64,000 nt of DNA from Lachnospiraceae bacterium. Lineage in GTDB: Bacteria; Bacillota; Clostridia; Lachnospirales; Lachnospiraceae. Numbering within the stretch: the stretch's first letter is position 1; every line of letters begins with the position of its first letter. The position numbers were made by a program, and so were the translations under genes. The notes beneath the pieces are model-generated. The model did no database searches and was not told the origin of the DNA. It saw only the letters and a list, made by a program, of their open reading frames with translations. The DNA is taken from positions 124,001 through 188,000 of the forward strand of contig JAAZZQ010000003.1 in the NCBI GenBank assembly GCA_014239155.1, written 5' to 3'. Positions 1 to 64,000 of the stretch are shown here, one piece after another.

Positions 1-754
1 AATCCAGCTTTTTTATATTGGGATAATTTGGGATTTTTTCTAAAAGCAGTGCACCCCCTTTGTCAGACAATGTACCACTCGACAGATCCAACACACTGAT
101 TTGCCCCATAAACTTGCTGTTTAGCACAACCTCCGTCAACTCATCCTGTATCTCACTATTGGCAATTCCAAGATATGTAAGCTCTGGAAAATCCATGTGT
201 TCCAAAAGTTCTTTAATTGTATCTGCATCTCCATCAAAACCATACTCATCAATTCCAATAAAAAGAAGCAATTTTTTAAGTTTTGGAAACTTTGCTTTCT
301 GAATAGATTCTATAACATCCTTTGGTAATCCTCCGCAGATAATTGTCAATGCTGTAAGCTCCTCATGACAAATATTATCTCCTAATTCCAACTCCATACT
401 GCCCTTGATAGTCAACTCTTTTAACTGCGGCATTGCAGCCCAAATTTTACTGTAATCTCCCTGAATAATCCATGACACTTCACATTCCTCATAATCCATA
501 TTTCCAATAAACAATTTCTGAATATGCGAGAACTTATCTGCGTTTTCCACAATAGCATCAATGATTGCCTGACAGCTTTCTCCACAGGGATCTCCCCAAC
601 TGCCAATGGTCAGCTCATTTAAGTCTGAAAATTGTGCTGTCTCCATAATCTCCTGAATCATGTCTTCAGCACTACCATCGTCATAATCATAATAGTACGT
701 ATTTTTGCTAACCTTAATGTTGTCCTCTTCCAATAATTCAAAATTCAAACTCAA
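1..754 (-). CDS. STM4015-family leucine-rich repeat protein (3' end outside window)
   Basis: An open frame runs from a TTG start at 754 off the left edge, so about 251 codons are visible and the C-terminus is missing. GGAGG lies 8 bases before the TTG; no ATG is available in frame nearby, so the TTG start is chosen from the ribosome site. The protein has irregular leucine-rich repeats with the pattern LxxLxIG (for example SDLNELTIGSWG and PELTYLGIAN). The segment EECEVSWIIQGDY and the later FIGIDEYGFDGD match what I remember of the STM4015 family, cytoplasmic leucine-rich proteins often linked to WGR-domain partners. The biochemical role of the family is not established. No partner gene is visible on this side. 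The frame is easy to miss because it has a non-ATG start and is cut by the edge. Confidence 0.8.
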   Translation of the reverse strand, partial: MSLNFELLEEDNIKVSKNTYYYDYDDGSAEDMIQEIMETAQFSDLNELTIGSWGDPCGESCQAIIDAIVENADKFSHIQKLFIGNMDYEECEVSWIIQGDYSKIWAAMPQLKELTIKGSMELELGDNICHEELTALTIICGGLPKDVIESIQKAKFPKLKKLLLFIGIDEYGFDGDADTIKELLEHMDFPELTYLGIANSEIQDELTEVVLNSKFMGQISVLDLSSGTLSDKGGALLLEKIPNYPNIKKLD

Positions 755-948
755 CTGTACATCCTCCTTCTTTTAGTAGACTTTTAAAGTTCCTTCAACG
801 ATTCCTACATAGCTCTATCATACTACCATCAGTATAAATAAGCAATAAATTTATCGCTAAATCTGGCTTTATTTTAGAATAAATTCTAATCAAATGTTTA
901 GGTTCTATAACTGGCAGAGCTTTAAAATACACAAAAATATATAAAAAG

Positions 949-981
949 GGCTTACACCAACCCTTAATGTCAATGTAAGCC
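949..981 (-). terminator. Intrinsic terminator of the prfA operon
   Basis: On the minus strand an 8-bp stem GGCTTACA/TGTAAGCC encloses a 17-base loop and is followed by CTTTTTAT. It lies just after the prfA stop codon and ends the rho-to-prfA gene series. Confidence 0.8.
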
Positions 982-993
982 ACTCCTTTTCTA

Positions 994-2070
994 TTAATTC
1001 TGATTCATTTTCGCTAATTTCGCAGCTTGGTCGGCGGCGATACACGCGTCAATAATCTCTTGAATATCTCCATTCATCACTTTGTCAAGTTTGTAAATTG
1101 TAAGGTTAATGCGATGATCTGTCACGCGCCCCTGTGGGAAATTGTACGTCCGAATCTTCTCTGAACGATCGCCTGTGCCAATCTGACTTCTACGCATTTC
1201 TGCCTCCGCATCATGGCGTTGCTGTTGCTCTATATCATACAGTTTTGCTTTCAACAGTGCAAATGCTTTCGCTTTGTTTTGTAACTGCGATTTCTCTGTC
1301 TGACTATAAACCACAATTCCTGTCGGATAGTGTGTCAAACGCACCGCGGAATCAGTAGTATTGACGCACTGACCACCATTTCCTGACGCGCGCATCACGT
1401 CAATACGAATATCCTTGTCCTCAATTACAATGTCAATATCATCATCTACTTCTGGCATCACTGCCACACTAATTGTGGAAGTATGAATACGGCCTCCGGA
1501 TTCCGTTTCTGGCACACGCTGTACACGATGTACACCAGACTCATACTTCATAACAGAATAGGCTCCCTGACCCGATACCATAAAGGTAACACTCTTCATT
1601 CCACCAATGCCAATTTCTTCGCACTCCACAAGCTCCACTTTCCAGCGCCTGCCCTCCGCAAAATGCACATACATGCGATAAATCTCCGCTGCAAAAAGCG
1701 CTGCCTCATCACCGCCTGCACCTGCTCGAATTTCCACAATAACATTCTTGTCATCATTTGGATCTTTTGGCAACAACAGAATTTTCATCTGTGTCTCAAG
1801 CTCCTCAATGCGTTTTTTTGCCTCGCTTAATTCCTCCTTAAGCATCTCTTTCATTTCTTCGTCACTCTCGGATTCCAACAATGACAAGGAATCTTCCACT
1901 GTCTCATTACATTTCTTATATTCCTTATACGCCTCAACAAGTGGTGTCAAATCACTCTGTTCCTTCATTAACGCGCGAAAACGCTTCTGATCTTCAGTAA
2001 CTGTTGGCTCGTTAAGCTCGTTTAAAATTTCTTCAAATCGATGAAGCAAATCATCTAACTTATCAAACAT
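994..2070 (-). CDS. prfA: Peptide chain release factor 1
   Basis: Class I release factor that reads UAA and UAG in the ribosomal A site and triggers peptidyl-tRNA hydrolysis. The 358 residues match the usual RF1 length (about 355-360). The N-terminal half is a charged helical domain. The codon-reading PxT motif appears as PET in the segment [15 protein letters not shown], and the catalytic GGQ lies in [14 protein letters not shown] near residue 230. The Cys after GGQ replaces the more usual His, a variant I have seen in clostridial RF1. It is last in the series rho, rpmE, yqhQ, prmC, prfA, and the enzyme that methylates its GGQ glutamine (PrmC) is encoded directly upstream. A terminator follows at 949-981. 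Confidence 0.97.
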
Positions 2071-2145
2071 TTCAATCCTCCTATCCTATCTTTATAAAAT
2101 CGTAGAAAAATAATTGACTATCTTGACTTGTCTGTTTCTCCAATT

Positions 2146-3006
2146 TTACACAGGTTTCATTCCAAACACAACCCTGTCCAATCCAGCGTAATCTTTCAAA
2201 ACTTGGATCTGAACAAATCCCGCTGCCTGCATAAGTATTGTCACTGCCTGCGCCTGCGCACAACCAATCTCCAAAAAAAGATATGCACCTTTTCGCATAT
2301 ATTTAGGCGCCTTTGCAACAATCTTTCTGTAAAAATATAACCCATCTTCTCCGCCATCTAGCGCACCAAGCGGCTCATGCAAACGTACCTCTGGCATCAA
2401 TGTATCAATGATCCTTGTCTCAATATAAGGTGGATTTGACACAATCATATCAAAAAGAGTATCCAAAGTCCTCTCTGATTTAAAGTTTTTTAATGGTAAA
2501 AATAAATCTCCCTCAAGGAAAACCGCATCAAGCTGCAATCTCTGTGCATTTTCTTGTGCTATTTTTAATGCCTCTCGTGAAATATCAATGCCAACACCCT
2601 CACACTCATTGCTATACTTCAATAAACTTAGCAAAATGCATCCAGAACCTGTGCACATATCCAAAATGCGCATCCCATCACCAAGATAGCGCATTGCCTC
2701 CTCCACAAGAATCTCTGTATCCTGTCTTGGTATCAACACATGTGCATTTACCTGAAAGGAAAGTCCCATAAACTCCTGTTCTCCCGTAATATGCTGCAAT
2801 GGTATATGAGAGGCTCTTTTTTCTATCACAGTCTTATAAAATTGTTCTTCTATACTGCTTCGCTCACGATCAGCATGTATGATTAACTCATTTCGGTCTG
2901 TACGACAAATATATTCCAACAAAAGTCGTGCATCCAATGCTGCCTCCTCAATGCCTGCCGCCACCAGCTTTTGTTTGCCATACTCGTAAAACTCTCTGTA
3001 GGTCAT
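2146..3006 (-). CDS. prmC: Release factor glutamine methyltransferase
   Basis: SAM-dependent enzyme that N5-methylates the glutamine of the GGQ motif in RF1 and RF2. The 286 residues comprise an N-terminal helical substrate domain (about 1-85) and a Rossmann methyltransferase domain with a motif I variant ILDMCTGSGCILLSL and the diagnostic NPPY in SNPPYIETR. The start ATG overlaps the stop of yqhQ by four bases, so translation is probably coupled. Its target gene prfA follows 75 bases downstream. Family assignment is secure from NPPY plus the prfA neighbour. Confidence 0.95.
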   Translation of the reverse strand: MTYREFYEYGKQKLVAAGIEEAALDARLLLEYICRTDRNELIIHADRERSSIEEQFYKTVIEKRASHIPLQHITGEQEFMGLSFQVNAHVLIPRQDTEILVEEAMRYLGDGMRILDMCTGSGCILLSLLKYSNECEGVGIDISREALKIAQENAQRLQLDAVFLEGDLFLPLKNFKSERTLDTLFDMIVSNPPYIETRIIDTLMPEVRLHEPLGALDGGEDGLYFYRKIVAKAPKYMRKGAYLFLEIGCAQAQAVTILMQAAGFVQIQVLKDYAGLDRVVFGMKPV

Positions 3007-3962
3007 AAATTCTCATCCTCAAAAGTTTCATTTTCATACCCAAAAGTCTCTACTAAATATTCCCTCCAATCAAACACTGCTTCCACAGAAGAAATAGCAA
3101 CCTTTACCATCTCCTCATCAGGCTCCTTGGTTGTCAACCGCTGCATCCACATGCCCGGCGCCGATATCATGCGAACTACCATGTTGTCGCTCCTTCCCGC
3201 AAGCCTGATAATTTCATAGGAGATTCCCGCAATCACTGGAACTAACAATACTCTCAAAACAAGCTTTAAAGCCATATTATCCACTCGGATAAAAAAGAAC
3301 ACAATGACACTGACCAGCACAACAAACAACAGAAAACTTGTTCCACAACGCTTATGCTGACGAGAACTGCGCATAACATTCTTGATAGTCAATGGTCTTC
3401 CCCGCTCAATACAGTTAATACATTTATGTTCTGCACCATGATACATGTACAAACGCCGAATATCTTTCATCAATGATATCGCAACAATATATCCCACAAA
3501 AATTACAATGCGGAAAAATCCTTCCAATATCGCAATGAGACTTGCATTGCGAATATACTTTCCCAACAAATTGGAGAGCCAAAACGGTAGCAGCATAAAA
3601 AGCGCAACTGCAAGAACAACTGCAAAAACCACTGTTATTCCCATCATAATATCATCTGATTTGCTTTCTGAAGCTTTTTTTGTCATCTCCTGTTCATCTT
3701 CCTCATAAAAAGATGCTGAATGCATTGTCACCCTCATTCCAAGAATCAGAGAATCTATAAATGCAAAAACCCCACGTATCAGTGGAAGTTTTGCAAAAGT
3801 CTTTTCCCCACAAATTCCTTTGTATTCTTCGACTTGTACATCAATATCTCCATCTGGCTTGCGCACTGCCACAGCGTATTTTGACTTATTTTTCATCATT
3901 ACACCCTCAAGAACAGCCTGTCCGCCTATACCAGAATATTGTGTTTGTCTCTTCTTTGCCAT
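3003..3962 (-). CDS. YqhQ-like DUF1385 membrane protein
   Basis: Membrane protein of the DUF1385 (YqhQ) family, 319 residues. The N-terminal IGGQAVLEGVMMKNKSKYA is the family hallmark. Hydrophobic segments lie near residues 100-125, 135-165, 205-225 and 230-250. The central YMYHGAEHKCINC resembles a metal-binding His/Cys cluster; that reading is an inference. The family sits beside prfA/prmC/rpmE in many Firmicutes, as here, but its function is unknown. A possible link to division or envelope is only suggested for homologues. It follows rpmE after about 100 bases that contain a short repeat and a hairpin. Confidence 0.88.
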   Translation of the reverse strand: MAKKRQTQYSGIGGQAVLEGVMMKNKSKYAVAVRKPDGDIDVQVEEYKGICGEKTFAKLPLIRGVFAFIDSLILGMRVTMHSASFYEEDEQEMTKKASESKSDDIMMGITVVFAVVLAVALFMLLPFWLSNLLGKYIRNASLIAILEGFFRIVIFVGYIVAISLMKDIRRLYMYHGAEHKCINCIERGRPLTIKNVMRSSRQHKRCGTSFLLFVVLVSVIVFFFIRVDNMALKLVLRVLLVPVIAGISYEIIRLAGRSDNMVVRMISAPGMWMQRLTTKEPDEEMVKVAISSVEAVFDWREYLVETFGYENETFEDENL

Positions 3963-3978
3963 ATCTTTCTCCTCTATT

Positions 3979-4023
3979 CGCTACGTGTCCTTTACTTCTT
4001 AGAGTGCCCATGTGGCATAATAA
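3979..4023. repeat. BOX-like short interspersed repeat, copy D
   Basis: About 45 bases in the rpmE-yqhQ gap resemble the segments at 22485-22556, 31427-31504 and 63290-63350. Shared pieces on the minus strand are TTATGC.ACA, then GAAGTAA/GAAATAA, then a CACGT or CACT end. This is the most divergent of the four copies. Confidence 0.5.
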
Positions 4024-4024
4024 G

Positions 4025-4055
4025 AAAGGTTGAGATATTCTTTACCTCAACCTTT
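4025..4055. terminator. Hairpin after rpmE, possible bidirectional terminator
   Basis: A 10-bp perfect stem AAAGGTTGAG/CTCAACCTTT follows the rpmE stop. The plus-strand 3' flank is T-rich (TTTTTC overlapping the arm) and the minus-strand flank is CTTATT. It may partly separate rpmE from yqhQ transcription. Confidence 0.55.
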
Positions 4056-4064
4056 TTCTGCTAC

Positions 4065-4271
4065 TTATTTGCTTTCTACGCCGTACTTCTTATTGAACTT
4101 ATCAATACGTCCACGAGCTGCTGCAGCCTTTTGCTGTCCTGTGTAGAATGAATGGCATTTTGAACAAACTTCCACATGGATTTCAGGTTTTGTCGATCCT
4201 GTCACAAATGTGTTTCCACAGTTACAGGTAACAGTTGCCTGATAGTAGTTTGGATGGATTCCTTCTCTCAT
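4065..4271 (-). CDS. rpmE: 50S ribosomal protein L31 (zinc form)
   Basis: Large-subunit protein of 68 residues, the usual L31 length. The start is the ATG at 4271, preceded by GAGAGGTG; an upstream in-frame ATG at 4322 would add 17 atypical residues and is not preferred. [10 protein letters not shown] is the typical N-terminus. The cysteines CNC near residue 16 and CSKC near residue 37 are the zinc ligands of the C+ type. It lies between rho and yqhQ, the common clostridial arrangement. Confidence 0.96.
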
Positions 4272-4391
4272 TGTTTTCACCTCTCTATATAAAATCATTT
4301 TTTCGTATACTTGTCTCATCAAACAGCTTTTTTAGTATATCACAGCTTTTCAGGAAGCGCAAGCATTTTTTTCATTTATTGTTTTTAGACT

Positions 4392-4474
4392 GTTACAGTT
4401 CAGTTTAGGACTTTGCATTCACTGCAAATTATGGCTTGATGTTTGTAACAGAAAGCCAAAGGCTGAACTGTTAC
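4392..4474. mobile_element. MITE-like element at the rho stop codon (copy X1)
   Basis: An 83-bp segment has terminal inverted repeats GTTACAGTTCAG and CTGAACTGTTAC. Its interior (about 35 bases from TTAGGACTTTGCATT on) matches, in inverted orientation, the end of the element at 23833-23982. It is flanked by TTTAGACT (4384-4391) and TTTAGAAT (4475-4482), an 8-bp target duplication with one mismatch. The right-hand copy contains the rho stop codon. There is no coding capacity. Confidence 0.75.
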
Positions 4475-4475
4475 T

Positions 4476-6023
4476 TTAGAATATTTTCATTTTTTTCACT
4501 GTATTTACAAATTCTGTGTTATTTTTAGTTCTATAAAACATATCTAAAATTTTGTCAACTGCCTCATCTGATTTCAGACCATTTAGCGCCTTGCGCATTA
4601 TATTGATTGCATCAAGTTCATCGGAAGTCAACAGCAAGTCCTCACGTCTTGTTCCAGATTTAGGAATATCAATTGCTGGGAACACACGTTTCTCTGAAAG
4701 TTTTCTGTCAAGCACCATCTCCATATTCCCAGTTCCCTTAAACTCTTCATACACTACATCATCCATCTTGGAACCTGTATCAACAAGTGCAGTTGCCAGA
4801 ATTGTTAAGCTTCCCCCTTCGCGCATATTTCTCGCCGCACCAAAAAATCGCTTTGGCATGTGTAACGCTGCCGGATCAAGTCCACCAGAAAGCGTTCTAC
4901 CACTTGGCGGAACGGTGAGGTTATAGGCCCGTGTCAATCTGGTAATACTGTCCAGTAGAATACACACATCTTTTCTATGTTCCACAAGGCGTTTTGCTCG
5001 CTCAATCACCATCTCGGCAACTCTCTTATGATGGTCTGGCAATTCATCAAAAGTGGAATAAATTACCTCGACACTGGGTCCCTGAATTGCTTCCTTAATA
5101 TCTGTAACTTCCTCTGGCCGTTCGTCAATCAGCAGAATAATCATATGCATGTCTGGTGCATTTTTTAAAATGGATTTCGCCACTTCTTTTAACAGCGTCG
5201 TTTTTCCTGCCTTAGGCGGTGACACAATCATTCCGCGCTGCCCTTTTCCTACAGGACTCATCAAATCCATAATACGCATTGCGACACTTGCTCCCGGCGT
5301 TTCTAATTTAATACGTTTATTTGGAAAAATCGGCGTCATATCTTCAAAATTTCGTCTTCTGGTTGCAAGTTCTGGCGGAAATCCATTTACTTTTTTCAAA
5401 TATAACAGTGCACTAAACTTTTCGTTCATTGTCTTAATACGCGTGTTTCCTTCAATAATATCACCTGTGCGTAGTCCGAAGCGCCGAATCTGACTTGGCG
5501 CCACATACACATCATTCTCCCCTGGCAGAAAATTATCACTTCTGATAAATCCAAAACCATCTGTCATGACTTCCAAAATGCCCCTTGCAGTGATACCACT
5601 GTCAAGTTCAGATGGAAACTTTTCCTCCGTCAACCTGTTTTCTGCTTGTTCTTTTGCAATCCGCTCTTCTGTTGGCTGTTTTACAATACGTTCTGTATTA
5701 TTTTCCGTATATTGCTTCTGCTGCCTTGTCGGACGATCACTAGTGTCAGCACTCTGTTCTTTTGCCGCATTTTGTCCCTGAGCATTGATCTGTTTTACTT
5801 TGCGCTCGCTCTTGTTTGGTTCCACACCAAATGATGGTTCTTTCATACCGCGAAGTATCGGCTTTGGTTCCACATCTTTCCCTGCCTCTTTATCCTTCTC
5901 ATCTTCCGCCAGCATCAGCTCAATCAGCTCTGCCTTTTTTAGTCCAGTGACACGTTTCATACCACGTGACTTTGCAATCTCCTTTAACTCAGCGAGTGCC
6001 AATGATTCGTATTTTTCCTTCAT
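4476..6023 (-). CDS. rho: Transcription termination factor Rho
   Basis: Hexameric RNA-dependent ATPase that terminates transcription. The 515 residues are longer than E. coli Rho (419) because of an insertion. Order: Rho_N/SAP-like helices (1-45), a hydrophilic Lys/Glu/Gln-rich linker (about 46-145), a cold-shock-type RNA-binding domain (GILEVMTDGFGFIRS, about 150-215), then the RecA-like core with Walker A PPKAGKTTL and Walker B MIILLIDERPEE. Such linkers occur in other clostridial Rho proteins. The stop codon sits within the apparent target duplication of the MITE at 4392-4474. It heads the series rpmE, yqhQ, prmC, prfA. Upstream is a 1-kb gene-free region. Confidence 0.97.
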   Translation of the reverse strand: MKEKYESLALAELKEIAKSRGMKRVTGLKKAELIELMLAEDEKDKEAGKDVEPKPILRGMKEPSFGVEPNKSERKVKQINAQGQNAAKEQSADTSDRPTRQQKQYTENNTERIVKQPTEERIAKEQAENRLTEEKFPSELDSGITARGILEVMTDGFGFIRSDNFLPGENDVYVAPSQIRRFGLRTGDIIEGNTRIKTMNEKFSALLYLKKVNGFPPELATRRRNFEDMTPIFPNKRIKLETPGASVAMRIMDLMSPVGKGQRGMIVSPPKAGKTTLLKEVAKSILKNAPDMHMIILLIDERPEEVTDIKEAIQGPSVEVIYSTFDELPDHHKRVAEMVIERAKRLVEHRKDVCILLDSITRLTRAYNLTVPPSGRTLSGGLDPAALHMPKRFFGAARNMREGGSLTILATALVDTGSKMDDVVYEEFKGTGNMEMVLDRKLSEKRVFPAIDIPKSGTRREDLLLTSDELDAINIMRKALNGLKSDEAVDKILDMFYRTKNNTEFVNTVKKMKIF

Positions 6024-6178
6024 AAAATGTACCAGTCTCTTCCTTTCTAAAATAATATGTTTTCACATGCCTAATGCACACAAAATGCTCCAAAATTACA
6101 CTTTCAGTTGCATAACGCGCAGAATCCCATAAATGCAATTTTATACGTGGAATACCATAAGGCTATAACCGTAAATTT

Positions 6179-6354
6179 AAGAATGCCATTGGCATTCTTG
6201 CTGTGGCATGCGAGTCAGCTTTGCTGACATATTACGAATTCGCACGCCTGCAATCCTGCCGGAGCCTTATCCCAGTCGAAAGTTGTACTCCCACTGAGAC
6301 AAACTTGTATTTTACTCGCCACTTATAGAAATGGGAATCTTCTCCGGCTGTGAT
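6179..6354. repeat. About 175-bp interspersed repeat, copy 1
   Basis: Starts with the hairpin AAGAATGCC/GGCATTCTT and aligns along its full length with 31252-31425; by eye roughly three quarters of positions agree. The end contains a second long hairpin (CAGTCG... pairing with ...CGGCTG) around a loop with ATTTTACTC. It lies upstream of rho with no open frame. Confidence 0.75.
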
Positions 6355-6804
6355 AAACCTTGTCATCAACATTTATCCCACTCCATAGACAACAATAATT
6401 CACCTATTGATACATACAAAAAATCCATCTATTACAATGGTCAAGTATGTTCGCAGCTCTATTTTGTCACGTTTTAACATGCTCCATATCAAAATAGAAA
6501 AGCATGTATCAACCTATAAATTACTTATAGATTGAACATAAAAATTACATAAAACGTATTACAGAGTACTCCATTCATCACTATCAATATTATAATCGGA
6601 AAATATTTTGAAATGTCGTAAAACAGATGTAGTCACAAGATTTTCTTACGCACTATCCATCTAAGAAACGATGTACTGCTCTAAATGTATAGTATTGTTC
6701 TAAACAATTATCCCTTGATTTTATTATTATAACTCATTTCCCACAAAATAGAAAGAAAAATTTATTATGATTTAAAAAGTTTTTGCTGTCTGTGCCATAT
6801 GATC
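6355..6804. other. AT-rich gene-free stretch
   Basis: No coding frame with a ribosome site and no repeat was recognised here. Transcription signals for rho are expected in or near this stretch, but I could not choose one confidently. Confidence 0.4.
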
Positions 6805-6966
6805 GTTACTATTCACGGCCAATGTCAGTTAGTTAAGAAGATTTTCCAAACTAGGGTCTCGTAAAAAGTTCGAGGACAAAAGCAAAACACAGAAGAACTC
6901 AAACTTATTTTCAGCCCGTTTTTGGAATTTGGTCTTAAATAACTGGCATTGGGAATAAATAGTAAC
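6805..6966. mobile_element. Non-autonomous IS derivative with ~34-bp inverted ends
   Basis: The left end GTTACTATTCACGGCCAATG... (6805-6840) is an imperfect inverted copy of the right end (6933-6966, ...GGGAATAAATAGTAAC). About 90 bases lie between them and could encode the tail of a transposase (SRKKFEDKSKTQKNSNLF), though no start is present. No clear target duplication was found. The most economical reading is an internally deleted insertion sequence. Confidence 0.6.
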
Positions 6967-7005
6967 AACTTCTACCATATAATTCACAAATGAAGTAAGC
7001 GTATA

Positions 7006-7034
7006 TTGACGATTGAATCATAACGATTTATTAT
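7006..7034 (+). promoter_or_regulatory. Sigma-A type promoter of the malic enzyme gene
   Basis: TTGACG (7006-7011), a 17-base spacer and TATTAT (7029-7034), about 50 bases before the ATG. AAAGGAG just before the ATG provides the ribosome site. Confidence 0.6.
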
Positions 7035-7082
7035 AAAGTTATGTAAGTATATAAAAATAGATTTAAAAAGGAGATTTTACAT

Positions 7083-8249
7083 ATGTCAACTCATATGACC
7101 ACACAAGAAAAAGCATTAGCGCTTCATAAAGAATGGAATGGAAAAATCGAAACAATTTCTAAAATCCCTGTCAAATCAAGAGAAGCGCTCTCTCTTGCTT
7201 ACACTCCTGGTGTTGCAGAGCCATGCAGAGTTATTGCTAAGGACAAGGAGGCTGCCTATCAATATACCATGAAAGCAAATACAGTTGCAGTGGTATCGGA
7301 TGGAAGTGCTGTGCTCGGTCTCGGCAATATTGGTCCCTACGCCGCGATGCCTGTCATGGAAGGAAAAGCTGTGCTCTTCAAAGAATTTGGCGGCGTAAAT
7401 GCAGTTCCCATTTGTCTGGACACACAGGACACAGAAGAAATTATCAAGGCCGTCACTTGGCTTGCTCCAGCTTATGGTGGCATTAATCTCGAGGATATCA
7501 GTGCGCCGCGCTGTTTTGAGATAGAAGAACGACTCAAGGCAACACTTGATATTCCAGTATTTCACGACGATCAACATGGCACGGCAATCGTTGTTCTTGC
7601 TGGCATTATCAACGCCCTCAAAGTAGTACACAAACAAAAAGAACACTGCAAAGTCGTTGTCAATGGCGCCGGAAGTGCAGGTATTGCTATCACAAAACTG
7701 TTACTCACCTATGGTTTTACAAATGTAATTTTGTGTGATAAAGTTGGTATTATATCTACCACAACAGAGAATCTAAACTGGATGCAGAAAAAAATGGTAA
7801 CTATCACCAATCCAAATAAAGAAACAGGCTCACTTGCAGATGCTTTAAAAAATGCTGATATCTTTATAGGTGTATCCGCGCCCAATATTGTAACTGCTGA
7901 AATGGTACAATCAATGGCGCCAGATTCCATTCTCTTTGCTATGGCAAACCCTACTCCTGAAATTATGCCAGATGTGGCAAAAGCCGCAGGCGCACGGATT
8001 GTTGGTACAGGCAGAAGTGACTTTCCTAATCAAATCAACAATGTAGTTGCCTTTCCGGGTATTTTTAAAGGTGCTCTCGAAGGACGCGCGACACAGATTA
8101 CAGAGGAAATGAAACTCGCTGCTGCCAATGCAATCGCAGGACTTGTGCCAGATGAAGAACTGAGCGAGGACAACATTATGCCGGAAGCTTTTAATCCAAA
8201 AGTTGCAGAGCTTGTCGCAGAAGCAGTCAAGTCTCATATCACAAAATAA
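7083..8249 (+). CDS. Malic enzyme, short NAD(P)-dependent type
   Basis: Oxidative decarboxylation of malate to pyruvate with reduction of NAD or NADP, in the cytoplasm. 388 residues, the length of the short bacterial malic enzymes without a phosphotransacetylase domain. Visible motifs: SLAYTPGVAEPCR (N-terminal active-site tyrosine region), the metal/substrate segment FHDDQHGTAIVVLAG, the nucleotide fold VVNGAGSAGIAI and FAMANPTPEI near the C-terminus. The start ATG follows AAAAGGAG at good distance; a second in-frame ATG four codons on is possible. Cofactor preference cannot be decided by eye. The next gene starts one base after the stop. Confidence 0.93.
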   Translation: MSTHMTTQEKALALHKEWNGKIETISKIPVKSREALSLAYTPGVAEPCRVIAKDKEAAYQYTMKANTVAVVSDGSAVLGLGNIGPYAAMPVMEGKAVLFKEFGGVNAVPICLDTQDTEEIIKAVTWLAPAYGGINLEDISAPRCFEIEERLKATLDIPVFHDDQHGTAIVVLAGIINALKVVHKQKEHCKVVVNGAGSAGIAITKLLLTYGFTNVILCDKVGIISTTTENLNWMQKKMVTITNPNKETGSLADALKNADIFIGVSAPNIVTAEMVQSMAPDSILFAMANPTPEIMPDVAKAAGARIVGTGRSDFPNQINNVVAFPGIFKGALEGRATQITEEMKLAAANAIAGLVPDEELSEDNIMPEAFNPKVAELVAEAVKSHITK

Positions 8250-8250
8250 A

Positions 8251-9186
8251 ATGCTCTGGAATGACAAACCCTATCACTCTCTTGACTATGAATTAAAAAA
8301 TAAATACGGTGAAAAGATCTACAAGATTGCTCTTGATGCGAACATGACTTGTCCAAACCGCGACGGGTCATGTGGCACCCGGGGCTGCATTTTTTGCAGT
8401 GCTGGCGGAAGCGGTGATTTTGCCGCAAAAGGAACCTCCATTACATACCAACTTGAAAAAGGAAAACAACTTTTCCACAATAAAAATATTGGAGACCATT
8501 TTATCGCCTACTTTCAGTCATATACTAATACCTATGCGCCAGTTTCAAAACTCGAGAAGCTCTACCGAGAGGCACTTGACGTTTCCTCTGTCGTAGGCAT
8601 CTCTATTGCAACCCGACCGGACTGTCTTGGCAACGATGTTCTTGCACTTCTTGATCGCCTCAACAAAGAATATCCAGATAAATTTATCTGGATTGAACTT
8701 GGACTACAAACCATTCACGAACACACTGCCACTCTTATTCGCCGCGGCTATCCACTTGCCATTTTTGAACAGGCTGTCACACAACTGCAAAAGATTTCTA
8801 TCCCAATAATAGCACATGTTATTATTGGGCTTCCCGGAGAAACGCAATTTATGATGCTTGAAACTTGCCATTTTTTGGCTCAGAAAAAGGTTAATGGTAT
8901 TAAATTACAACTGTTACATATCTTAAAAAACACAGATTTAGTCGAATTATACCAAAAGAAAACCTTTGAAATTCTTGACATGATGGAGTATATTGATATT
9001 ATAATCTCCTGCTTGGAAATCCTTCCTCCTGACATAGTGATACACCGCGTAACTGGCGATGGACCAAAAGACCTGCTGTTAGCTCCTCTGTGGAGTCTTG
9101 ACAAAAGACGCGTTTTAAACACACTCCATCAAGAAATGAAACGCCGCGACACATGGCAAGGTGTAAAATTTAGGAGCTGTAAATAA
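8251..9186 (+). CDS. TIGR01212-type radical SAM protein (YhcC/YtqA-like)
   Basis: Radical SAM enzyme of the YhcC/YtqA type; the substrate is unknown. The start is the ATG at 8251, one base after the malic enzyme stop; a frame extension to 8203 would overlap that gene and lacks family resemblance. KPYHSLDYELKNKYGEKIYKI... and CPNRDGSCGTRGCIFCSAGG are the family N-terminus and iron-sulfur cysteines, and IWIELGLQTIHEHT and VIIGLPGE follow the barrel. The 311 residues match the family (about 300-320). No strong ribosome site precedes it, so translation is likely coupled to the malic enzyme gene. Confidence 0.9.
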   Translation: MLWNDKPYHSLDYELKNKYGEKIYKIALDANMTCPNRDGSCGTRGCIFCSAGGSGDFAAKGTSITYQLEKGKQLFHNKNIGDHFIAYFQSYTNTYAPVSKLEKLYREALDVSSVVGISIATRPDCLGNDVLALLDRLNKEYPDKFIWIELGLQTIHEHTATLIRRGYPLAIFEQAVTQLQKISIPIIAHVIIGLPGETQFMMLETCHFLAQKKVNGIKLQLLHILKNTDLVELYQKKTFEILDMMEYIDIIISCLEILPPDIVIHRVTGDGPKDLLLAPLWSLDKRRVLNTLHQEMKRRDTWQGVKFRSCK

Positions 9187-9216
9187 TAAATATTGTACCA
9201 GAAAGGTGTGACAGAT

Positions 9217-9732
9217 ATGACCCAAGACCCTTTAACATTGTATAAGTTAATTATCTTATATATATTGGATAAAACACAGTTCAAACTCACCTACTCACAA
9301 ATCAGCAGCTTTATCCTCGAAAAAGAATACACGAATTTTATAACGTTACAGCAAGTAATCTCCGATCTACAAGACGCAGAGCTTATCAAAACAGACACCT
9401 CGCTAAACCGAACTTTCTTCTTTATCACAGAGGAAGGCCGCAATACTCTATCCTACTTTAAATACCGCATTAGTGATGCCATTATAGACGACATCAATAC
9501 ATTTCTATCAGAAAAACACTTTGAATTAAAAAGTGAAGCATCTATTTCAGCCAGATACTATAAAATACCGCTTGGTAAATATCAGGCAGAACTAATTGCA
9601 CAAGAAAAAAATACTGAACTGGTAAATATCAAAATTGCTGTTCCTACAGAAGATATTGCAAAAACGATTTGTGAAAACTGGTATGAAAAGAATGAACAAA
9701 TTTACAAATATTTAATGGAGGTGCTTATTTAA
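9217..9732 (+). CDS. DUF4364 family protein, winged-helix type
   Basis: 171 residues. The ATG at 9217 with GAAAGGTG upstream is preferred over the TTG at 9193. The N-terminal half (DPLTLYKLIILYILDKTQ..., YSQISSFILEKEYTNFITLQQVISDL...) reads like a winged-helix DNA-binding domain, and the C-terminal half is a beta-rich domain typical of DUF4364, a family common in Lachnospiraceae. The function is unknown; a transcriptional role is an inference. It follows the radical SAM gene by 30 bases and is likely cotranscribed. Confidence 0.82.
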   Translation: MTQDPLTLYKLIILYILDKTQFKLTYSQISSFILEKEYTNFITLQQVISDLQDAELIKTDTSLNRTFFFITEEGRNTLSYFKYRISDAIIDDINTFLSEKHFELKSEASISARYYKIPLGKYQAELIAQEKNTELVNIKIAVPTEDIAKTICENWYEKNEQIYKYLMEVLI

Positions 9733-9742
9733 GCGCCTTTTT
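9720..9742 (+). terminator. Terminator overlapping the end of the DUF4364 gene
   Basis: GGTGCTT/AAGCGCC forms a 7-bp stem (one G-T pair) followed by TTTTTAT. The stem contains the last codons and the TAA stop of the gene. Confidence 0.75.
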
Positions 9743-9747
9743 ATACA

Positions 9748-9865
9748 CACGAACCCCCAAAAGAAAACTGGCAGGTGCCCGGCGCATGCGTAGGAGAAGA
9801 AGAATCTTCCTCACGCAATTACGCCGCCTCATATAGAGAAGACAAGCCGCTGGCATAGGTTAAAT
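9748..9865. other. Intergenic hairpin of unknown meaning
   Basis: Contains the imperfect hairpin TGCGTAGGAGAAGA/TCTTCCTCACGCA in a locally GC-richer stretch between convergent genes. It looks like another interspersed element, but no second copy was found in the window. Confidence 0.3.
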
Positions 9866-9872
9866 CACTTTC

Positions 9873-11507
9873 TTAAGAGTTATTCTGTACTGCCACAAGA
9901 CTCTCTCCGCCATAAATCTTTCTAAGCTTTGGCTTTTCAATTTTTCCCGTCGGATTTCTCGGAATTTCTGCAAAAATAATCTTGCGCGGCCGCTTGTACT
10001 TTGGAAGTTTTAAGCAAAATGTATTGATCTCTTCCTCTGTGCAGTTCATACATTCTTTCACTTCTATAATGGCTGCTGTTATTTCTCCTAATCGCTTATC
10101 CGGAATGCCAATCACTGCGGCATCTTTCACCTTATTGCTTGTGCGAAGAAAATCTTCAATCTGAACAGGATAAATATTTTCACCGCCACTAATAACAACA
10201 TCCTTTTTGCGGTCCACCAAGAAAATAAAACCGTCTGCATCCTCCTGCGCCATATCTCCTGTAAACAACCAGCCATCACGCAATACTTCTTTCGTCGCCT
10301 GCTCATCATTGTAATAACAAGTCATAACACCAGGTCCTTTCACAGCAAGTTCTCCAACCTCACCGCGTGCTACCTGTTCTCCATCTTCTCCTACAATCTT
10401 AACTTGCCAGCCATACCCCGCCTTTCCAATTGCACCGACCTTATGAATATTTTCAACGCCTAAGTGCACGCACCCCGGTCCAATCGACTCACTTAGACCA
10501 TAATTTGTGTCATATTGATGATGTGGAAATACCTTTTTCCAGCGCTGTATTAAACTTTGCGGAACCGGTTGCGCGCCAATATGCATCAATCTCCACTGCG
10601 AGAGCTCATAGTCTGTTAAATGAATGTCTCCCCGATCAATCGCATCGAGAATATCTTGCGCCCAAGGTACCAAAAGCCACACAATCGTACATTTTTCTTT
10701 CGACACTGCATCCAGTATAAACTCTGGCTTTGTTCCCTTTAACAAAACTGCTTTTCCGCCCTCCAAAAAACTTCCAAACCAGTGCATTTTCGCTCCCGTA
10801 TGATAAAGTGGCGGAATACATAGAAAAATATCCTGTTTTGTCTGCCCATGATGATTCTGTTCAACCTTACACGAATGTATTAAGCTCTCATGGTTATGTA
10901 AAATTGCTTTTGGAAAACCTGTTGTGCCCGACGAGAAATAAATCGCGGCATCATCGGCGTCTGTCAAGACAATCATCGGTGTTTGACTCGAACAATTTGC
11001 CGTTAGGCTGTTGTAATCCTCCGCAAAGCTTGGACAACTGTCACCCACAAAAAATAACAGACGATTTTTACTAATACTCTCCGCAATCTCTTCTACACGA
11101 CCAATAAATTCCGGTCCAAACACAAGCACATCAACCTCAGCTAAATTCAAACAGTATTCAATTTCATCTGCTGCATAACGAAAATTAAGTGGCACTGCAA
11201 GCGCCCCTGTTTTTAAGACACCAAAATAAATTGGAAGCCACTCTAAACAGTTCATTAGCAGAATCGCCACCTTGTCCCCTTTTTTAACACCTCTCTGAAT
11301 CAATAAATTCGCAAAGCGATTCGCCTTCTCATTAAATACACTCCACGTAATTTCCCGACGATAATGTGTCACTGGATTTGGTTCAATCAACTCATATTCC
11401 TTCCAGGTCACACGGCGCGTCTCCTTAATTTCAGGATTAATTTCCACAAGACAAATGTCATTTCCATACAATTTGCAATTTCTCTCTAAAATATCTGTAA
11501 TTGGCAT
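9873..11507 (-). CDS. AMP-dependent acyl-CoA synthetase/ligase
   Basis: Adenylate-forming enzyme that activates a carboxylic acid to its CoA thioester via an acyl-AMP. 544 residues. Motifs in order: AIYFSSGTTGFPKAI (phosphate loop), NYGLSESIG (A5), GWLFTGDMAQEDADG (A7), FLVDRKKDVVISGGENIYP (hinge) and NPTGKIEKPKL with the catalytic lysine near the C-terminus. A short insertion near residues 30-50 (EYELIEPNPVTHYRREIT) looks like a partial duplication of the RxxTW edge. The acid cannot be read from the sequence; a medium/branched or aryl acid would fit the iorAB and paaK genes in the window. CAAAGGAG precedes the ATG. Confidence 0.88.
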   Translation of the reverse strand: MPITDILERNCKLYGNDICLVEINPEIKETRRVTWKEYELIEPNPVTHYRREITWSVFNEKANRFANLLIQRGVKKGDKVAILLMNCLEWLPIYFGVLKTGALAVPLNFRYAADEIEYCLNLAEVDVLVFGPEFIGRVEEIAESISKNRLLFFVGDSCPSFAEDYNSLTANCSSQTPMIVLTDADDAAIYFSSGTTGFPKAILHNHESLIHSCKVEQNHHGQTKQDIFLCIPPLYHTGAKMHWFGSFLEGGKAVLLKGTKPEFILDAVSKEKCTIVWLLVPWAQDILDAIDRGDIHLTDYELSQWRLMHIGAQPVPQSLIQRWKKVFPHHQYDTNYGLSESIGPGCVHLGVENIHKVGAIGKAGYGWQVKIVGEDGEQVARGEVGELAVKGPGVMTCYYNDEQATKEVLRDGWLFTGDMAQEDADGFIFLVDRKKDVVISGGENIYPVQIEDFLRTSNKVKDAAVIGIPDKRLGEITAAIIEVKECMNCTEEEINTFCLKLPKYKRPRKIIFAEIPRNPTGKIEKPKLRKIYGGESLVAVQNNS

Positions 11508-11676
11508 TGTTACTACTCCTTTGATTTGTTTTATATTGCTGTGTACAATGTTCTTTACACAGCACCTTTCATTATATTATGCCACTTTAAAGCATCAAAG
11601 TAAACCTATTTTCTCTATTTTCTCAATCACACAACTATGTGACTATTCCCATACAACCACCTTTTAGATTAAATTT

Positions 11677-12243
11677 TTATTTAGAAGCCAGTTGCATACA
11701 AATCCAATTTGCAATTATTTCGGTTCCTTTTGCTGTCTGTAAAAAGCCATTTAATATTATATCAGACTTCCATTTTGTCGGTTCTACATACTCTTTCTGT
11801 CTAGGTTGAACCGCTTGAACATATCTATTTGTTATTTCATTTAACTGTTGTCCAAAAGATAAATTTCTCAACACACGCCTTGCAAATCTCTCATCTGAAT
11901 CACAATCAACAAAAATCTTCAAATCCAACAATGCAACAATCTTTTCATCCCAGAGAGAAAATAGCCCCTCTATAATAAGAACATGGTACTCCCCTATTGC
12001 TTTTTGCGCATCCAAATAACACTGCTCTAAGTCAAGTGCTCTTGGTTCATTATCATCAATATATTCCACCCCATCTGTTATGCCACTTATTCTAGGCCGA
12101 TCTGCTTCTTTTCTATAATACTCATCCATGTGAATCACATGCACTTTATAATTATTTTCCAAAAGCTTTTTTAAATCCTCTGAAATTGTGGATTTTCCAC
12201 TTGCACTCGCCCCTGCAAGACCAACAACATACGTTCTGTCCAT
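11677..12243 (-). CDS. Uridine kinase-like P-loop kinase
   Basis: 188 residues of the uridine kinase/phosphoribulokinase fold. Walker A is GLAGASASGKST, VIHMDEYYRK fits the substrate-binding segment, and VLIIEGLFSLW the Walker B strand. Uridine kinases are usually a little longer (about 205-210), and this one lacks some C-terminal sequence, so the phosphate acceptor could be another small molecule. AAAGGAG precedes the ATG. It is monocistronic, 170 bases from the acyl-CoA ligase on the same strand. Confidence 0.8.
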   Translation of the reverse strand: MDRTYVVGLAGASASGKSTISEDLKKLLENNYKVHVIHMDEYYRKEADRPRISGITDGVEYIDDNEPRALDLEQCYLDAQKAIGEYHVLIIEGLFSLWDEKIVALLDLKIFVDCDSDERFARRVLRNLSFGQQLNEITNRYVQAVQPRQKEYVEPTKWKSDIILNGFLQTAKGTEIIANWICMQLASK

Positions 12244-12317
12244 TACAATTCTCCTTTCCTAAAAACATTTTGTAATGATTTATATTGAGCGCCAATTGAA
12301 TTTGCAGTATGACGCCG

Positions 12318-12380
12318 ACTGCAAACCGCTAGCCAAATACCTTCGCTGTAACAATACTGTAAATCCTAGCGGTTTGCAGT
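12318..12380. repeat. 15-bp perfect inverted repeat with 33-base spacer
   Basis: ACTGCAAACCGCTAG (12318-12332) pairs with CTAGCGGTTTGCAGT (12366-12380). It is in the gap between divergent genes, is not followed by a T run, and is more likely a repeat element than a terminator. Confidence 0.6.
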
Positions 12381-12516
12381 ATAACAGCAGTTTCAGATTC
12401 TTATTTTTTATTTATTCCAAAAATAATATTAGGGATTTACTCCCTCCTTCTATTCCACCATTATATAAATTTTTTTGGATTTTGCAAGTTATATTGCAAA
12501 ACAACCCCTTAAATAT

Positions 12517-12559
12517 GTTACAGTTCAGCAAGACTGAACTATAATAGCAGCGAGCATGT
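12517..12559. repeat. Truncated MITE-like copy X3
   Basis: Begins with GTTACAGTTCAG and continues into a second arm CTGAACTATAAT and then AGCAGCGAGCATG, which follows the left end of the element at 23833 base for base with a few changes. No matching far end was found, so it is an internal deletion or a decayed copy. Confidence 0.55.
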
Positions 12560-12631
12560 TAAAAAATTCAATTATAGAATTATATCTAAATTTATGATAA
12601 AATAAATATTATTTCGACAAGGAGAGTTTTT

Positions 12632-13171
12632 ATGTTTATTCAATACAAAAATTTGACATTGAGAAATGCAACAATCCAAGATGCAAAATTACTATCGTCT
12701 TGGTGGAATGACGGCGCGGTAATGGCTCATGCCGGATTTCCAAATGGAACTGGTCAAACAGTTTCTGAAATTGCGGAACGCATCCAGAAAGACACCAACG
12801 ACAATAGACGTCTTATTATTGAACATTCTCACAAGCCTATTGGCGAAATGAATTATAGAACATATTCCAATCAGGAAAACGCCAAAATTGCTGAAATTGG
12901 AATTAAAATCTGTGTATTCTCCGAACAAGAAAAAGGCTATGGAAAAATTGTGTTAAGTATGCTCATTTCATTCCTGTTTCACGACTTGGAATATCAAAAA
13001 ATTATTCTTGACACAAATTTAAACAACAAACGGGCACAGCATGTTTACGAGGAATTAGGATTTAAAAAGCTGCAAGTCCATATAAATTCATGGAAAAACC
13101 AGCTTGGTGAACTGCAATCTTCTGTGGACTATGAATTAATTCCAGAAGATTTTGTAAATTTTACAAAATAA
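12632..13171 (+). CDS. GNAT family acetyltransferase
   Basis: 179 residues with a GNAT fold. LRNATIQDAKLLSSWWNDGAVM at the N-terminus, PIGEMNYRTY as the central strand, EIGIKICVFSEQEKGYGKIVLSMLISF as the acetyl-CoA pyrophosphate loop, and LDTNLNNKRAQHVYEELGF as the C-terminal motif. It resembles RimJ/RimL- and aminoglycoside 6'-acetyltransferase-like enzymes; the substrate is unknown. CAAGGAGAG precedes the ATG. Confidence 0.85.
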   Translation: MFIQYKNLTLRNATIQDAKLLSSWWNDGAVMAHAGFPNGTGQTVSEIAERIQKDTNDNRRLIIEHSHKPIGEMNYRTYSNQENAKIAEIGIKICVFSEQEKGYGKIVLSMLISFLFHDLEYQKIILDTNLNNKRAQHVYEELGFKKLQVHINSWKNQLGELQSSVDYELIPEDFVNFTK

Positions 13172-13172
13172 A

Positions 13173-13201
13173 TTGACGGAACTCTATTTTTTCACTATCA
13201 T
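13173..13201 (+). promoter_or_regulatory. Promoter of iorA
   Basis: TTGACG (13173-13178), 17-base spacer, TATCAT (13196-13201). It starts just after the GNAT stop codon and lies 57 bases before the iorA ATG, suggesting independent transcription of iorA-iorB-carB. Confidence 0.5.
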
Positions 13202-13257
13202 AGTTATGAGTGTCAAGTGATAATAGGAATTTTCAACAAACAGAAAGGAATTAACAA

Positions 13258-14994
13258 ATGAGCAAAACAAAAATCATGCTGGGCAATGAAGCAATTGCCC
13301 GCGGTGCTTATGAAGCTGGCGTTAAAGTGTCCAGCGCTTATCCCGGAACACCTAGCACCGAAATCAGTGAAAATATTGTAAAGTACCCGGAAATCTACGC
13401 AGAGTGGGCTCCGAATGAAAAAGTTGCTATGGAGGTTGCCATTGGCGCATCCATCAGCGGTGTGCGTGCTATGGCCTCCATGAAAATGGTCGGTGTTAAC
13501 GTGGCAAGCGACCCTTTGTATACCGTGTCCTACATTGGCGCAAACGGTGGTCTTGTCATTGCGGCAGCAGATGACCCTGGTTTATACTCCTCTCAAAATG
13601 AGCAAGACTCCCGCTGTGTAGCACGCGTTGCACAAGTTCCTGTACTAGAGCCCTCTGATTCACAGGAAGCAAAAGATTTCACAAAACTTGCTTTTGAATA
13701 CAGCGAAAAATACGATACACCTGTTATGATTCGCACAACTACCCGACTTGCACATTCACAAGGTCCAGTCACACTCGAAGATCGCCAAGAGATAGCGGAC
13801 AAGCCTTATGAGCGCTGCTCCGCTAAAAATGTAATGATGCCAGCAAACGCAAAGGGACGTCACATACACGTAGAAAAACGCCTAAAACAGATGGCAGAAG
13901 ACGCCTGCGAATTTGCAATTAACAAAGCCATTTACAAAGATACTTCTGTCGGATTTATCACAAGTGGTATTCCTTATACATATGTGGCGGAGGCAATGCC
14001 AGAAGCCAGCGTGTTAAAGCTTGGTCTTGTACACCCACTTCCCAGAAAATTAATTGAAGAATTTGCATCCAAAGTTGACAAACTCTATATTTTTGAGGAA
14101 CTTGAACCACTCATTGAAGAACAAGTCAAGTCTTGGGGGATTGAATGTATTGGCAAAGAACTTTTTACTCTGCAAGGAGAATACAGTGCCAATATGATTC
14201 GTGAGCGCGTACTTGGCATGAAACTTGAAATCGCCGCACCCGCACAAGTTCCAGCAAGACCACCAATTTTATGTCCTGGCTGCCCACACAGAAGTACTTT
14301 TTCTGTGCTTAAAAAACTTGGTATCCACGGCGCGGGGGATATTGGCTGCTATACACTTGGCGCAGTTCCTCCGTTAAATGTTATTGACACAACTGTATGT
14401 ATGGGTGCTTCTATTTCAACCTTACATGGCATGGAAAAAGCAAAAGGAAAAGACTACATTAAAAATTGGGTTGCATTGATTGGTGACTCCACCTTTTTGC
14501 ACACTGGCGTCAATTCACTAATGAATATGGTGTACAATCAATCAACTGGGACAGTTCTTATTCTCGATAACTCCACCACTGGCATGACAGGGCACCAAGA
14601 CCATGCTGCGACCGGAAAAATGCTAAATGGCAAAGAAACCAAAGCAATCAGTCTCTATCATCTGTGCAAGGCAATTGGCGTAGAACATGTCTATGAGGTT
14701 GACGCATTTGATATTGAGGAGCTTGAAAAACTTGTCAAACGCGAGGTGGCGCGCGACGAAGTATCCGTTTTAATTGTCTGTGCTCCTTGCGCCCTGCTAA
14801 AATCACAAGCTACAAAAAAGAAATGTATTACAATACCTGAAAAGTGTAAAAAATGTGGTATGTGCCTTATCCCTGGCTGTCCTGCGCTCACCCAAAATGA
14901 AGATGGCACTGTCAAAATTGACGATACCATGTGTAATGGCTGTGGTCTGTGTATGAAACGCTGCAAATTCAACGCTATTGCGTGTGTGGAATAA
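13258..14994 (+). CDS. iorA: Indolepyruvate:ferredoxin oxidoreductase, alpha subunit
   Basis: Thiamine-diphosphate enzyme that oxidatively decarboxylates aryl-pyruvates (indolepyruvate, phenylpyruvate and related) to aryl-acetyl-CoA, reducing ferredoxin. 578 residues. The N-terminal pyrimidine-binding domain contains SSAYPGTPSTEI and KVAMEVAIGASISG. ILCPGCPHR and the TPP-binding GDSTFLHTGVNSLMN follow at about residues 337 and 416. The C-terminus carries two ferredoxin-like clusters, CKKCGMCLIPGCP and CNGCGLCMKRC. Upstream AGAAAGGAATTAACA is the ribosome site. iorB follows after 32 bases, so a heterodimer is expected. The name indolepyruvate oxidoreductase reflects the family; the true substrate is not shown by sequence. 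Confidence 0.94.
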   Translation: MSKTKIMLGNEAIARGAYEAGVKVSSAYPGTPSTEISENIVKYPEIYAEWAPNEKVAMEVAIGASISGVRAMASMKMVGVNVASDPLYTVSYIGANGGLVIAAADDPGLYSSQNEQDSRCVARVAQVPVLEPSDSQEAKDFTKLAFEYSEKYDTPVMIRTTTRLAHSQGPVTLEDRQEIADKPYERCSAKNVMMPANAKGRHIHVEKRLKQMAEDACEFAINKAIYKDTSVGFITSGIPYTYVAEAMPEASVLKLGLVHPLPRKLIEEFASKVDKLYIFEELEPLIEEQVKSWGIECIGKELFTLQGEYSANMIRERVLGMKLEIAAPAQVPARPPILCPGCPHRSTFSVLKKLGIHGAGDIGCYTLGAVPPLNVIDTTVCMGASISTLHGMEKAKGKDYIKNWVALIGDSTFLHTGVNSLMNMVYNQSTGTVLILDNSTTGMTGHQDHAATGKMLNGKETKAISLYHLCKAIGVEHVYEVDAFDIEELEKLVKREVARDEVSVLIVCAPCALLKSQATKKKCITIPEKCKKCGMCLIPGCPALTQNEDGTVKIDDTMCNGCGLCMKRCKFNAIACVE

Positions 14995-15026
14995 TAATTG
15001 CGGGCAAACTATAAATGGAGGTTTTT

Positions 15027-15596
15027 ATGATTACAAAAAATATTATGATCGTCGGCGTGGGTGGTCAAGGTACACTGCTCACAAGCCGCATTCTTGGCGG
15101 AATCATCACAAAGGCAGGCTATGATGTCAAACTCTCTGAAGTACATGGTATGGCGCAGCGTGGTGGAAGTGTCGTTACATTTGTTCGCTATGGCGATGCT
15201 GTGGCGGAACCCATTGTGGAAGAAGGCCAAGCAGATGTACTAATTGCTTTTGAACGGCTTGAGGCACTGCGCTATGCTCATTTTCTAAAAAAAGACGGTG
15301 TTATTATTGTCAACGATCAGCGAATTGACCCCATCACTGTTGTGACAAATGCCGCACAATATCCTGAAAACATTATTGAAACGCTAAAAAGAGAGCATAA
15401 TGTTGTTGCAGTTGATGCTATGGACGAAGCAAGAAAACTTGGGAACACAAAAGTGTTTAATACAGTTATTGTCGGCGTCGCTGCAAAACGTATGGACTTT
15501 GAAAAAACACAATGGCTTGAGGTTATTGAGGCTACTGTTCCACCCAAAACTGTCGAAATAAACAAAGCTGCATTTGAAGCGGGATATACAATGTAA
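15027..15596 (+). CDS. iorB: Indolepyruvate:ferredoxin oxidoreductase, beta subunit
   Basis: 189 residues, the gamma-type 2-oxoacid oxidoreductase domain partner of IorA. The start is the ATG at 15027, 7 bases after GGAGG (15018-15022); the ATG at 15015 overlaps that ribosome site and is not preferred. IMIVGVGGQGTLLTSRILG is the family glycine-rich N-terminus, and EVHGMAQRGGSVVTFVR the central motif. It lies between iorA and carB. Confidence 0.93.
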   Translation: MITKNIMIVGVGGQGTLLTSRILGGIITKAGYDVKLSEVHGMAQRGGSVVTFVRYGDAVAEPIVEEGQADVLIAFERLEALRYAHFLKKDGVIIVNDQRIDPITVVTNAAQYPENIIETLKREHNVVAVDAMDEARKLGNTKVFNTVIVGVAAKRMDFEKTQWLEVIEATVPPKTVEINKAAFEAGYTM

Positions 15597-15634
15597 AACA
15601 ATTCCGAAAGACTATAAAAAAACGGAGGTTAATT

Positions 15635-18600
15635 ATGCCCAAAAGAAATGATATTAACAAAGTCCTGATTATTGGTTCTGGACCAATCATTATTGGTCAA
15701 GCATGTGAATTTGACTATTCTGGGACACAAGCTTGCAAGGCACTGCGCAAGCTTGGATATGAAATCGTTCTGGTAAACTCAAATCCCGCAACTATTATGA
15801 CAGATCCCGAAATCGCAGATGTAACCTATATTGAACCCTTAAATGTTCGTCGTTTGGAACAAATTATCGCAAAAGAGCGCCCTGATGCACTCCTCCCCAA
15901 TTTAGGAGGACAATCAGGTCTAAACTTATGTTCAGAACTTGCAAAGGAAGGGATTCTTGACAAATATCATGTACAAGTGATTGGTGTGCAGGTTGATGCC
16001 ATTGAGCGCGGTGAGGATCGTATTGCATTTAAAAAATCAATGGACTCCATTGGCGTTGAGATGGCAAAAAGTGAAGTTTCCTACAGCGTGGAAGAAGCAC
16101 TTGCCATTGCAGACAGGCTTGGGTATCCAGTTGTATTGCGCCCTGCATACACTATGGGCGGCGCAGGCGGTGGGCTTGTATACAATAAAGAAGAATTAAA
16201 AACTGTCTGTGCGCGTGGTCTTCAAGCAAGCCTTGTCGGTCAAGTTCTCGTCGAGGAATCCATTCTTGGCTGGGAAGAACTGGAACTGGAAATTGTGCGT
16301 GATGCTGAAGGCAACATGATTACAGTCTGCTTTATTGAAAATATTGACCCTCTTGGTACACACACTGGTGATTCCTTCTGCTCTGCTCCCATGCTCACCA
16401 TCTCTAAGGAGCTTCAAAAGCGCCTTCAAGAGCAGGCATATCGCATAGTGGACTCTGTTAAAGTCATTGGCGGCACCAATGTACAATTTGCCCATGACCC
16501 AATCACAGACCGCATTGTCGTGATTGAGATTAACCCCAGAACTTCCCGTTCCTCTGCACTTGCCTCCAAAGCAACTGGATTCCCCATTGCGCTTGTCTCC
16601 GCCATGCTCGCCGCTGGACTAACCTTAAAAGAAATTGAGTGCGGCAAATATGGCACTTTAGATAAATATGTGCCTGACGGAGACTATATTGTAATTAAAT
16701 TTGCGCGTTGGGCATTTGAAAAATTTAAGGGTGTTGAGGACAAACTTGGCACACAAATGCGCGCTGTCGGCGAAGTTATGAGCATTGGCAAAACCTACAA
16801 AGAAGCATTCCAGAAAGCAATCCGAAGCCTTGAAACAGGAAGATATGGACTTGGACATGCCAAAGACTATGACACCAAAACAAAAGAAGAATTGCTGTTA
16901 ATGTTAGCGCATCCGTCTAGTGACCGCCATTTTATTATGTACGAAGCGCTGCGAAAAGGTGCCACTGTAGACGAAATTTTTGATATTACCAAGGTAAAAC
17001 ACTACTTTGTAAAACAGATGCAAGAGCTTGTCGAAGAAGAGGAAGCACTCATACGATCAAAAGGAACATTGCCCTCTGACGAAGCACTCATTTCTGCAAA
17101 GAAAAACGGATTTTCCGACAAATATCTTAGTCAAATTTTAGAAATCCCAGAGGAAACCATTCGCAACAGACGACTTGCACTTGATATTGAGGAGGCTTGG
17201 GAAGGTGTCCATGTCAGCGGCACACCAAACAGTGCTTACTATTACTCCACCTACAATGCAACCGATAAAAATTGTGTTCGTACCGACAAACCCAAAATTA
17301 TGATTCTTGGTGGCGGACCAAATAGAATTGGACAAGGAATTGAATTTGATTACTGTTGTGTTCATGCTTCCCTTGCGCTAAAGGAACTTGGCTTTGAGAC
17401 AATTATTGTCAATTGTAATCCCGAGACTGTCTCAACTGACTATGATACCTCTGACAAACTCTACTTTGAACCACTTACTTTAGAAGATGTACTCAGCATT
17501 TACCACAAGGAAAAACCACTTGGCGTTATCGCCCAGTTTGGCGGTCAGACACCACTCAATCTTGCCTCAGAACTTGAAAAAAATGGTGTAAAAATCCTTG
17601 GTACACCGCCTTCTGTCATTGACCTTGCAGAAGACCGTGACCTGTTCCGCTCCATGATGGACAAACTGAACATTCCAATGCCCGAGGCGGGTATGGCGAC
17701 AACCATTGAGGAAGCGCTGGAAATCGCAAATAAAATTGGTTATCCTGTTATGGTGCGCCCTTCCTATGTACTTGGAGGGCGTGGCATGGAAGTGGTATAT
17801 GACGACCAAAGTATGGCAGGTTATATGAACGCTGCTGTCGGTGTAACGCCTGACAGACCAATTTTAATTGACCGCTTCCTAAACCATGCGCTTGAGTGCG
17901 AAGCAGATGCCATTAGCGACGGCACACATGCTTTTGTTCCCGCTGTTATGGAACATATTGAACTTGCTGGTGTTCACTCTGGTGACTCTGCCTGCATAAT
18001 TCCGTCCGTGCATATCACAGCAGAAAATGTGGCAACAATTAAAGAATACACCAAGAAAATTGCAGAGGAAATGCATGTCAAGGGGCTGATGAATATGCAA
18101 TATGCGATTGAAAAAGGCAAAGTGTATGTACTTGAGGCAAACCCGCGCGCATCACGCACTGTGCCGCTTGTATCCAAAGTATGTAACATTCGCATGGTGC
18201 CACTTGCAACCGATATTATTACCTCTGAGATTACTTCGCGCCCTTCACCTGTCCCAAATTTAAAAGAGAAGGACATTCCATACTATGGGGTAAAGGAAGC
18301 AGTTTTTCCATTCAATATGTTCCCAGAAGTGGACCCTGTACTTGGCCCAGAAATGCGCTCAACAGGAGAAGTGCTTGGACTCTCTCCCTATTATGGAGAA
18401 GCTTTCTACAAAGCACAGGAAGCGACACAGACACAACTTCCTCTTGGCGGAACTGTTTTGATTTCTGTCAACAGTAAGGACAAACCTGAAGTGATAGAAA
18501 TTGCACAGCTTTTTAAAGAAGCTGGATTTGAAATTATTGCAACTGGCGGAACTTACAATGCAATCTCCGAGGCGGGTATAGAAGCAGAACCTGTAAAAAA

Positions 18601-18862
18601 ACTCTATGAAGGGCGCCCAAATGTTCTTGACCTCATCACAAATGGTAAAATCGACTTGATTATAAATTCCCCTGTTGGAAAAGATAGTGTTCACGACGAC
18701 AGTTATCTTAGAAAAGCTGCAATCAAGGGCAGAATCCCTTATATGACGACGATTGCGGGGGCAAGAGCCACGGCAAAAGGCATTTTATATGTTCAAAAAA
18801 ATGGAAATGCAGATGTAAAATCTTTACAACAACTGCACAGTGAAGTCAAAGATAAACAATAA
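15635..18862 (+). CDS. carB: Carbamoyl-phosphate synthase, large subunit
   Basis: Makes carbamoyl phosphate from bicarbonate, two ATP and ammonia delivered by the glutaminase subunit CarA, for arginine and pyrimidine synthesis. 1075 residues, the normal length. Two tandem ATP-grasp halves are visible: the first begins [22 protein letters not shown], the second [20 protein letters not shown] near residue 558. The C-terminal MGS-like allosteric domain starts around residue 940 ([14 protein letters not shown]). carA is not next to it, which is unusual; the gene follows iorB by 38 bases with AACGGAGG as ribosome site. No PyrR or T-box-like leader is seen in front. Confidence 0.96.
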   Translation: [1075 protein letters not shown]

Positions 18863-18879
18863 AAATAGAAGAAATCGAA

Positions 18880-18912
18880 AAAGCGATGCTCTTACACAAA
18901 GAACATCGCTTT
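18880..18912. terminator. Bidirectional terminator between carB and tex
   Basis: A 9-bp stem AAAGCGATG/CATCGCTTT between two convergent stop codons, with T/A-rich flanks on both sides. Confidence 0.7.
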
Positions 18913-18916
18913 CAAT

Positions 18917-21268
18917 TTACTTTTTGCTGTCTTGGTCAATACGCATTGTCAAAGAGATTCTTTTCTTTGCCATATCTACGTCTAACACCTTTACATCAAC
19001 AATATCTCCAACACTGACCGCCTCAAGCGGATGTTTAATAAATTTATTGGTAATCTGGGATATGTGCACCAAACCGTCTTGATGTACTCCAATATCAACA
19101 AAAACACCAAAATCAATCACATTTCGGACCGTTCCTTTTAGAATCATATCCGGCTTTAAATCCTTCATCTCAAGAACATCGCTTCTCAAAATCGGTTTTG
19201 GCATATTTTCACGCGGATCTCTTGCAGGCTTTTCTAGCTCCTTTAAGATGTCTGTCAATGTAATCTCACCAATTCCCAATTCCTCCGCCATTTTTTTCTT
19301 GTCCTTCACACGCCTTTCCAATCCGCCTGTTATCTGCTGCGCATTGGATTCCGTCTTTGTGTTTTTCTTTTCTGGCGTGTCAAGCGTCACTCCTCCCATA
19401 GCCGCTATAAGTGCCTTTCCCATTGCAGTATTTGTATTTTTAATCACAATATTTTGCTTTTTATTGTTTTTTCCCTTTTCCTGCTTTGTTGGTTTTGCAG
19501 TCTTTACAGAAGCTGCTTTTTTCTGAAGCTCTTTTAAGTCCTCCATAGAAATATTAAGCTTCTCTAAAAGCTTTAACGCGGCGTCATAAGACTCTGGATG
19601 CACACTGGTGGCATCTAATGGATTATCGCCATCTAATATACGCATAAATCCTGCGCACTGTTCAAATGCCTTGGGACCAAGTTTCGCCACTTTTAACAAC
19701 TGTTTTCTGTTGGTAAACCGCCCATTTGTCTCCCTGTAATCCACAATATTCTTAGCAATCGTTTTATTAATACCTGAAATATACTCCAGCAAGGAAGCGG
19801 AAGCTGTATTCAAGTCTACACCAACTTTATTTACAGAATCCTCCACCACACCATTTAACGCTTCACTCAACTTCTTTTGATTCATATCATGCTGATACTG
19901 TCCCACACCAATTGATTTTGGGTCTATCTTAACCAACTCCGCTAAAGGGTCCTGCAATCGTCTTGCAATCGAGGCTGCACTCCGCTGTCCCACATCAAAA
20001 TTAGGAAACTCTTCTGTTGCAAGCTTGCTTGCAGAATACACAGAAGCTCCCGCCTCATTTACAATAACGTACTGCATTGGAGTATCTAACTCTTTAATCA
20101 ATTCAACAATCACTTGCTCAGACTCTCGAGAAGCGGTTCCATTTCCCACAGATATTAGACTTACATTATATTTGCTAATAAGTTTCTTTAGCTCTTTTTT
20201 TGCCTCTTCCACTTTATTTTGTGGCGCTGTTGGATAGATAACCTTTGTGTCAAGCACCTTTCCAGTTGCATCTACCACTGCAAGCTTACAGCCTGTCCGA
20301 AATGCAGGGTCCCAGCCAAGAACCACTTTTCCAGCAATTGGCGGCTGCATCAATAGTTGTTCCAAATTCTTGCCAAATACAGAGATTGCACCATCTTCCG
20401 CCTTCTCTGTAAGCTCATTTCTAATATCCCGTTCAATTGCAGGCGCAATTAATCTATTATAACTATCTGCAATTGTTTCTTGAAGTGCCGGCGTTGTATT
20501 TTCATTTTCCTTTGTAATAATCTTTTTTTCCAGAAAACGAATAATGCGTTCTGTAGGTGCTTCAATCTTCACAGAAAGTATTTTTTCATTCTCCCCTCGG
20601 TTCAATGCCAGAACTCTATGCCCCGCGACTTTGCTCACAGCCTCCTCAAAATCATAATACATCTCATAGACACTCTGCGTCTTTGCATCCTTTGCAGTAC
20701 TGACAATTTTACCTTCCTCAAAAGTTGCCTGTCGAATATAGGCTCTGTATTCCGCCTCATCAGAAATCATCTCTGCAATAATGTCCATTGCTCCCTGCAA
20801 AGCTTCTTTCACATTGTTGACACCCTTCTCCTCACTCACAAAGCGCCCTGCCTCTTCATGCAGAGGTTTTTCTGTCTCCTGCGCCAAAATAAGATTTGAT
20901 AGCACATCAAGCCCTTTTTCTCTGGCAACACTCGCACGTGTCTTTCTCTTAGGTCTGTACGGAAGATAGAGATCATCAACTGTTACCATTGTCTCAGCAG
21001 CAAGAATTTTCTCCCGCAATTCCTCTGTCAATTTGCCTTGCTCTTCAATACTGTTAAGCACCTGTTCCTTTTTCTCTTCCAGATTTCTAAGATACCCTAA
21101 TCTTTCGTTTAGATTTCTCAGAACCTCATCATTCAATGAACCAGTTACTTCCTTTCGGTATCTGGAGATAAAAGGAATTGTGTTCCCTTCATCTATCAGT
21201 TTCACGGCAGCCTCAATCTGCCACTTCTCAACATTTAGTTCCTCTTTTAGTTTTAAAATAATGTCCAT
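18917..21268 (-). CDS. Tex-like S1-domain RNA-binding protein
   Basis: Transcription accessory protein of the Tex/YhgF family, a nucleic-acid binding protein of the cytoplasm. The ATG at 21268 (MDIILKLKEELNVEKWQ...) is preferred over an upstream extension to 21316; it gives 783 residues. The order is Tex N-terminal helical domain (about 1-190), YqgF-like RNase H fold around VVLGWDPAFRTGCKLAVVD, helix-hairpin-helix segment around LLEYISGINKTIAKNIVDYRE, and a C-terminal S1 domain (GTVRNVIDFGVFVDIGVH). A Lys-rich insertion (KQEKGKNNKKQN...) of roughly 90 residues sits between HhH and S1, longer than in most Tex proteins I know. A nested hairpin lies in its leader. Confidence 0.93.
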   Translation of the reverse strand: MDIILKLKEELNVEKWQIEAAVKLIDEGNTIPFISRYRKEVTGSLNDEVLRNLNERLGYLRNLEEKKEQVLNSIEEQGKLTEELREKILAAETMVTVDDLYLPYRPKRKTRASVAREKGLDVLSNLILAQETEKPLHEEAGRFVSEEKGVNNVKEALQGAMDIIAEMISDEAEYRAYIRQATFEEGKIVSTAKDAKTQSVYEMYYDFEEAVSKVAGHRVLALNRGENEKILSVKIEAPTERIIRFLEKKIITKENENTTPALQETIADSYNRLIAPAIERDIRNELTEKAEDGAISVFGKNLEQLLMQPPIAGKVVLGWDPAFRTGCKLAVVDATGKVLDTKVIYPTAPQNKVEEAKKELKKLISKYNVSLISVGNGTASRESEQVIVELIKELDTPMQYVIVNEAGASVYSASKLATEEFPNFDVGQRSAASIARRLQDPLAELVKIDPKSIGVGQYQHDMNQKKLSEALNGVVEDSVNKVGVDLNTASASLLEYISGINKTIAKNIVDYRETNGRFTNRKQLLKVAKLGPKAFEQCAGFMRILDGDNPLDATSVHPESYDAALKLLEKLNISMEDLKELQKKAASVKTAKPTKQEKGKNNKKQNIVIKNTNTAMGKALIAAMGGVTLDTPEKKNTKTESNAQQITGGLERRVKDKKKMAEELGIGEITLTDILKELEKPARDPRENMPKPILRSDVLEMKDLKPDMILKGTVRNVIDFGVFVDIGVHQDGLVHISQITNKFIKHPLEAVSVGDIVDVKVLDVDMAKKRISLTMRIDQDSKK

Positions 21269-21300
21269 TACCGCTCTTTTCCTTCTTATCCTAATTTTAA

Positions 21301-21363
21301 AAACTGTGAAAAACAACTGATAGACTCTCAGAATTTTGAGAGTCTAAAATACAATCACAGTTT
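21301..21363 (-). promoter_or_regulatory. Nested hairpins in the tex leader (attenuator candidate)
   Basis: An inner 10-bp stem TAGACTCTCA/TGAGAGTCTA (21321-21330, 21337-21346) lies inside an outer stem AAACTGTGA/TCACAGTTT (ends 21301 and 21363). On the minus strand the outer stem is followed by TTTTTAAAATT, so the whole resembles a terminator placed 33 bases before the tex start codon. Confidence 0.4.
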
Positions 21364-21607
21364 TTGCTGTAAAACTGCTGTGTATAAGTATTGCTCTATA
21401 CAATTATATGATAAAATATGGTACGATTCAAGAAAATTTCACTTGGATTTCATTGTTTTATTGTATTAAACATGATACAATCATCTTCGTATGGTTCCAT
21501 AACTTTCGCAATATCTGAATAATTCCTCAATCCTTCTTGGGAAACTGTTCAGACAGCTATATGGAAACAAAAATAATAAAATCATATCTAAGGAAGGACT
21601 TATAACG

Positions 21608-22450
21608 ATGCAACAACCACAATATAAAAACAATTTTGAAATTAAATTTCTAGCGCGGATGCATACCGGACAGCACCTTGGAATATTAATTGGTGCAACT
21701 TTGATTAAATTTATCATCACTATCTGTACAGTCAATTTTGTCTCTGTGTTAATTCCTGTAGGAACCACAATTGGCTATCTTATCAATTATATTCTCGTAT
21801 TTTGTGTCCAAGTAGTAACTTCTGTTTTGAGTGTAGGCACAGCGTTTATATTCTTAAAATCTGCATGTAATATGTCTAGTACAATCAGTGACCTATTTTG
21901 CGGTTTTCGTCAGAACACAGTCAAAATCTTAAAAATTAGCGCTATAATCGCAGTTGTCGAATCTATTTGCATGATACCACTTGATATTGCTTCTATACAA
22001 TACAATGATATAATTAATTCCATTCCTCTTTTTCGGAATAATGGAACAAATCTTAGTTTTTTCCTTTCTGGAAGTACTATTGACAATCATGAATTTCTTG
22101 AAGCCTACAATATATTTTACAGCGCTTCCATGAAATTTTATCTAATTATGTTAATTTGTACTGTAATTTCCACTATATTAACACTGCCATTTTTCCCAGT
22201 ATTTTATATGGTACTTGACTTTCCTGATTGGAGTGCAACAACAATACTAAAAAAAAGTTTTGAAGTTATGAGCGGAAACAAACTGCGACTGTTTTTATTG
22301 TATGTAAGCTTTATTCCGTCCTTCCTGCTCAGTGTCTTTACTTGTGGTATCCCGCTAATCTGGGTTATCCCTTATATGAGCATGGCGGAAACTGACTTTT
22401 ATCTGGATATGATGTCTGTACGCAATAAATCAGTCAACAATATTTCTTAA
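21608..22450 (+). CDS. DUF975 family polytopic membrane protein
   Basis: 280 residues with about five or six hydrophobic segments (near 25-45, 50-80, 110-130, 180-205, 235-260). The C-terminal region with SFEVMSGNKLRLFLLYVSFIPSFLL and GIPLIWVIPYMSMAETDFY is the hallmark of DUF975 proteins of Firmicutes. Function unknown; no partner in the immediate neighbourhood. GGAAGGAC precedes the ATG. A palindromic repeat and hairpin follow the stop. Confidence 0.75.
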   Translation: MQQPQYKNNFEIKFLARMHTGQHLGILIGATLIKFIITICTVNFVSVLIPVGTTIGYLINYILVFCVQVVTSVLSVGTAFIFLKSACNMSSTISDLFCGFRQNTVKILKISAIIAVVESICMIPLDIASIQYNDIINSIPLFRNNGTNLSFFLSGSTIDNHEFLEAYNIFYSASMKFYLIMLICTVISTILTLPFFPVFYMVLDFPDWSATTILKKSFEVMSGNKLRLFLLYVSFIPSFLLSVFTCGIPLIWVIPYMSMAETDFYLDMMSVRNKSVNNIS

Positions 22451-22484
22451 AAGTTTGTTTTCTTCTGGATTCCTGTGCTCAATC

Positions 22485-22556
22485 GAGTAGGGAAGTTTTT
22501 CCCTACTCTCTGCGCCTTGTCGCATAGCGGCTTATTTCCTTTATATAGGTGCATAA
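22485..22556. repeat. Composite repeat, copy C: GAGTAGGG hairpin plus BOX-like unit
   Basis: GAGTAGGGAA/TTCCCTACTC (22485-22508) is a perfect 10-bp stem, followed by a unit ending TTATTTCC...GTGCATAA. The same arrangement of hairpin then BOX-like unit is seen at 31427-31504. The hairpin may also act as a terminator after the DUF975 gene, though no T run follows. Confidence 0.6.
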
Positions 22557-22571
22557 AAAGAGAAAATAGCC

Positions 22572-23153
22572 TTATTTCTTGCGCCCTATATATCGACATA
22601 CTTTTTTTCGATACGCCAAATAATCATCGCCAAATGTGGTTATCAAAAAGTCTTCTTCCACATTCACTATCTGCAAATGCAACATAGCAACAGCCAACAA
22701 AGTAATCGCAAATAAAACCCAGTTAAAAAACATTAAGATTACACCTATATAAACAAAATCAAATCCGATAAACGCGGGATTCCGACTATAAGCATATATT
22801 CCCGACGTAACAAGATCTGTCTTTTTATCTTTTGGAATACCTGCCCGCCAGCTATCACGCATTGTGAGTACTGACACAATAAATATTCCAACTCCTGATA
22901 TACCCAATATTGCACCAAAAATTCTTAACCATACAGAATCAATATATGTATTGGAAAAAATACTGACCACTTCAACAACCAAGACAATATATGTTGCGAT
23001 TTTTAAAGTAACTTCTATAAATTTTTTAGATCCCTCTGTCTCCTTGCCTAATAGATTTGTTTGTATTCCCTGCCTGTGTTGAATCAACATCTTTATAAAA
23101 TAAACTCCATAAAATACAAGCATAGTCAGTACTACTATAATTTGATATGCCAT
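22572..23153 (-). CDS. Isoprenylcysteine carboxyl methyltransferase-like membrane protein
   Basis: 193 residues with hydrophobic segments near 3-22, 48-68, 75-100, 128-150 and 150-165. The C-terminal half has the ICMT/phospholipid methyltransferase signature: LVTSGIYAYSRNPAFIGFD for the SAM-binding RHPxY-like loop (here SRNP) and EEDFLITTFGDDYLAYRKKVCRYI at the end. Bacterial members methylate unknown lipids or small molecules. GAGGTTATGAT precedes the ATG. Monocistronic. Confidence 0.85.
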   Translation of the reverse strand: MAYQIIVVLTMLVFYGVYFIKMLIQHRQGIQTNLLGKETEGSKKFIEVTLKIATYIVLVVEVVSIFSNTYIDSVWLRIFGAILGISGVGIFIVSVLTMRDSWRAGIPKDKKTDLVTSGIYAYSRNPAFIGFDFVYIGVILMFFNWVLFAITLLAVAMLHLQIVNVEEDFLITTFGDDYLAYRKKVCRYIGRKK

Positions 23154-23181
23154 ATCATAACCTCCAAACCAACCAATAAAT

Positions 23182-23346
23182 TAGTACATCAAAAATTAAG
23201 TTTTGGATAGTTTAACTCAGAATATTTTTCTGAGAGTGCTGCTTCACAAACGCAGGCATAGCAGTGGCTACGTCGAGGCTTGGGGAGTAGTACTCTCAGG
23301 AAAATAGGTAAGTCAAACTGCCAATTACTTAATATCCGATGTACTA
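23182..23346. repeat. 165-bp long imperfect inverted repeat
   Basis: The left arm from TAGTACATC (23182) to CTGAGAGT (about 23240) and the right arm from ACTCTCAG (about 23292) to GATGTACTA (23346) are imperfect reverse complements of about 55-58 bases around a 50-base centre. On RNA this would form one long hairpin. It may be a MITE or a structured RNA. Confidence 0.65.
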
Positions 23347-23359
23347 GGATTCACTCATA

Positions 23360-23765
23360 TGGCGGCAGCTCACTTATAACTGTGAACTACCTATTGTCTA
23401 AAACCAATAAGCTTCCTACTTCTTCGACATACTATCTCCACAGGCGTTAATTCGGGCAGTCCCTGCCCTATAATGGTATAACATTCGTACCTTGTATATT
23501 TTACGTGCTGAAGGATTGCTTGGTTTTCGCATTCTGATTTCTCAGCACAACCATCTATAATACAGTTATCAATGTGCGTGTATGAATAAATGATAACAAA
23601 AAATTTACACTATGACAACTACTACTTTTGACTGCCTTAACCCACCATCTAAAGCCAGTGGGATAGCGGTTGCCCTATTTTCAAAATTTCGTGTCCACAC
23701 TCCTTAGGATACTCATTCGTAACAGTCAGAAATGAGGAGGCTACCACCCTGTCATGAATACTTTC
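23360..23765 (-). mobile_element. Degenerate IS200/IS605-type remnant (tnpB tail and right end)
   Basis: On the minus strand a frame ends with RAGTARINACGDSMSKK and a TAG at 23416-23418. This resembles the C-terminus of TnpB proteins (G-T-A-x-I-x-A-C-G-D). The following GAAGCTTATTGGTTTTAGACAA and TAGGTAGTTCAC look like the right end that overlaps the TnpB guide RNA. A second piece with CCCAC-TGGCTTTAGATG-GTGGG lies at 23641-23663. No intact frame survives. The assignment rests on remembered motifs only. Confidence 0.45.
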
Positions 23766-23832
23766 CGTATAAAAATTATATTATGATTTTATTGAAAAAA
23801 CACTATAAACTATCACTTCTGAGCACCTAATT

Positions 23833-23982
23833 GTTACAGTTCAGCCTTGCCGAACTGTAACGCAGCAACCCATGCAAAATCGCTGCGCGATGGCTTGTTG
23901 CATCTCAACCACTACGCTTTCTTACATGGCTTATATAAGCCATAATTTGCAGCGCAATACAAAGTCCTGTCTGAACTATAAC
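23833..23982. mobile_element. MITE with target duplication (copy X2)
   Basis: 150 bp with ends GTTACAGTTCAG and CTGAACTATAAC. ACCTAATT occurs directly on both sides (23825-23832 and 23983-23990), an exact 8-bp target duplication, 9 bp if one C is shared. The right part is the inverted counterpart of the element at 4392-4474 (shared core GGACTTTG, GCAAATTATGGCTT on the opposite strand). No coding capacity. Confidence 0.8.
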
Positions 23983-24093
23983 ACCTAATTTCTACTTCTG
24001 GTTGAATTTTCACTGCCAACTATCCGATACCGTTATAGCTTCTTTTATATCTTTATAGTAAAATAGACTCAAAAGTAAAAAGGAGTTGTATAT

Positions 24094-24903
24094 ATGGACA
24101 TTGGAACTGTGATTATGAACAAAAGAAAGGCTTTAGGTTATACCCAGCAATCTTTAGCAGACAAGTTAAATATTTCTTTTCAGGCAGTATCAAAATGGGA
24201 AAACGGAACAAATTATCCGGAAATGGATATGCTTCCCATAATTGCAAGTGTATTAGACACAAGCATAGATTCTCTTTTAGGATATAAATCTTTTGTACAT
24301 TCTGATTATGATAAACGGTATGATATGAAAGATTATTATTGGGGAATTACCCCTAACTCTCTGTGTTATGAAATCATAAAATTGCAACCGCCGGTAAAAC
24401 CGTTAAAAGTACTGGATATCGGCTGCGGAGAAGGAAAGGACGCAGTTTTTCTTGCAAGAAACGGCTATATGGTAACAGCTTTTGATTTATCCGAAACAGG
24501 AATAGAAAAAGGAAAGCGTCTTGCAGAAAAATGTAATACCTATGTTGATTTCTTAAAAGCTGACCTGACAGATTTTCGTGCGACGGAAATGTATGATATT
24601 GTTTTCAGCAGCGGTGTATTTCATTTTATCAAACCCGAAATCAGAAAAGAACTCATATCAAATCTGCAAGAACACACCAATAAGAATGGCATACACGCCA
24701 TCAATGTATTTATAGAAAAACCGTTTATTGAAATTCCGCCTGACAAGGACAGCAATCGTTTTCGTTGGAAATCCGGAGAACTTTTTATGTATTACAGCGA
24801 TTGGAAATTCCATAAAATGGAAGAAATTATTTTTGACTGCAATAGCGGCGGAATCCCTCACAAGCACTGTATGGACACTATGATTATAGAAAGGATGCAA
24901 TAA
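24094..24903 (+). CDS. XRE-type regulator fused to a SAM methyltransferase
   Basis: 269 residues. Residues 1-66 are a helix-turn-helix of the XRE type (ALGYTQQSLADKLNISFQAVSKWENG). From about 105 on there is a class I methyltransferase domain: VLDIGCGEGKDAVFLARNGYMVTAFDLS is motif I with the acidic end of strand 2, and YDIVFSSGVFHFI the later strand. It resembles TehB-like enzymes. The second methyltransferase starts within its stop codon (TAATG), so the two are translationally coupled. The DNA-binding domain suggests autoregulation, or sensing linked to the methylation substrate; both are inferences. AAAAAGGAG lies 9 bases before the ATG. Confidence 0.88.
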   Translation: MDIGTVIMNKRKALGYTQQSLADKLNISFQAVSKWENGTNYPEMDMLPIIASVLDTSIDSLLGYKSFVHSDYDKRYDMKDYYWGITPNSLCYEIIKLQPPVKPLKVLDIGCGEGKDAVFLARNGYMVTAFDLSETGIEKGKRLAEKCNTYVDFLKADLTDFRATEMYDIVFSSGVFHFIKPEIRKELISNLQEHTNKNGIHAINVFIEKPFIEIPPDKDSNRFRWKSGELFMYYSDWKFHKMEEIIFDCNSGGIPHKHCMDTMIIERMQ

Positions 24904-25550
24904 TGGAACAGAAAAATTATTGGAATCTTGTTTCAAATACAAAAATATTTACAACACCATTTCAGACCAATATTTTTAGCAGTTATGTAACTAAAGATTC
25001 TGTCATTTTGGATATTGGATGCGGATATGGACGAACTTTAAATGAACTCTATTCTCTAGGTTATAAACATCTGTCTGGACTTGATTTTTCTTCAGGCATG
25101 ATACAAAGAGGAAAAGTGATGTATCCGAATCTCGACTTAAGGTTAAAAAACAATGACTCTATTGATATAATGGACAACAGCGTTGATGCAGTAATTCTCT
25201 TTGCCGTACTTACTTGTATTGTAAGCAATACAGAACAGGAAAAACTGATTGCAGAAATACATAGGATACTAAAACCAGATGGTATCTTGTATATAAATGA
25301 TTTTTTACTAAATACAGATGAGCGAAACATAAAAAGATACCAGCAATATCAGGAGCAATATGGTATTTATGGCGTGTTTGAACTTCCAGAAGGCGCGGTT
25401 TTAAGACATCATGATGAAAAATGGCTTCACTGTTTATTGGCTGGATTCGCACAATTAGAGTACCAACATCTCACATTTACTACTATGAATGGTCATACCT
25501 CCAACGGTTTTTACTATTTTGGGAAAAAGATTGAAGGAAAGCACAAGTAA
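24903..25550 (+). CDS. Class I SAM-dependent methyltransferase
   Basis: 215 residues; VILDIGCGYGRTLNELYSLGYKHLSGLDFSSGMI contains motif I and the strand-2 acidic residue, and IHRILKPDGILYINDF is motif III. It overlaps the preceding XRE-methyltransferase gene by one base. The substrate is unknown. The family is Methyltransf_11/25-like, as in UbiE-type and small-molecule methylases. A terminator follows. Confidence 0.88.
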   Translation: MEQKNYWNLVSNTKIFTTPFQTNIFSSYVTKDSVILDIGCGYGRTLNELYSLGYKHLSGLDFSSGMIQRGKVMYPNLDLRLKNNDSIDIMDNSVDAVILFAVLTCIVSNTEQEKLIAEIHRILKPDGILYINDFLLNTDERNIKRYQQYQEQYGIYGVFELPEGAVLRHHDEKWLHCLLAGFAQLEYQHLTFTTMNGHTSNGFYYFGKKIEGKHK

Positions 25551-25591
25551 AAGAAATCTGCTTTTAATACAATAGCCTACTAAACGAATGT

Positions 25592-25620
25592 GGACAGCCC
25601 TTTCGGACTGTCCCTGTTTT
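25592..25620 (+). terminator. Terminator of the methyltransferase pair
   Basis: GGACAGCC/GGACTGTCC forms a GC-rich stem around TTTC (25592-25613), followed by CTGTTTTAATTT. Confidence 0.75.
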
Positions 25621-25688
25621 AATTTCTTTTAATTCAAGATTCCATCAGCATTGTTACCACAACATCTTCTCCGACTAAAAAAGCGATT

Positions 25689-26255
25689 CTATTGTCTATT
25701 ATAATAGTCCAATGTCGCCTTAAAATAGGTCCTAATATATCCATCTGTCGACACCACCACAAATTCGCTTGTGTCTTCTACATAATAGACATCATCACCG
25801 TCCTCCGCCTCTAATTTATGAAGTGCGTCTGGATTTTTAATTACGTTATTGGCTCCTTGCAGATAATCTTCCTCTGTGTCATATGGAAATTCCTCACCAT
25901 GCTTTTGAAAGTGTTCGGTAAGATATCGCGCTTTTCTAAATTGATACGCTGTATCCGAATCTTCTTCTGATACAGTTTGCACTACTGTCTCTAATACTGG
26001 CTGTGGTTGTGATTCAGGATGCTCCACAGTTTCTTTTTCTGCTATCTGTGTCACCTGTACCTGCAATTGTTCCTGTTCTGTACGCTCTGACAGAGAGAGT
26101 TCTTGCTCTGCTGCCTGCTCAGCCTGTTCTGTCGCCAGCAATTGCTCTGCATCACCATTCAACAAATTATTTGCCAGAGAAAAGACGAACAACAACAAAG
26201 CAGTAGCAATCACAGCCACGGAATATTTTTTATTGTTTCTGCCATCTCTATTCAT
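25689..26255 (-). CDS. Membrane-anchored protein with BECR-toxin-like C-terminal domain
   Basis: 188 residues. Residues 11-33 (SVAVIATALLLFVFSLANN) form one hydrophobic segment that is a signal anchor. Residues 38-100 are low complexity, Glu/Gln-rich, probably an extended stalk. The C-terminal ~85 residues (YLTEHFQKHGEEFPYDTEEDYLQGANNVI... to EFVVVSTDGYIRTYFKA) resemble the H...KHG.E...Y...G.I.TYFKP pattern that I associate with phage/polymorphic-toxin nucleases of the barnase-EndoU-colicin-RelE (BECR) group. Whether this copy is active, and whether it acts outside the cell, cannot be told. No immunity gene is adjacent. It is 20 bases upstream-facing from prfB on the same strand. AGGAGAG precedes the ATG. 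Confidence 0.6.
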   Translation of the reverse strand: MNRDGRNNKKYSVAVIATALLLFVFSLANNLLNGDAEQLLATEQAEQAAEQELSLSERTEQEQLQVQVTQIAEKETVEHPESQPQPVLETVVQTVSEEDSDTAYQFRKARYLTEHFQKHGEEFPYDTEEDYLQGANNVIKNPDALHKLEAEDGDDVYYVEDTSEFVVVSTDGYIRTYFKATLDYYNRQ

Positions 26256-26276
26256 TAAAAACTCTCCTGAAAATTC

Positions 26277-27393
26277 TTATTGCGCTGTGCCACTACTTTT
26301 CCACTTTAGATAGGCATTGATAAATCCATCCAATCCACCATCCATTACTGCATCAACATTTCCGGACTCAAAATTCGTTCGGTGATCCTTTACCATAGTA
26401 TATGGTTGCATAACATAGGAACGAATTTGATTTCCCCAGCCAATCTCTTTGACCTCGCCGCGAATATCCGAAAGTTTTTCTGCGTTTGCCTCCTGTTTGA
26501 GCAAAAATAATTTTGCCTTTAACATTTGCATTGCTTTATCTTTATTCTGAAATTGGGAGCGCTCATTCTGGCATTGCACAACGGTGCCTGTTGGAATATG
26601 CGTGATACGAATTGCAGAAGATGTTTTATTAATATGCTGTCCTCCTGCGCCACTGCTTCGATAGGTGTCAATACGCAGATCATCCTCATTGATTTCCACA
26701 TCTAAGTCTTCCTCAATATCCGGCATGACATCAAGAGAGACAAAGGAGGTCTGTCGCTTTCCCTGCGCATTAAATGGCGAAATACGCACAAGTCTATGCA
26801 CTCCCTTTTCAGATTTTAAATATCCATAAGCATTCTCGCCATTCACCTGAAATGTTATCGATTTAATGCCTGCTTCGTCTCCATCCAAAAAATCCAGCAC
26901 ATCAATAGAAAATCCTTTGCGTTCCGCCCATCGTGTATACATACGATAAAGCATTCCTGCCCAGTCACAACTCTCAGTTCCACCAGCACCTGCATTGATT
27001 TTTAAAATTGCATTACATTTATCATACTCCTCTGACAAAAGGGTACTGATGCGCAGTGCCTCAAACGTCTCAATAAATGCGTCCAGTTCTTCACGAATCT
27101 CTGGTATCATCTCAGCATCTTCTGCCTCATACCCCATCTCAATTAACGTCTCAATATCCTCATACTGCGACTGAAGCCTATTACATTGTGTCACTGTATC
27201 TTTAAGCTGTTTTAATTCTTTCATCTGTCCGTTAGAACGTTCCGGATCATCCCAAAATCCGGGGACCTCCATCTCACGCTCTAGCTCTTCAATTCGCCTC
27301 TCCTTATTTGCGAGGTCAAAGTGAATCCCTCACTTCCGCTAATGGACTTTCATATGTTTGTAACTCTTGTTTCATCTGGTCGAGTTCTACCAT
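26277..27393 (-). CDS. prfB: Peptide chain release factor 2 with programmed +1 frameshift
   Basis: Reads UGA and UAA. Translation starts at the ATG at 27393 (AAAAGGTGGTG upstream); the first 25 codons end at CTT TGA, and the rest of the protein continues in the +1 frame from 27317. The slip site CTTTGAC lies at 27315-27321, with AGGGA at 27326-27330 as the internal Shine-Dalgarno-like stimulator. This is the classical autoregulatory frameshift: when RF2 is scarce, the UGA is read slowly and shifting rises. The full product is about 371 residues. SPF (RISPFNAQGKRQTSF) and GGQ (SSGAGGQHINKTSSA) motifs are present. secA ends about 35 bases upstream. Confidence 0.96.
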
Positions 27394-27428
27394 TGCGTTC
27401 ACCACCTTTTAATTTTGCTTTTCATTGT

Positions 27429-29996
27429 TTATGCTTTTCTTCCACAACATTGCTTATACTTCTTTCCACTTCCGCAAGGGCAGGGATCGTTCGGATAAAC
27501 TTTTGCTTCCGCGCGCATTTTAGGACCTTTTTGCAATGTGTCATCCTTATTTGTTCCAGTTACCTTTGCCACTTCCTCACGCTCTACTTTCTGTTCTACC
27601 TTTACATGCAGCAATAAGCGCACTGTATCCTGTTTAATGTTTGCAGTCATAGCATCAAACATTTCATACCCATTCATCTTATATTCCACAAGTGGGTCTC
27701 TCTGACCATACGCTTGTAGACCAACTCCCTGTCGCAATTGATCCATATCATCAATATGGTCCATCCATTTGCGGTCAATCACTTTCAGCAAAATCACGCG
27801 CTCAATTTCTCGAATGCTCTCCGGTTCAGGAAATTCTGCTTCCTTGCTCTCATAAAGCTTGACTGCCTCTTCCTTCAACTGATGTTTTAATCCGTTTTTG
27901 CTCTTTTTGGAAACACGTTCCAAAACGACTGGTCGGATTGGCACAATTGGAAGCAACAGTGTATTCAATTCATTTAAATCCCACTCTTCTGGTTCCATGT
28001 CATCATTGATTGCCGTGTCAACAGAGCTCTCCACAATATCTGTAATCATCTTATAAATTGCGTCACGCATACTCTCGCCATCAAGAACACGACGACGCTC
28101 CTCATAGATAATCTCGCGCTGTTCATTCATAACCTGATCATATTCCAACAGGTTTTTTCTAATGCCAAAGTTATTGCTCTCAATCTTCTTTTGGGCATTT
28201 TCAATGGCGCTTGTCAGCATTTTATGTTCAATCTCCTGCCCCTCTGGAATCCCCAGCGCATTGAACATATTAATAAGACGCTCCGAACCAAACAAACGCA
28301 TAAGATCATCTTCAAGAGAGATATAGAACCGAGACATACCGGGGTCTCCCTGACGACCAGAACGTCCTCGTAACTGATTGTCAATACGTCTTGACTCATG
28401 ACGCTCTGTTCCAATAATCATCAGACCACCAGCAGCTCTCGCTTCCTCGTCAAGCTTAATATCCGTACCACGCCCTGCCATATTAGTAGCAATTGTGACC
28501 GCTCCATGCTGCCCGGCATCCGCCACAATCTCCGCCTCAAGCTCATGAAATTTCGCGTTCAATACCTTGTGCTGAATGCCGCGCCGTGTGAGCATTTTGC
28601 TCAGTTCTTCGCTCGCTTCTATTGTAATTGTACCTACCAGTACAGGTTGTCCTGTAGCATGGGCCTTCTCCACAGCATCTACAATAGCATGCAGCTTTTC
28701 TTTCCTAGTCTTGTACACACTATCTTGATTATCCACACGCACCACTGGGCGATTTGTTGGTACAACAACAACATCCATGCCATAAATATCGCGAAACTCT
28801 TTTTCTTCTGTGAGCGCTGTACCAGTCATTCCACATTTTTTATCAAACTTATTAAAGAAATTCTGGAATGTAATTGTTGCAAGCGTCTTACTTTCACGTT
28901 TTACTTTTACATGCTCTTTTGCCTCAATTGCTTGATGCAGACCATCAGAATAACGACGTCCTGGCATAATACGTCCAGTGAACTCGTCCACAATCAGCAC
29001 CTGATCATCTTTCACCACATAATCCTGATCCCGAAACATTAGATTGTGTGCTCTCAACGCCAAAATAATATTGTGTTGTATTTCTAAGTTTTCAGAATCT
29101 GCAAGATTTTCAATGTGGAAAAAGTTTTCTACATGCTCCACCCCTGCTGCCGTAAGATTTACTACTTTGTCCTTCTCATTGACAATAAAATCGCCTGTCT
29201 CCTCCTGTTCAACGCCCATGACAAAATCCATCTTGGTCATCTCAGGAACGTCCTCACCGCGCTTCATTTGTCTGGCAAGTATATCACACAACTCATAAAG
29301 TTTTGTTGATTTGCTGCTCTGTCCTGATATAATTAGCGGCGTCCTCGCCTCATCAATCAACACAGAGTCAACCTCGTCAATAATGGCATAGTGCAAATCC
29401 CTTAAAACAAGCTGTTCTTTATAGATTACCATATTGTCACGAAGATAGTCAAAACCAAGTTCATTGTTAGTGACATAGGTAATGTCACAATTATATGCCT
29501 CGCGTCTCTCGTCAGGCTTCATATCATTTAACACAACGCCGACTTTCAGACCAAGAAACTGGTGCACTTGTCCCATCCATTCCGCATCTCGCTTTGCCAG
29601 ATAGTCATTAACCGTAACAACATGGACCCCTTTTCCCTCCAACGCATTCAAATATGCCGGAAGCAAAGCTGTCTGTGTCTTACCTTCACCAGTTCTCATC
29701 TCTGCAATGCGCCCCTGATGCAATACAATACCACCAATCAACTGTACCCTGTAATGTTCCTGATTCAGTACACGCCTTGCACCCTCACGCACAACTGCAT
29801 ATGCCTCTGGCAATATATCATCAAGGCTAGTGCCCTCCGCAACTTTCTTTTTAAACACAGCAGTTTTTCCGCGAAGCTCCTCGTCGGTAAGTTTTCCCAT
29901 TTCATCTCGATAACTTTCAATCTTTTTTACAATGGGCTCAATCCTTTTTAATTCGCGTTCACTATGTGTACCAAATACTTTTTCTATAATACTCAT
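27429..29996 (-). CDS. secA: Preprotein translocase ATPase SecA
   Basis: Motor of the Sec secretion pathway. The ATG at 29996 with GGAG 6-7 bases upstream is preferred over a TTG four codons earlier; 855 residues, close to the usual 840-900. Walker A is MRTGEGKTQ near residue 100, Walker B is [15 protein letters not shown], and helicase motif VI lies in [12 protein letters not shown]. The C-terminus ends in the SecB/zinc motif [14 protein letters not shown]. prfB follows, a common firmicute order. Confidence 0.97.
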
Positions 29997-30080
29997 ACGC
30001 GGCTCCAATCATCAAAATCTTTTCGTACCTGCACTGACTGTTTGATTTACATAAAATCACCAGTACACAAACTAAAAGTT

Positions 30081-30109
30081 ATTGTAACAGATAATACTTA
30101 TAAATTCAA
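30081..30109 (-). promoter_or_regulatory. secA promoter candidate
   Basis: On the minus strand TTGAAT (30104-30109), 17 bases, TACAAT (30081-30086), about 85 bases before the secA ATG. Confidence 0.5.
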
Positions 30110-30294
30110 TGATTTTTCAATGAACTTTTTTATAGGAGTTTCTATTTGAAACAATATTTAAAGTTTTGCTGTACAAAAATTGTCCCTCACCCTTGAATCC
30201 TGTTTTTACGAAATCTGCAATTTATGCACATTCCTGATTGATTAAAAATAACAATCCCTTCCTTTGTCAATCATGGAAAACTTTCCAAAAAACC

Positions 30295-30322
30295 TTGAAA
30301 AACACATATTTTTTGATATAAT
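30295..30322 (+). promoter_or_regulatory. Promoter of the SIMPL-domain gene
   Basis: TTGAAA (30295-30300), 16-base spacer, perfect TATAAT (30317-30322). The stretch between the two divergent promoters shows no gene. Confidence 0.6.
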
Positions 30323-30422
30323 AAAAAAGAAAACTTAGATTCTCAAAGTCTTCTATATCTGACGCAAAAGCGGACACATAAAAGATTCTGAGAGACTCTT
30401 AAAGAAAAAAGGAGGAATTATT

Positions 30423-31238
30423 TTGAACGAAAATGAAATTCCAAACGAAGGAGAATCCAAGGCAGCACAAAACCAAGAAAAATCTCGAAAGAAGCTGCTC
30501 TCTACCTCTGTAATCATTGCACTGATTGCAGGCATTTCTGCAATCATCTGTGTCAGCATCTTTTCCGGCAGCCTCACAAACTACAAAAAATATTCTGGCG
30601 GCAGCGGAATCACGGTCACTGGCTCAGCAAGTTGTGATTTTGAGTCTGACCTAATCGTGTGGCGTGGTAGTTTTTCCGCGTATGGTCAAACACCCAAAAC
30701 CGCATACAAATCCATTAAAAGTAATGCCGATGTAATTAAGGATTACTTGCTTGAAAATGGTATAGAAGAATCCGAACTTTCGTTCAGTTCCGTCTCAATT
30801 TCTCAACGTTGGGTCACAGAATACAATAATGATGGAAAACGCATTGGAGAATACTTAGATGGTTACGACCTGTCTCAGACAGTTACGGTGACTTCCGAAG
30901 ATGTCGATAAGGTCGATGCTGTTTCCCGCGATATCACAAAACTTCTTGAAGCAAACATAGAATTTGAATCCGATTCACCAGAATACTACTATACAAAATT
31001 AGATGAACTAAAATTGGATTTAATTGAGCAGGCCACAGCAAATGCAAAAGCGCGAGCCGAAATTATCGCAGATGGCACAAAGTCTCATACCACAAAGCTT
31101 TTAAGTGCCAATCTTGGTGTGTTTCAAATTATTGCGCAAAACTCAAACTCCGAATACAGCTATGGCGGCGCATTTGATACAAGGTCCAGAAACAAAACCG
31201 CTACAATCACTGTAAAATTAAATTACGCTACAAATTAA
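30423..31238 (+). CDS. SIMPL (DUF541) domain membrane-anchored protein
   Basis: 271 residues from a TTG start at 30423; GGAGG sits 7 bases before it and the nearby ATG is out of frame. Residues 25-48 are a hydrophobic anchor (STSVIIALIAGISAIICVSIF). The outside part is a SIMPL domain (ITVTGSASCDFESDLIVWRGSFSAYGQTPKTAY and later AKARAEIIADGTKS...TKLLSANLGVFQI), found in secreted or periplasmic proteins of unknown function. Short monocistronic unit with its own promoter; a repeat block follows the stop. Confidence 0.85.
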   Translation: MNENEIPNEGESKAAQNQEKSRKKLLSTSVIIALIAGISAIICVSIFSGSLTNYKKYSGGSGITVTGSASCDFESDLIVWRGSFSAYGQTPKTAYKSIKSNADVIKDYLLENGIEESELSFSSVSISQRWVTEYNNDGKRIGEYLDGYDLSQTVTVTSEDVDKVDAVSRDITKLLEANIEFESDSPEYYYTKLDELKLDLIEQATANAKARAEIIADGTKSHTTKLLSANLGVFQIIAQNSNSEYSYGGAFDTRSRNKTATITVKLNYATN

Positions 31239-31251
31239 AGAACTGTCATTC

Positions 31252-31425
31252 AAGAATGCCATCGGCATTCTTGCTGCGGTGTGCAGGTCAGCTCCGCCGA
31301 CATATTACGCATTCGCGCACCTGCAATCCTGCCGAATGCTTATCTCAGTCGGAGATTATACTCCCATTGAGGCAAAATTGTATTTTACCCACCTATAAAA
31401 GCGGGAATCTTCTTTGGCTGAGAAT
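31252..31425. repeat. About 175-bp interspersed repeat, copy 2
   Basis: Homologous to 6179-6354 along the whole length. In this copy the terminal stem CTCAGTCGGAG/CTTCTTTGGCTGAG pairs 11 of 11 positions if G-T is allowed; the other copy has two or three mismatches. It begins 14 bases after the SIMPL gene. Confidence 0.75.
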
Positions 31426-31426
31426 C

Positions 31427-31504
31427 GAGTAGGGGAAAAATTTTCCCCCTACTCGCCACGTGACCCGTTAGTGGCATATTTCCTCTGCACGGACCTGTGG
31501 ATAA
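31427..31504. repeat. Composite repeat, copy B: GAGTAGGGG hairpin plus BOX-like unit
   Basis: GAGTAGGGG...CCCCTACTC hairpin then ACGTG...TTAGTGGCATATTTCCTCTGC...GTGGATAA. It directly abuts the 175-bp repeat, so two repeat families have landed side by side, or they form one larger unit. Confidence 0.6.
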
Positions 31505-31541
31505 ATATTTAGAACCAGGCAACTATATGGTCCTTTGTCAT

Positions 31542-32297
31542 TCAAGTATCCACTTTGTGCCCAAACACTCTCTCCACCAACATCAAAAGCAAAAAATAAA
31601 CTGTCAACACCAACGCCCAGACTGCTATTAACACTATATAATTTAATATTTTATATTTTTCATACCGCTCCTCACAAAACATATTCAAAATCTTTTCCTC
31701 ATGCAACTTGTATTCTTCTATATAAGGTGCAAGCAACTTCTTTTCACCGGAATCCATAAATTCAATATACCCTACAGGAAGCTGTACACTCCCAGTAAGA
31801 CAATAGCGCAGATAAACACCATCATCCAGAAATGCCGCTACATAATTCCCATCTGGAAGTTTCACCAAATAATAACGATTAAATAGGTATCGTTTGAAGC
31901 CAGCTTTTTTTCCATATGTATTCCATCGCGTTATACCAGATGATACTAATCGTTTTCCCCTCCTATACTTTGTGTCCATAGCATCACTGCTACTTTTCAA
32001 GCGATATGCTTCTAGCGGAACAATATCCTCTGTCCGAAAAGTGAAATATCCAGTTCCATTAGAATTATTATATTGCTCAATACTGGTTAATTCCGGAATC
32101 CCTTCTCCTGCAGGAAGTCCAGCAAACTGCCTATAATCATAAGAAGCACTTTCAATTTTGTCCTTTCCACATTTCTCCCAAAATAAATCTAGTACAAAAT
32201 TGACTGGAAATACCACTGCCAAATAAGATGCCGTCAATATTACAATTGTTGTGACCACATTGAAAACCACATTTGCTACACTCCATTTTTTCCTCAC
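31542..32297 (-). CDS. Hypothetical two-helix membrane protein
   Basis: 251 residues, family not recognised. Hydrophobic segments at about 11-36 (VVTTIVILTASYLAVVFPVN) and 220-243 (ILNYIVLIAVWALVLTVYFLLL) frame a large polar domain of roughly 180 residues, so both ends probably face the cytoplasm, with the middle domain outside (or the reverse). The middle has YFTFRTEDIVPLEAYR and YLVKLPDGNYVAAFLDDGVYL, suggesting a beta-rich sensor-like fold; this is only an impression. The ATG is at 32297. Monocistronic. Confidence 0.65.
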   Translation of the reverse strand: MRKKWSVANVVFNVVTTIVILTASYLAVVFPVNFVLDLFWEKCGKDKIESASYDYRQFAGLPAGEGIPELTSIEQYNNSNGTGYFTFRTEDIVPLEAYRLKSSSDAMDTKYRRGKRLVSSGITRWNTYGKKAGFKRYLFNRYYLVKLPDGNYVAAFLDDGVYLRYCLTGSVQLPVGYIEFMDSGEKKLLAPYIEEYKLHEEKILNMFCEERYEKYKILNYIVLIAVWALVLTVYFLLLMLVERVFGHKVDT

Positions 32298-32427
32298 ACT
32301 ATCACCTTCTATCAGATTACGGTTCTCTTTATTCCAACAATTTTATAACTTTAAAAGTTGTATCCATTATTATATCGGTCAAAACGCCATCTGTTTAGAG
32401 CAATAATAGACATTTCTTTTACATATC

Positions 32428-33270
32428 CTACAAAATCTGCGAAAGGTAATCATCCACATAGCCGTCTACCAGCCATTTGTTGACTAGTGCTCCACAGAAA
32501 AAAATATACATGCAAAAATACAACCAAATCATTACAATTACAATGCTTGTAAGACTTCCATACATAGAAAACCCACCAAAATAGTCAATGTAGACAGAAA
32601 ATCCAAAAGAATAAAGGGTCCAAAATACAGAAGTTACTACTGCACCCGGATAATGCTCACGCCATGCCATACGATTATTAGGTAGCAGGCTATACATTGT
32701 ACAAAAAACAACCGAAATCATACCCGCCACAAAGACATGGCGTATTCCTCCAAAAATGCGCCACAGATGAGCAGCTGGACCATTGTCTGGAATCATCCAC
32801 CCAGCAAGTGTATTTCCAAAGACAAGCACACCTGCTGAGAGCAAGATAGCAAGCAATAAAAAGATTGTATAAAACGACGCTTTCAATCTTAATAGAAAAT
32901 ATCCTCTTGTCTCGCTCACCTGATAGATATGATTTAGCCCTCTGATTAGCGCTAGAACTCCCTTCGATGCTGACCACACTACTACCACAGCAGAGACAGA
33001 CAGCAAAGTCAAATTGTTTCCATGATAACTATCCACAATTCCAAGCAAAAACTGATAGATTTTCTCTGGGACAACCGCCTGCGATATACTTACCATCTCT
33101 TTTTTATTCATCACATCATGTGGCAACATCCCACTGACAATCAACACCATTGGAATCAAGGACAGGAACAAAAAGAACGCAGCACCAGAAGCATAGGTCC
33201 CCACCTCCACTTCTTGAAAAGCACTGCGTATTTGCTTTTGTAATCCATACAACTTTGTGAAAACAGACAT
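32428..33270 (-). CDS. YihY/BrkB family membrane protein
   Basis: 280 residues with about six hydrophobic segments (near 28-50, 90-110, 130-155, 172-195, 205-225, 235-260). ASGAAFFLFLSLIPMVLI near the N-terminus and YSLLPNNRMAWREHYPGAVVTSVFWTL near 205 are typical of the YihY/BrkB family (formerly annotated as ribonuclease BN). Transport or envelope role is proposed for the family but not proven. It lies 53 bases downstream of the SpoIID-like gene on the same strand. Confidence 0.88.
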   Translation of the reverse strand: MSVFTKLYGLQKQIRSAFQEVEVGTYASGAAFFLFLSLIPMVLIVSGMLPHDVMNKKEMVSISQAVVPEKIYQFLLGIVDSYHGNNLTLLSVSAVVVVWSASKGVLALIRGLNHIYQVSETRGYFLLRLKASFYTIFLLLAILLSAGVLVFGNTLAGWMIPDNGPAAHLWRIFGGIRHVFVAGMISVVFCTMYSLLPNNRMAWREHYPGAVVTSVFWTLYSFGFSVYIDYFGGFSMYGSLTSIVIVMIWLYFCMYIFFCGALVNKWLVDGYVDDYLSQIL

Positions 33271-33323
33271 TTTGGACAGCTCCTTCTCGCCACATCAGAC
33301 ACAGTTCCATATGTCTGTGCGCA

Positions 33324-34772
33324 TCAATCGACTATCTGATACACCATATCGACAGCCTTTATCTCTCCATTATAATAATATGCCAATATCTCTGCGGCGG
33401 TTAATCCTCTCCCCGCAAGTTCTTTGGCACCATTCTGTGACATACCACAGCCATGCCCATATCCCGCGCCATGCAGAATAATCTGTTTTAAAGTATTCCC
33501 TTTTTTTCCACTCTTATCATATATTTTTTCTATGTAAAAATATGCACTCGGCAGTATTTCTCCCATTGTATAACTACTGTTATCATTTCTAATAATAGTA
33601 TCCTTAGCACACCCCAACGCCTGACGAATTACATGCTGGGACATGACACTCACCCGAAAATGTTCTGTCTCAATCATCACTCCTGCCACCATTCCACTTT
33701 TTTTACGACTTAAAATTCGGATATCCTGTATTGCATTCTCATTTTTTAGTTGGTCCGAAGACAGAAATTGTGACCGAATACGAACCTTTTGTGGTTGCGC
33801 ACAAGACAATTGATAAAGCTTCTGTAACAGTTCTTTCACTGCATTTTTATCCAGTGTTCGATGATATTCCCAGCGATACCATGCCTCACAATATTCGATA
33901 TCCGTTTTATTTCCATTATCAATAAACATTTGATAATGCTGCTCTCCCTCCTCACTGTTTGTTGCATAGATTTCTTCACCTGTCTCAATTAGATACGCAT
34001 CCGCTGCTGAAACACTGTCATTCCAGACACTTGCTCCGCCATTGTAACCGCTTGAAGTAGAGTAATAGAAACTCTCTACAATCTCGCCTTTGTAAGTCAG
34101 CACTTGATTTTTTGTCTCGTCCACAGCACGGACAGCGTTTGGTGTCTCCTCACAATTCATATAAACCTGAAATGCAGTGCTGTCATCCATATGTGCCTTC
34201 CACTCTGGGTAGGAATAGCTTTTTTTATGAAAATAGGTGTAAGTTCTTGCACTAATTGCCTGTGCTTTCAGCGCCTCCTCCGGATAAGTAGAAGGCATCT
34301 CACTTGAGACAACACTATAGAGATACTCCTCTACCAAAAGCTCATTAATCACAACAATCCCTTCTGGCACAGCATAACATTCCAACTTTCCCCTATATTG
34401 TGCAGAACAATTTCTATTGATATTCTTAATCTGTAATTTGCTGTCATTCTTTCCTACAATACAAATGGGTTGATTTCCCTCAAAATCTTTGTTGGTTAAA
34501 GTAATTTCTGAATCGTATGGATATTCTGATATTTTACCATTTCGGTCAACAATAATCCCCTCACTACATACAATAGACAGCTTAGTATGATAAATACTCT
34601 GATATCCCTGATTCATAATCAAAACACGAACCTTTTTATCAATGGGTGCTTTCATTGTATTCTCTTCCAGCAGGTTTTGCTGTATGGCATCAGTCTCATT
34701 AAGATTATCTTCTTTGTTATTATTTCTGTTTTTTTCCGTCGTATCTGCAACTAACTTATCATAATTAGGCAA
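33324..34772 (-). CDS. SpoIID/LytB domain protein, 5' end uncertain
   Basis: Peptidoglycan lytic-type protein. The middle and C-terminal parts show the SpoIID signature: SSEMPSTYPEEALKAQAISARTY near residue 157 and LHGAGYGHGCGMSQNGAKELA near 448. 482 residues from the TTG at 34772. The same frame stays open upstream to about 34879 and encodes KKIFIIIIWVIIVIG, a likely signal/anchor segment, but has no ATG, GTG or TTG there. The AGGAGG at 34871-34876 serves an ATG at 34869 that is in another frame and meets TGA after five codons. A lost or gained base would join them; see findings. YihY gene follows. Confidence 0.8.
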   Translation of the reverse strand: MPNYDKLVADTTEKNRNNNKEDNLNETDAIQQNLLEENTMKAPIDKKVRVLIMNQGYQSIYHTKLSIVCSEGIIVDRNGKISEYPYDSEITLTNKDFEGNQPICIVGKNDSKLQIKNINRNCSAQYRGKLECYAVPEGIVVINELLVEEYLYSVVSSEMPSTYPEEALKAQAISARTYTYFHKKSYSYPEWKAHMDDSTAFQVYMNCEETPNAVRAVDETKNQVLTYKGEIVESFYYSTSSGYNGGASVWNDSVSAADAYLIETGEEIYATNSEEGEQHYQMFIDNGNKTDIEYCEAWYRWEYHRTLDKNAVKELLQKLYQLSCAQPQKVRIRSQFLSSDQLKNENAIQDIRILSRKKSGMVAGVMIETEHFRVSVMSQHVIRQALGCAKDTIIRNDNSSYTMGEILPSAYFYIEKIYDKSGKKGNTLKQIILHGAGYGHGCGMSQNGAKELAGRGLTAAEILAYYYNGEIKAVDMVYQIVD

Positions 34773-34980
34773 ATTGGCGCTGCATTGATAGACACCAATT
34801 ACAATGATAACCCATATTATTATGATAAAAATCTTTTTTAAAAACCCTTTGTCATAAAATATGTTCCATTCCTCCTCTTATTATAAAGATAAAACGCCTG
34901 TGTTTAAATTATCTTGTTATTCCTTTACAATACTTTATATTTTATGCACAATTAATATGCACCTATGTACAAAACTGCAC

Positions 34981-35192
34981 AAAAAACAGGGTTGAAAGAA
35001 CCACTGCTTTCAACCCCATTCTTATACCACAAAAGCAGCCTGTTAAGGCTGCCTTGCTTCATTTGTGTATCCCCGAAACGCCGGCTCCTGTATTTTGACT
35101 CCTAGCCAATGCTAGGTGGGCAACCGCAATCTTTCTCGCTGCCTTCCCCTAGCCTAAATGGGGGGCATGACATTGATCAGACAATATAGGAA
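34981..35192 (-). ncRNA. Structured RNA candidate with own promoter and tandem terminators
   Basis: On the minus strand TTGTCA (35221-35226), 17 bases and TTTAAA (35198-35203) predict a start near 35192. The transcript contains a stable hairpin (GCTAGG...GGCAGC...GGTTGCC..CCTAGC), a GC-rich stretch, and ends with GCAGCC/GGCTGC then TTTT (35035-35052) and GGGTTGAAAG/CTTTCAACCC then TGTTTTTT (34989-35016). Length about 210 bases. It lies between the GGDEF gene and the SpoIID-like gene. Length and isolation would suit 6S RNA, or a riboswitch leader, but I cannot match a family. Confidence 0.55.
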
Positions 35193-35350
35193 TCCCGTTT
35201 AAAGTGATGTAGGTTCAAAATGACAAGAGTTATCGCACATTTCAGATTAACTATAGTATACCCCATCGTCACAAAAATATCAACTACTATTCATATTGCA
35301 TCTTTACTAATATTTTACAGAAAATTTTTGCTATTTTACATATAGACATA

Positions 35351-38300
35351 CTATGAACTTAGTGGATAAAATCTATATGTACCCTTGCCCTCTTTTTTTA
35401 CATCATAAAGAACCTTATCTGCCTCCTTCACCACTTTCTCAAGTTCCTCTTCAGAGAGCACTGTCCGCAGACTACTGATTCCAATAGAACAGGATACTCT
35501 GTGCTCCTTTGGAATCTGAACCTCTTTTCCAAGTTTACTGCCTATCACATGTGCAAATCCCTCTTCGAACTCTATCTGCCTATAAATATTTTTCGCCAAC
35601 TGTTCTGTATATGCATCATCTTGATTATACAATGTAATCAAAAACTCATCGCCGCCATATCGAGTGACAAAACCATCTTTTCCAACTTCTTTCTGGAAAA
35701 TATCAGCCATTTCTACCAATATAACATCTCCAATATTATGACCAAATGTATCATTATAGTACTTAAAATTATCCAAATCAATATACATAATTGTAATCGG
35801 TGGCATCACTTTTTTATTGCGATTGCTCTTTAACATATTTTTAATATTCCCGTAAAACCCCTCACGATTGTACAGACCAGTAAGCTTATCTGTAACTGCA
35901 AGATAATTTAACTTATCATTCATATACCGAATTTTATCGTTTGCCTCTAACATATCAACAGAATTGAGAAGTTGTCGCATCAAAAACTCAAAGACAGCAC
36001 AATCACTCTCATCTAACAGATACTTGTTTATAGGAGAATGCCAGTTGTCCTTTATTGTTATATATGCTATCATTACCGCTTTCAGGGAATTATTATAATA
36101 AAATGGAAGACCAATAATAGAACATATTCTCTTCTTGTCAAACAGAGAAATAATATCTAAATAATCCGTATAATTGTTATCAATCTTAGAAGTCGCAAAT
36201 CCTAGTCTATTGCAGTGGAAAAATACCTCAATTCGATCGCGTCGTTCCTCATGATACCGATATCCAGTATTATTAAAAAGCTCTTCTACCTTATTGTCAG
36301 TATATTTTATAAGCATAAGCCCGTCAATATTAAAATTATGTATCAGCGCATACACAGCCGGCTTAATCAATTTTTTCTTGCTCTTGTGTCCAATCTCAAC
36401 CATTGTCTGCCATGCAGACAAAAAATTCATACGCTTTTGTTGTTCTTGATTTTCTTTATATACAAAAGCATGACGCAATCCTTCATCCACTGCGCAACGC
36501 AATTCTGGCAAAAGGTCAAGTTTTCGTCTTTCAGCCTTATATTGTGTTTTGTCAAGTGCTGCCCTCAACTCATCTACTTTTCCACAGCATCCTTGACGCC
36601 CATAAAAATCAATTGCCTCCAAAAGTCGACTCTGTGCGTCATCTTCCCGTCCAAGATAGCGATAAAGTTTTGCAAACTCCATTGTATATTGCCCAAAAAT
36701 ATAAAACTGATTTCCTGCAGATGCCTCCATACACCCCGCTGCCAGCTCAAAGTTTTTCAAAGCTGTTGTATAATCTTGCTGAGCAACAAGCTGCAAACCA
36801 TAGACAAAATAATAGATAAACAAATCATCCTTGCACGTTGTATAGTCATGTATAACTGCATTTTCTATCTTTCTGCCCTTCCTCTCTGTCAAATGCTCCA
36901 AAAAAAGTCTTGTCTTTTCAATATAAATAATACTTTTCAACGCATTTCCGTTATAGTGACTACACAGCGCCAAAAGCCCCGCAAGCTTTGATATATTACA
37001 AACACGAAGACTATTCATCTTCATTTCTTTTACAATTCGGAATGACAGTTCTAGGTGTTCATATGCACTTTTATAATCTTGTGCCATAATACAGTTAATC
37101 GCCATATTATACAAAGTCTCACCAACATAATCCATCTTTTCCATCTGCAAAAAGCGCCTAAGTGCCTCCTTATAACATTCAGAAGCCTTGTCATAATTTT
37201 CCATAGCAGAAGAAATATAACCCACCCCGTTATAAATCATTGCTTCCTCATAATCATCTTTTCCTTTGACAAGCTCATGACATTTCCCATAGTAATAATT
37301 TGCAGTCTTAAAGAAACCGTTTGTGGAGGCTATCATAATATTTTTGCGATATGCCTCCATCATAAAGTACTCATTTCCAAGCTTTCGCATCAATTCAATA
37401 CCTTTATTAAAATGCACCAGTCTCTTTTCAATCTGCTCTTCATCCGCAAACAATGCTGGATGATTATCATAAGCATAAACATAAATATGCGCTAGATGAT
37501 TCCAGAAATGATATTTTTCTGCCATATGAATTACTTCCTGCTCAATCAGTATGTCATTGGCACAGAAAAATATATTATGCCATCCCGACATTTTTACCAT
37601 AACTCCCAAGAGCTTTGCAATAAAAATATCATAATCTGATTCTTGTTTTTCTGCGATGTCAAAGCACTTCCCTGCATAGCGTTCCGCCTCCTCAAGTTTC
37701 CCGTTATACATATGCGCCATGCACATAAAATAATAATATATATAATCGAGCGACAGATTATTTGACTCAGCTCGTAACTCTTTCAATTTCTCACACAACA
37801 ATAGTGCTTGGGAAAAATTCTGCGTATATATTGATATCAGTGTGTATAGTTTGACAATTTGACACTTATGTTCCCATGTGATGGTAATCTCCTCAATGGT
37901 AATCATTTTATAGATAATTTCCAAATAATAGTTTGCCTGCATAAAATCAAGACAAAAAAGCAAATTATTAATCTGGACAATATATTTGTCAAGCCGCTCC
38001 ACAGAAAAAACAAAATCATTACAACTGTTTTTTTGTTCCTTTAACACACCTACATTTACCTCAATCACAAAGCCCTTGCCAATAATATAGCGATAAAATC
38101 TATCCCACAACGGCTTCATATGTGACAGTGGTACTTTCGCCTCATTATAGGCAGCGAGAACAATTATATTATGACTTATCCCATCCTCTATTAAATTATG
38201 AATAAAATGCATTGTTGAACCATTTGCATATTGTATATCATTCAGAAGAAAAATTACCTGCTGGTCTCCTGCAAGATGCGAGATAAGATTAACGACAGCC

Positions 38301-38692
38301 GTTGCAATCTTTTCCTGCTCAAATGCAACCTCATCAATCAAAAGATTTTCTTCCCGAATACACATTCCACTCTGCAAAAAACTTTTAAAAACAGAGCGAT
38401 GTAAACTATAAACATCACAAATATCAAGCAGATTGTCAATCTCATCCTCCGATAGTTTTCCAAATGCACTTCCCAAGAAATCAAGAAACGGTTCAAACAC
38501 ACTGACAATCTCCGACAGATAAAAATCATGCAGACAGACAACGGCTTCTGGATTTTCTTGTTTCATCTGCGTTTTCCATTCTTGTGTGAATGCAAATGTA
38601 TTGTAATGCCGTAACAGCATAAAGCTTTCGTTCCTTTCACTGAAACTAAAACGCATCTTATCCATAATACCATTTCTTGTATCCTTGTTCAT
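35351..38692 (-). CDS. Large ATPase-like/TPR/GGDEF signalling protein
   Basis: 1113 residues from the ATG at 38692 (GAGGTG 6 bases upstream; a TTG 12 codons earlier is possible). The N-terminal ~220 residues have a Walker B-like QVIFLLNDIQYANGSTMHF, as in STAND/AAA regulators, but no Walker A is visible, so this part may be a remnant or non-ATPase. Residues about 280-720 are helical repeats of TPR type (EEAMIYNGVGYISSAMENYDKASECYKEALRRF). A GAF-like part follows around 760-930. The C-terminal GGDEF domain has YIDLDNFKYYND and FVTRYGGDEFLITL, so the diguanylate cyclase active site is intact; no RxxD inhibition site precedes it. The product would be cyclic-di-GMP. No membrane segment is seen. 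The gene starts inside the last bases after the DUF5722 gene stop. Confidence 0.85.
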   Translation of the reverse strand: MNKDTRNGIMDKMRFSFSERNESFMLLRHYNTFAFTQEWKTQMKQENPEAVVCLHDFYLSEIVSVFEPFLDFLGSAFGKLSEDEIDNLLDICDVYSLHRSVFKSFLQSGMCIREENLLIDEVAFEQEKIATAVVNLISHLAGDQQVIFLLNDIQYANGSTMHFIHNLIEDGISHNIIVLAAYNEAKVPLSHMKPLWDRFYRYIIGKGFVIEVNVGVLKEQKNSCNDFVFSVERLDKYIVQINNLLFCLDFMQANYYLEIIYKMITIEEITITWEHKCQIVKLYTLISIYTQNFSQALLLCEKLKELRAESNNLSLDYIYYYFMCMAHMYNGKLEEAERYAGKCFDIAEKQESDYDIFIAKLLGVMVKMSGWHNIFFCANDILIEQEVIHMAEKYHFWNHLAHIYVYAYDNHPALFADEEQIEKRLVHFNKGIELMRKLGNEYFMMEAYRKNIMIASTNGFFKTANYYYGKCHELVKGKDDYEEAMIYNGVGYISSAMENYDKASECYKEALRRFLQMEKMDYVGETLYNMAINCIMAQDYKSAYEHLELSFRIVKEMKMNSLRVCNISKLAGLLALCSHYNGNALKSIIYIEKTRLFLEHLTERKGRKIENAVIHDYTTCKDDLFIYYFVYGLQLVAQQDYTTALKNFELAAGCMEASAGNQFYIFGQYTMEFAKLYRYLGREDDAQSRLLEAIDFYGRQGCCGKVDELRAALDKTQYKAERRKLDLLPELRCAVDEGLRHAFVYKENQEQQKRMNFLSAWQTMVEIGHKSKKKLIKPAVYALIHNFNIDGLMLIKYTDNKVEELFNNTGYRYHEERRDRIEVFFHCNRLGFATSKIDNNYTDYLDIISLFDKKRICSIIGLPFYYNNSLKAVMIAYITIKDNWHSPINKYLLDESDCAVFEFLMRQLLNSVDMLEANDKIRYMNDKLNYLAVTDKLTGLYNREGFYGNIKNMLKSNRNKKVMPPITIMYIDLDNFKYYNDTFGHNIGDVILVEMADIFQKEVGKDGFVTRYGGDEFLITLYNQDDAYTEQLAKNIYRQIEFEEGFAHVIGSKLGKEVQIPKEHRVSCSIGISSLRTVLSEEELEKVVKEADKVLYDVKKEGKGTYRFYPLSS

Positions 38693-38706
38693 CACATACA
38701 CCTCAG

Positions 38707-40245
38707 CTACCAAATAATTTCGGACCAATCACTAATTCCGATGTATGACTTGGCCCATTCCAGATACTGTGTAGAGTTTATCCCATCCATCTCATTATAG
38801 ATTGTTTGCGAAAAAGCATCCATGCTTGCATCCATTCCTGGATCACTATATGCGGGCAGATAGATAATCTCATCAATATACGGATTATCCATCACCGCAG
38901 CATAGGATGCACACAACGCAGCTGCCTGTGTCTCACTTCCTTGCTTGTTGGAAAGACCAATCTCACTCAATATAATATGTCTTACATTTCCGTCTGCATC
39001 CAACATTGCAGGTGTTCGCATAAAATCAGTCAGCACAGAAAGATTCTGGAAAGTAACAATCTCTCCCGCTGCAACCTGAGCTGCATAAATACTGCCATCT
39101 TTACAGCCTGACATATCCCAAAATTTAGCATATCCCATTGGGTTGGTATATGGATGCTGTGCCACTCCCCAGTTAATATCGCCTTCCAACTTCATCAATG
39201 ACTGAAATTTCTCTAAGAAATCCTTTCCGTCCATATACTGATAGTACTCTTTATCAGAAGGGGTGAAATTTCTATCCCATATCTGGTCAATACAAACATA
39301 AACCCGTGCATTGGCATTTGTGCTCATAATTGCATTGTACATAACTCGAAATACCTGTGTGTATTCCTTTATATATGTATCCCAGTCTGTCCATGCCATA
39401 TAATTCCATAAACGTGTGTTTACTTCATTACCTATAATCCAATTTTCGCCGCCCTTTGAGTTCGCTACATAATACTCCATCATAGTGGCAAGCGTTCTAA
39501 CTCCTTCCTCATCCGACGCATTGAACATATAGTACATTGGTTTTTTAATTTTTTTGGAGTCTGTCCTTCTTGCCTCTTTTCTGGCCATTGGATGCGTCAA
39601 TGCCCTGCTGTCTCCTGTATTTAACACCTGAAGCGTCTTGAATTTCCATGCGACTTGTGGCCCAAAAGTACCATCCATAAAAATATTATTAAACTCTTCC
39701 CCTTGTGTCGACTTCTTGTTGCGGGCATACCGTTTTAATGTATTCCAAGCAAGTTCCTCTGGATTTGTAATATATGTAGGTTCTGTCACCATATGAAGAA
39801 CTCCCCCACTTTTAATCCCCATTGCAAACTTGGAGTACAGTTTCGTATCCTGCTGCTTGAAATTAACTGGAAAGGTAAAACTTGGCATTGCTTCCAACTG
39901 CTGCATACTTTTATAGCCAAGCACTTTTGTACTTTCCCGAATATGATATTGATAAGGCGCCAGCTCAAACAGATAAAGCATTCCATCATCGGAAACTGGC
40001 AGTTCATTGCTTAACGCTGCAGTATAAGTCACTGTGCCATTTTTCTCCACAGTACAGCGTACATTCCTTGAAATTGTCCCATGCCTTCCAGCAATAACAT
40101 CCATATCAACACTGTCTGTAGTATTTTCCAAAATCTGATCGCCAACTACTTCGGCGGCATAGGAACGAACCCCCATGCCGCCAGCAAATATGCCTACAAC
40201 CAGGCATATAACGATATTTCGTTTCAGTCTATATAATCTTTGCAT
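38707..40245 (-). CDS. Secreted DUF5722 protein
   Basis: 512 residues from the ATG at 40245, 9 bases after AAAGGA. Residues 1-30 form a signal peptide (NIVICLVVGIFAGGMGVRSYA then AEVV). The mature part has the DUF5722 pattern: WIIGNEVNTRLWNYMAWTDW, QHPYTNPMGYAKFWDM and HIILSEIGLSNKQG. The NE and SEIG segments recall acid/base and nucleophile glutamates of clan GH-A glycoside hydrolases; that comparison is my inference. It is directly upstream of the GGDEF gene on the same strand. Confidence 0.82.
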   Translation of the reverse strand: MQRLYRLKRNIVICLVVGIFAGGMGVRSYAAEVVGDQILENTTDSVDMDVIAGRHGTISRNVRCTVEKNGTVTYTAALSNELPVSDDGMLYLFELAPYQYHIRESTKVLGYKSMQQLEAMPSFTFPVNFKQQDTKLYSKFAMGIKSGGVLHMVTEPTYITNPEELAWNTLKRYARNKKSTQGEEFNNIFMDGTFGPQVAWKFKTLQVLNTGDSRALTHPMARKEARRTDSKKIKKPMYYMFNASDEEGVRTLATMMEYYVANSKGGENWIIGNEVNTRLWNYMAWTDWDTYIKEYTQVFRVMYNAIMSTNANARVYVCIDQIWDRNFTPSDKEYYQYMDGKDFLEKFQSLMKLEGDINWGVAQHPYTNPMGYAKFWDMSGCKDGSIYAAQVAAGEIVTFQNLSVLTDFMRTPAMLDADGNVRHIILSEIGLSNKQGSETQAAALCASYAAVMDNPYIDEIIYLPAYSDPGMDASMDAFSQTIYNEMDGINSTQYLEWAKSYIGISDWSEIIW

Positions 40246-40404
40246 TGTATACATTCCTTTTAATCGTTTGGTAACTTTTCTATCAAAATCATTCCTATTA
40301 TACCAAACCATCACCCCTACGTCAATGTATATTGTTGTCCTCCTAAAATATGTTTGAAAAATCAGTTACTGTTTAAGCTTTACGTTTTATGATCTGCGCC
40401 AAAT

Positions 40405-42927
40405 TTAATCGGAGGCGTCCGCCACGGCTCCTTCATCTGGCAAGTCCTGTAAATACCTGTTAAATATCAATATCACCTTAAACAAATCTCCATCCACAAC
40501 AATTTTCATATCACCACCGTTGAGTTTCATCAAGCTCTGCGCTATAGAAAGACCAAGCCCATGCCCCTCTGTGCTGCGGGATTTGTCTCCTCGCACAAAT
40601 CGCTCCATCAATTCCTCCCCGCTGATATTCAAAGGAAAGCTGGAAATATTCCGAAATGTGATGCTCACACAAATGCTCGTAGCCTCCAAATTGATATATA
40701 CCCTTGAACCTGACTGTGCATATTTGCAAATATTATTCATCAAATTATCAATGACACGCCAGACATGTCTGCCATCAGCCATAATATAAACTGTTTCCTC
40801 AGGCTTACTGACAATTAATTCCAGTCCAGCAGCTTTGAGCTTTTCCTCAAATTCTCCCACTGTCTGCGTCACAAAAACACCAGCTTCAAGCTGTTGGCTG
40901 ACGACAGTCATATTCCCAGAAGAAGCTTTGGAAGCCTCCACCAAATCTTCAATCAGCTTTTTTAATTTGGAGGACTGTCTGTCAAGCACTTCAAGATACT
41001 CTGTTGCCTTATCATTGTGCAATTCTTCTTTTGAGAGCAAATCAACATAATTAATAATTGACGTGAGTGGTGTCTTAATATCATGGGATACATTTGTAAT
41101 CAGCTCTGTCTTAAGCCGCTCACTTTTCATGCGCTCATCAACCGCCCTTGACATGCCTTCGCTAATCCGATTTAAATTTTCTCCATGTTTTCTGCACTCC
41201 CAAACCATTTTACCAGTGTCAATCTTATATGAAAGATTTCCCTCCGCCATATTTTGACTTGCTTTTTGCAAGGTATAAAGCTGAACTGCCAACGTAAACA
41301 GAACAACACAAAGTATCAGTTTTTCCACAAACCAGAACCCATAGATTGTATCTCTGCTAAAATTTATCAGAATAAAACTCTCTATAAAAGAGAGAATGCC
41401 CAGAATAAAAATTGTTTTCCACAACAAGGATATGTTTTTTAACAGATATGCAAAGCAATTGCGGCACCAATTGTATACACGATAGCAGATACTGTTCCGC
41501 CACCATTTACCTATTTTTAGACGTACACACAAGCTAAGGATATATTCAAGTGCAAGTACTGTCATTATTATGCCAATCACGCCCATAAATTCGATACAAA
41601 CCAGCATATATCGTGGTAGTTCAGCCTCTTTTACAGTATATATGCCCATAAAAGCCAAAATAATTTCTATAATAAATATAGCAATACTAAATACATCAAT
41701 TGGAATCCTATCAAACAGTGTACATACAATCCCCTCTTCTCCTCTGCGATGCCCAGCCGCATAGACAAGAAAACCAAAGGATAGTATCATTACAAAAATA
41801 CTTAGCCCAAATCTCTGATAAAAATTTTCATCTGTCATATCGAAATAAAATTGAACAATCCACCCTTGCTGACTATATCTGCCATTTATCATATCTATCG
41901 GAACAAAGTCAGGAACGATAGACGCTACCCAATAACTTTTCAGTGAAATCTCTTCCTCGACAACAAGTGTAAAATTCTCATTTAAATAGTATCCCGGCTT
42001 ATCAATAAAAAGATTATCTGGCAAACTATTAGAGTCAATTATAGTCAGCTCATCGCCTCGTATACTTCTGATATCATCCAAAAGAATTGTTCCCCAATCA
42101 TTACAGCTGAATGCCGTATTATTCAAGTCTGCCAAATTTACAAAACTTCCTGACTCACCAAGGATTTTCTCTAAAGATTTTGTATCTTCTATCTCCTCAG
42201 AAACACTTGACTCTGCTATAGGTTCTTCCATCCAAGGTATCTTTTCCACTGGATTTTTACGCTCTAGCCTATATGCTTTTTTTGTAAAGTCATAAATATA
42301 ATAATAAACCATCCACGTATCTTGTGTCTTATAAGCAATAGACACACTTTGCACAGGATAATAACTGTCTTCTGCATGATAATAAATAATTCCTTTTGCC
42401 ACATCATAGCAAATTTTATCCGCATAATAGTGCGTTAACTGTACAGCACTATCTTCGTCAAATACATCATCTGTATAGCTCCCATAATAACCCCTTTCCA
42501 TATAATGCAGAAATCCTTCACTATCTTCTAAAATTTTACACAAATATAGCTGTTCGGGTTCCACTGCGGCAAGCTCATCGTCTGTCATATTTGTCTCCTG
42601 GTAAGAATTACGGTCATGAAAATCAATCTTTTCAAAGTTATCTGATTTTAATATGCCATATTTAAAATAACTCTCTTCCAAATATTCTGCATAATATCCA
42701 TTACCAACATTGAGATGGTTTATTGCCTCCATTGAATACCTTGCATTAATATTTTCATAGACACTTTTCAATACTTCATGGCGGCTCTTATCCGTTAAAT
42801 TTTCAGACATTCCTATCAAAAAGCATATCCCTAACAAAACGCAACTTATCACCGAGATAATAAAAAGTATCCTTGCAATCAATTTCGCCAATAAGGATCC
42901 TCTTATCTTTTTCACCTTAAACATCAC
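40405..42927 (-). CDS. Sensor histidine kinase, multi-pass membrane type
   Basis: 840 residues. One N-terminal hydrophobic helix (13-37), a long extracytoplasmic part (about 38-370), then several membrane helices between 375 and 550. The kinase core has TNVSHDIKTPLTSIINY (phospho-acceptor His), VIDNLMNNICKYAQ (N box) and GHGLGLSIAQSLMKLNGGD (G box). It overlaps the response regulator gene by 11 bases, so the two are translationally coupled. The stimulus is unknown. The extracellular part has no recognised sensor domain. Confidence 0.93.
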   Translation of the reverse strand: MMFKVKKIRGSLLAKLIARILFIISVISCVLLGICFLIGMSENLTDKSRHEVLKSVYENINARYSMEAINHLNVGNGYYAEYLEESYFKYGILKSDNFEKIDFHDRNSYQETNMTDDELAAVEPEQLYLCKILEDSEGFLHYMERGYYGSYTDDVFDEDSAVQLTHYYADKICYDVAKGIIYYHAEDSYYPVQSVSIAYKTQDTWMVYYYIYDFTKKAYRLERKNPVEKIPWMEEPIAESSVSEEIEDTKSLEKILGESGSFVNLADLNNTAFSCNDWGTILLDDIRSIRGDELTIIDSNSLPDNLFIDKPGYYLNENFTLVVEEEISLKSYWVASIVPDFVPIDMINGRYSQQGWIVQFYFDMTDENFYQRFGLSIFVMILSFGFLVYAAGHRRGEEGIVCTLFDRIPIDVFSIAIFIIEIILAFMGIYTVKEAELPRYMLVCIEFMGVIGIIMTVLALEYILSLCVRLKIGKWWRNSICYRVYNWCRNCFAYLLKNISLLWKTIFILGILSFIESFILINFSRDTIYGFWFVEKLILCVVLFTLAVQLYTLQKASQNMAEGNLSYKIDTGKMVWECRKHGENLNRISEGMSRAVDERMKSERLKTELITNVSHDIKTPLTSIINYVDLLSKEELHNDKATEYLEVLDRQSSKLKKLIEDLVEASKASSGNMTVVSQQLEAGVFVTQTVGEFEEKLKAAGLELIVSKPEETVYIMADGRHVWRVIDNLMNNICKYAQSGSRVYINLEATSICVSITFRNISSFPLNISGEELMERFVRGDKSRSTEGHGLGLSIAQSLMKLNGGDMKIVVDGDLFKVILIFNRYLQDLPDEGAVADASD

Positions 42928-43630
42928 CTTTTCCCTTTCCTGTTTCCAGTTTGTAGCCTCGTCCCCAGACTGATTTTAAATATCTTGGTTCAGCCGGATT
43001 ATACTCCAGCTTTTCCCGCAGATGTCTGATATGGACTGCCACTGTATTTTCTGTGCCAAAAGGACTGTCATTCCACACAGCAGCATAAATCTGTGCTGGA
43101 GAATAAACTTTTCCGGGATTTTCCATAAGAAATTTCAAAATATCATACTCTGTTGGTGTCAATGCCACTTTTTCACCGTCAAGCGTCGCTTCTTTTGTGC
43201 GGTCATCTATCGCAATACCTCCAATAGTCAATATTTCACTCACCTCTGGCATCACTCTGCTGCCAAGCTGCATATAGCGTCTTAACTGAGATTTCACTCG
43301 CGCCTGAAGCTCCACTAAATTAAATGGCTTTGTTACATAGTCATCTGCACCAATGTTGAGCCCAAAGACCTTATCTGTATCTTCACTCTTGGCTGTCAGC
43401 ATAATGACAGGCACATTGCTCTGCTCCCGCAACTTTACCATAGCTGTAATGCCATCCATCACTGGCATCATGATATCCATAAGCACCAGATGAATCTCCT
43501 CCTGCGAAAGTATTGCTAAAGCCTCCTTCCCATTGTGAGCTTCATATACCTGATACCCTTCCGCTGTCAGATAAATTCTTAACGCTGACACAATATCTTT
43601 CTCATCATCACATACCAGTACATTGTACAT
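42917..43630 (-). CDS. OmpR/PhoB-type response regulator
   Basis: 237 residues: receiver domain with acidic DDEKD near residue 8, phospho-acceptor Asp in LVLMDIMMPVMDG near 52 and Lys in VTKPFN near 101, then a winged-helix DNA-binding domain (AVHIRHLREKLEYNPAEPRYLKSVWGRGYKL). The cognate kinase follows with overlapping start. Good start with AGAAGAAA upstream (weak ribosome site). Confidence 0.95.
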   Translation of the reverse strand: MYNVLVCDDEKDIVSALRIYLTAEGYQVYEAHNGKEALAILSQEEIHLVLMDIMMPVMDGITAMVKLREQSNVPVIMLTAKSEDTDKVFGLNIGADDYVTKPFNLVELQARVKSQLRRYMQLGSRVMPEVSEILTIGGIAIDDRTKEATLDGEKVALTPTEYDILKFLMENPGKVYSPAQIYAAVWNDSPFGTENTVAVHIRHLREKLEYNPAEPRYLKSVWGRGYKLETGKGKGDV

Positions 43631-43708
43631 TTTCTTCTCTCCCCAGTTTTCAGTTCCTTACAAACACAGTATAAACAGTATTTTATTAAATTCCAATTAG
43701 GTAAATGT

Positions 43709-44641
43709 TTAAGACTTGTTTAAGATTATATTTAATATGTCCTTTCCTCGCATTGCCTCATACCAGCGTTTTGGAATATTGCTAAACCCAAATGCAATTC
43801 CAGCAAGCCCACCTGTAACACATGCTGTTGTGTCCGTATCATCACCAAGCATAATTGCTCGTTTTACTGCCTCCTCATAGCTTGATGCAGCTTCCATAAT
43901 CATAAATGCACTGCGCAGGCAATCCACCACATATCCAGAACCATTTCCAATCCAAGATTCTTCCGGCCGCACACTCCATTCAAACTCTTGTTCATATTCC
44001 GGCATTATCTCATAAATTTCTCTTAAAACTGTAATTGCACTCTCAAGGGCTGACGAAAACTCTATCCCATTTAGCAAATAACGCGCCACTAAACAATACA
44101 GCGCACAACAGACTTGATTGCACAGATTTCCATGCGTAATCAGACACTGCCTATGTGCATCTAAGACCAACTCCTTATCCGTTCCTTTGTGCCAAAGTGC
44201 AAGCGGCAGCACACGCATAAGCGCACCATTTCCCTTGCCATTTGGGCGCAAAAAACCACACTCCTCTGGCGCTTTTCCAGTTCTGTAAGCATTTAGTGCC
44301 TCGCCTGTCTGTATCCCAACATCAAAAACAATGCCATCCACTGCCCACTTTCCTTGTATATACCACGCCAGCAATCTATCCGAAAAGTCTTTTAATTGAA
44401 ATGAACCACAACTTATAAGACTATCTAACAGGCAAAGCGCCTGCGCACCATCATCTGACCATGTACCCGGTTCAATATTGGAATGCGCCCTATAAAATCC
44501 AAGCGGCGGCTGCATTTCAATTTCTTCATAAGGCGGAATTTCCTCTGCGGAATGAAATTCATAGGGAACTCCTAGCGCATCACCAATTAACAGCCCGTAT
44601 AAACCGCCCTTCCACTTTTCCATCTGATTATAATAATTCAT
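43709..44641 (-). CDS. ADP-ribosylglycohydrolase family protein
   Basis: DraG-like hydrolase that removes ADP-ribose from proteins or small molecules. 310 residues from the ATG at 44641, 7 bases after GAAAGG; a longer frame to 44743 has no family resemblance. Motifs: KGGLYGLLIGDALGVPYEF, TWSDDGAQALCLLDSL (first metal-binding acidic set) and MLGDDTDTTACVTGGLAG (second set). All predicted magnesium ligands are present. No dinitrogenase-reductase or ADP-ribosyltransferase gene is close, so the target is open. It precedes no other gene on the strand. Confidence 0.92.
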   Translation of the reverse strand: MNYYNQMEKWKGGLYGLLIGDALGVPYEFHSAEEIPPYEEIEMQPPLGFYRAHSNIEPGTWSDDGAQALCLLDSLISCGSFQLKDFSDRLLAWYIQGKWAVDGIVFDVGIQTGEALNAYRTGKAPEECGFLRPNGKGNGALMRVLPLALWHKGTDKELVLDAHRQCLITHGNLCNQVCCALYCLVARYLLNGIEFSSALESAITVLREIYEIMPEYEQEFEWSVRPEESWIGNGSGYVVDCLRSAFMIMEAASSYEEAVKRAIMLGDDTDTTACVTGGLAGIAFGFSNIPKRWYEAMRGKDILNIILNKS

Positions 44642-44860
44642 AAAATTGCCTTTCATTAATCCTTTATTTGCGCAAAAAGTATCTCTTTTATTCTTTCTTA
44701 TAAATTTGTACGAAACATTTGTTTCAACTATTCCCGACACCACTTTACACCGTTTTTTATAACACGCAATTCCATATTGATAATTCTCATACTATTATCC
44801 ATTAACATACTCTCATATTCGACCCCTATTATATAATGAAATATAACACAAACTGTTTCT

Positions 44861-44899
44861 TTTGAAAAGTAACAAACCAATGCGATGTTACTTTTCAAA
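44861..44899. repeat. 13-bp perfect inverted repeat in a gene-free gap
   Basis: TTTGAAAAGTAAC (44861-44873) and GTTACTTTTCAAA (44887-44899). No T run on either side. The surrounding stretch 44642-45120 shows no convincing gene. Confidence 0.5.
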
Positions 44900-45130
44900 G
44901 CCAAATTCAACAGTATCTTACCGCTTAACAAATCTTATCAAATAGATAATATATAGAGTTAAAGAATAAATCATATTTGAAAACTGCTTAGAAAGAGAAG
45001 CTTGACAATGAAACACAAAAAATATTCGCACAAGGCTGGACCATTCATTATTGGATTCATAAGAACGAAAATAACCCAAACTGTATTGTTTTTACTTATG
45101 GCCTAATCCTCTGACCACACTATGTTTGAA

Positions 45131-45159
45131 AAGCAAGCCACATATCATATGGCTTGCTT
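45131..45159 (-). terminator. Terminator after the AraC-type gene
   Basis: 10-bp stem AAGCAAGCCA/TGGCTTGCTT with CTTTTC tail on the minus strand, 40-70 bases after the stop at 45202. Confidence 0.7.
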
Positions 45160-45201
45160 CTGGAATACCAATATCTTATAATAAACACAACTATAGCAAA
45201 A

Positions 45202-46065
45202 CTACATATTCTTCTTTTTAACAGGAAGCCATATTTCTGTATAATAGTTCTCGTCTTCTGTTCCATTGGGATATTTGTCGGGTGCGTCATACATTTCAAC
45301 ACAATACCCCGCTGCAAACTCATAATCCTGCAATGTCGGCAACCATTCAGAAAATATTTTCTCATTGACATCTTGAAGTGCTTGTGGAAGCGCACCTTTA
45401 CATGGAAAAACTGCCCATGTGAATGCCGGAATCACGCGCACCTCAAATCCCTTTGGAATTTCCACAGATGGATTGTAAATATCCGCAATCAGGTATTCAA
45501 ATCGCTCATTCCCCATCTGTGGATCAATATTAATACCAAACATTCCACACACATACTTTCCCGCTCCGGAAGTAAAATGCTCCTGCCAAAATACTGGAAC
45601 CTCCTTTTTTGCATTCTCATAGTCAAATATCTTTGACGCTGCGAGAACAGTAAACGCCCCTTTGTCTGTAATTCTGTAATCCATTGCATAACCACCTTTC
45701 AACGATATTGTTAATTTCAGCGGTGCAAACGCCTTAAGCATGGTTTTATCTCTGCGCGCAGCCGACGGCGAGCTTCCATGAAATCGTATAAATGCCTTAG
45801 TAAAGCTGTCAGGCGAATCGTATCCATATTTCATGGCAAGTGCTGTTATTGTAATGTCACTGCACATTAGCTCCGCTCCGGCAAGTGCTAATCTGCGATT
45901 TCTGATGTACTCTGTAATAGAATATCCGCACAAAATACGAAATCCCTTATGAAAATAAAACGGGGAAATATTTACATGCGTTGCCACATCATACATCGTT
46001 ATCTCCTCTGTGATATTCCTTTCAATATAACTGACTGCCTCCCTGATTGCCTCTGTCCATTCCAT
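45202..46065 (-). CDS. AraC-family regulator with GyrI-like effector domain
   Basis: 287 residues from the ATG at 46065 (GAGAGGTG upstream). The N-terminal ~105 residues hold two helix-turn-helices of the AraC type (MYDVATHVNISPFYFHKGFRILCG and ALAMKYGYDSPDSFTKAFIRFHG). The C-terminal ~155 residues are a GyrI-like/AraC effector-binding domain (VRVIPAFTWAVFPCKG, GYCVEMYDAPDKYPNG), which binds small hydrophobic ligands in SAV-like relatives. No target gene is evident. Confidence 0.9.
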   Translation of the reverse strand: MEWTEAIREAVSYIERNITEEITMYDVATHVNISPFYFHKGFRILCGYSITEYIRNRRLALAGAELMCSDITITALAMKYGYDSPDSFTKAFIRFHGSSPSAARRDKTMLKAFAPLKLTISLKGGYAMDYRITDKGAFTVLAASKIFDYENAKKEVPVFWQEHFTSGAGKYVCGMFGINIDPQMGNERFEYLIADIYNPSVEIPKGFEVRVIPAFTWAVFPCKGALPQALQDVNEKIFSEWLPTLQDYEFAAGYCVEMYDAPDKYPNGTEDENYYTEIWLPVKKKNM

Positions 46066-46194
46066 ACTTATCACCTCTCCGCTGTAACTACAGTATACAA
46101 ACGATAAACAGCCCTGTCCCGACATAGTTTGCTCTCTTTTGTCTAAAAATTTAGGAATGCCATCGATTTCTCATATTTTTCTATTCTACTACTG

Positions 46195-46469
46195 TCAATC
46201 GATATCTCGAAGCATACCTTTTGCCTCGTTAAACGTTCTTCCAACTGCTCCTTTTAATGTAATTGAAATCACTGGAAATTTTTCCATATACTCCTCACAA
46301 AGTTTTTTTCTTTGAAAATCTCAAGTCCATCAAACAAAGCACTATCACTGCCAATCTCAAAAAAATTTTTTAGCACACTCATAGTTAGGGGTTTGCCAAA
46401 ACGCCTTGGACGCGTGAAAAGATTCACTTTTGCCCAATTTTCCATAAGTTCTCTAATAAACCCTGTTTT
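46195..46469 (-). pseudogene. Fragment of an AAA-ATPase-like / PD-(D/E)XK family gene
   Basis: Reading the minus strand gives KTGFIRELMENWAKVNLF then TRPRRFGKPLTMSVLKNFFEIG then, after a one-base shift in an A-run near GAAAAAAACTT, CEEYMEKFPVISITLKG and a TGA at 46195. This is the N-terminal P-loop region of the AAA-ATPase-like family (DUF1703-linked) abundant in Lachnospiraceae. It lacks its start, its C-terminus and the normal Walker A (GKT/GKS is GKP here). Confidence 0.75.
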
Positions 46470-46529
46470 AAACTGAAATATTGGGATTAAAATATTAAAG
46501 TCTTTACAAAATATATGTCAGTTATTCTT

Positions 46530-47135
46530 CTACAACTCCTTCGTGCTAAAAGTATTATATCCTTCGTAATAATAACTCACATCAATGCCCTTCATATATA
46601 CTTCCCTATCATCAATTTTATCTGTCAAAGCACCTTTAATCAAAACTTTAATTTCCACATCCTTAATAGGACTTCTTTCCATAGCAAGCAAATAATCTTC
46701 TTTGTCTACTTTGCTCCAATCAATAACTACCTTTAACTCTTTTTTTAAAATCAAATCAAGCCATATTCGAGTACTTCTTCCATTTCCTTCTTTAAACGGA
46801 TGGGCAACATTCATCTCCACATATTTTTCAATAATTTCATTATATGTTGATTGGGGCATATCATCAATATGTTTTAGTGCAGCTTCCAAATACATTACAG
46901 ACGCAAATCTAAAATTTCCTTTTGCAATATTTACTGTTCTTAACTCTCCAGCGAAATCATAGATCTCCTCAAAAAGAATTTTGTGAATTTTTGCAAGCCC
47001 TGAAAATTTTCCAATTTCATGTTCTTTGATAATATATTTCTCGTATATTCCAAGTGCTTTTATTTTGCTTATCCTCTCTTCCACTCTTGCAAGTTCTGCG
47101 GAATTTGTAATACCCAATTTATTTTTTAAAATCAT
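46530..47135 (-). CDS. Fic family protein, class III-like
   Basis: Fic enzymes transfer AMP (or related groups) to hydroxyls of proteins. 201 residues. The active-site loop HPFKEGNGRSTR near residue 111 is intact (HPFxxGNGR with catalytic His). GKFSGLAKIHKILFEEIYDFAGELR is the usual flap region. The C-terminus ends SYYYEGY, matching the (S/T)xxxE(G/N) inhibitory motif placed C-terminally in class III Fic proteins, which keep themselves inactive until the helix is displaced; calling it class III is an inference. No antitoxin gene is adjacent. The ATG at 47135 has no strong ribosome site. Confidence 0.85.
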   Translation of the reverse strand: MILKNKLGITNSAELARVEERISKIKALGIYEKYIIKEHEIGKFSGLAKIHKILFEEIYDFAGELRTVNIAKGNFRFASVMYLEAALKHIDDMPQSTYNEIIEKYVEMNVAHPFKEGNGRSTRIWLDLILKKELKVVIDWSKVDKEDYLLAMERSPIKDVEIKVLIKGALTDKIDDREVYMKGIDVSYYYEGYNTFSTKEL

Positions 47136-47365
47136 GTTAATTCTCCATAAATCTATTATTTTATTTTTTACTTTTTCCCATTTCTCTATATCTCAAAATG
47201 TAATTTTCTATATACATTTTTCCACTCATTATAAAATATCATATACGTACCATAATCTAATTTTGCAATTCCTTCAGTACATTGGTATTATAATATATGT
47301 TTTTTAATATTACCTTTTCTCCATTCTAATTAAATTCACAAATAAAGTAATCAATTCTGCTGATT

Positions 47366-47812
47366 TCATTTTTTTAACCCACGACCAAAATAATCACGCA
47401 TCCGCTTTTCATCGTTACAGGAGGCTCTGAGCAGTTTGGAAAACATGCTGATGTCGTCTATATATTGGGAATACACGCAAAAAACATCTTCATCCGAATC
47501 AAAATGGAATATATCTACTCCGCTATTGTTCTCTTCCCACTCTTCTATAACTCCCGTTACAAGAGTTTCCCAGTCTTTACTGCTGCCCTTCAATCCTATT
47601 TTTTTGAATGTATCGACTTTAAACCCATCACTAATTTTTAGCAAAAGTGATAAGGCATACGGGTGGTGTTCTACAAAAAAGAATGGTGCAATATCTTCTG
47701 GCTTAGTTTGTATTTCAAATGGTGGGCGGGTTTCGGGAGGCCACCAAGGAAACCAGGGAAACCATTCCCATTCATTATCTTCTCGCTGTCCGTATTGTTC
47801 TATTTTCTTCAT
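47366..47812 (-). CDS. Imm51-like immunity protein
   Basis: 148 residues, acidic. An unusual aromatic stretch NEWEWFPWFPWWPPETRPPF near the N-terminus is followed by a domain PFFFVEHHPYALSLLLKISDG... WETLVTGVIEEW... IFHFDSDEDVFCVYSQ, which fits the Imm51 family of polymorphic-toxin immunity proteins. No toxin gene is beside it, so it is an orphan. AAAGGGGG precedes the ATG (about 7 bases). Confidence 0.6.
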   Translation of the reverse strand: MKKIEQYGQREDNEWEWFPWFPWWPPETRPPFEIQTKPEDIAPFFFVEHHPYALSLLLKISDGFKVDTFKKIGLKGSSKDWETLVTGVIEEWEENNSGVDIFHFDSDEDVFCVYSQYIDDISMFSKLLRASCNDEKRMRDYFGRGLKK

Positions 47813-47947
47813 TTTATCCCCCTTTTGAAAAATCTAATTTGGTTAACTTATGACTTTATATAAAGAAATGTATTTTTATGCAGACATTTGATCAGACACA
47901 ATAAAACGAATTGTAACTAAAAATATTGTAACTTTTTAAGACAAATC

Positions 47948-47976
47948 TGTAAAGTAAAATCCTGATATGTTATAAT
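47948..47976 (+). promoter_or_regulatory. Promoter of the serine hydrolase gene
   Basis: TGTAAA (47948-47953), 17-base spacer, perfect TATAAT (47971-47976), 50 bases before the ATG. Confidence 0.55.
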
Positions 47977-48026
47977 AAACCCATATCAAACAAAACTCTA
48001 CTATTTTTTGAAAGGCGGAACACAAT

Positions 48027-49523
48027 ATGCTCACATTTGAAAAAACTTCCCCTGAGGAAACTGGCATTCCAAGCGAATGTATCACTCACTTGATAGACAG
48101 ACTGCAAAAGCGACAAATTCCTATGCACAGCCTTCTGCTCATGCATTGTGGCAAATTAATTTTTGAGGGATATTATGCTCCCTTAACAGCAACGAGTCTG
48201 CATCGCATGTTTTCTATTAGTAAAAGTTTTACCTCTATTGCAATTGGTCTGCTTATTGATGAAGGTATTATCTCACTCGAAGACCCAATTATAAAATATT
48301 TTCCTGAAAAACTACCCACTCAGGGTGATATACACCCGTGGATTGCCCAGATGACCATTAAAGATATGCTAATGATGCGCACATGCCACGCTTCCACTAC
48401 CTATAAACTTGACATGTCGTCAGATTGGGTGGCAAGCTATTTTACCACGCCTCCTACACATCCATCTGGAACCATATTTCATTATGATACATCTGCTGCC
48501 CATACGCTTTGTGCATTAGTGGAAAAACTAACTGGACAAAATATGCTCGACTATATGAAAGAAAAATTACAAATCCTTGGATTTTCCAAAGAATCCTATA
48601 TGATAAAAGACCCATTCGGGGTATCAATGGGCGGTAGTGGTCTGGTTGCACTCCCAATAGATATGATGAAGTTTGGTTACTTTATTGCACACAGAGGATT
48701 TGTCCTTGGAGAACAGTTGCTATCATCTTCCTACATTGATATGGCAGTATCCCCGCTAACGTCAAACTGCGTAACAGCTCCGCTTCCAAGTGAGGCACAA
48801 GGATACGGTCTTCAATTTTGGCGCAATGAGCGAAATGGATTTACTTGTTATGGAATGGGTGGGCAACTTATCATTTTCCTGCCAGAATACCAGCTTATCT
48901 GTGTGACAACGGCAGATACACAAAGCGTACAAGGTGGCAATCAACAGATTTACGATGCACTTTACGAAGAACTTCTTCCCTATATCCAAGAACAGCCGCT
49001 TCCTCGCAATGAAATGACTGAAAAAGCACTTAATAAGATGCTTTCCTCCCTTGCAATCAAACCTCTAATAAATACCTTTACACTAGACACACCAACCAAA
49101 GACACTTCCATAAAAAATATCTGCGTTCCGGAATATTTTTATAATATAAATGGAAAAACATTTTATGTCCAGAATGAAACATCTGATTTTCAAAGCTTTT
49201 GTGTTCTTTTTAAGGAAAATACAGGAACTTTGTCTTTCACACACAAAGATACACCTTATACAATCTCATTTGGCATAGGTTTGATGCAGACAGGGTCTTT
49301 CCCAATCTACAACCTACAATATGCTGCGAGCGGCGCATGGCTTTTTGATGGCACTTTTCTTATAAAAGTACATATTATTGACGCATATGTTAGCACTGTA
49401 CAGTTTCAACTGTCTTTTCAGAATGATGCACTAACTCTATTCATGACCAAAAAGGAAGAAAGCCTGTTTCATGAATTTAACGGACATCTTTATTGTAAAA
49501 TGCAATCTGTAAAAGCGATTTAA
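48027..49523 (+). CDS. Serine hydrolase, beta-lactamase/penicillin-binding fold
   Basis: 498 residues. The SxxK motif SISK has its nucleophile at Ser63 and Lys66. HYDTSAAH near residue 152 supplies the YxS/N-type tyrosine. The catalytic domain ends around residue 330 (CYGMGGQLIIFLPEYQLICVTTAD). The C-terminal ~150 residues are a beta-rich extension typical of class C beta-lactamase-related esterases. No signal peptide is seen, so it is probably cytoplasmic; the substrate is unknown and resistance should not be assumed. Confidence 0.88.
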   Translation: MLTFEKTSPEETGIPSECITHLIDRLQKRQIPMHSLLLMHCGKLIFEGYYAPLTATSLHRMFSISKSFTSIAIGLLIDEGIISLEDPIIKYFPEKLPTQGDIHPWIAQMTIKDMLMMRTCHASTTYKLDMSSDWVASYFTTPPTHPSGTIFHYDTSAAHTLCALVEKLTGQNMLDYMKEKLQILGFSKESYMIKDPFGVSMGGSGLVALPIDMMKFGYFIAHRGFVLGEQLLSSSYIDMAVSPLTSNCVTAPLPSEAQGYGLQFWRNERNGFTCYGMGGQLIIFLPEYQLICVTTADTQSVQGGNQQIYDALYEELLPYIQEQPLPRNEMTEKALNKMLSSLAIKPLINTFTLDTPTKDTSIKNICVPEYFYNINGKTFYVQNETSDFQSFCVLFKENTGTLSFTHKDTPYTISFGIGLMQTGSFPIYNLQYAASGAWLFDGTFLIKVHIIDAYVSTVQFQLSFQNDALTLFMTKKEESLFHEFNGHLYCKMQSVKAI

Positions 49524-49558
49524 AAAAATTAAAGACAAATCATTACAGGAGGATTATT

Positions 49559-49759
49559 ATGTATTGCACTTCCACACAACTAAAATTGCTAAGTGAACAT
49601 GAGCTTGTATCCTACGAGCGCCAAGGGAAATTAAAACTGCCACAGTCATACTGTGATTTTATGAAAACATATGGTGATGGAACATATAACGGCACAATTT
49701 GCATCAATTCGCCCGATTTTCATTTAATAAATATAATATTTTTATCAACAGGATTATAA
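49559..49759 (+). pseudogene. Truncated SUKH (SMI1/KNR4) gene
   Basis: 66 codons. AGGAGG stands 6 bases before the ATG. LSEHELVSYERQGKLKLPQSYCDFMKTYGDGTYNGTICINSPDF is the beginning of a SMI1/KNR4 domain, of the immunity-related SUKH superfamily, which normally needs 130-200 residues. The frame breaks after SPDF into an unrelated tail. It is the remnant of a longer gene. Confidence 0.65.
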
Positions 49760-49832
49760 TTTCTTTTACAAGCATGACTATCTTATGTTGTGTTTATGTG
49801 CTACAATGTAACTGTACTGTGAGGTGAGTTAA

Positions 49833-50738
49833 ATGAAGATTGACCGATTGATTGGTATTATAACGATTTTATTGCAAAAAGATAAAGTAACAGCCCCAGA
49901 ACTAGCAAAGCGTTTTGAAGTATCACGGAGAACTATCAATAGGGATATTGAAGACATAAGCAAGGCAGGTATTCCAATTGTTACAACACAAGGCAATGGT
50001 GGTGGCATTTCAATTCTGGACAGCTATAAACTGGATAAAACTCTGCTTAATAACGATGAACTGCAAGCAATTTTTTGGGGATTAAAGGGCATTGACAGTG
50101 TTTCAAAAACTTCGTATTTTACAAAAATGATTGAAAAACTATCTGGAAAGAATAACCATATTCAAGAAGATGATAGCATTATCATTGACCTTTCATCACA
50201 TTACCAAAAGCCTTTAACTCAAAAAATTGAAACAATAAAAAATGCAATCCATACCAAGCAATGTATTTCATTTAGATATTATTATGCAAAGGGCGAAAGT
50301 GTAAAATGTATAGAGCCATATCATATAATATTCAAATGGTCATCGTGGTATGTATTTGGATATTGTCTTGACAGGAAAGCATATCGCCTGTTTAAGCTAA
50401 ACCGTTTATGGAATATTAGCTTTCTTGATAAAGAATTTACACCTCGCAAGATACCAGAGAGTGAATTGCAATTTGACGATTATTTTTCATCCAATTCAAT
50501 TCACCTTAAAGCAGTTTTTTCTAAAAGTGAAACATATCGGTTGATAGAAGAATATGGTGTTAATTGTTATAGTCTCACAGATGGAGGAGAATTACTTTTA
50601 GAACGGGATTTTGCAAGTTATGATAATATGCGGTCATGGGTATTTGGGTTTGGAGATAAGGTTAAAGTATTGGAACCTGAACAGCTTCGTGAAGATAGAA
50701 AAAAACAGGCAGCAGCAATATTAAAAATGAAAGGCTGA
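49833..50738 (+). CDS. WYL-domain transcriptional regulator (YafY-like)
   Basis: 301 residues. HTH_11 winged helix at 1-60 (LIGIITILLQKDKVTAPELAKRFEVSRRTINRDIEDI), then a WYL domain (ISFRYYYAKGESVKCIEPYHIIFKWSSWYVFGYC, where the family WYL appears as SWYVFGYC) and a WCX C-terminal part. WYL domains sense small ligands or nucleic acids. GAGGTGAG precedes the ATG. No controlled operon is evident. Confidence 0.9.
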   Translation: MKIDRLIGIITILLQKDKVTAPELAKRFEVSRRTINRDIEDISKAGIPIVTTQGNGGGISILDSYKLDKTLLNNDELQAIFWGLKGIDSVSKTSYFTKMIEKLSGKNNHIQEDDSIIIDLSSHYQKPLTQKIETIKNAIHTKQCISFRYYYAKGESVKCIEPYHIIFKWSSWYVFGYCLDRKAYRLFKLNRLWNISFLDKEFTPRKIPESELQFDDYFSSNSIHLKAVFSKSETYRLIEEYGVNCYSLTDGGELLLERDFASYDNMRSWVFGFGDKVKVLEPEQLREDRKKQAAAILKMKG

Positions 50739-50764
50739 GATATGGAAATATAAAACATAGAAAA

Positions 50765-51008
50765 ATGATTTAAAAAACATACCTGGTGTTGGAAAAAAAT
50801 ATGGAGCAACATTTTTTAACATAGTAATATTTACAATAGATGATTTAATTGGAAAAAAATCCCGAAGAACTGTTCTTAAAAGATTCTTTATTTAAAGGAT
50901 CTCAGGATGACAGGTGCGTCTTATATGCTTTTCGTTTAGCTGTATATTACACAAATAATGATTCTCATGAGCCAGAAAAATTAAAATGATGGAATTGGAA
51001 GAATAAAA
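50765..51008 (+). pseudogene. Cdd1-like helix-hairpin-helix gene, frameshifted
   Basis: LKNIPGVGKKYGATFFNIVIFTIDDLIGK runs into a one-base shift in an A7 run and continues as NPEELFLKDSLFKGSQDDRC then VLYAFRLAVYYTNNDSHEPEKLK, TGA, WNWK. It matches the pathogenicity-locus (Cdd1, PF11731) family, in which KLKWW is usual; the TGA replaces a TGG codon. The first ATG is also out of frame. Two or three lesions mean it is not functional. Confidence 0.75.
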
Positions 51009-51093
51009 ATAATATCAATAAAGCAACACGACACAGCGCTGTCGTGTTTACTTTGTTATACTGTACCTACCAAATTTAGGAGGTTATATTATT

Positions 51094-51366
51094 ATGATTG
51101 AGTCAAGATGTGGACTGTTGTGCAGTGAATGCAGTTTCCGTGAAACAATGGAGTGTAAGGGCTGTGTGAATATTGACAAGCCTTTCTGGGCAGACAGTTG
51201 TCCCATTAAATCCTGTTGCGAAAAAAAGGGGCTACAACATTGCGGAGAATGTGATGATTTTGTTTGCACGCTATTACATACTTTTGCCTATGATATGGAG
51301 CAGAGTGATAATGGTGCAAGAATTGAACAATGTAAAGGGTGGTGTAGAAATAATGGCTTCAAGTAA
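51094..51366 (+). CDS. DUF3795 cysteine-rich protein
   Basis: 90 residues with 14 cysteines in CGLLCSEC, CKGC, SCPIKSCC and CGECDDFVC patterns, suggesting iron-sulfur or zinc binding (inference). RCGLLCSECSF is the DUF3795 N-terminus. TTAGGAGG precedes the ATG. The next gene starts inside this gene's last codons. Confidence 0.85.
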   Translation: MIESRCGLLCSECSFRETMECKGCVNIDKPFWADSCPIKSCCEKKGLQHCGECDDFVCTLLHTFAYDMEQSDNGARIEQCKGWCRNNGFK

Positions 51367-51685
51367 AGAGTATCTTAGCTTTATTTTGGAGCAATTATCT
51401 GATTTAGATGATATAGCTTACAGGGCTATGATGGGTGAATACATTATTTATTATCGTGGTAAAATTGTCGGTGGAATATATGATGATAGATTACTTATAA
51501 AACCTACAAAATCTGCTTTAGAATGTATACCGACAGTTACTTACGAGTTGCCGTATGATGGGGCAAAAGAAATGTTGTTAGTTGATGAAGTTGATAGCAA
51601 AAAGTTTCTTACAAAGCTATTTGAAGCCATGTATGATGAATTGCCGTTGCCCAGACCAAGACGAAAAAAGGATGGAGTATGCTGA
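51353..51685 (+). CDS. TfoX/Sxy N-terminal domain protein
   Basis: 110 residues. ATG at 51353 overlaps the DUF3795 gene by 14 bases; a longer frame to 51173 would read through that gene and is not preferred. MASSKEYLSFILEQLSDLDDIAYRAMMGEYIIYYRGKIVGGI is the TfoX_N domain. There is no TfoX_C part. In clostridia such short proteins have no proven role in competence. Coupled to DUF3795. Confidence 0.87.
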   Translation: MASSKEYLSFILEQLSDLDDIAYRAMMGEYIIYYRGKIVGGIYDDRLLIKPTKSALECIPTVTYELPYDGAKEMLLVDEVDSKKFLTKLFEAMYDELPLPRPRRKKDGVC

Positions 51686-51933
51686 CAATGAACGAAATAG
51701 AATGGATACATTGTTCTGTTTGCGGCAATAAAACCCGTAACAAAATTAGAACAGATACAGTTTTGAAAAAGTACCCTCTCTACTGTCCGAAATGTAAACA
51801 GGAAACCTTGATTGTTCGGGCAGTTATCCATCTGCACATCCGAAGTAAATTTTATCCTTACATAGCGATCCGCTGCCCTTTCCATACAGGGACACAAAGC
51901 ATAAGGTTGACAAAACAGTGTCCGTTGAGGTAA
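51679..51933 (+). CDS. Cys-rich KTR protein with replaced C-terminus
   Basis: 84 codons. EWIHCSVCGNKTRNKIRTDT...LYCPKCKQETLI is the zinc-binding KTR domain (CxxC twice). After ETLI the usual short basic tail (NVKQF...) is replaced by VRAVIHLHIRSKFYPYIAI..., which is antisense to the end of an IS4-like transposase fragment. An alternative start is the ATG at 51688. The junction near 51820 shows an insertion/deletion event. Confidence 0.7.
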   Translation: MLTMNEIEWIHCSVCGNKTRNKIRTDTVLKKYPLYCPKCKQETLIVRAVIHLHIRSKFYPYIAIRCPFHTGTQSIRLTKQCPLR

Positions 51934-52235
51934 TTGGAGCCATTGTGTGCAACATGGTCGAAAAGTTTTGAAACATTCTCAAACTTTTTTCCAAACTTTG
52001 CCGACACGGTGTCATCAATGCATAGAAAGACAGGCTGGGAACGCTGGGACTGGGGAATCAAGTTTAGAGCCATGCATGCTGTCGCATTCATGAAACTCGA
52101 ATAATCAATTTTTACATAAGTACATGCATAATAAAAAGCATTCAATGATTTCGCTATTATGCTGGACAGAAAATGATTATAGAGAAACCATATGAAATGA
52201 ACCGATTCCATTGCAAGTATGGATAATACTAGCAA
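51858..52235 (-). mobile_element. IS4-type transposase, N-terminal fragment
   Basis: SVHFIWFLYNHFLSSIIAKSLNAFYYACTYVKIDYSSFMN... then QPVFLCIDDTVSAKFGKKFENVSKLFDHVAHNGSNYLNGHCFVNLMLCVPVWK is the start of a DDE transposase with the first catalytic Asp in CIDDT. The frame breaks at 51858 and collides with the KTR gene; the remaining two thirds are missing. It is likely an old, truncated insertion. Confidence 0.75.
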
Positions 52236-52557
52236 AAACAGTGTCTCTGCGGTGGGAGCAGGAAACTTTTCAAAATAAATATAAAAATACTGGTGAAACC
52301 TATCAATTATGGTTCCTTTATTGTATAATGAATTTATCGTACAGGATCACTTTCCTTTGTAATGATTGTTTGCAAACTCATTATACATCAGAAATTCTTG
52401 TACGATACTTTTTTATTTTAAAAACTTGTAAAGTGGTGTTATTATAACATACAATACATAATTGTATCTACTTTTTTAGTATAGCTCCACTCCGGGCGAA
52501 TATGAAAAGCAATATCTGAAATCATGCGTTTATCGTGATATAACTTTTACTATTCCT
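52236..52557. other. Gene-free stretch beside the transposase fragment
   Basis: AT-rich, with a weak inverted repeat (TATCGTACAG near 52338 and CTTGTACGATA near 52395). It may contain the other end of the insertion sequence, but no terminal repeat could be matched. Confidence 0.3.
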
Positions 52558-52587
52558 TTGGACATCGCTTTTAAAATCTGATATACT
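52558..52587 (+). promoter_or_regulatory. Promoter of the thioesterase gene
   Basis: TTGGAC (52558-52563), 18-base spacer, TATACT (52582-52587), 75 bases before the ATG at 52664. Confidence 0.5.
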
Positions 52588-52663
52588 ATTTGTTATAAAA
52601 TAGGTTAAAATATATTTTAGACTCACAGCACAATCCTTATCTTCAGAAAGAAGGAGCATCACG

Positions 52664-53065
52664 ATGAATTATGACGAAATAAAAAATCACTTTTATGGTA
52701 CTTTAGGTTTTATACAGTTACTTGACATGAAAATTACAGAACTTTCGGAAGGTTATTGTAAAGGCGAGATGCCCTTAAAACCCGAAATACTCAATCCCCT
52801 AGGCACGGTACATGGCGGTTGCACTTTTGCTTTGGCTGACACCATTGGCGGCAGTGCTGCACTCACGCATGGAAAGAGTGTTGTGACAGTCAACAGCAAT
52901 ATTCATTATCTGGCACCTGCTTGTAATACGGACAAGTTAATTGCAGAAGCAAAAGAGATAAAATATGGTTCCTCCATCGCTGTTTATGAAGTAAATGTTT
53001 ACAAAACAGATGGCACAATGGTTGCTGCCTCCACCCAATCCTATTTTGTGTTTCAGAACAAATAA
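52664..53065 (+). CDS. PaaI-family hotdog thioesterase
   Basis: Hydrolyses acyl- or aryl-CoA thioesters. 133 residues, the normal length of one hotdog domain. LGTVHGGCTFALADTIGGSAALT is the PaaI active-site loop and helix, and VVTVNSNIHYLAPACNT the dimer-strand. GAAGGAGC precedes the ATG. It converges with the phenylacetate-CoA ligase gene, which supports an aryl-CoA substrate without proving it. Confidence 0.9.
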   Translation: MNYDEIKNHFYGTLGFIQLLDMKITELSEGYCKGEMPLKPEILNPLGTVHGGCTFALADTIGGSAALTHGKSVVTVNSNIHYLAPACNTDKLIAEAKEIKYGSSIAVYEVNVYKTDGTMVAASTQSYFVFQNK

Positions 53066-53073
53066 TTTTAAAA

Positions 53074-53100
53074 GTCAGGCAATGTATTTTATTGCCTGAC
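53074..53100. terminator. Convergent terminator between thioesterase and paaK
   Basis: 10-bp perfect stem GTCAGGCAAT/ATTGCCTGAC. The minus strand has the tail TTTTAAAATT, the plus strand AAAAAAC, so the stronger effect is expected for paaK. Confidence 0.75.
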
Positions 53101-53120
53101 AAAAAACGGTTCTTTCACAA

Positions 53121-54428
53121 TTATTTATTGTATAAGTTTCTCTTATCAATTACACGTACTGCCTTGCCTTCACTTCTAGTAATCGTTTTGGGTTCAATAA
53201 TTTTTACATCTACTTTAATGCCAAGCATTGACTTCAAACCTGACACAATCGATTTTTCTCGTTCTGCAATATTAAATGTAGCATCTGCAGCCATCTCAGG
53301 TGTCTTTTCCACTTGAACCTCAATTGTGTCATTATTGCCAATACGGTCTACAAAAATCTGATAATTTGCTTCATACCCTTTGTTTAATAAAACAGCCTCA
53401 ATCTGTGATGGCCATACATTGACTCCTTTCACCACCATCATATCATCACTTCGTCCCATAGGCTTATGCATACGAATATGTGTACGCCCACAAGAACATT
53501 TTTTTCTTGTTAAATAACAAAGATCGCGCGTGCGATATCTTAAAAGTGGAAATGCTTTTTTGGTGATACAAGTAAATACCAGCTCTCCAACCTCACCTTC
53601 CGGCAAAACCTCACCAGTGTCAGGATTAATAATTTCTGGAATAAAATGATCTTCCTGAACATGCATTCCTTGTTGTTCCTCACATTCAAAAGACACACCC
53701 GGGCCAGAAATTTCAGTGAGCCCATAAATATCATACGCCTTAATTCCCAGTGACTTTTCAATATTTTTACGCATCTCTTCTGTCCACGGTTCTGCGCCAA
53801 AAATTCCTGCCTTTAACTGAATCTTATCCTGAAGCCCTCTCTCATGAATCGCTTCTCCAAGATTTGCAGCATAAGAAGGCGTACAGCAAAGTATCGTGGA
53901 ACCAAGATCCGTCATAAATTGCAGTTGTCGTTCTGTATTTCCTGACGACATTGGAAGGGTCAGGCAACCTACCTTGTGCGAACCGCCATTTAATCCCGGA
54001 CCTCCTGTAAAAAGACCATAGCCATAACATACATGGCACACATCATCCTTTGTACCACCTGCTGCTACAATCGCTCTCGCACAGCATTCCTCCCACACAT
54101 CAACATCTTCCTGTGTATAAAATGCTACTACACGGCGGCCCGTCGTACCGCTTGTCGATTGAATGCGTACACATTCCGATAAAGGCACTCCCAAAAGTCC
54201 ATATGGATACTGATCTCTCAAATCATCCTTGCTGATAAAGGGAAGTTTATGTAAATCCTCAATTCCCTTTATATCCTCTGGTTTTACACCTGCCTCATCC
54301 ATCTTGTGCCGATAAAATTTTACATTGTCATACACATATTTTACCTGACAAATCAGCCGCTCACTCTGCAAAGACTGAATCTGCTCTACAGGCATTGTTT
54401 CAATTTCCGGTTGATAATACATTTTCAT
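53121..54428 (-). CDS. paaK: Phenylacetate-CoA ligase
   Basis: Adenylate-forming ligase converting phenylacetate (or a related aryl acid) to its CoA ester; run in reverse it can yield ATP. 435 residues, typical. RIQSTSGTTGRRVVAFYTQEDVDVW is the phosphate loop, YGYGLFTGGPGLNGG the aryl-binding region, YDIYGLTEISGPGVSFEC follows, and GRSDDMMVVKGVNVWPSQIE the hinge. GAAGGAGA precedes the ATG. Paired with the PaaI gene and, in the same window, iorAB. Confidence 0.93.
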   Translation of the reverse strand: MKMYYQPEIETMPVEQIQSLQSERLICQVKYVYDNVKFYRHKMDEAGVKPEDIKGIEDLHKLPFISKDDLRDQYPYGLLGVPLSECVRIQSTSGTTGRRVVAFYTQEDVDVWEECCARAIVAAGGTKDDVCHVCYGYGLFTGGPGLNGGSHKVGCLTLPMSSGNTERQLQFMTDLGSTILCCTPSYAANLGEAIHERGLQDKIQLKAGIFGAEPWTEEMRKNIEKSLGIKAYDIYGLTEISGPGVSFECEEQQGMHVQEDHFIPEIINPDTGEVLPEGEVGELVFTCITKKAFPLLRYRTRDLCYLTRKKCSCGRTHIRMHKPMGRSDDMMVVKGVNVWPSQIEAVLLNKGYEANYQIFVDRIGNNDTIEVQVEKTPEMAADATFNIAEREKSIVSGLKSMLGIKVDVKIIEPKTITRSEGKAVRVIDKRNLYNK

Positions 54429-54581
54429 CGAAAATTCTCCTTCGCTTTAATCTATTAAAGTAATGCACTTTTAAAGTGTATCACACTTTTTACAAAATGT
54501 TAATATATTTTTATTACAAAAAGAGACTACCCCATGAAAAACTTCATGATGATAACCCCTTTCTGATAATTCCTTATTCAA

Positions 54582-54935
54582 TTATGCGTTCTGCTTTGCA
54601 AGCTCTGCAAGTGTCTTGAAACCTTCTGCGTCATTGACAGCCAACTCTGCGAGCATCTTTCTGTTAATATCAACTCCCGCAACCTTCAATCCATGCATCA
54701 TCTTGCTGTAAGACAAGCCGTTCAATCTCGCTGCTGCATTGATTCGTGCAATCCAAAGCTGTCTAAATTGACGTTTTCTCTCTTTTCTGCCAGCATAAGA
54801 GGAAGCCAATGCTCTCATAACGGACTGCTTTGCTACTCTATACTGTTTTGATCTTGCACCCCTGTATCCTTTTGCAAGCTTCAACACTCTATTATGCTTT
54901 TTCTTTGCGTTTAAACCGCCTTTAATTCTTGCCAT
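54582..54935 (-). CDS. rplT: 50S ribosomal protein L20
   Basis: 117 residues, the standard length. [25 protein letters not shown] at the N-terminus is the L20 signature. Third gene of infC-rpmI-rplT. L20 commonly feeds back on this operon in Firmicutes. Confidence 0.98.
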
Positions 54936-54974
54936 TTCTCAAATCCTCCTAACAAATATTCACTCCGCCGCTTC

Positions 54975-55172
54975 TTACAAATACGGTAAAATCTTCTTCA
55001 TATTCTTAACATTGGTTACATCTGTAATTGCAGCCTTTCTGAGATTTCTCTTTCTCTTCGTGGTCTTCTTTGTCAAGATATGGCTCTTATAAGCTTTTGC
55101 TCTCTTTAATTTACCTGTTCCTGTCACTCTAAAGCGCTTTGCAGCCGATCTGCTGGTTTTCATTTTTGGCAT
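54975..55172 (-). CDS. rpmI: 50S ribosomal protein L35
   Basis: 65 residues; [21 protein letters not shown] is diagnostic. AGGAGGAAAC precedes the ATG. Lies between infC and rplT with 39 bases to rplT. Confidence 0.98.
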
Positions 55173-55247
55173 AACTGTTTCCTCCTATACTTCAATATTA
55201 ACATCTATCTTTTAACTGACCCAAGCCGTGTTATCTCTGATAACTGC

Positions 55248-55754
55248 TTATCGTTTCTCAGCTAAAAACATGGTCATACTCCTACCCTCTACTTTTGGTT
55301 CCTTCTCAACCACTGCGACATCACTTAATCTCTCACCGAACTCTATTAGGATATGTTTGCTGTTTTGCATATGCGCCATCTCACGCCCTCTAAATCGCAA
55401 TGTCACTTTTACTTTGTCGCCTTTGGTAAGGAATTTTCGGGCAGCATTTATCTTCGTGTTCAAGTCATTAGTGTCGATATTTGGAGATAAACGAATCTCT
55501 TTCACGTCAATTATTTTCTGCTTCTTCTTTGCTTCCTTCTCTTTTCTTGTCTGTTCATACTTGAACTTCCCATAATCAACAATCTTACACACAGGTGGCT
55601 TTGCTGTGGGCGCTATCTTCACAAGATCGACTCCTGCTTCCTCTGCCAATCTCATGGCTTCCCTAGAGGACATAATACCTAGCTGTGCCCCATCCTCACC
55701 AATCACGCGTACCTCTCTGTCCCTAATTTGCTCGTTAATCATTAAATCGCTAAT
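55248..55754 (-). CDS. infC: Translation initiation factor IF-3, ATT start
   Basis: Binds the 30S subunit and monitors the start codon. The ATT at 55754, 9 bases after GGAGG (55764-55768), is preferred; it gives ISDLMINEQIRDREVRVIG, 168 residues. The ATG four codons later is 21 bases from the ribosome site. Rare ATT/ATC starts are a known autoregulatory device of infC. N-domain runs to about 75, then the linker KEKEAKKKQK and the C-domain (KVKVTLRFRGREMAH). The first gene of the operon. Confidence 0.95.
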   Translation of the reverse strand: MSDLMINEQIRDREVRVIGEDGAQLGIMSSREAMRLAEEAGVDLVKIAPTAKPPVCKIVDYGKFKYEQTRKEKEAKKKQKIIDVKEIRLSPNIDTNDLNTKINAARKFLTKGDKVKVTLRFRGREMAHMQNSKHILIEFGERLSDVAVVEKEPKVEGRSMTMFLAEKR

Positions 55755-55768
55755 AACCTTACACCTCC

Positions 55769-56004
55769 ATAAAATAAATCATAAGAAAATATTTAAAATA
55801 GTAAAAAGTGGATAACCGCAAGATTATCCACTTCACTTTTATTTTTATCCAATATATACACAAAAAACATACTAGAATAAAATCAAAAATATAAACGCCT
55901 ATCAGCTCAATTGCCATAGGGTGAGAGTGGATACTCTGCTTTCCTGTTTCTGTCTGAGTCATCTCAAACATTAACACTTTATCACAGTATTCCCTCTCTG
56001 TCAA
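55769..56004 (-). promoter_or_regulatory. infC leader with promoter and attenuator hairpin
   Basis: Minus-strand promoter TTGACA (55999-56004), 17 bases, TAAAGT (55976-55981). The ~200-base leader carries hairpin GTGGATAA/TTATCCAC (55808-55831) followed by a T5 run, a terminator some 40 bases before the infC ribosome site. Consistent with L20-type feedback on the operon. Confidence 0.7.
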
Positions 56005-56021
56005 TCACTTTTTTAATTTTA

Positions 56022-56336
56022 TTATTTTTCGCGGAAAGTCGCGCAGAGTGTCTCCCCACTTGTGCCTGCATGGTTCCCTTTAATATCAACATGATCTGCA
56101 CTGCAGCGATAATCCGTATTGTAAACACATTTTACCGCCTCACAGTCAATGCTAATGTGCTGACTTGGGTGCGATACAGCACTTGTAAAGCTATCACCGC
56201 TTCTTTTATGAAAACTTTCACAACAAGTATCCTCACAGTCACAAGAATGCTTGCCGCCCACCATAATATCACCTTTGCAGCAACAGTGGTCTTTGTTATA
56301 CGTACAATTGCATACTCCACAGGTTAATTCAGACAT
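56022..56336 (-). CDS. DUF1540 cysteine-rich protein
   Basis: 104 residues. Two related Cys motifs: LTCGVCNCTYNKDHCCCKGDI and ISIDCEAVKCVYNTDYRCSADHVDI, the DUF1540 repeat, probably metal-binding. GGAGGGAATT precedes the ATG. Monocistronic; function unknown. Confidence 0.88.
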   Translation of the reverse strand: MSELTCGVCNCTYNKDHCCCKGDIMVGGKHSCDCEDTCCESFHKRSGDSFTSAVSHPSQHISIDCEAVKCVYNTDYRCSADHVDIKGNHAGTSGETLCATFREK

Positions 56337-56519
56337 AATTCCCTCCTATTTTATCACACCTTTAGTTCTTCTTTTTGGCAACATCTGCCAAAAACAATTC
56401 GGAACGATTTAAACAGAACTGATTCTGCGTAGTTCCTTGTGGTTAGTATGACTGACTTTATCCTGCGTTATTCTTATTTTTTTAATTTTAACATTTTTAA
56501 TATCTTTGGCAAAAAGCCC

Positions 56520-58481
56520 CTATTTTTCTTCCACTTGCAGTTCCGCCCGAATTGTCTTATTTTTGATTTCCTCTGTGATGTCTGCAATAAAACGATCCAA
56601 TAATTTTGCCCCTTCATCACCTGCAAAACGGCTTCTGACAGACACCGTATTATCTGCCTCCTCCTGCTGTCCTACCACAAGCATATACGGCAATTTATCG
56701 AGTCTCGCCTCACGGATTTTAAAGCCAATTTTTTCGGAACGATTGTCAACTGTCGCGTCAATGCCTGCTTTTTTCAATTCTTTGCAAACTTTCTGTGCAT
56801 AGTCTTCATATTTGTCAGAAATTGGAAGCACTCGCACCTGCTCTGCACAGAGCCATGTTGGGAATTTTCCAGCATACTTCTCAATCAACCACGCCAGCGT
56901 GCGCTCGTAGCAGCCCATTGAAGTTCTGTGAATAATATAAGGACGCACTTTCTCTCCATTCTGGTCAATATAATACATATCAAACTGTTCTGCAAGCAAT
57001 GCATCCCACTGAATTGTAATCATTGTGTCTTCCTTGCCATACACATTCTTTGCGTTGATGTCTACCTTTGGACCATAAAAAGCGGCCTCTCCAACATCCT
57101 CCACAAACGGAATGCCAAGCTCTGTCAAAATATCTCGAATATGCTGTTCTGTCTCGTTCCACACCTCCGGCTCGCCTATATACTTTTCTTTGTTTTCAGG
57201 GTCCCATTTAGACAAATGATATGTTACATCATCATTTACCCCCAACGTCTCCAGACAATATTTAGCGAGCGCAAGACACCCTTTAAACTCTTCTACCATC
57301 TGGTCGGGTCTAACAATTAAATGCCCCTCAGAAATGGTAAACTGACGCACTCTGGTCAATCCATGCATTTCCCCAGAATCTTCATTTCTAAATAGCGTTG
57401 AAGTTTCACTGTATCTGCATGGAAGGTCTCTGTAAGATTTTTGCGAATTTTTATACACATAATACTGGAAGGGGCAAGTCATCGGGCGAAGCGCATATAC
57501 TTCTTTGTCCTTCTCCTCGTCGCCAAACACAAACATACCTTCCTTATAATGATCCCAATGTCCCGAAATCTTGTATAAATCTGATTTTGCCATCAGCGGA
57601 GTCCTTGTTCTCATATACCCCCACTCGTTATCCTCAAGGTCTTCTATCCAGCGCTGAAGTTTCATAATCATCTTTGTTCCTTTTGGCGTAAACAATGGAA
57701 GTCCCTGTCCAATTACATCCACTGTGGTGAATAATTCCATTTCACGACCAAGTCTATTATGGTCACGGCGCTTTGCATCCTCCATGCGCTCTAAATGCGC
57801 TGCAAGCTCTTCCTTTTTATTATAGGCTGTACCATAGATGCGCTGCAAACGTGCCTTGTTAGAATCCCCTCTCCAATAGGCCATAGAAGAAGAAGTCAGC
57901 TTAAACGCTTTCACTCCCTTTGTGCTCATCAAGTGTGGTCCTGCACACAAATCTACAAAACCTCCCTGATCATAAAAACGAATCTCAGCATCTTCCGGCA
58001 AATCTTGTATCAATTCTACCTTAAATGGTTCTCCTTTTTCTTCCATAAACTTAATCGCCTCTGCCCTTGGAAGCGTAAAGCTTATAATTTCATGACCTTC
58101 TTTAATAATTGCTTTCATCTCCGCCTCAATTTTGTCCAAATCTTCTCTGGAAAATGGCTCAGAATCAAAATCATAGTAAAATCCATCATCAATCGCAGGC
58201 CCAATTGTAACCTTCGCATTTGGAAACAAACGTTTCACTGCCTCGGCAAGCACATGAGACGCAGTATGTCGAATTACATAAAGTGCTTTGGGGTCTGTCG
58301 CCGTAATAATATTAAGCGCACAATCTTTGTCAATGATGGTTCTAAGGTCCACCATTTCACCGTTAAGCTCCCCCGCACAAGCCACGCGCGCAAGTCCCTC
58401 ACTAATATCTTTTGCAATGTCAATAATTGATTTTGCTTCACTATACTCTTTCACAGAACCATCTTTTAATGTAATTTTCAT
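56520..58481 (-). CDS. thrS: Threonine--tRNA ligase
   Basis: Charges tRNA-Thr. 653 residues in the usual order: TGS (1-60), editing domain with HTASHVLAEAVKRLFP and YDFDSEPF, class II catalytic core (LRPMTCPFQYYVY, TLFRNEDSGEMHGLTRVRQF, FYGPKVDIN, HRTSMGCYERTLAWLIEKYAG) and the C-terminal anticodon-binding domain (VRVLPISDKYEDYAQKV). AAAAAGGAGAGGG precedes the ATG. Only 25 bases separate it from the upstream membrane-protein gene, so no T-box fits there and it probably shares its transcript. A T-box lies 4.9 kb upstream at 63350-63605. Confidence 0.97.
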   Translation of the reverse strand: MKITLKDGSVKEYSEAKSIIDIAKDISEGLARVACAGELNGEMVDLRTIIDKDCALNIITATDPKALYVIRHTASHVLAEAVKRLFPNAKVTIGPAIDDGFYYDFDSEPFSREDLDKIEAEMKAIIKEGHEIISFTLPRAEAIKFMEEKGEPFKVELIQDLPEDAEIRFYDQGGFVDLCAGPHLMSTKGVKAFKLTSSSMAYWRGDSNKARLQRIYGTAYNKKEELAAHLERMEDAKRRDHNRLGREMELFTTVDVIGQGLPLFTPKGTKMIMKLQRWIEDLEDNEWGYMRTRTPLMAKSDLYKISGHWDHYKEGMFVFGDEEKDKEVYALRPMTCPFQYYVYKNSQKSYRDLPCRYSETSTLFRNEDSGEMHGLTRVRQFTISEGHLIVRPDQMVEEFKGCLALAKYCLETLGVNDDVTYHLSKWDPENKEKYIGEPEVWNETEQHIRDILTELGIPFVEDVGEAAFYGPKVDINAKNVYGKEDTMITIQWDALLAEQFDMYYIDQNGEKVRPYIIHRTSMGCYERTLAWLIEKYAGKFPTWLCAEQVRVLPISDKYEDYAQKVCKELKKAGIDATVDNRSEKIGFKIREARLDKLPYMLVVGQQEEADNTVSVRSRFAGDEGAKLLDRFIADITEEIKNKTIRAELQVEEK

Positions 58482-58506
58482 TTTTCCCTCTCCTTTTTAT
58501 TGATTA

Positions 58507-60873
58507 TCAACAATTGTTTTGTTGATTGAATTTTAATCTCTTTCTATTGTCAAATAGGACAATCGCAACAATTAAGATAACAGAGATTGCAGAAACAATA
58601 TATGCGATCTTCCATAAAATAGGAAATTCATATGTGACGCGAATGCTGCCTTTAAAATGTGGCGGTATTGTAATGCTCACCCGATTATCTGTGCCATTTA
58701 CAATACCAAACTCACTGCCAGACGCTATATCACGTGCATGATAATTGTCATAGTTCATAAGTGGTATCTCCACAGCCATTTCTGTTGTTGATGTATTTAT
58801 GCAATCAAATGTTGTGACACCTCCTTTATATTGATAATTTGAAACTGTAACAAAATTTTCATCTGTAAAAATTCTACGCCAGCGAAGATTTCCCTCTATG
58901 GTATCATGAATAATATATTCTCCTCCGCTAACCGCTTTTATAACGTCTGCATCTCCATAAACCCTTTCAATATTGATGCCATTCGTATAAATCGACATAA
59001 ATAAACTGTTTGCAAGGATTGTAAGCAGACAAAGTCCTCCTCCCAAAAGCTGCATATTACGCATACCTTTCAATTCTTTTACGCCATAAAGTCCTATAAC
59101 AGTTGCAACTACCGCAAAGATTGTTGCCATAGAAAGGTATCTCCACGGAAACTGCACAATACACAATACTTTTGCAAGCATTTTATTTAGATTTTCAAGA
59201 CTATCCCAAGGAAAAAAACGCATTGATAAAATAATACTTGCAACCGTAAATATCGTGCAAATATTGCCTGCTTTCATTACCTTATATGTTTTCATGTGCC
59301 ATTCATATTTTGCAGTATAACATACGACAAAAATAATAACGCCAAATACTAATGGCATTCCTAATGACAATGGCATCTCTGCATTCATTCCTCTGCGGCT
59401 GTCTCCAAGAGAAACCTGAAATCCACTAAAAACCTGCTGCAAATAAGTTCCATGCACCTGTATATAATTTATCGGCTCATTATTTACTCGAATATTCATC
59501 TGCATGGAATCCAAAAAAGGAAGAATAAATGCCATATTTACCAATACTGTAAGTACTGCAGCCTTTACAAGTGTGATAAAACGCTTTAATTGAAATGTCT
59601 TTTTATAATTGGCGAAACACAAAACAAGAATAAATATCGCCGATATTTCGCAGGAAAGCACATGACTTTCAATTAGTCCACTAAGTCCTATAACAATTGG
59701 AAGATAGTCACGAATTTTCAACGCTTTCTCTTCCTCAGTGTAAACGCGCATAAACCCATATACAACCAGTGGGAAAAATGTCATTGCAGTATATTCACCG
59801 ACAGCAGCCCTTACATATAAGTTCGTGATTCGATATGGGGAAAGCAAGTAGATAAATGCACCAATGGCAGCAACTTGATTATCCTGCGTAATCCCTTTAA
59901 AACAATAATAAGCAATCCCACAAGTCAAAATATTTATAAAAATTGCATAAATCTGATAACACACCTGCATTGGAACTGCCAAGTTATACAAAATCGCAGG
60001 CAGATATAAAAATAACTGACTATAGAACAAAGGGGAAGCATATCCGTAGCCATTTAGTACCTCTGTCTGAATTGGCACAAAAATATGTCCTGCTTCCAAT
60101 CCGTTTGCAAGTGCCAAAATCCGATTCAAATGAAAATCCAAATCGTGTCCCCAGAACAAGAAATCCGTCAGCAGTGGCAAACTTGCAAAAAAGGAGGCAA
60201 ACATAAGAATCGCAACAATAGACTTATTTGCTGCCTTTTTGCTTACAAAAAAGTAAACATATGTTGCATCCACTGTCAAAAATCCAAGAAGCCATGCAAG
60301 AAACTTCATTACACGCCACATGGGAAGTTCCTGAATTACAATTCTATCAATCCGAAGTTCTCCCATACCATGAAAATTAACCATAAGTTGAAGACCCTCT
60401 TCTCCACCAATGTCGCGAATCCATAGGCGTGTCTTTTGATGGGTATATCCATCTTGAAATATAAGATCATTGTAGCAGAGCTTATCATCTGTAACCTTTG
60501 ACCTGACAATCTGCAAGGTTCCAGTCATATCCTCACAGTTACCACCTACCTCTGTATCATACAAGAGAGACCAGTAATCAACAGAAATCTCATATACTCC
60601 CTCCTTCAAACCAAAGAACTCTGTGCCAGCAATCCATCTGCCAAATGTCTCTGCATCATTTCTTCCAGTAATATAAAATGAATTGTCGTCATTTATAACC
60701 ACTTTTTCATCTCTAATTGTCATATTCCCTGCATCCAGTTTTATTGTTATAGGCTTTTTAAAAAAACCTACAAAAGAAAAACATAATATCAATGCTTGAA
60801 ACAGTACAAAAACACAAAAGCCTTTATATTCTAATCCTAGTTGTCTAATTTTATCTCTCGTCTCAACGTTCAC
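58507..60873 (-). CDS. Polytopic membrane protein, PTPS-related (GT-C-like) family
   Basis: 788 residues from a GTG at 60873 with GAGAGGTG upstream. An N-terminal helix (20-38) is followed by an extracytoplasmic beta-domain (about 40-185) and 10-12 membrane helices (187-650), then a second outer domain (650-760) and a final helix. GHDLDFHLNRILALANGLEAG and NGYGYASPLFYSQLFLYLPAILYN are characteristic of the 6-pyruvoyl-tetrahydropterin-synthase-related membrane family, predicted lipid-linked glycosyltransferases. It lies between a second membrane protein and thrS. Confidence 0.78.
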   Translation of the reverse strand: MNVETRDKIRQLGLEYKGFCVFVLFQALILCFSFVGFFKKPITIKLDAGNMTIRDEKVVINDDNSFYITGRNDAETFGRWIAGTEFFGLKEGVYEISVDYWSLLYDTEVGGNCEDMTGTLQIVRSKVTDDKLCYNDLIFQDGYTHQKTRLWIRDIGGEEGLQLMVNFHGMGELRIDRIVIQELPMWRVMKFLAWLLGFLTVDATYVYFFVSKKAANKSIVAILMFASFFASLPLLTDFLFWGHDLDFHLNRILALANGLEAGHIFVPIQTEVLNGYGYASPLFYSQLFLYLPAILYNLAVPMQVCYQIYAIFINILTCGIAYYCFKGITQDNQVAAIGAFIYLLSPYRITNLYVRAAVGEYTAMTFFPLVVYGFMRVYTEEEKALKIRDYLPIVIGLSGLIESHVLSCEISAIFILVLCFANYKKTFQLKRFITLVKAAVLTVLVNMAFILPFLDSMQMNIRVNNEPINYIQVHGTYLQQVFSGFQVSLGDSRRGMNAEMPLSLGMPLVFGVIIFVVCYTAKYEWHMKTYKVMKAGNICTIFTVASIILSMRFFPWDSLENLNKMLAKVLCIVQFPWRYLSMATIFAVVATVIGLYGVKELKGMRNMQLLGGGLCLLTILANSLFMSIYTNGINIERVYGDADVIKAVSGGEYIIHDTIEGNLRWRRIFTDENFVTVSNYQYKGGVTTFDCINTSTTEMAVEIPLMNYDNYHARDIASGSEFGIVNGTDNRVSITIPPHFKGSIRVTYEFPILWKIAYIVSAISVILIVAIVLFDNRKRLKFNQQNNC

Positions 60874-60919
60874 TTTTCAATACACCTCTCTGATTTTATT
60901 CATTGTCACACAATCTCCA

Positions 60920-62224
60920 TCACAAATCCAAGGAGCTTTCCACGTTTCTTGTCACCTTGTATAAACGTGCACAGATGCACATACAGGCAAATACACTCGT
61001 CAGTAAACCTCGAAATGTAAACCAATGATGCTCATAGGAATGCTGTCCTGCAAAAGCATACCACGCAAATGGCATTGCAGCGATAAGTAGAAATGGAAAA
61101 ACATCAACAATAACACTGATTATCGATTTTCTATTTCTAAAAACTCCTACGATTGCAACAATAAAACATATGACAATTAAAATCAAATATGGTTTCTCAA
61201 AATAAAACTCCAAATTACGAATCCATGTATCAATCGTTGTGATTTTCTCACCATTTTGTAGATGGGAGGAGCGCAATAAAACCTGCGACAGTGCATTTGC
61301 AATCACATTATCCTTCAAAATCAGTGTACTTAACACCCATTTTCCAGCCCACATTGCACTGTATCCAAAACCCCAACTTATAGAAAGATAAACTATCTTT
61401 TTAATTTTCAGCCAAAGTGCACTATTAGAATCAAGTATTAATAAACACACCATAGGAACACCAAGACTCGCTGTAGGATATGTCAGAAAATCAAAGTAGC
61501 TTGTTGCCATTCCAATCATCTGGAAATATAATATCATACCATTTTTATTCACAAGTTGGTCATACTTTTTCAACAAAATCCACAATGCAATATTTGTGAG
61601 ATAGAACATCACAGAAAACTGTATTGAAAGCGGAATTACAACAGGCATAATAAAGAGAACTGCCACAATATAACCCCAAGCTTCTCGCTTAAATCCCATG
61701 TCTTTCAATGTATTGAAAATGAGAAACATTAGTAATATATCGAGTATCATATTAAGCACACGCAAATCTGCATAACTAAAAAATAGCAGTAATGGTTTTA
61801 ATATGATAAGATAACCATGCCAGTATCTAGTGTATTCTACTTCTTTATATCCATCTGGTTCTTCCAAGTAGTGCACAAGTCCATTCAATGGTCCATCGCC
61901 ATAATCTGCACTTGTGCAAGTAAGCGCTCTCTTCCATATAGGAAGATCGTTATCATAAACCGCATTTCCTATCATCCATGAATCTGTATAATTGTCAAGC
62001 TGTGTACTGTTATATCCTGGAATCACTCTATGGTACTCTTGTTCCACTGTCAAAATATCTATAGACTTTGATAAATTTTCCTGCATTTTTCCTACGGGCA
62101 GAAGATACACCACCATCAGCATCAAATAACCTGTCATTATACCAATTACAAGTAGAATAACAGATTGCACCACTTGACTCGTACAATTTTTTAGTATATT
62201 TCCTTTTGATTTTTTTTGTTTCAT
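60920..62224 (-). CDS. Polytopic membrane protein, GT-C-like
   Basis: 434 residues, about 9-10 hydrophobic segments (near 18-43, 138-160, 160-180, 185-210, 210-235, 240-265, 275-300, 340-360, 375-395). An acidic extracytoplasmic loop after helix 1 contains SWMIGNAVY and YTRYWHGYLIILKP, a layout recalling GT-C glycosyltransferases. No family was recognised with certainty. Same strand and 47 bases before the 788-residue protein. Confidence 0.6.
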   Translation of the reverse strand: MKQKKSKGNILKNCTSQVVQSVILLVIGIMTGYLMLMVVYLLPVGKMQENLSKSIDILTVEQEYHRVIPGYNSTQLDNYTDSWMIGNAVYDNDLPIWKRALTCTSADYGDGPLNGLVHYLEEPDGYKEVEYTRYWHGYLIILKPLLLFFSYADLRVLNMILDILLMFLIFNTLKDMGFKREAWGYIVAVLFIMPVVIPLSIQFSVMFYLTNIALWILLKKYDQLVNKNGMILYFQMIGMATSYFDFLTYPTASLGVPMVCLLILDSNSALWLKIKKIVYLSISWGFGYSAMWAGKWVLSTLILKDNVIANALSQVLLRSSHLQNGEKITTIDTWIRNLEFYFEKPYLILIVICFIVAIVGVFRNRKSIISVIVDVFPFLLIAAMPFAWYAFAGQHSYEHHWFTFRGLLTSVFACMCICARLYKVTRNVESSLDL

Positions 62225-62305
62225 TTCATCTATTCCTATTGTTTATGATATTATCATTCTTTGCGCGCGCCAATCATCATATCATTGGCTTTGTTTCTAC
62301 AACCA

Positions 62306-62413
62306 TTATTTGATCCAAATGCATTGTTGCTCAATACGGAGATTCGACCGCCTCACTGGTGATAACAAAATCCCAATTGCGATTCCCACCACTAGGCATA
62401 ACACTGGCAGCAT
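62306..62413 (-). CDS. Small hydrophobic ORF, possible membrane peptide
   Basis: 35 codons from an ATG at 62413 with AAAGGAG 8 bases upstream. The peptide begins with LPVLCLVVGIAIGILLSPVR, a single membrane helix with a positive end. It sits in the gap between the SUKH-like gene and the 434-residue membrane protein. Similar small N-terminal anchors occur in Lachnospiraceae membrane proteins; it could be a remnant. Confidence 0.45.
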   Translation of the reverse strand: MLPVLCLVVGIAIGILLSPVRRSNLRIEQQCIWIK

Positions 62414-62442
62414 AATGTAATCTCCTTTTCTTATATAACTTT

Positions 62443-63276
62443 CTATTTTGCTAAACTTTTACCACTTTTTTCCGAATATCCATCTTCACCACGTATTTTC
62501 TTAAATTGTTCTATCACATCACTTTCATAGGAACCAATCTGTATATCTGAATAAAATTCTCCTGTCCTAAGCCATGCAATTGTTTTTGTATTCTGGTTTA
62601 ACATAACAGCACACGACCAGTTATAATATCCATCAAATCGAATAAAAATTGACTGAAAAGACTCCTCGAGAAGCTCACAAGCGCTTATCTCACTTGTTGG
62701 ATACCCTTTTATTCTATAGGTCCCACAAAAAGGCATTCTGCCAATTGCCTGTATAGCAACATATTCTAGTATCATCTCACAAAAAGATTCCATACAGATC
62801 TCATACTCCCAGCTTGAATCTGTCTTATTTTCCTCCCACAGCATACTATGATGCACAGCTAGATCAATTCCAAGATAAACTTTTTTGCGTTTTCCTCGAC
62901 ACAACACAGCTAAAACATTATCTTTTACAAATAGTTCTTCCAGTTCTAGCAAGCGACATTTATTTCCTATCAAAATTTTGTCTTTGTCAACCACCAAATA
63001 TAACGCCTTAACCACATCGGGCAATTTGATTCGCAGCCTACCTTCTGCCTTTTCAATGTCTTCTATGACATTTTCACTTTTCTTTAAATGAAGCATTTGA
63101 GATACTATCTCAATAAATCTTATCATATTTTCAATCTCTTCCTGACAATTGGCATGGTTCTGATACAACTGCGGCAGCCCTTCATCATTGTACCGTTCAT
63201 TTAATATTTCAGATTGGAAATACTCTCCTTCAAAAATTTTTTTGCCCTGCATATCTACTTTATATTTTCCATACAT
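62443..63276 (-). CDS. Hypothetical protein with SUKH-like segment
   Basis: 277 residues, no signal or membrane segment. The segment IEDIEKAEGRLRIKLPDVVKALYL (about 70-93) resembles the start of a SMI1/KNR4 domain, in which an acidic helix precedes LP..L...Y. The rest is mixed alpha/beta and unrecognised. GGGAGGGAG stands 5 bases before the ATG. It is the first gene after the T-box at 63350-63605, which would be an unexpected regulatory partner. Confidence 0.55.
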   Translation of the reverse strand: MYGKYKVDMQGKKIFEGEYFQSEILNERYNDEGLPQLYQNHANCQEEIENMIRFIEIVSQMLHLKKSENVIEDIEKAEGRLRIKLPDVVKALYLVVDKDKILIGNKCRLLELEELFVKDNVLAVLCRGKRKKVYLGIDLAVHHSMLWEENKTDSSWEYEICMESFCEMILEYVAIQAIGRMPFCGTYRIKGYPTSEISACELLEESFQSIFIRFDGYYNWSCAVMLNQNTKTIAWLRTGEFYSDIQIGSYESDVIEQFKKIRGEDGYSEKSGKSLAK

Positions 63277-63289
63277 AATCTCCCTCCCT

Positions 63290-63350
63290 TACTCCATCAC
63301 CATGTATCACTTTAGTGACTTATTTCTTCTGCGCAGGTCTGTGCATAATA
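63290..63350. repeat. BOX-like short interspersed repeat, copy A
   Basis: On the minus strand TTATTATGCACAGACC.GCGCAGAAGAAATAAGTCACTAAAGTG, resembling copies at 31427 and 22485. It lies between the T-box terminator and the SUKH-like gene; the terminator's T tail joins it. Confidence 0.6.
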
Positions 63351-63605
63351 AAAAATCCCACACACTACATCACTGTAATGCATGGGACGTATTAACGCGG
63401 TTCCACCCTGCTTGCCTGTATCACTAAACTGAAAACAGACCACTCATCGATTATAACGGAATCACCGGACCGGATTAGGATCACTCCAAGGTAGTTTTCA
63501 AATATCTCCTGTAAGAGTACTTTCAGCACAAATGGCACTCCTCTCTGTTACATTACAATATCCTACTCGTCTCATCAACGTTTTGCGTTATTTATTTTTT
63601 CACTT
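63350..63605 (-). promoter_or_regulatory. T-box leader, best-fit specifier ACT (Thr)
   Basis: Minus strand. The T-box sequence AGGGTGGAACCGCG is at 63396-63409. It is followed by a 13-bp terminator stem (63356-63368 with 63375-63387) and a T run. Upstream is a stem I region starting GTTGATGAGACGAGTAGG, with GAAAACTACC on the 3' side of the specifier loop. Read as GAA-N-specifier-A, as in B. subtilis glyQS, this gives ACT, threonine. The nearest gene downstream is not a synthetase; thrS lies 4.9 kb further on the same strand. Confidence 0.85.
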
Positions 63606-63615
63606 TTATCAGTCT

Positions 63616-64000
63616 TTATAGTTTCAAAATTGCAATTCGTTCTTCCCCATCCATTTCTCCAGTTTCAACAAATCCAAATGAATGGTATAACTGACTGGCA
63701 ATTTCATTTTCAGGTTCATATGACAACCAACAGTATTCTGCTTCACCACACGGAAATGTTTTTATAAATTTTAATGCAAGTCTGACTGCTTCTTTTCCAT
63801 ATCCTTTATTCTGATAGTTTTTATCTATCATCAATCGCCAGAGATTATAATTACTCTTGGCTATTAATGGAGCATCATCCCAGTAATCGTCTGTATCAAA
63901 ACCTACCATTAAAAAACCTACTGGTATATCATCCTCATATATTCCAAAAGGAAAAGCATAACCATTTCCCATTATGGTGGTATAGGCTTCTATAATACTA
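63616..64000 (-). CDS. GNAT family acetyltransferase (5' end outside window)
   Basis: The frame is open from the right edge (reading SIIEAYTTIMGNGYAFPFGIY...) to 63616, about 128 codons, so it starts beyond the window; the ATG at 63972 is probably internal. VGFLMVGFDTDDYW, NLWRLMIDKNYQNKGYGKEAVRLAL (acetyl-CoA loop) and WLSYEPENEIASQLYHSFGFVETG place it in GNAT, similar to SpeG-like or BltD-like amine acetylases. It ends just before the T-box. Confidence 0.87.
   Translation of the reverse strand, partial: SIIEAYTTIMGNGYAFPFGIYEDDIPVGFLMVGFDTDDYWDDAPLIAKSNYNLWRLMIDKNYQNKGYGKEAVRLALKFIKTFPCGEAEYCWLSYEPENEIASQLYHSFGFVETGEMDGEERIAILKL

Follow-up and report, generated by a model that had tools for sequence, protein, structure and literature searches.

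A threonine T-box probably separated from its thrS gene by successive gene insertions in a Lachnospiraceae genome

Results

A threonine T-box lies far upstream of thrS

In a 64,000-nucleotide stretch of DNA from a Lachnospiraceae bacterium (GenBank assembly GCA_014239155.1, contig JAAZZQ010000003.1, positions 124,001 to 188,000; hereafter the window), the gene for threonyl-tRNA synthetase (ThrRS), thrS, starts 4.9 kb downstream of a threonine-type T-box on the same strand. T-boxes normally lie directly upstream of the synthetase or amino-acid gene that they control. The arrangement is very probably the product of an original thrS threonine T-box unit that was stretched by successive gene insertions, the inserted genes joining the threonine-starvation response. 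The order along the one strand is promoter motif, acetyltransferase gene, T-box, SUKH-like gene, broken small ORF, two membrane protein genes and thrS (Table 1), and from comparison with related genomes at least three additions appear to have stretched the unit, namely the acetyltransferase piece, the SUKH-like gene and the membrane pair. From the T-box onward, this is the order already listed in an initial annotation of the window, including the 25 bases that separate thrS from the gene before it.

Table 1. Features of the stretched thrS unit (window coordinates).
Feature	Position	Strand	Basis or remark
Acetyltransferase (GNAT) gene, 3' part in window	63616..64000	-	Pfam PF00583, E 4.6e-11; whole gene 64098-63616, 160 aa
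Threonine T-box leader with intrinsic terminator	63355..63587	-	RF00230 match 63380-63587; terminator scan
Specifier triplet ACU (Thr) in the Stem I specifier loop	63493..63495	-	Context GAA-A-ACT-A-CC; covariance-model alignment
T-box core AGGGTGGAACCGCG	63396..63409	-	Sequence
UGGA bulge	63405-63402	-	Pairs with the tRNA-Thr 3' end (discriminator U)
Partial copy of a dispersed palindromic repeat, right after the terminator	63281..63346	-	Alignment with the full G003 copy, same place
SUKH-like protein gene, 277 aa, first after the T-box	62443..63276	-	Pfam SMI1_KNR4, below cut-off
Broken remnant of a ~66 aa single-helix protein	62263..62467	-	Profile A1 matches in two pieces; intact relatives
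Polytopic membrane protein, 434 aa, inserted	60920..62224	-	Relatives in surface-polysaccharide clusters
Large polytopic membrane protein, 788 aa, inserted	58507..60873	-	Relatives in surface-polysaccharide clusters
thrS, threonyl-tRNA synthetase, last gene of the stretched unit	56520..58481	-	Pfam TGS, tRNA_SAD, tRNA-synt_2b, HGTP_anticodon

The T-box leader and its threonine specifier

The Rfam T-box model RF00230 matched the leader with 86.8 bits and an E-value of 2.3e-18 (cmscan, 8 kb searched), or 3.2e-19 in a search of the whole genome, and the match covers model positions 1-219, which is the whole element. The default Rfam scan does not list the element, because its score lies under the curated gathering score of 93, and it was recovered in E-value mode; six of the ten RF00230 T-boxes carried by this genome (G000) score under the same threshold. 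A terminator scan placed a 15-pair stem followed by a T run at 63388-63355, and this stem takes up the GTCCC that the model pairs with GGG of the core, so that it competes with the antiterminator. The interval first annotated for the T-box, 63350-63605, was right within about 20 bases according to the RF00230 match and the terminator, and its specifier reading of ACT, for threonine, is borne out by the covariance-model alignment obtained with Infernal.

As a control, the specifiers of the other nine T-boxes of the genome were read at the same model column. They are CUC before a leuA-like gene, GUA before valS, UGG before trpE, UUC before pheS, UAC before tyrS, CCU before proS, AUC before ileS, ACC before a second ThrRS gene and AAC before an aspartyl-tRNA-synthetase-like gene, the gene names being by-eye readings of protein starts except for the second ThrRS, which was identified by sequence comparison. 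The expected amino acid is obtained directly in eight of the nine, and the ninth is the Asn codon before the aspartyl-tRNA-synthetase-like gene. The variable base of the bulge is A in both Thr T-boxes of the genome and U in the remaining eight. Three tRNA-Thr genes were found (anticodons TGT, CGT and GGT), all ending by eye in discriminator U, and the UGGA bulge fits this base.

The tRNA genes scanned, a part of 53 tRNA matches, included no tRNA-Thr(AGU), so the ACU specifier needs a wobble pair; the GGU tRNA would read it through a G-U wobble at the third base of the specifier. TBDB (PMC7778990) discusses wobble where a specifier occurs without a matching tRNA, and the shares of Thr specifiers that it gives, 0.60 for ACC, 0.13 for ACA and 0.01 for ACG, would leave about a quarter for ACU by subtraction. 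As a side observation on tRNA-like sequences, three tandem tRNA-like genes lie 16 kb to the left of the window (G000:C82:107381-107774; L293 882-1275), each with an extra hairpin of about 45 bases and GCAGCAA in its middle. They score 42-45 bits with the Infernal tRNA model, ARAGORN reported none of them and they overlap with weak matches of the Y RNA-like (YrlA) kind. They are possibly Y RNA-like tRNA mimics; a gene nearby encodes a DUF7788 domain (L297:8733-9500).

Comparison of thrS loci points to an ancestral T-box

Upstream regions of thrS were compared in 33 same-genus regions (the window's own included) and in 80 named loci, mostly from uncultured Lachnospiraceae. Five named loci duplicate genus regions, which gives 108 unique thrS loci, 106 of them usable. 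A T-box with a readable specifier was found upstream of thrS in 85 of the 106, and when read with a pattern that did not force AC these specifiers comprise 48 ACT, 36 ACC and one misparse, an odd TGT in L172, where the triplet falls in AGAGAAATGTATTTGCTGAG, outside any specifier loop. Within the genus, a Thr T-box precedes thrS in 28 of 32 usable loci (own included); a 29th would be G028, in which the T-box core alone is visible and the leader is cut by the contig end. The 9.5-kb thrS regions (about 9 kb upstream) of G018, G030 and G037 (L063, L064 and L065) contain no Rfam T-box and still keep the small membrane ORF described below. L063 also has a strong TwoAYGGAY RNA match (128.9 bits).

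The distance from T-box to thrS has a median of 253 bases and exceeds 700 in eight of the 85 loci, six of which belong to this genus. Twenty-two genus T-box loci have gaps not over 700 bases, and the six with long insertions (G000, G006, G001, G003, G021 and G023) group as a single clade when thrS DNA from 30 of the 38 genus genomes is placed in a midpoint-rooted tree, with support of 95/99 for the clade and 100/100 for G000 with G006. Long gaps outside the genus are seen in L153, another Lachnospiraceae genome with an alpha-L-arabinofuranosidase gene (782 aa; L153:5622-7970) between Thr T-box and thrS, and in L146, with a 137 aa gene that has no Pfam match.

Because same-genus relatives keep a Thr T-box ahead of their orthologous thrS, generally at a distance of no more than a few hundred bases, the window T-box is the ancestral thrS T-box, in agreement with the initial annotation, which had called it the original one. 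The inserted genes are not always at this place in the relatives. The membrane pair in particular, lying between the small ORF and thrS, is found elsewhere only in G006 among the 32 usable same-genus loci, which supports its proposed insertion between T-box and thrS. In G006 the pair has decayed, the first gene being frame-broken and the second mostly deleted. Codon composition also sets the inserted genes apart, with GC3 of 22-32% (the acetyltransferase by its in-window part) versus 40-46% for thrS, infC and rplT.

The junctions themselves recur in other assemblies. G036 carries the order promoter, GNAT, T-box, SUKH-like gene and membrane genes at 99.84% identity over 7,951 bases, up to a contig end inside the 788 aa gene, before thrS, and G006 shares the junction from the membrane pair to thrS in diverged and decayed form. 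The window comes from a metagenome bin in 89 contigs with an estimated contamination of 4%, from which a false join of contigs might be suspected; the junctions common to G036 and G006 led us to reject such an artefact, which we consider extremely improbable.

The ancestral promoter is separated from the T-box by an acetyltransferase gene

A pattern search placed a promoter-like motif, CTTTACA, about 17 bases and ATAATATA, immediately in front of the T-box in 23 of 28 same-genus loci. Four of the five misses show recognisable variants by eye, and the fifth is the window's genome, where the motif is found at about 64277, outside the window, and precedes the acetyltransferase gene rather than the T-box. 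The piece that carries this gene, inserted between the ancestral promoter and the T-box, spans 639 bases (about 64238-63600), and its two flanks are only 2 bases apart in G006 (blastn). The acetyltransferase occurs in none of the other 32 same-genus regions, and 28 bases separate its stop codon from the first base of the T-box. The insertions had initially been placed between T-box and thrS, an extent that is too small, as it misses this gene upstream of the T-box, which reaches beyond the window. A weak promoter-like pair near the acetyltransferase end could drive the T-box by itself.

The SUKH-like gene occupies a variable slot after the T-box

The likeness of the first protein after the T-box to SUKH (SMI1/KNR4) proteins consists in a weak Pfam match over 48 residues (PF09346, E 0.005), which with 17.9 bits falls below the curated cut-off of 25.4; it also differs from them in that no toxin gene was recognised by eye among its neighbours. 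PADLOC returned nothing for the four proteins tested. In G001 and G023 this slot is filled by orthologues (72%), and a remnant is present in G006. For this gene dN is 0.18 versus a dS of 2.4 between G000 and G023, and 0.07 versus 0.97 between G001 and G023 (dS was too large to estimate for several gene pairs, including this gene in G000 and G001), which suggests purifying selection in three species and hence a gene that has been kept. The same slot holds a 2'-5' RNA ligase-like gene (Pfam) in G003 and a visibly similar gene in G021. Because the clade has a mixture of SUKH-like and ligase-like cargo, the slot after the T-box has been filled or swapped more than once.

The retention of the SUKH-like gene in one slot of three species, with dN far below dS, and the restriction of the genus's long insertions to a single clade would fit an adaptive recruitment, in which a cell starved of threonine benefits from remodelling its surface glycans and making an immunity-like protein. 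We regard this as doubtful, since the membrane pair is decaying in G006 and the cargo, of putative function, varies by species between SUKH-like and 2'-5' RNA ligase-like proteins.

The palindromic repeat that follows the terminator is about 90 bases long in full and forms a 13-pair hairpin, and a further copy lies at window positions 31416-31488. With a threshold of E 0.01, the scored candidates gave 6 to 44 full or partial matches per genome, and all seven genomes examined had some. The repeat may help recombination.

The small ORF is a remnant of a native gene

The 35-codon ORF (62413-62306), initially taken for one of the foreign genes, falls within the small-protein remnant and turned out to be part of a broken copy of the native gene that usually precedes thrS in the genus. 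In the window its first codons are missing and it contains one stop and one frame change; the same two profile-A1 pieces are present in G036. The intact protein, about 66 residues long, combines a single hydrophobic helix with a GxxxG-[AS]P motif and a tail rich in Asn and Gly. Strong matches, with E-values no higher than 5.1e-18, were found in 25 of the 38 genus members, all upstream of thrS and on its strand, and the distance to thrS is within 188 bases in 24 of the 25 and 1,985 bases in G006. The median dN/dS is 0.14 (19 genus sequences, 68 of 171 pairs with dS of 0.05-1.5). NCBIfam gave nothing above cut-off for three members, and Pfam gave weak scattered matches alone for 25.

In the wider family a small-protein match was found in 27 of 150 genomes, with thrS in the fetched locus in 10, as the window's own in one and elsewhere in 16. 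A thrS-specific protein was rejected on these 16 matches outside thrS loci, 15 of which were inspected and some weak ones of which may be chance. The small-protein matches beside non-thrS genes, for example glutamine synthetase-like and aspartokinase-like genes (by eye), are at L243, L244, L246, L248-L256 and L259-L261, and the weakest of them may be chance matches.

The membrane pair has relatives in surface-polysaccharide clusters

Neither the 434 nor the 788 aa protein has a Pfam match. Among their aligned relatives, a weak Tetraspanin match (E 0.0027) was seen in two of 16 in one set, and none of 11 in the other had any Pfam match. In NCBIfam the 434 aa protein gave two NuoK matches, both far short of the cut-off, and the 788 aa protein gave none; the family profiles of both gave no PDB-sequence match. 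The two had been annotated as predicted glycosyltransferases, which was not confirmed: searches of Pfam, NCBIfam and PDB sequences did not place them in the GT-C group, and the evidence that points this way is that of the gene neighbourhood alone.

In G001, G023 and G011, relatives of the pair are found in clusters alongside genes resembling those for glycosyltransferases, MBOAT proteins and ABC transporters (roles assigned by eye). On contig C78 of the window's genome, a 45% paralogue of the 788 aa protein has relatives of two such cluster genes in its vicinity; this genome yielded no further homologue of the 434 aa protein. As the relatives lie in surface-polysaccharide clusters and two cluster-gene relatives lie near the paralogue on C78, the membrane pair plausibly derives from such clusters, its genes having been moved or copied to the thrS unit.

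Predicted transcription of the stretched unit

Transcription would start at the ancestral promoter before the acetyltransferase gene. With tRNA-Thr charged, it is predicted to stop at the T-box terminator, so that the acetyltransferase alone is made, and uncharged tRNA-Thr with the GGU anticodon would favour the antiterminator and allow read-through of the SUKH-like gene, the two membrane protein genes and thrS. The inserted genes would thereby enter the threonine-starvation response, at first by position, and unrelated proteins are thus probably placed under threonine-starvation control.

We infer that transcription continues through the 4.9 kb to thrS because the genes share a strand, the ORFs are separated by 25-81 bases (29, 81, 46 and 25 bases in order from the T-box side) and transcription signals are no commoner than in shuffled sequence. 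Counting against read-through, the SUKH-like and 434 aa genes are 218 bases apart if the broken small ORF is left uncounted. On both strands of 56400-64000 there are 22 promoter-like sites versus 28.0 expected in shuffles (sigma-70-like only) and four terminator-like sites versus 3.8, an excess of neither. A strong promoter or terminator between 62443 and 58481 would isolate thrS; the sites present there include two promoter-like ones on the minus strand that match 10 of 12 positions, at 62053 and 61998 in the 434 aa gene, and a weak minus-strand terminator-like site inside the 788 aa gene, at 59359, none clearly standing out above the shuffles. The promoter-like sites nearest to thrS on the minus strand, at 59209 and 59046, match 9 of 12 positions.

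Internal promoters are common in long operons, and the insertions might have uncoupled thrS from its T-box, so that a promoter inside the inserted genes drives thrS and the T-box controls the inserted genes alone. The 25 bases before thrS leave no room for a leader, the two 10-of-12 sites could serve as such promoters and a second ThrRS gene with its own T-box exists. We judge the uncoupling unlikely, given that sigma-70-like sites are no commoner than in shuffles, that the nearest before thrS reach just 9 of 12, and that G006, with a decayed insertion and 2.7 kb from T-box to thrS, still keeps both T-box and thrS.

The second ThrRS gene (G000:C41:300517-302575, about 42% identity) is intact and lies directly behind its own ACC T-box; a suspected internal stop proved to be the end of the gene, whose frame stays open for 608 codons. 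This second synthetase may act as a buffer for the cell during the stretching of the first, and with a second T-box-controlled ThrRS present the window thrS may be free to drift.

Discussion

T-box leaders of thrS and thrZ in Firmicutes were reportedly described by Putzer et al. in 1992. The leader described here resembles them in its RF00230 match, Thr specifier, UGGA bulge, terminator and position upstream of thrS, and in the presence of two ThrRS genes that each have a T-box. What sets it apart is that thrS here comes fourth or fifth among the ORFs that follow the T-box, and that a gene stands between promoter and T-box.

In one survey (PMC2494555, Table 2), the Streptococcus pneumoniae gene spr1471, a "tRNA ligase related hypothetical", heads a unit under a Thr T-box. 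The stretched unit is like the spr1471 unit in having a gene of unknown function first behind a synthetase-type T-box. It differs in that it has received several insertions, which differ in origin and one of which lies upstream of the T-box, and in that relatives show intermediates. Gene capture by a T-box is thus not new in kind, since unknown-function genes behind synthetase-type T-boxes are already listed there.

The stepwise record in relatives, the separation of promoter and T-box and the small protein appear new to us. The literature searched yielded no published link of a T-box riboswitch with Lachnospiraceae, and the matches listed for T-box together with SUKH were unrelated.

A broader proposal, which we advance tentatively and hold as possible rather than probable, is that the thrS T-box unit has become a gene-capture site in one Lachnospiraceae clade. 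The mid-operon T-box would split the transcript between a constitutive acetyltransferase and, under threonine starvation, the SUKH-like protein, surface-glycan membrane proteins and thrS, and selection would keep some of the captured genes as additional parts of the response to starvation.

The locus exposes a conserved small single-helix membrane protein upstream of thrS that has no convincing Pfam or NCBIfam family, and the coding gene between promoter and T-box makes mid-operon T-box function directly testable. With its intermediates, it illustrates how a synthetase-specific RNA switch can gain unrelated genes, the T-box regulon growing by insertion and not by movement of the T-box.
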